A stretch of DNA of 15,290 nucleotides from contig JABDPK010000055.1 in assembly GCA_013042795.1 (NCBI GenBank), positions 1-15,290 on the forward strand, in the 5' to 3' direction. This DNA is from Saprospiraceae bacterium (GTDB taxonomy: Bacteria > Bacteroidota > Bacteroidia > Chitinophagales > Saprospiraceae). Both the position numbers and the translations under genes were made by a program. Of the stretch, positions 1-15,290 are shown piece after piece; position 1 is the first letter of the stretch, and the number at the start of each line of letters is the position of its first letter. The notes under the pieces are model-generated. The model ran no database searches. It was not told the origin of the DNA and saw only the letters and a program-made list of their open reading frames with translations.

Positions 1-731
<731 letters not shown>

Positions 732-848
732 CATTTTCTTATAGATTTTTTGATCTCTGACGACTGAATAAAACTCATAATTCTTCTTTCTTACCTATCC
801 ACCATGTCAATTAACTTTTTCCTAATCCAATAACTAAATATTAAATTG
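732..848 (-). other. rRNA operon leader
   Basis: Transcribed spacer between the predicted rRNA start point (just below 855) and the mature 16S 5' end. It is AT-rich. I could not recognise a boxA element or an obvious half of the 16S processing stem by eye. No gene is supported here. Confidence 0.55.
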
Positions 849-854
849 GGATCG

Positions 855-887
855 CAAAGATAAGCGAAACTCCCAGTAACTAGCAAA
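855..887 (-). promoter_or_regulatory. rRNA operon promoter, Bacteroidota type
   Basis: On the minus strand the -7 element is TATCTTTG (855-862), an exact match to TAnnTTTG. The -33 element is TTTG (884-887), 21 bases upstream. A run of nine T (896-904 on the complement) sits just upstream of the -33 box and could act as an UP-like element. Transcription would start around 848, giving a leader of about 115 bases before mature 16S. The spacing and both boxes fit the consensus known for the major sigma factor of this phylum. Confidence 0.8.
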
Positions 888-926
888 CTTTATTCAAAAA
901 AAAATCAAGAAATTTTGAAATAAGAA

Positions 927-1763
927 TTAGATGAGGTTCAAAGAGTGTTTCAGAGAATATTTTGCAAGCAGATAAGCCTTACGACGATTCTTTATTCTGA
1001 CTCTTTTGCTTAATATTTTATCGAAACTCATCCTTTTGATCTTCTGGAATAGATTATAGTAGAAAATGTAGGCGATATAAACACCAAATCTTGAAGCCCT
1101 CGGTAATTTTCTGATACCCCGCAGACCATCGGAAAAGTCTTTCTCGATGTCTGCTTCAATGATTTTCTTTTCATTATCATTGAAAGTCTGCAGATTAACG
1201 CCAGGAAAATAAGTCCTCCCCTTCCCGTAATAATCATCTTTTATGTCTCTGAGAAAATTGATTTTCTGGAAGGCAGAGCCTAAAGAACGCGCACTGGATT
1301 CCAATTCATTATATAACTCAGGTTTCTTACTGCAAAAGACTTTTAAACACATTAAACCTACAACTTCTGCAGAACCATAGATATACTTTTCATATAATTT
1401 ACGGTCATAGTTAATATCCTCAAGATCCATTTCCATTGAATAGAGAAAAGCATTTATATGGTCTTCTTTTATACCATATTCATTGACCACTTTCTGAAAT
1501 GATTCCAGAACAGGATTGAGACTTATTCCGGTAGATAATGCATTAAAGGTGTCCTTTTTAAAATTTTCAAGCAGTTCGCGCTTATTATAGTCGTGAAAGG
1601 TGTCAACAATTTCATCAGCAAATCTTACGAATCCATAAACAGCATAAATAGGATCTCGCAATTCTTTTGAAAACAAACGTATACCAAGGGAAAATGAAGT
1701 GCTATACCTCTTGGTAATCAGCTTGCTGCACTCAAGGCATACTTTATGGTACATTTGATTCAT
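927..1763 (-). CDS. crtB: Phytoene synthase (squalene/phytoene synthase family)
   Basis: Condenses two geranylgeranyl-PP molecules to phytoene, the first committed step of C40 carotenoid synthesis, at the inner membrane. The 278-residue protein has the usual length for bacterial CrtB. Seen in the sequence: the first aspartate-rich motif in FVRFADEIVD (D50 and D54), a YGSAEVVGLMCL stretch (129-140), and the second aspartate-rich region NFLRDIKDDYYGKGRTYFP with D173 and D177, which bind the Mg-diphosphate. The ATG at 1763 lies six bases after the crtI stop, so the two genes are almost certainly one transcript. A second ATG three codons in (1754) is an alternative start. No cyclase, hydroxylase or ketolase gene follows, because the next unit downstream is the rRNA operon. 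The end product of the pathway therefore cannot be read from this window. The family is certain; activity on phytoene rather than squalene-type substrates is inferred from the crtI partner. Confidence 0.93.
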   Translation of the reverse strand: MNQMYHKVCLECSKLITKRYSTSFSLGIRLFSKELRDPIYAVYGFVRFADEIVDTFHDYNKRELLENFKKDTFNALSTGISLNPVLESFQKVVNEYGIKEDHINAFLYSMEMDLEDINYDRKLYEKYIYGSAEVVGLMCLKVFCSKKPELYNELESSARSLGSAFQKINFLRDIKDDYYGKGRTYFPGVNLQTFNDNEKKIIEADIEKDFSDGLRGIRKLPRASRFGVYIAYIFYYNLFQKIKRMSFDKILSKRVRIKNRRKAYLLAKYSLKHSLNLI

Positions 1764-1769
1764 CTATGG

Positions 1770-3242
1770 CTATTTATTATCATTAATTACTTCATTTGCT
1801 ACAACCTGCCCTGAAATTACAGACGGTGGTAAGCCTGGACCAGGCGTTGTCAGCTGACCAGTAAAGTACAAATTAGATATTTTTTTACTTTTTATTGAAG
1901 GCTTAAGGATGGCAGTCTGAAATAAAGTATTAGCCAGTCCGTATGCATTTCCTTTAAACGAATTATAATAACTTTTGAAATCCCTGATGCCAAAATGTCT
2001 TTTATAAACGATATGTTCAGAAATATCCACTGATGTGGCATCCTTGATTCTTTTTATAACAATATCAAGATATTGATCCGTTCTTTCAGATGTCTCGCCC
2101 GGCAAATCCGGAGCCAGGGGAATCAATACGAACAGATTCTCGTGACCTGGTGGTGCTACAGTATTATCTGTTCTCGAAGGGCAACAAACATAAAACAGAG
2201 GGTCCTCCGGCCATTCCGGGTGATGGTATATCTGTCCCGCATGTTTGTCGAAGTCGGCATCAAAGAATAAATTGTGATGTTCCAGATTCTTCACCTTCCT
2301 GTCAAGACCTAAAAAGAACAACAAGGATGATGGAGCCATCTTTCTGCCTTCCCAATATTTATTATCATAATTTGCTAATTCGGGACTTACTATTTCCTGA
2401 TCCACATGATGGTAATCTGCATTTGCAATTACCATATCTGTTTCATAGTCTGATTTATCTGTAATGACATGGCTTATGTTTCCATTATTGTATTTAAATG
2501 ACCTGACTGCTTCGTTGAATTCAAATTTCACACCTAGAGATGTCGCAATACGATAAAAGGCTTCAGCAATCTTATACATACCTCCATCAGGATACCAGGT
2601 TCCCAGTTTAAGGTCAGCATAATTCATCAGGCTATACAAGGCAGGGGTGTCAGCAGGAGCAGCCCCCAGGAAAAGAACCGGGAATTCAAGCAGCTGCTTT
2701 AATTGAGGATTCGTTACAACCTTGCCTATCTCATTAGAAATTGATTTAAACAGTTGGAGCCTGAAAAAATTTCTGAACACCCTTATATCGGCAAACTCAA
2801 ATATTGACTGCCCTGGCTTCCATACAAACTCCGACATACCTATATCATACTTTTCTTTTGCATGATTAATGAATTTCTCCAGTTTCAAACCGCTACCTGG
2901 CTCAATCTTGTCAAACATTTCTTTAAGCTCTCCAAAATCAGCAGGAATATCCATTTTTCCCCGATCATCAAACCACACTCTATAAGAAGGATCGAGTCTC
3001 CTGAGCTCATAGAAATCTGAGGATTTAAATCCGAATCTATTATAGAAATTTTCAAAAACTTCAGGCATCCAATACCAGCTTGGACCCATATCAAATCGAA
3101 AACCCTTTTCTTCAAAAACATTGATACGACCCCCGGGCTTATCATTTTTTTCAATCACCGTAACATCATAACCTGCTTCTGCCATAACACATGCTGCTGA
3201 CATTCCTGCTATTCCTGACCCGATAATGCTGACTCTTTTCAA
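1770..3242 (-). CDS. crtI: Phytoene desaturase (CrtI-type carotenoid oxidoreductase)
   Basis: FAD-dependent desaturation of phytoene toward lycopene or neurosporene, working with CrtB next door. The N-terminus has the dinucleotide-binding fold VSIIGSGIAGMSAACVMAEAG (GxGxxG at residues 8-13) followed by EKNDKPGGRINVF. The C-terminus has the CrtI signature GQLTTPGPGLPPSVISG with a second FAD contact. The length of 490 residues fits the family. I chose the TTG at 3242 as start. The open frame extends upstream to an ATG at 3317, but those 25 codons are written by the hairpin and U-tract of the rpsA terminator (3282-3312), and the family normally begins just before the GxGxxG fold. The stop is six bases before crtB. 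No promoter of the TAnnTTTG type is visible between the terminator and the TTG, so the drive for this pair is unclear; leakage through the terminator or an atypical promoter are options. Confidence 0.92.
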   Translation of the reverse strand: MKRVSIIGSGIAGMSAACVMAEAGYDVTVIEKNDKPGGRINVFEEKGFRFDMGPSWYWMPEVFENFYNRFGFKSSDFYELRRLDPSYRVWFDDRGKMDIPADFGELKEMFDKIEPGSGLKLEKFINHAKEKYDIGMSEFVWKPGQSIFEFADIRVFRNFFRLQLFKSISNEIGKVVTNPQLKQLLEFPVLFLGAAPADTPALYSLMNYADLKLGTWYPDGGMYKIAEAFYRIATSLGVKFEFNEAVRSFKYNNGNISHVITDKSDYETDMVIANADYHHVDQEIVSPELANYDNKYWEGRKMAPSSLLFFLGLDRKVKNLEHHNLFFDADFDKHAGQIYHHPEWPEDPLFYVCCPSRTDNTVAPPGHENLFVLIPLAPDLPGETSERTDQYLDIVIKRIKDATSVDISEHIVYKRHFGIRDFKSYYNSFKGNAYGLANTLFQTAILKPSIKSKKISNLYFTGQLTTPGPGLPPSVISGQVVANEVINDNK

Positions 3243-3281
3243 TTTATTTCTTTCATTTTGGAACTCCACTTGAATGTAAAT

Positions 3282-3312
3282 AAAAATGCCCGGATAAATG
3301 TTTATCCAGGCA
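3282..3312 (-). terminator. Intrinsic terminator of rpsA
   Basis: Inverted repeat TGCC-c-GGATAAA, tg, TTTATCC-a-GGCA at 3287-3312, followed on the minus strand by five T (3282-3286) and further T-rich sequence. It starts 26 bases after the rpsA stop codon and lies inside the upstream extension of the crtI frame. This argues that the longest crtI open frame is not the real one. Confidence 0.8.
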
Positions 3313-3338
3313 TTCAATTATTCTAAAGGATGAGCAGA

Positions 3339-5792
3339 TTATTTTCTACCTCCATCCAGTTCGTCTTGTAGTATTTTCAATGCATCCCAATCACCTTTTG
3401 CAGCAAGTGAAGCCTGTTGTGGCCAGGTTTCAGGATTATGCATTTTGTATCTAGGTCCTGCTTCAGCTAAAATTTCTTTCAATTTTTCAACATCTGCATT
3501 GGCCATGTCCTCAAATGTAGCAACACCTCCATTTGCCATAATCTCGGCAATTTTTGGTCCGATACCTTCGATTTTCCTGAGATCATCTTTGTCATCCTTT
3601 TTTGTTGAGGCCTTTTTGGCTTTAGCTTTCTTCGCCGGCTCTTCAGCAGGCACTTCTGCTACAGTTTCAGCAGTTTCTTCGGCCACAGCTTCTACAACTG
3701 GCTCCTTCACTTCCTCAACAACTTTTTCTGCTACCGGTTCAGCTTTATCTTCAGCAACTTCTTTTGCTTTCTTTTCAGCCACTTCTTCCACTTTCTTTTC
3801 AACTACCGGTTCTTCTTTCTTCTTCTTAGGAGGAGGTACCGGCGCATCAAAAGCTCCTTTTAATTCAGAAAATACACCTAAGTCACCAAGTGTCGTGCCT
3901 TCTACCTTCGTATTCTGCCTTTTAACAGCTGATCTTGTCTTTCTTCTTTCCTGATCCCTCTCTCTTCTCACCTCGCCTTCTGCTTCTCGTTTGATATCTT
4001 CAAGATATCTCAGATGCGAAACAATAATCCTCTTGTCATCTCTATTGAATTCAATAACTTTTACTGTCAGGATTTCATCTACTTCAGCATTCTGACCATT
4101 TTCTTTCTTAATATGTTTGAAAGGTGCAAAAGCTTCAAGTCCATAAGGCAACTGTACAATAGCTCCACGATCTTCTCTCTTTATTACCGTAGCCTCATGA
4201 TATGAACCAACCGGGAATACATTCTCAAAAGTATCCCATGGATTCTCTTCCAGTTGTTTATGTCCAAGCGAGAGTTTTCTGCTTTCCTTATCTACTTCCA
4301 GAATGACAACATCGATATTGTCCCCTACTTTTGTGAATTCAGAAGGATGAGAATATCTTTTTGTCCATGAAAGATCAGAAATGTGTACCATACCACCTAC
4401 GCCTTCCTGCAGTTCAACGAATACACCATAAGGTGTCAGGTTCTTGACTTCCCCGGAATGTTTAGAGTCTACTGGGTACTGATCAATAACCTTAACCCAA
4501 GGATCATCCAGTAACTGTTTTATACTTAATGACATTTTCCTTTCTTCCCTGTCTATAGTCACAACTTTAGCTTCAAACTCCTGTCCAAGGAAGAAATATT
4601 CCCTTGCATTCACAGGCTGATTACTCCAGGTTACTTCTGAAACGTGGATCAGGCCTTCAACGCCAGGTATGATCTCGAGGAATGCTCCATAATCTTCGAT
4701 ATTGACAATCTTACCTTTAATTGATGAGCCTTCAACAACATCCTGAGGTAATACTTCCCATGGGTGCGGCTGAAGCTGCTTCAATCCAAGAGAGATACGT
4801 TTTTTGTCTTCGTCAAAATCAAGAACAACAACATTCAGTTTTTGATTGAGCTCAAGAACTTCCTGTGGATGATTGATCCTGCCCCAAGAAATATCAGTGA
4901 TATATAACAAGCCATCAACACCACCAAGGTCCATAAAGGCTCCGAAGTCTGTGATATTCTTCACCAAACCTTCAAGTACCTGTCCTTTTTCAAGTCCTGA
5001 TATAATGGATTCTCTTTGTTCTGCAAGATCACTTTCAATCAGTGCCTTATGCGAAACAACAGCGTTTTTGATCACTTCATTGATCTTTACAACCTTGAAC
5101 TCCATTGTTTTACCTACATATGAATCATAATCAATAATAGGCTTGATATCGATTTGTGAACCAGGAAGGAATGTTTCAAGACCTCCAACATCCACAATCA
5201 GTCCTCCCTTCGTCTTACTGATTACACTTCCCTTAATGATCGTTCCGTTTTCAAAGGAATCAACAAGGCTATCCCAGGCATTGATCAACTTAGCTTTTCT
5301 CCTCGATAATTGAAGCTGACCTCTGATATCTTCCTTTGCTTCAATGTATACTTCAACTTTATCTCCTACTTTAAGATCAGGTGTATCTCTGAATTCAGTC
5401 AGAGGAACCAGGCCATCGGATTTATAATTGATGTCAAGTAATACATTACCATCGCTGATAGCGGATACTTTTCCGGACACCAATTCAAATTCTGAAATAC
5501 TGTTGAGTGACTTGTCGTAATCAGCCAGATAATCATTAATCTCTTCTTCACTGTACGCAAGTGTGTGTTTGTTTCCTATAGACCAGTCATAATCATCATG
5601 CGGAGATTCAGCGAGTTTGGAATTCTCATCTTCGATTTCGATTTCGACTTGTTCAGGAGTTTCAGAATCACTTTTTTCAGTTGTTGATTCTGCAGTTTTT
5701 TCTTCAGTAGATTCCTCTATGGGCGTCTCAACGACTTCTTCAGTCGGAGTTTCTACCGGTTTTTCATTTTCAAGATTCTTTTCGTCAGACAT
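3339..5792 (-). CDS. rpsA: 30S ribosomal protein S1 with C-terminal helix-hairpin-helix domain
   Basis: Binds mRNA on the 30S subunit and helps load it. The 817-residue protein contains, in order: an acidic, Glu/Thr/Ser-rich tail (1-95); six S1 RNA-binding domains at about 103-165, 183-252, 270-340, 355-427, 443-515 and 529-597; a basic stretch (600-630); a long Lys/Glu/Ala/Val low-complexity linker (655-735); and a C-terminal domain (736-817) opening with RKIEGIGPKIAEIM, a helix-hairpin-helix. Domains 3-5 are the most canonical (FGAFMDLGGVDGLLY, YGAFLEIIPGVEGLIHVSE). E. coli S1 is about 557 residues and has neither the acidic head nor the last domain. I start at ATG 5792 (MSDEKN). The open frame reaches 5861, but that codon overlaps the likely -7 promoter box at 5859-5866, so it would not be in the mRNA. 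The same C-terminal domain occurs on S6 in this window. Confidence 0.94.
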   Translation of the reverse strand: MSDEKNLENEKPVETPTEEVVETPIEESTEEKTAESTTEKSDSETPEQVEIEIEDENSKLAESPHDDYDWSIGNKHTLAYSEEEINDYLADYDKSLNSISEFELVSGKVSAISDGNVLLDINYKSDGLVPLTEFRDTPDLKVGDKVEVYIEAKEDIRGQLQLSRRKAKLINAWDSLVDSFENGTIIKGSVISKTKGGLIVDVGGLETFLPGSQIDIKPIIDYDSYVGKTMEFKVVKINEVIKNAVVSHKALIESDLAEQRESIISGLEKGQVLEGLVKNITDFGAFMDLGGVDGLLYITDISWGRINHPQEVLELNQKLNVVVLDFDEDKKRISLGLKQLQPHPWEVLPQDVVEGSSIKGKIVNIEDYGAFLEIIPGVEGLIHVSEVTWSNQPVNAREYFFLGQEFEAKVVTIDREERKMSLSIKQLLDDPWVKVIDQYPVDSKHSGEVKNLTPYGVFVELQEGVGGMVHISDLSWTKRYSHPSEFTKVGDNIDVVILEVDKESRKLSLGHKQLEENPWDTFENVFPVGSYHEATVIKREDRGAIVQLPYGLEAFAPFKHIKKENGQNAEVDEILTVKVIEFNRDDKRIIVSHLRYLEDIKREAEGEVRRERDQERRKTRSAVKRQNTKVEGTTLGDLGVFSELKGAFDAPVPPPKKKKEEPVVEKKVEEVAEKKAKEVAEDKAEPVAEKVVEEVKEPVVEAVAEETAETVAEVPAEEPAKKAKAKKASTKKDDKDDLRKIEGIGPKIAEIMANGGVATFEDMANADVEKLKEILAEAGPRYKMHNPETWPQQASLAAKGDWDALKILQDELDGGRK
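3342..3587 (-). other. Helix-hairpin-helix tail domain, copy on S1
   Basis: Encodes residues 736-817 of S1. The helix-hairpin-helix core IEGIGPKIAEIMANGG is followed by a second conserved block GPRYKMHNPETWPQQASLAA and a short amphipathic end helix. Matched by hand to the S6 tail, about 36 of 77 positions are identical with no gaps. HhH domains generally bind nucleic-acid backbone through the GIGPK hairpin; its role on a ribosomal protein is not known to me. Confidence 0.85.
3546..3572. repeat. Near-identical 27-base stretch, copy 1 of 2 (in rpsA)
   Basis: Plus-strand text beginning GGCAATTTTTGGTCCGATAC and ending CTTCGAT matches 8613-8639 at 26 of 27 bases. It encodes the helix-hairpin-helix core of the S1 tail. 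The identity is higher than the surrounding domain requires, pointing to shared ancestry of the two tail copies, strong codon constraint or gene conversion. Confidence 0.7.
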
Positions 5793-5858
5793 AATAGAAC
5801 CAGGTTTGTATGCCCTGATCAGCATCAAGGCAGTGGTTAATAAATTAAAAAAGTGGCG

Positions 5859-5889
5859 CAAAGGTATTATTATTTCTTGAATAGTGAAA
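5859..5889 (-). promoter_or_regulatory. Probable rpsA promoter
   Basis: On the minus strand TACCTTTG (5859-5866) matches the TAnnTTTG -7 consensus exactly. Nineteen bases upstream is TTTC (5886-5889), one base from the TTTG -33 box, so the upstream element is weak. Initiation would fall near 5852, giving a leader of about 60 bases before ATG 5792. Confidence 0.55.
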
Positions 5890-5976
5890 CCCCTGACTCA
5901 TATCTAAAGATTCCTCTTTCAAAATTCATTTTCAAAAATTGTATTTTGTATTTTTTCCGTTCAAAGACAATTAATT

Positions 5977-7641
5977 ATGAATAGTGACAGGCCCTGGTTA
6001 AAACAATACCCAAGTGGTATTGCCGCCAACATAGATCCCGATATTTATCCAACGGTAGCAGAATACATCAAAGACAGGTGTAATCAGTTCGGAACACGCA
6101 AAGCCTTTTCATCCATGGGAAAGGAATTAAGTTTCAAACAACTTGACCAGTTAAGTACCCAATTTGGTGCCTATCTTCAGAGTCGGGGATTGGTTCCAGG
6201 TGATAAAATAGCCATCATGCTGCCCAATTTGTTGCAGTATCCAATTGCAACTTTTGGTGCAATCAAAGCAGGATTGATTGTAGTAAATACAAATCCCCTG
6301 TATACACCACGTGAAATGGAACATCAATTTGTGGACAGTGAGGTCAAAGCGATCCTTATACTGGAGAATTTTGCTGCAAATCTTGAAAAGATTCTCCCAA
6401 GTACATCAATCAAGACAATCATAATAACATCGATTGGTGAAATGCTTGGTGTCAAGGGTAGTGTAGTAAACTTAGCTGTGAGACATTTAAAAAGGATGGT
6501 CCCTAAGTATAACTTGGCCAATACGGTCAATATGAAAGATGCCCTGGCCCAGGGTAAGAAGTTCAAAATAGAACCATTTGAGTCTACACCTGATACAGTC
6601 ATCGTGCACCAATACACAGGAGGTACAACAGGAGTCAGTAAAGGTGCTATGCTTACCAACAGGAATATTGTTGCAAACATGCTACAGATCAGGGCATTTA
6701 TAAATCCTTATATGGAAGGCAATGATGAACAGATTATTCTTGCACCTCTTCCATTGTATCACATTTTTGCTTTTACAGTGAATTGTATGGCAACCATAGA
6801 CCTGGGTGCCTTGTCTGTACTCGTTCTGAATCCAAAAGACCTTTCCACGGTCGTAAAGGAATTTGGTAGGTATAAAATCACCGGAATGACCGGGGTTAAT
6901 ACATTGTATAATGCCTTGCTGAATGATACTGGATTTCAATCAGCGGAATGGTCTAATATGTCATTTGTAGCTGCCGGTGGAACAGCACTTAAAAAGAGTG
7001 TCGCTGAAAAATGGAAGGAAATGACCGGACAGGATATTACAGAAGGTTATGGAATGACGGAAGCTTCACCTGTTGTCTCTTCTAATCCACATGGTAAAAC
7101 AGTGCTTGGTACTGTAGGAATTCCAGTACCTTCTACTGATCTTAGAATAGTTGGTGAGAAAGGTGAAATAATGCCGTTCGGACAGCGAGGCGAAATACAA
7201 GTCAAAGGACCACAGGTCATGAAAGGCTACTACAACAAACCCGAAGAAACAGCACAGACCATAACTTCTGATGGGTGGCTGAATACTGGCGATATCGGTA
7301 TTATAGATGAGCAAGGATACCTGTCTATCGTAGACAGGAAAAAGGATATGATCCTTGTATCCGGATTTAATGTATACCCGAATGAGGTTGAAGATGTGGT
7401 TTCAGCACATCCAAAGGTTCTTGAAGCGGCTGCTATTGGTATAGAAAGTGAAAAGTCAGGAGAGTGCGTCAAAGTATTTGTCGTTAAAAAAGACAAATCA
7501 CTTACATCAGACGAACTGATCCAGTTTTGCAGGGAAAATCTTACAGGTTACAAAGTACCTAAAGAAGTGGAATTCCGAAAAGAACTCCCCAAAACCAATG
7601 TTGGAAAAATATTAAGAAGAAAACTTAAAGAAGAAAGCTGA
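5977..7641 (+). CDS. fadD: Long-chain fatty-acid-CoA ligase (FadD-like)
   Basis: Activates long-chain fatty acids to acyl-CoA through an acyl-adenylate, at the cytoplasmic face of the inner membrane. It belongs to the ANL adenylate-forming superfamily. Visible motifs are the P-loop-like YTGGTTGVSKGA (213-224), YGMTEASP (358-365, containing the adenylate-binding T/E pair), LNTGDIG, the hinge DRKKDMILVSGFNVYPNEVE (453-472) and the catalytic lysine in TNVGKILRRKL (K544). The N-terminus (WLKQYPSGIAANIDPDIYPTVAEY and PNLLQYPIATFGAIKAG) resembles E. coli FadD closely. The length of 554 is near the usual 560. The start ATG has AATT directly before it and no Shine-Dalgarno. The gene is divergent from rpsA and ends four bases from the rplI stop. 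No neighbour of the beta-oxidation pathway is in the window. The chain-length preference cannot be read from the sequence. Confidence 0.93.
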   Translation: MNSDRPWLKQYPSGIAANIDPDIYPTVAEYIKDRCNQFGTRKAFSSMGKELSFKQLDQLSTQFGAYLQSRGLVPGDKIAIMLPNLLQYPIATFGAIKAGLIVVNTNPLYTPREMEHQFVDSEVKAILILENFAANLEKILPSTSIKTIIITSIGEMLGVKGSVVNLAVRHLKRMVPKYNLANTVNMKDALAQGKKFKIEPFESTPDTVIVHQYTGGTTGVSKGAMLTNRNIVANMLQIRAFINPYMEGNDEQIILAPLPLYHIFAFTVNCMATIDLGALSVLVLNPKDLSTVVKEFGRYKITGMTGVNTLYNALLNDTGFQSAEWSNMSFVAAGGTALKKSVAEKWKEMTGQDITEGYGMTEASPVVSSNPHGKTVLGTVGIPVPSTDLRIVGEKGEIMPFGQRGEIQVKGPQVMKGYYNKPEETAQTITSDGWLNTGDIGIIDEQGYLSIVDRKKDMILVSGFNVYPNEVEDVVSAHPKVLEAAAIGIESEKSGECVKVFVVKKDKSLTSDELIQFCRENLTGYKVPKEVEFRKELPKTNVGKILRRKLKEES

Positions 7642-7645
7642 TTTC

Positions 7646-8092
7646 TTATTCCTTGATCAATTCGAAACTGATTTCTTCTGTAACCTCCGGGTGGAATTTG
7701 ATTGTTGCCGTATATGTCCCGATTTCTTTCGGTTCTTCAGCAAGTTCAATTTTCTTTCTTTCGATCTCTACTTCGAAATTTTCCTTCAACGCGTTAGCGA
7801 TCTGAATATTGGTAACTTTCCCGAAGATCTTTCCTGAAGTACCGGATTTTACACCGATTTGTACAGATTGACCTTTGATCTTGGCTGCCATTTCCCTGTA
7901 ATCTTCAATCCTGGCATTTTCTTTAGCTGCCACGTCTTCAAGGATCTTTTCCAGTTTCTTTTTATTTGTGTCATTAGCGATCACACCAAAACCCTGGGGA
8001 ATAAGATAGTTTCTTCCGAATCCAGGTTTCACATTTACGATATCATGCTTATATCCGAGATTGTCGATAGATTGCAATAATATAATTTCCAT
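7646..8092 (-). CDS. rplI: 50S ribosomal protein L9
   Basis: Binds 23S rRNA domain V near the base of the L1 stalk. Full length at 148 residues with the family layout: N-terminal rRNA-binding domain MEIILLQSIDNLGYKHDIVNVKPGFGRNYLIPQGFG (1-36), long connecting helix (about 41-75), and the C-terminal domain beginning near QSVQIGVKSGTSGKIFGKVT. Last gene of rpsF-rpsR-rplI, 13 bases after rpsR. The stop codon is four bases from the end of the convergent fadD gene, and I see no strong terminator between them. Confidence 0.97.
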   Translation of the reverse strand: MEIILLQSIDNLGYKHDIVNVKPGFGRNYLIPQGFGVIANDTNKKKLEKILEDVAAKENARIEDYREMAAKIKGQSVQIGVKSGTSGKIFGKVTNIQIANALKENFEVEIERKKIELAEEPKEIGTYTATIKFHPEVTEEISFELIKE

Positions 8093-8105
8093 GGAATTAA
8101 CTATT

Positions 8106-8372
8106 TTATTTTAATAAATCTGTTACGTAAGGAAGCATAGCCAAGTGTCGTGCTCTTTTAACAGCAACAGCCACTTTCTTCTGATACTTTAATGAATTTC
8201 CAGTTATCCTTCTTGGCAATAACTTGCCCTGAGGGTTTACAAACTGGATCAAGAAATCAGGATCTTTATAATCAATATGCTTGATTCCAAATTTTTTGAA
8301 CCTGCAGTATTTCTTGTTGTCTTTACCTATGTTGGGATTGCTTAAAAACTTTATATCGTCACGTGAAGCCAT
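8106..8372 (-). CDS. rpsR: 30S ribosomal protein S18
   Basis: Forms a heterodimer with S6 on the platform of the 30S subunit. It has 88 residues. The conserved core is seen as YCRFKKFGIKHIDYKDPDFLIQFVNPQGKLLPRRITGNSLKYQKKVAVAVKRARHLAMLPYV. It lies 12 bases after rpsF and 13 bases before rplI, so it is cotranscribed. There is no ssb or priB gene between rpsF and rpsR, unlike the arrangement in proteobacteria and many firmicutes. In the Flavobacterium johnsoniae ribosome, S18, S6 and S21 have been described as holding the 16S anti-Shine-Dalgarno tail, which is relevant to the enlarged S6 here. Confidence 0.97.
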   Translation of the reverse strand: MASRDDIKFLSNPNIGKDNKKYCRFKKFGIKHIDYKDPDFLIQFVNPQGKLLPRRITGNSLKYQKKVAVAVKRARHLAMLPYVTDLLK

Positions 8373-8384
8373 AGTCTTATATTT

Positions 8385-9041
8385 TTATTCCTCTTCAGAA
8401 GAAGCAGGACTAATTTTACCAATTAATTTATCTTTTAGTGTATTGAGTTCGGCCCATTTCCCTGCTGCTGCAAGTTGGGATTGCTCTGCCCAGGTCGCCG
8501 GATCATGAGTAACATAACTTGGCCCTCCTTTAGAAAGGATGCTTTTAAGGTCCTCATAGGAACTTGCTGCCAGTTTCTCATAAGATTTGATTCCCGCAGT
8601 ATTTAATAATTGGGCAATTTTGGGTCCGATACCTTCGATGAGTGTCAAATCCTCTTTTTTCACCTCTTCTTTAGCTACAGGACCGCTACTCACGGTTTTG
8701 GGCTTTTTCCCTATTCTGCCGTTTCTGTTGTCATCATTATACTTGACACCGTACTTGTCCAACTTGACGGAAAGAAATCTCATGATTCTTTCGTCTCGTC
8801 GCATTGCCAATTCTATTTTGGGAATCACTGCTCCGGTTTCGGTTGTGAACTCTATTGATTTATACACACCGGAGTTTCTCCTGTTGATGGGATATGCCAG
8901 TTGTCTGAGACCCATTTCGTCTACATGAACTATCTGGCATCCGTCATTTGTTAAAAGCTTCTCGTAAGCTTTTCCTACCGTTTGTATTTCATCACCTGGT
9001 AGTACGGGATCGATGATGAACGTAATCTCGTATTGTCTCAT
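8385..9041 (-). CDS. rpsF: 30S ribosomal protein S6 with C-terminal helix-hairpin-helix domain
   Basis: Platform protein that binds 16S rRNA together with S18. Residues 1-100 are an ordinary S6 fold: MRQYEITFIIDPVLPGDEI at the start, LRQLAYPINRRNSGVYKSIEF in the middle, and RRDERIMRFLSVKLDKY closing the RNA-binding part. A charged linker (101-129) leads to an extra domain at 130-206, LIEGIGPKIAQLLNTAG then GGPSYVTHDPATWAEQ, the same helix-hairpin-helix module as on S1. A short acidic end SPASSEEE follows. The total of 218 residues is about twice a typical S6 (around 100-135). The frame is unbroken, so the fusion is genuine and not an assembly joint. First gene of its operon, with a good promoter at 9080-9110 and a leader of only about 30 bases, too short for the S6:S18 autoregulatory RNA known in other phyla. 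Confidence 0.95.
   Translation of the reverse strand: MRQYEITFIIDPVLPGDEIQTVGKAYEKLLTNDGCQIVHVDEMGLRQLAYPINRRNSGVYKSIEFTTETGAVIPKIELAMRRDERIMRFLSVKLDKYGVKYNDDNRNGRIGKKPKTVSSGPVAKEEVKKEDLTLIEGIGPKIAQLLNTAGIKSYEKLAASSYEDLKSILSKGGPSYVTHDPATWAEQSQLAAAGKWAELNTLKDKLIGKISPASSEEE
8424..8654 (-). other. Helix-hairpin-helix tail domain, copy on S6
   Basis: Encodes residues 130-206 of S6 and aligns end to end with S1 residues 736-812. Shared positions include IEGIGPKIA, LKxIL, GPxYxxHxPxTWxxQ, LAAxGxW and LxDxL. At the DNA level the GIGPKIA codons are nearly identical in the two genes (3546-3572 and 8613-8639). Confidence 0.85.
8613..8639. repeat. Near-identical 27-base stretch, copy 2 of 2 (in rpsF)
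   Basis: Partner of 3546-3572 with a single T/G difference. It encodes the same IEGIGPKIA hairpin in the S6 tail. Confidence 0.7.
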
Positions 9042-9079
9042 TTAAATCTGAGTTATTTTACTTCTTTTAAAAAGGGCTG

Positions 9080-9110
9080 CAAATATATACTTTTAAATTT
9101 ATTCGCGCAA
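9080..9110 (-). promoter_or_regulatory. rpsF-rpsR-rplI promoter
   Basis: On the minus strand TATATTTG (9080-9087) is an exact TAnnTTTG -7 box, with TTG (9108-9110) 20 bases upstream as the -33 box. The start point would be near 9073, about 30 bases before the rpsF ATG. Confidence 0.75.
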
Positions 9111-9183
9111 TGAAACATATCATTTTAAAAATTAGGACATTTGCGTTTTGAATTAAAATTTTATCACGAAAAACAATTTCAGA

Positions 9184-9666
9184 ATGAAGCAATTACTTCA
9201 GTTTTTATTTATAGTCACAGTGATGATTTCGGCATGCAAAAAACCTGCACAACCACTGGAAGAGAATGGTTATAAATATTTTGGAGAAAAAATTGACAAA
9301 GTCGAAGCAATCAGTTTCAATGATCTTATGTCAAAAATAGAAACACAGGATTCGGTATACACTCAAGTTGAAGCCCAGGTTGAAGCTGTATGCCAGACCA
9401 AAGGATGCTGGATGAACCTGGTTGATGCCAATAATGTTGAAGGCGCATCCATATTCGTGAAGTTTAAAGATTATGGCTTTTTCATGCCAAAAGATATTGC
9501 TGGCCAAAAAGTTATCGTGGAAGGTGTTGCTTATAAGGAAATCACAACAGTTGATGAATTAAAGCATTATGCTGAAGATGAGGGATTGAGCCAGGAAGAA
9601 ATAGATGCAATCACAGAACCTGAAGAAGAGTTGAAGTTTATGGCAAACGGAGTTATCCTGCTTTAG
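9184..9666 (+). CDS. DUF4920 family lipoprotein
   Basis: A 160-residue protein with a hydrophobic signal peptide and a lipobox ending ISAC, so Cys18 should be lipidated after cleavage by signal peptidase II. The charged KK after it does not predict a specific membrane. The mature part contains CQTKGCWMNL (Cys70 and Cys75) and FKDYGFFMPKDIAGQKVIVEGVAYKE, which I recognise as the DUF4920 pattern, an OB-like small beta domain of unknown function. The two conserved cysteines could bind a metal or form a redox pair; this is inference. The ATG is preceded by CAATTTCAGA with no Shine-Dalgarno. No clear TAnnTTTG promoter is visible in the 142 bases shared with the divergent rpsF promoter. It is convergent with the BioD-like gene, with 27 bases between the stops and no hairpin. 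Confidence 0.85.
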   Translation: MKQLLQFLFIVTVMISACKKPAQPLEENGYKYFGEKIDKVEAISFNDLMSKIETQDSVYTQVEAQVEAVCQTKGCWMNLVDANNVEGASIFVKFKDYGFFMPKDIAGQKVIVEGVAYKEITTVDELKHYAEDEGLSQEEIDAITEPEEELKFMANGVILL

Positions 9667-9693
9667 GATCTGACAATCATTGTAGAACAACTA

Positions 9694-10797
9694 CTATTTT
9701 TCTTCCAGTAATTCAATCATTGTTTTAATATCAACATTTTCCTGGATGAGTTGTATGGCTTTTGCAATTTTCCATGGTGTTCTCCTGTTTATCTTGACCT
9801 CGAGTTTACTGATCTTAACAACAACACCATAAGTATCCAGATCTGTTCGGATTACCGGAATTTTAAATTCATTGATGTAATTAACAGAATCATCAGAGAT
9901 GGTTCCTTCACCGGTAACCACAATGCCGGATAAAGGAGAATGCGAAAAGCCGGCCCGCTCTGACATCTCTTTTATTCTTGAAAGTGAACCATCCAGAACC
10001 CTAGAACTTACAACGAGCAAATTATCACTTGATTTCGTTATTTCCTGCATCTCCACCAATGACCCTGCCAGTATATTCTCAACCTTATTAAATCCTTTTT
10101 CCTTAAAATACTCAAGTGTTCCACCAGTCGCTTTTGAAATGGTCCATATCAATGGGTATGCAAGCGTATTGTCATAAGGAACCACACCCAGTAAGCGCAA
10201 ATTGTTTTTTTCCAGCCACTTGCCGACATATTTCCGAATAAGATCAGTTTTGGAAGGAATGACCTTGTTCACAATAACACCTATGATAGGCACCTCGAAT
10301 TCCCTGAATAATGCAAGCGACATATTCAGTTTGTCAATGGTGCTCCCTATGCCGCCTTCAACGATCATCACCACCTTGGCGTTTAACAATTTCGCAACCC
10401 GTGCATTTGATATATCAGCAACAGATCCAACCCCCGGGTGTCCGGTTCCTTCGAAAATGACTGCATTATGATCTTTCTCAAGTGTTTCTCTGGCATGATC
10501 GATCATCTTATTCAGATCATACTCTTTAGGGTTATCAAGGTATTTTGCAGTTGCCCCTTTTCCTATAATGACCGGGCTATGCACTTCAGGTTTGATATTT
10601 AGCTTGAGAAGGTCTGCAAACAATACAGCATCCTTATCAACGACACTTCCATCAATCTCGATGTGCTGCTGACCCACTGGTTTGCAATAACCGGTATCAA
10701 TACCGGCCTTTTTAAAGCTGGCTGCAAGTCCTAAGGTAGAGGTGGTTTTACCAACATGCTGACTCGTGGCAGCAACATATAGATTGTGTAGTTTCAT
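9694..10797 (-). CDS. BioD-like P-loop protein with DRTGG domain (phosphotransacetylase N-terminal type)
   Basis: A 367-residue protein resembling the N-terminal regulatory part of long phosphate acetyltransferases, but without any acetyltransferase domain. Residues 1-200 form a dethiobiotin-synthetase-like P-loop NTPase fold: ATSQHVGKTTS (Walker A, K17), GYCKPVGQQ, VIFEGTGHPGVGSVADISNARVAKLLNAKVVMIVEGGIGSTID, and GVIVNKV. Residues about 220-325 match the DRTGG domain pattern (SGIVVTGEGTISDDSVNYI, then IPVIRTDLDTYGVVVKISKLEVKI). Such proteins occur alone in many bacteria and their activity is not established. It is unlikely to be a true BioD, since no biotin genes are adjacent. It has its own promoter back to back with that of panC. 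The start ATG at 10797 directly precedes the predicted first beta strand, which supports it. Confidence 0.85.
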   Translation of the reverse strand: MKLHNLYVAATSQHVGKTTSTLGLAASFKKAGIDTGYCKPVGQQHIEIDGSVVDKDAVLFADLLKLNIKPEVHSPVIIGKGATAKYLDNPKEYDLNKMIDHARETLEKDHNAVIFEGTGHPGVGSVADISNARVAKLLNAKVVMIVEGGIGSTIDKLNMSLALFREFEVPIIGVIVNKVIPSKTDLIRKYVGKWLEKNNLRLLGVVPYDNTLAYPLIWTISKATGGTLEYFKEKGFNKVENILAGSLVEMQEITKSSDNLLVVSSRVLDGSLSRIKEMSERAGFSHSPLSGIVVTGEGTISDDSVNYINEFKIPVIRTDLDTYGVVVKISKLEVKINRRTPWKIAKAIQLIQENVDIKTMIELLEEK

Positions 10798-10816
10798 TCC
10801 CGGTTCAATAAGATTC

Positions 10817-10846
10817 TAAATATATACAATATAGTATTATTAACAA
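10817..10846 (-). promoter_or_regulatory. Probable promoter of the BioD-like/DRTGG gene
   Basis: On the minus strand TATATTTA (10817-10824) is one base from TAnnTTTG, and TTG (10844-10846) lies 19 bases upstream. The -33 box abuts that of the divergent panC promoter. Confidence 0.55.
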
Positions 10847-10878
10847 TTTGGGTAAGGACAATGATTGATTTATATTTA
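10847..10878 (+). promoter_or_regulatory. Probable promoter of the panC operon
   Basis: TTTG (10847-10850) followed after exactly 20 bases by TATATTTA (10871-10878), one base from the TAnnTTTG consensus. The start point would be about 10 bases before the panC ATG, so the leader is very short. Confidence 0.6.
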
Positions 10879-10894
10879 GCCGTTTATCTGAATT

Positions 10895-11758
10895 ATGAAA
10901 ATTCTCAAAAGAGTCTCCAGCATCCAGAAACACATGGATTTATGGAGAAAAAAAAGAAAATCTATTGGTTTTATCCCAACGATGGGAGCCCTTCATGAAG
11001 GTCATTTGTCTCTTGTACGAAAGTCTGTTGAAGAAAATGATATCACTGTTGTCAGCATTTTTGTCAACCCTACCCAGTTTAATGAAAAAACAGACCTGGA
11101 CAAATACCCCAGGAACCTTAAAAAAGATGCGGCCATGTTAAAATCTGTAAATGCAGACTATATATTTGCGCCATCTGTGACACAGATATATCCCAAAAAG
11201 ACCACTGTTGCTCCTGATCTTGATATATCATTACTGACCCAAAACATGGAAGGACCAAACAGACCCGGACATTTTGAAGGTGTCGTCCAGGTTGTTTACA
11301 GGTTACTCGACATAATCAAGCCTCAAAATCTGTATATGGGACAAAAGGATTTTCAGCAGTTCACCATCATCCGTTATATGCTTGAGCAACTGAACATACC
11401 AACAGCGCTGAGGGTATGCCAGATCATACGTGAAGAGAATGGATTGGCTATGAGCTCAAGAAATATGAGACTCAGTAAAAGTCTGCGACAGAGAGCACAT
11501 ATTCTGCATGACAATCTTTTAATGGCCAAAAAACTGTTAAAGGACAAAACACCAGAATTCATAGAGAAAAAAGCACTTAAAAACCTCGATCAAAAAGATT
11601 TCAGACCAGAATATTTTAAGATTGTAGATGGATTTACTTTGAAGGAAATCAAAAACCAAAAGAGACATAAACTTGTTGTGGCATGTACTGCCGTATGGGC
11701 AAAAAATGTACGCTTGATAGATAATATGATATTAAAAGGAGATATAAATAGAAAATGA
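10895..11758 (+). CDS. panC: Pantothenate synthetase (pantoate-beta-alanine ligase)
   Basis: Joins pantoate and beta-alanine using ATP, the last step of pantothenate (vitamin B5) synthesis, in the cytoplasm. The 287-residue length fits the family. It shows the signature PTMGALHEGHLSLV with the HxGH-type nucleotide motif (H34, H37), SIFVNPTQFNEKTDLDKYPR for pantoate binding, LYMGQKDFQQ, and REENGLAMSSRN, the counterpart of the KMSKS loop. The ATG is preceded by TGAATT and no Shine-Dalgarno. The stop overlaps the next start as ATGA at 11755-11758, so translation is probably coupled. panD, which makes the beta-alanine and often follows panC, is not here, nor is panB. The gene opens a five-gene operon. 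Confidence 0.95.
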   Translation: MKILKRVSSIQKHMDLWRKKRKSIGFIPTMGALHEGHLSLVRKSVEENDITVVSIFVNPTQFNEKTDLDKYPRNLKKDAAMLKSVNADYIFAPSVTQIYPKKTTVAPDLDISLLTQNMEGPNRPGHFEGVVQVVYRLLDIIKPQNLYMGQKDFQQFTIIRYMLEQLNIPTALRVCQIIREENGLAMSSRNMRLSKSLRQRAHILHDNLLMAKKLLKDKTPEFIEKKALKNLDQKDFRPEYFKIVDGFTLKEIKNQKRHKLVVACTAVWAKNVRLIDNMILKGDINRK

Positions 11759-12813
11759 ACAAAACACTAATTTCAATTCTAAAATTCCTCGTGTTTTTTG
11801 GATTTGGTGCTCTGATCCTATACTTAAGTTACCAGAATTTCAATCGTGCTTTCCTGGAAGAATGTGCATTAAAAGGAATACCCGAATCTGAATGTTCATT
11901 GGTAAATAAACTAATTGAGGATTTCAAAGGCTCAAATTTTTTCTGGCTGGCCATGGTGATCTTATCTTTTATGTTAAGCAACGTACTTCGGGCCCTGAGA
12001 TGGAATCAATTACTGGAACCGATCGGGCATAAACCGAGGCTCGTAAACACGATGGGCGCAACGATGATTGGTTACCTTGCAAACCTTGGATTGCCAAGGA
12101 TGGGAGAAATAATCAAGCCCGGAATTCTAACAACATATGATAAAGTACCCATTGAAGTAGGTATAGGTACTATTATCGTTGACAGAATATTGGATATCAT
12201 ATGCCTGGTGGTACTGATTGGTATCGCAGTTCTTCTCTCATTTAATACCTTCAAGAACTACTTTATCGAGAATTTCGATATGGACCTCACCTACCTGTTT
12301 GCTGTATTGGGGATTCTTGCAATACTGGGCATTGTTGTATTTATATTGATATTAAAACTTTTGAAAACCAAAATTGACGAAGAGAGAAAAATTCTGGTCA
12401 AAGTAAAAACGACACTGGAAGGTTTTGTTCAGGGTCTTATTTCGATAAGGGATGTAAAAAATCTACCCCTTCTCATTGTTTACAGTATCCTGATCTGGGT
12501 GCTTTATTACCTGATGACATATATCTGCTTCTTTGCATTTGGTGCAACGTCTCATCTTGGACCAATCGCCGGGCTCGTAGTTTGTGTTTTTGGTACCCTT
12601 GGAATGGTTTTCCCTTCACCGGGAGGTATGGGAAGTTATCACCTGCTGGTTAGCCAGGCATTGATAATTTATGGCATAAATAATGCCGATGCATTTTCCT
12701 TTTCAAATATCATTTTCTTTACAATTCAACTTTTTGGTGTTATCTTATTCGGAATAATATTTTTAATTATTCTTCCTCTGGTAAATAAAAAATCAAAACA
12801 CATTGTCGGGTAA
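11755..12813 (+). CDS. Flippase-like integral membrane protein (LPG synthase TM / UPF0104 family)
   Basis: A 352-residue inner-membrane protein with about seven or eight hydrophobic helices, for example near 10-28, 60-80, 140-165, 175-200, 240-265, 275-295 and 320-345. Family landmarks are [45 protein letters not shown] and [11 protein letters not shown]. It corresponds to the membrane half of lysyl-phosphatidylglycerol synthase MprF, but no C-terminal lysyltransferase domain follows, so it should not aminoacylate lipid. Proteins of this type are thought to move or handle lipids; that is known only for some relatives and is inference here. It overlaps panC by four bases and rfaE2 by eleven, so it is cotranscribed. 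The name LPG synthase sometimes given to such genes would be misleading. Confidence 0.88.
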
Positions 12814-13273
12814 GATTTGCACGATTAACGATCTCAAAGTAAAACTGGATTCCAAAAGGGCCATAAATACCATTGTATTTACCAATGGCTGTTTTGATAT
12901 ATTACACCCTGGTCATATATTATACCTGGAAGAAGCCAAAGCCCTTGGAGATATTCTCATTGTCGGGCTTAATGAAGATGACTCAGTAAGTCGCTTAAAA
13001 GGACCGGATCGCCCAATAAATGCTTTTTAAGACCGAGCTATTATGCTTGCGGGCTTGTCTTCTGTCGACCTTGTGGTAGGTTTTTCTCAAGACACACCCC
13101 AGGAGCTGATCGAAAAAGTTTGTCCGGACATTCTTGTAAAAGGAGGAGATTATAAACTTGATGAGATTGTTGGCCGTGAGTTCGTTGAAAGCCAGGGAGG
13201 TCAGGTACAGATTATTCCATTCAAAGCAGGTTATTCCACTAGTTCCTTTATCGAAAAAATAAAAAACCTCTGA
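12803..13273 (+). pseudogene. rfaE2: RfaE2-type heptose-1-phosphate adenylyltransferase, interrupted by an in-frame TAA
   Basis: This enzyme makes ADP-D-glycero-beta-D-manno-heptose for the LPS core. The frame runs from a TTG at 12803, the only start available after an in-frame stop at 12782, to a TGA at 13273: 157 codons, the usual size. Before the interruption: [25 protein letters not shown] (HxGH, H35 and H38), [19 protein letters not shown]. Codon 76 (13028-13030) is TAA. After it, in the same frame with no base lost or gained: DRAIMLAGLSSVDLVV, then DILVKGGDYK and the C-terminal YSTSSFIEKI. The family normally reads PINxEEDRA here, so the TAA replaces a Glu or Lys codon. Either half alone (75 residues, or 76 if restarted at ATG 13043) would lack part of the active site. 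It overlaps the upstream gene by 11 bases and lies two bases before the Nif3 gene. Confidence 0.88.
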
Positions 13274-13275
13274 AT

Positions 13276-14076
13276 ATGAATCCAACGGTTAACGACATCC
13301 AGTTATTCCTGCATAATATCGCTCCGAATCATTTCCAGGAAAGTTATGATAACAGCGGCCTCTTGGTTGGAAATACCGGAGATGAAGTTAGAGGCATTGT
13401 AGTTTGTCTTGATTCTACCGAGGCCGTGATCGATGAAGCTATTTCATTAGGTGCAAATATGGTGGTTGCCCACCACCCTATTATATTTAGCGGTTTGAAA
13501 CGAATTACAGGAAGGAATTATATTGAAAACATCGTCAGGAAAGCAATCAAGAATGACATAAATATATTTGCCATTCATACCAATCTGGATAATGTATACC
13601 AAAACGGTGTAAGCACCCACATTGCCAATAAAATAGGTCTTAAGAATATAGAGATCCTTCAGAAAAAAGAAATCAGCTATGAAGACCTGCCAACTGGATC
13701 AGGGGTTATTGGTCAGTTGAATACACCTGTAGATGAAATGGAATTTCTGCAATTCCTGAAATCTACAATGGAGACGGATTGTGTCAGGTATACCAACTTA
13801 TTGGGAAAAAGTATTCAAAATGTTGCTCTCTGTGGTGGATCAGGAAGATTCCTGCTGGAGGAAGCCATCAGGCAGGAAGCAGATATTTATATTTCTGCTG
13901 ATTTCAAATACCATGAATTTTTTGATGCCAACGATAAAATCCTGATTGCGGATATAGGCCATTATGAAAGTGAACAATTCACCATACAAATGCTGCATAG
14001 GATTTTGACAAATAAATTTAATACCTTTGCGACCCATTACACAAAAGTGAATACTAATCCAGTTAATTATCTTTAA
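13276..14076 (+). CDS. Nif3-family dinuclear metal-centre protein (short form)
   Basis: Nif3/YbgI/YqfO family, toroidal hexamers with a two-metal site. Relatives have been linked to GTP cyclohydrolase I type 2-like naming, but the real substrate is not settled. Visible ligands are HH in VVAHHPIIFSG (66-67), HTNLD (H101, D105) and the C-terminal GHYESE (H229, E233). The 266-residue length resembles the short E. coli form. Many Bacteroidota and Firmicutes members are about 365-370 residues because a PII/CutA-like domain is inserted in the middle. Here EILQKKEISYEDLPTGSGVIG passes straight across that point, so the insert is absent. The ATG lies two bases after the rfaE2 stop and the stop two bases before the next gene. 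Confidence 0.92.
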   Translation: MNPTVNDIQLFLHNIAPNHFQESYDNSGLLVGNTGDEVRGIVVCLDSTEAVIDEAISLGANMVVAHHPIIFSGLKRITGRNYIENIVRKAIKNDINIFAIHTNLDNVYQNGVSTHIANKIGLKNIEILQKKEISYEDLPTGSGVIGQLNTPVDEMEFLQFLKSTMETDCVRYTNLLGKSIQNVALCGGSGRFLLEEAIRQEADIYISADFKYHEFFDANDKILIADIGHYESEQFTIQMLHRILTNKFNTFATHYTKVNTNPVNYL

Positions 14077-14078
14077 TT

Positions 14079-14837
14079 ATGGCTAAGAAAACTAAAACTG
14101 TTGAAGAGAGTTTGCGGGAGTTGTTTGACCTGCAGGTCATCGATTCAAAAATTGATCAAATCAAGATACTTAAAGGTGCTCTTCCTATCGAGGTGAGGGA
14201 CCTGGAAGATGAAATCGCCGGTCTCGACAAGAGGATAGCGAGGCTAAATGACCAGGTTGGTGAGATCGATACGCGCATCTCTAATCATAAAAACAACATT
14301 AAAACATCCGAGACCCTTATTGAAAGGTATAACAAGCAGTTGGATGATGTAAAAAATAACAGGGAATACGAAGCATTGACAAAAGAGATAGAACTTCAAT
14401 CTCTTGAAATCCAGTTGTCCGAAAAGAGGATAAAAGAAGCAACGGTTGAAAAAGAGTTGAAGGCCGAAACCTTGAATACAACTTCAGAAAAGCTGAAGCA
14501 AAAGAACAAGGACCTGGAGCAAAAGAAAGAAGAACTGGAAGAGATCATTGTCAAGACAGACAAAGAGGAGAAAAAGCTTCAGAACAAATCAACCAAACAG
14601 CGTAAATTAATTGAAGAGCGCCTGTTGAAAGCTTACGACAAGATACGTAAAGCATACAGGAATGGACTTGCCGTGGTCACCCACAGACGAGGATCTTGTG
14701 GCGGTTGTTTCAATAGAATTCCTCCCCAGTTACAGATTGAGATTGGTATGAGAAAGGAAATCCTCGCATGCGAACACTGCGGACGGGTACTTGTAGATCA
14801 TGAAATTGCTGGTATAGCAGAAGAAGAAACTGCATAA
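14079..14837 (+). CDS. Coiled-coil protein with C4 zinc ribbon (CT398/DUF164-like)
   Basis: A 252-residue cytoplasmic protein. Residues about 20-185 are a long heptad-rich, Glu/Lys/Leu-rich coiled coil (LKGALPIEVRDLEDEI, DKRIARLNDQVGEID, YKEALTKEIELQ-like segments). The C-terminus is a four-cysteine zinc ribbon with CGGC at 207-210 and CEHC at 231-234, plus the family phrase RIPPQLQIEI. Members of this family are widespread and often sit next to Nif3 genes, as here. Their function is not established; the fold suggests a scaffold that binds nucleic acid or protein. The ATG has TTTAATT before it and no Shine-Dalgarno. Last gene of the operon, with a terminator 28 bases after the stop. Confidence 0.9.
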   Translation: MAKKTKTVEESLRELFDLQVIDSKIDQIKILKGALPIEVRDLEDEIAGLDKRIARLNDQVGEIDTRISNHKNNIKTSETLIERYNKQLDDVKNNREYEALTKEIELQSLEIQLSEKRIKEATVEKELKAETLNTTSEKLKQKNKDLEQKKEELEEIIVKTDKEEKKLQNKSTKQRKLIEERLLKAYDKIRKAYRNGLAVVTHRRGSCGGCFNRIPPQLQIEIGMRKEILACEHCGRVLVDHEIAGIAEEETA

Positions 14838-14864
14838 ATTCCAGGAATTTATTCGAAATAAATA

Positions 14865-14898
14865 TAAAGCCTTAGTACTTTGCTGCTAGGGCTTTTTT
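14865..14898 (+). terminator. Intrinsic terminator of the panC-to-zinc-ribbon operon
   Basis: Stem AAGCCTTAG (14866-14874) pairs with CTAGGGCTT (14886-14894), nine pairs with one G-U, an 11-base loop, and T continuing to 14898. An A run at the 5' foot (14865) can also pair. It closes the five-gene operon and separates it from the gene at 14916. Confidence 0.8.
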
Positions 14899-14915
14899 AA
14901 TGGATTAATATTTCG

Positions 14916-15290
14916 ATGGGAACTTCAAAAAAGTATATACTTTTTTTCATATTTCTGCTTACAGTTATTTTCCTCGATGGCCAAGGCTATTATATAGAAT
15001 ATGATAAAGAAAGTCGTTCCATTTATAATGACATAATCAACCTTAAACTGGATGACGCCAGAAATAAGCTGGCTGAAATTGACAAGGTTAACAATCTCAA
15101 CCTGTCATATCTACACCTGGAGAATTACCTGGATTTCTTCGAACTATTTATTTCAGAAGATGAAAGTCGGTTTGATCTTTTAAAGAAAAACAAGAAGACA
15201 AGGTTAAAACAACTTGAGAACAAACTCTTGGACAATGACCCTTATAAAAGATTTGTAATTGCAGAAATTCATCTTCAATGGGCTCTCACA
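14916..15290 (+). CDS. Exported protein of unknown function (incomplete, runs off the right edge)
   Basis: An open frame from ATG 14916 to the end of the window, 125 codons without a stop. It starts MGTSKKYILFFIFLLTVIFL, a typical signal peptide, with probable cleavage near DGQG, so the product enters the periplasm. The mature part is rich in Lys, Asp, Glu and Leu and looks alpha-helical (NDIINLKLDDARNKLAEIDK, then PYKRFVIAEIHLQWA), in the style of tetratricopeptide-like helical repeats, but I cannot identify a family with confidence. It lies 18 bases after the terminator of the previous operon, so it should have its own promoter; no clear TAnnTTTG box is visible in the short gap. Confidence 0.75.
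   Translation, partial: MGTSKKYILFFIFLLTVIFLDGQGYYIEYDKESRSIYNDIINLKLDDARNKLAEIDKVNNLNLSYLHLENYLDFFELFISEDESRFDLLKKNKKTRLKQLENKLLDNDPYKRFVIAEIHLQWALT

Follow-up and report, generated by a model that had tools for sequence, protein, structure and literature searches.

The window analysed here, a stretch of 15,290 nucleotides from a Saprospiraceae contig, carries on its minus strand the genes for two ribosomal proteins, bS1 and bS6, which end in the same domain of about 80 residues. This domain is called the tail below. The following features were assigned.

3339..5792, minus strand: bS1 (rpsA), 817 aa from the likely ATG; six PF00575 stretches, NF004953 at 798.5 bits (cut-off 720)
3591..3911, minus strand: S1 linker, ORF residues 651-757, joining the last S1 domain to the tail, rich in E, K, A, V and P; boundary set by eye
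3351..3590, minus strand: S1 tail domain, ORF residues 758-837 (735-814 from the ATG), a helix-hairpin-helix plus the HxPxTWxxQ...W...LQ half
8385..9041, minus strand: bS6 (rpsF), 218 aa; PF01250 at 77.5 bits (cut-off 27), TIGR00166 at 66.6 bits (cut-off 42.9)
8658..8756, minus strand: S6 linker, residues 96-128; mean pairwise identity 0.53 over residues 96-127
8418..8657, minus strand: S6 tail domain, residues 129-208, aligned without gaps to the S1 tail; HHH_5 match
8388..8417, minus strand: C-terminal end of S6 (...SSEEE), as read from the sequence
8106..8372, minus strand: bS18 (rpsR) without tail, directly downstream of rpsF; PF01084
7646..8092, minus strand: bL9 (rplI) without tail, directly downstream of rpsR; PF01281 and PF03948

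The mechanical ORF of S1 (5861..3339, minus strand) has 840 aa and begins with TTG; translation more likely starts from the ATG of residue 24 (window position 5792). The rpsF gene extends to 9041, so the end coordinate given in the initial annotation falls short of it. The EEE ending of S6 was also observed on other tail-bearing ribosomal proteins of the fetched set (L27, 10 of 22; S16, 6 of 11; S6, 5 of 5; S1, 0 of 19).

The S1 and S6 tails are identical at 38 of 80 positions without gaps, with a BLOSUM62 score of 206; 1000 shuffled controls scored 33 on average and 65 at most. This bears out the initial annotation, which had counted 36 of 77. Its description of the hosts as unrelated, each with a charged linker ahead of the tail, also holds. 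S1 and S6 were assigned by NF004953 and PF01250, respectively, with scores above the cut-offs, and the linkers contain 21 K/R and 27 D/E (net -6) in S1 and 9 K/R and 4 D/E (net +5) in S6. At the DNA level, 139 of 240 positions of the two tails are identical, and therefore they are not a recent copy. The possibility that rpsA and rpsF underwent gene conversion in recent times was rejected on the same count and because each tail groups with those on the same protein in relatives. The single row most identical to the window S1 tail was an L27 tail (71%).

The tail consists of a canonical helix-hairpin-helix followed by a distinctive second half. Pfam HHH_5 (PF14520) matched both tails above its gathering cut-off of 27 (S1, 34.6 bits; S6, 31.6 bits) and spanned only about the first 40 of the 80 residues. 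The second half, HxPxTWxxQxxLAAxGxWxxLxxLQ, is conserved as well as the hairpin. When 40 ribosomal and 46 other tails were compared, the conserved columns E10, G11, G13, P14, K15, W58, Q61 and W70 were common to both groups; the GIGPK hairpin was retained, and K15 was present in 88 and 91% of the tails, respectively. Among 29 S6 homologues, the mean pairwise identity was 0.77 in the core, 0.53 in the linker and 0.64 in the tail, within which the mean gap fraction was 0.00. For five S6 genes, pN was lower than pS in the tail in 10 of 10 pairs, with ratios of 0.25-0.49 in the tail, 0.13-0.24 in the core and 0.23-0.61 in the linker, pS being near saturation. The S6 tail is under purifying, protein-level selection. 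Since the linker and tail ranges overlap, this measure does not clearly mark the tail as the more constrained of the two.

Among the homologues considered (the best 120 of 2835 proteins, the best 120 of 218, and the best matches of a third search), and with part of the counts made by eye from the Pfam column, the tail was found on at least 12 ribosomal proteins: S1, S2, S6, S16 and the eight 50S proteins L4, L13, L15, L17, L19, L20, L21 and L27. One tail search gave 33 matches, of which 2 were left out of the fetched set. Other hosts, assigned to classes from sequence patterns and visual inspection ('ActC', 'phasin-like' and 'KEV' are working labels and 'TM' denotes hydropathy only), are RNA polymerase beta', ATP synthase gamma, NuoI-like, NrfD-like, CBM48 and phasin-like proteins, and membrane coiled-coil proteins. 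The Pfam scan covered 22 host proteins (2 from the window and 20 fetched), with the 2 window proteins and 7 fetched ones being ribosomal. No phasin match was detected outside the tail region of the phasin-like hosts. Of the pooled ORFs, 158 have a strong match, and in all of these the tail is C-terminal; a divergent copy (L119) is N-terminal. Tandem tails were also observed, three on an L27 (L166) and five on an RNA polymerase beta' (P0128).

In 16 genomes of the family enumerated at E 1e-12, 22 of the 72 host ORFs (contig-edge fragments are among the 9 without host class) encode ribosomal proteins, versus about one (0.92) expected for random genes, on the assumption of 54 ribosomal genes and a density of 850 genes per Mb, with kinship ignored. 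Ribosomal tails were present in 14 of the 16 genomes, and 15 of the 22 are on L27 or S16. A non-ribosomal host was found in 15 of the 16, the exception being G196 with tails on S1 and L27, and membrane proteins as defined by hydropathy form the largest class (16/72). The initial annotation had named L21 and S2 beforehand as telling hosts, and both carry the tail. It had counted against its own reading a domain spread over many non-ribosomal proteins without ribosomal enrichment; such hosts are indeed many, and the enrichment is clear.

The occurrence of the tail is patchy, and the tagged protein differs between lineages. In a phylum sample, 12 of 148 genomes gave a match at E 1e-12. S6 bears it at 18 of 64 loci. 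The loci collected from the window's relatives are biased toward tails, with some search patterns lying in the tail. S2 is tailed in G169 and G173, and L21 in G123 and G146; in G085 and G045 (assembly completeness not stated) the sole tail, even at E 1e-3, is on L21 and L17, respectively. In G001 the tail is on L27 and the adjoining L21 has none, while a Riemerella record has it on L21, next to an 85-aa L27 without it. The L21 of Flavobacterium johnsoniae in 7jil (147 aa) aligns over core and linker and has no tail; ribosome structures from such species, without tailed ribosomal proteins, would not show the domain. A search with the L21 model gave matches in 12 of 14 genomes, none above the cut-off; these are presumably L21 cores and gave no information on tails. 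Because the tagged ribosomal protein varies by lineage, on both subunits, the site seems interchangeable. The tail tree contained two S6 groups, the window's being joined with L17 tails (99/86), and the AU test did not reject one S6 clade (p 0.247) and gave p 0.0345 for one L27 clade, all with few columns and the bootstrap not settled. The module may have been captured repeatedly and independently.

To our knowledge, the gain of a complete folded domain by a ribosomal protein is rare, and our literature search found no account of the tail pattern on ribosomal proteins. The NCBIfam models for L21 and S2 already contain the tail. The C-terminal parts of PRK12278 (L21), PRK12373 (NuoE) and PhasinPhaH (phasin PhaH) match the window S6 tail, and that of PRK12311 (S2) matches related tails; we take these four models to be largely alphaproteobacterial and to have once been labelled 'unknown domain fusion'. 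The hosts in PRK12278 and PRK12311 are ribosomal, as in the window, but differ from S1 and S6. PRK12278 scored 25.2 on the window S6 against a cut-off of 281, with the tail region alone matching, as is to be expected when the host differs.

Protein-O of the Dinoroseobacter shibae RC-LH1 complex (8yy9 chain O) has a C-terminal domain that matches positions 1-72 of the tail profile (E 1.2e-10). According to excerpts of PMC12079452, this domain also occurs on NuoE, ATP synthase subunit E and an 'endonuclease', its function is obscure, and the protein-O related domain is untraced in the RC-LH1 map; the hosts named are energy complexes, and ribosomal proteins are not mentioned in section 2.3. In solved structures, the 8yy9 and 9wqv chains (same domain) matched first, followed by helix-hairpin-helix stretches of RadA, Topo V and DNA polymerase beta. 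The latter three share the hairpin pattern over about the first 30-43 tail residues with borderline E-values of 0.0015 to 0.05, and leave the second half unmatched. For this half we know of no nucleic-acid precedent. A ribosomal protein with a helix-hairpin-helix is eL32 (PDB 9l94; NCBIfam PRK12766), presumably archaeal, which matched weakly (E 0.095, residues 7-44); the P0293 tail scored 35.9 bits with PRK12766. In the case of eL32, the stretch lies near the N-terminus, covers the first half of the tail domain only, and is on a different host.

Tail homologues also bear the JGI name 'predicted flap endonuclease-1-like 5' DNA nuclease', which we take to be COG3743. One protein so named (P0104) has 147 aa and an N-terminal hydrophobic stretch, and Pfam revealed no nuclease domain in the window S1 or S6. 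The link to COG3743 was drawn in part from PMC8686332, excerpts of which give a COG3743 match for one Halomonas PhaC2 synthase and a histone H1-like match for PhaC2 of another Halomonas species, without positions.

The charge of tails and linkers was calculated for 172 pooled ORFs (170 fetched and 2 from the window), a non-random sample. On ribosomal hosts, the mean net tail charge was -6.1 for S1, -5.9 for S16, -5.1 for L27, -4.0 for L21, -3.5 for S2 and -10 for the one L17; the S6 tail is near neutral (-0.8), whereas the others are acidic. Values of +1.8, +1.5 and +0.1 were obtained for the tails of CBM48, phasin-like and KEV coiled-coil hosts, whose linkers are strongly basic (+7.9, +11.0 and +6.8 per 40 residues). 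Linkers on other membrane hosts average +0.5, and those of S1 and S16 are acidic.

One domain at the same end of at least 12 proteins from both ribosomal subunits, of RNA polymerase beta' and of ATP synthase gamma calls for a shared task beyond the ribosome cycle as known, for instance particle placement. Judged from sequence, hosts on the ribosome, RNA polymerase and energy complexes suggest a common tag that may place large cell machines, not a translation-start device. We tentatively prefer, with rather less than even confidence, the reading in which the tail gives the whole particle an address and nucleic acid is the most probable common ligand. A self-contained helix-hairpin-helix module of some 80 residues, attached at the C-terminus through a charged or low-complexity linker, would have been gained repeatedly by subunits of large, abundant assemblies, ribosomes foremost, as well as RNA polymerase, ATP synthase, the complexes of respiration and photosynthesis, proteins apparently of storage granules, and coiled coils anchored in the membrane. 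All tails would have one ligand in common, and any exposed chain end of the particle would suffice, so that lineages would differ in tagging S1/S6/S16/L27, or L21, or S2 or L17. The ligand could be nucleoid DNA or RNA, gripped by the GIGPK hairpin, and tagged particles would be kept close to the nucleoid or to one another. Besides the ribosomal enrichment, the C-terminal position and the change of site between lineages, this reading draws on the shared conserved columns, the structural matches in RadA, Topo V and DNA polymerase beta, the Halomonas PhaC2 matches and the strongly basic linkers of KEV, CBM48 and phasin-like hosts. The mostly acidic tails on ribosomal hosts, the acidic S1 and S16 linkers and the low average (+0.5) for linkers of other membrane hosts are a poor fit to charge-based DNA or RNA binding; the second half, with no nucleic-acid precedent known to us, and the N-terminal L119 copy also count against the reading. 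A wider version, which we hold to be doubtful, is one shared address for the ribosome, RNA polymerase, ATP synthase, the respiratory as well as the photosynthetic complexes, and storage granules, re-invented on different subunits by lineage; a single ligand, the nucleoid or a membrane-anchored scaffold, would then hold gene-expression and energy machines in fixed relation. A possible nucleoid lead, the HU-like start of some KEV coiled-coil hosts, was dropped (E 0.021 in 1 of 4 scanned with NCBIfam; 0 of 4 with Pfam).

The role first proposed for the tail was tied to the 30S platform and mRNA exit, either in mRNA recruitment without Shine-Dalgarno pairing or in joining S1 to the platform. S1, S2 and S6, which all lie near the mRNA exit, are among the hosts. 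Excerpts of PMC9976891 describe sequestration of the anti-Shine-Dalgarno tail at S6/S18/S21 as a Bacteroidia-wide trait, whereas 136 of the 148 phylum genomes are without a strong tail match. They also report that added F. johnsoniae S1 stimulated initiation on one mRNA without Shine-Dalgarno sequence, with an about two-fold higher amplitude, the tail not being concerned. S18, which belongs to the S6/S18/S21 pocket, is without a tail. Nor are the tails confined to platform or mRNA-exit proteins: 9 of the 12 ribosomal hosts are 50S proteins or S16, most of the enumerated ribosomal tails are on L27 or S16, and the many non-ribosomal hosts, RNA polymerase beta' and ATP synthase gamma among them, keep the same residues. 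The two genomes with a single tail, on L17 or L21, mean that S1-S6 linking cannot be the general role. We therefore rejected the site-specific reading as a general role and give it very little weight. Interchangeable sites on both subunits favour a particle-addressing tag over an mRNA-recruitment device.

A possible alternative, which we rate below the addressing tag, is protein-protein docking, in which tails would bind each other or one hub, and tagged ribosomes, polymerases and membrane complexes would cluster or sit at tail-bearing membrane coiled-coil proteins. This would agree with the non-ribosomal hosts of nearly every enumerated family genome and the prominence of membrane proteins, with the acidic charge of most ribosomal tails versus the near neutral or basic tails on CBM48, phasin-like and KEV hosts, and with the tandem tails; the aromatic second half could serve as a protein-binding surface. 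However, no hub was identified, and the single tails of G045 and G085 suggest that no second tail is needed within a genome as a partner. Obligatory pairing between tails of different proteins of one genome is unsupported for the same reason. It is also conceivable, though we consider it unlikely, that the tail has little or no ribosomal function, being a spreading module retained by highly expressed, end-tolerant genes or a cap for folding, solubility or stability. The functionally scattered hosts, the patchy presence and the overlap of tail and linker pN/pS are in line with it, but a neutral insert should decay, and the S6 tail has a mean gap fraction of 0.00, is by identity more conserved than the linker, and shows pN below pS in every pair. 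Moreover, the same few ribosomal proteins recur, and key residues are kept on all compared host groups.

A search for the tail in phages gave no match at E 1e-5. Plasmid records contained three tail matches, all of them Riemerella rplU.

The C-terminal tails of the S1 and S6 proteins encoded in the window were compared with each other and with profile databases. Both genes passed the cut-off of their host family:

5861..3339 (likely start 5792), minus strand, bS1
9041..8385, minus strand, bS6, followed by bS18 and bL9

Residues 758-837 of the S1 open reading frame align without gaps to residues 129-208 of S6, with 38 identities in 80 positions and a score of 206 against at most 65 in 1000 shuffles, and both tails exceed the Pfam HHH_5 cut-off. 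The proposal of the initial annotation that S1 and S6 carry one domain thus holds in substance, with slightly shifted bounds. By eye, and from translations only, a phytoene/squalene-synthase-like gene adjoins a phytoene-desaturase-like gene at 927-3317 (carotenoid synthesis), and a DUF4920 protein (PF16267) is encoded at 9184-9666, divergent from the S6 gene.

Judged by sequence, the tail opens with a 40-residue helix-hairpin-helix of the DNA polymerase beta/RadA/Topo V kind. The second half, HxPxTWxxQxxLAAxGxWxxLxxLQ, is as well conserved as the first. Positions E10, G11, G13, P14, K15, W58, Q61, W70 and L73 are conserved in 40 ribosomal and 46 non-ribosomal tails alike, which argues for one ligand irrespective of host. 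The closest solved chains are the D. shibae RC-LH1 protein-O (E 1.2e-10) and a 41-kD complex I subunit (E 2.9e-7). The RC-LH1 paper lists NuoE, ATP synthase subunit E and an endonuclease as further carriers of the C-terminal domain of protein-O, states that it could not be traced in the map, and calls its function obscure (PMC12079452). The ends of the NCBIfam L21, S2, NuoE and phasin models match the tail, so this kind of fusion is already known to databases. In a literature search that covered subscription journals in part, none of the papers listed dealt with the domain on S1, on S6 or on a wider ribosomal set; this distribution would be the new element, the L21 and S2 fusions being known from NCBIfam.

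When the tail was searched alone, the ribosomal hosts included S2 and L21, which the initial annotation had named as telling. Whole genomes of four close relatives contain 7-9 tail copies each (31 of 33 matches fetched). All four have tails on S1, S6, S16 and KEVEVIKEV-repeat coiled coils; three have one on L27, two on an NrfD-family membrane protein (ActC-like) and one on a P-domain protein. Genes for KEVEVIKEV-repeat coiled coils and for a P-domain protein are near neighbours, all ending in the tail (L075, L178, L196 and L208). Pfam assigned ten fetched hosts to S16, L27, S2, L17, L21, S1, NrfD, P-domain and AMPK1_CBM, one being without clear family. Protein-database searches with the tail alone added, among the matches listed, L20, L15, L13 and L4, as well as L19 (P0316), ATP synthase gamma (P0293; 300 vs a cut-off of 194.45) and a NuoI-like protein (P0262; 69.2, under the cut-off of 113.05). 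Also among the matches listed, RNA polymerase beta' ends in tandem tails, five in P0128 and three in P0171; a related record, P0181, is named Planctomycetota. P0112 is a tailed protein with the FAD-binding domain of molybdopterin dehydrogenases. In one of these searches, ribosomal proteins make up 52 of the 119 matches listed (Pfam column, by eye), or 28 of 95 once S6, the host from which the query came, is dropped. The tail-rich P0175, filed in NCBI as 'Thrombospondin-3b [Nymphon striatum]', probably reflects bacterial DNA that contaminated an animal assembly.

Enrichment was assessed down to E 1e-12 in the first sixteen genomes with a match that follow G001 in the list for its family. All 83 matches were fetched or lay inside a fetched frame. 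Ribosomal proteins account for 22 of the 72 host frames (L27 12, S1 6, S16 3, S6 1) against about 0.9 expected for random genes, and at least one ribosomal tail occurs in 14 of the 16 genomes. Kinship is not accounted for in the binomial p of 2e-24, whose literal value should not be relied on. The remaining hosts, classed by sequence pattern and eye, are 16 membrane (hydropathy only), 9 CBM48-type, 8 KEV coiled-coil, 4 phasin-like, 2 P-domain, 2 ActC-like and 9 unassigned proteins. Thus the many non-ribosomal hosts named in advance as evidence against a ribosomal module were found, yet the lack of ribosomal enrichment that was to go with them was not. In 158 of 158 strong-match frames, drawn from 170 fetched host frames, no more than 35 residues separate the last tail copy from the stop, and in the 63 ribosomal ones no more than 14. 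One divergent helix-hairpin-helix, matched by the profile and not reported by Pfam, is N-terminal instead, on the S1 of L119 (positions 1462-3117; genome G025). G025 also encodes an L27 whose tail is divergent (L107).

Of the genomes sampled, 52 of 61 in the family of G001 (among the matches listed) match at E 1e-12, 18 of 40 in its order at E 1e-3 and 12 of 148 in its phylum at E 1e-12, G001 being counted in each sample. Nine of these 12 have a ribosomal tail (S1/S6/S16/L27; L27; S1/L27; L21 in three; L17; S2 in two), and three have a tailed membrane protein only. The sole tail of G045 is on L17 and that of G085 on L21, down to E 1e-3. In G001, L27 is tailed and the adjacent L21 is not; in a Riemerella record, L21 is tailed and the adjacent 85-aa L27 is not. 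The tail-bearing ribosomal protein therefore seems interchangeable across lineages and subunits. The 102-kb Riemerella record L245 (NZ_CP081938.1), from the plasmid collection, carries murA, murB, miaA, rplU and rpmA, and probably represents a chromosomal fragment. Other genomes of the order and phylum have shorter, more divergent tails, with about 40-60 matched positions, on the same host kinds (L27, L106-L110; NrfD/ActC-like, L182-L184; also membrane coiled coils).

The tree of 170 tails groups hosts more than chance would, but it requires 58 label changes where 16 would be the minimum. The window S6 tail belongs to a five-member S6 group (100/92) joined to L17 tails (99/86); 12 further S6 tails make up a group of their own (100/99). 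In AU tests on 79 columns, a single S6 clade was not rejected (p 0.247) and a single L27 clade was weakly rejected (p 0.0345). Several independent captures are likely on these columns.

The initial annotation inferred a ribosome-docking or RNA-binding module, perhaps for mRNA recruitment without Shine-Dalgarno pairing or for linking S1 to the platform. With tails on twelve ribosomal proteins as well as on RNA polymerase, ATP synthase and NuoI-like, NrfD-like, phasin-like and CBM48 proteins, it is improbable that the tail acts at a single site of the ribosome, and we give that site-specific reading very little credence. A tail addressing the whole particle would fit better. We tentatively favour an addressing tag with a common ligand, probably nucleic acid, which would be the first choice because of the canonical hairpin with its conserved lysine, the basic linkers of KEV, CBM48 and phasin-like hosts, and the PhaC2 synthases of two Halomonas strains, one with a COG3743 hit and the other with a histone H1-like hit (PMC8686332). 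Against nucleic acid, the tails of S1, S16, L27 and L17 are clearly acidic, as are the S1 and S16 linkers. Nearly as likely as nucleic acid is a docking role, in which the tail would bind a protein hub or other tails. That the tail has no real function is rather unlikely.

The closest S6 relatives are Saprospiraceae MAGs (the top one 73% identical across the whole protein). An S6 frame is present at 64 loci, and 18 of these have the tail; the set is biased towards tailed genes because the tail itself contains some of the search patterns. Among 29 tail-bearing S6 proteins, pairwise identity is 77% in the core, 64% in the tail and 53% in the linker, and the gap fraction of the tail is 0.00. In ten pairs of five S6 genes, pN/pS is 0.25-0.49 in the tail, 0.13-0.24 in the core and 0.23-0.61 in the linker, with synonymous differences near saturation. 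The S6 tail is therefore maintained as protein, under looser constraint than the core; it is stricter than the linker by identity, not clearly so by pN/pS.
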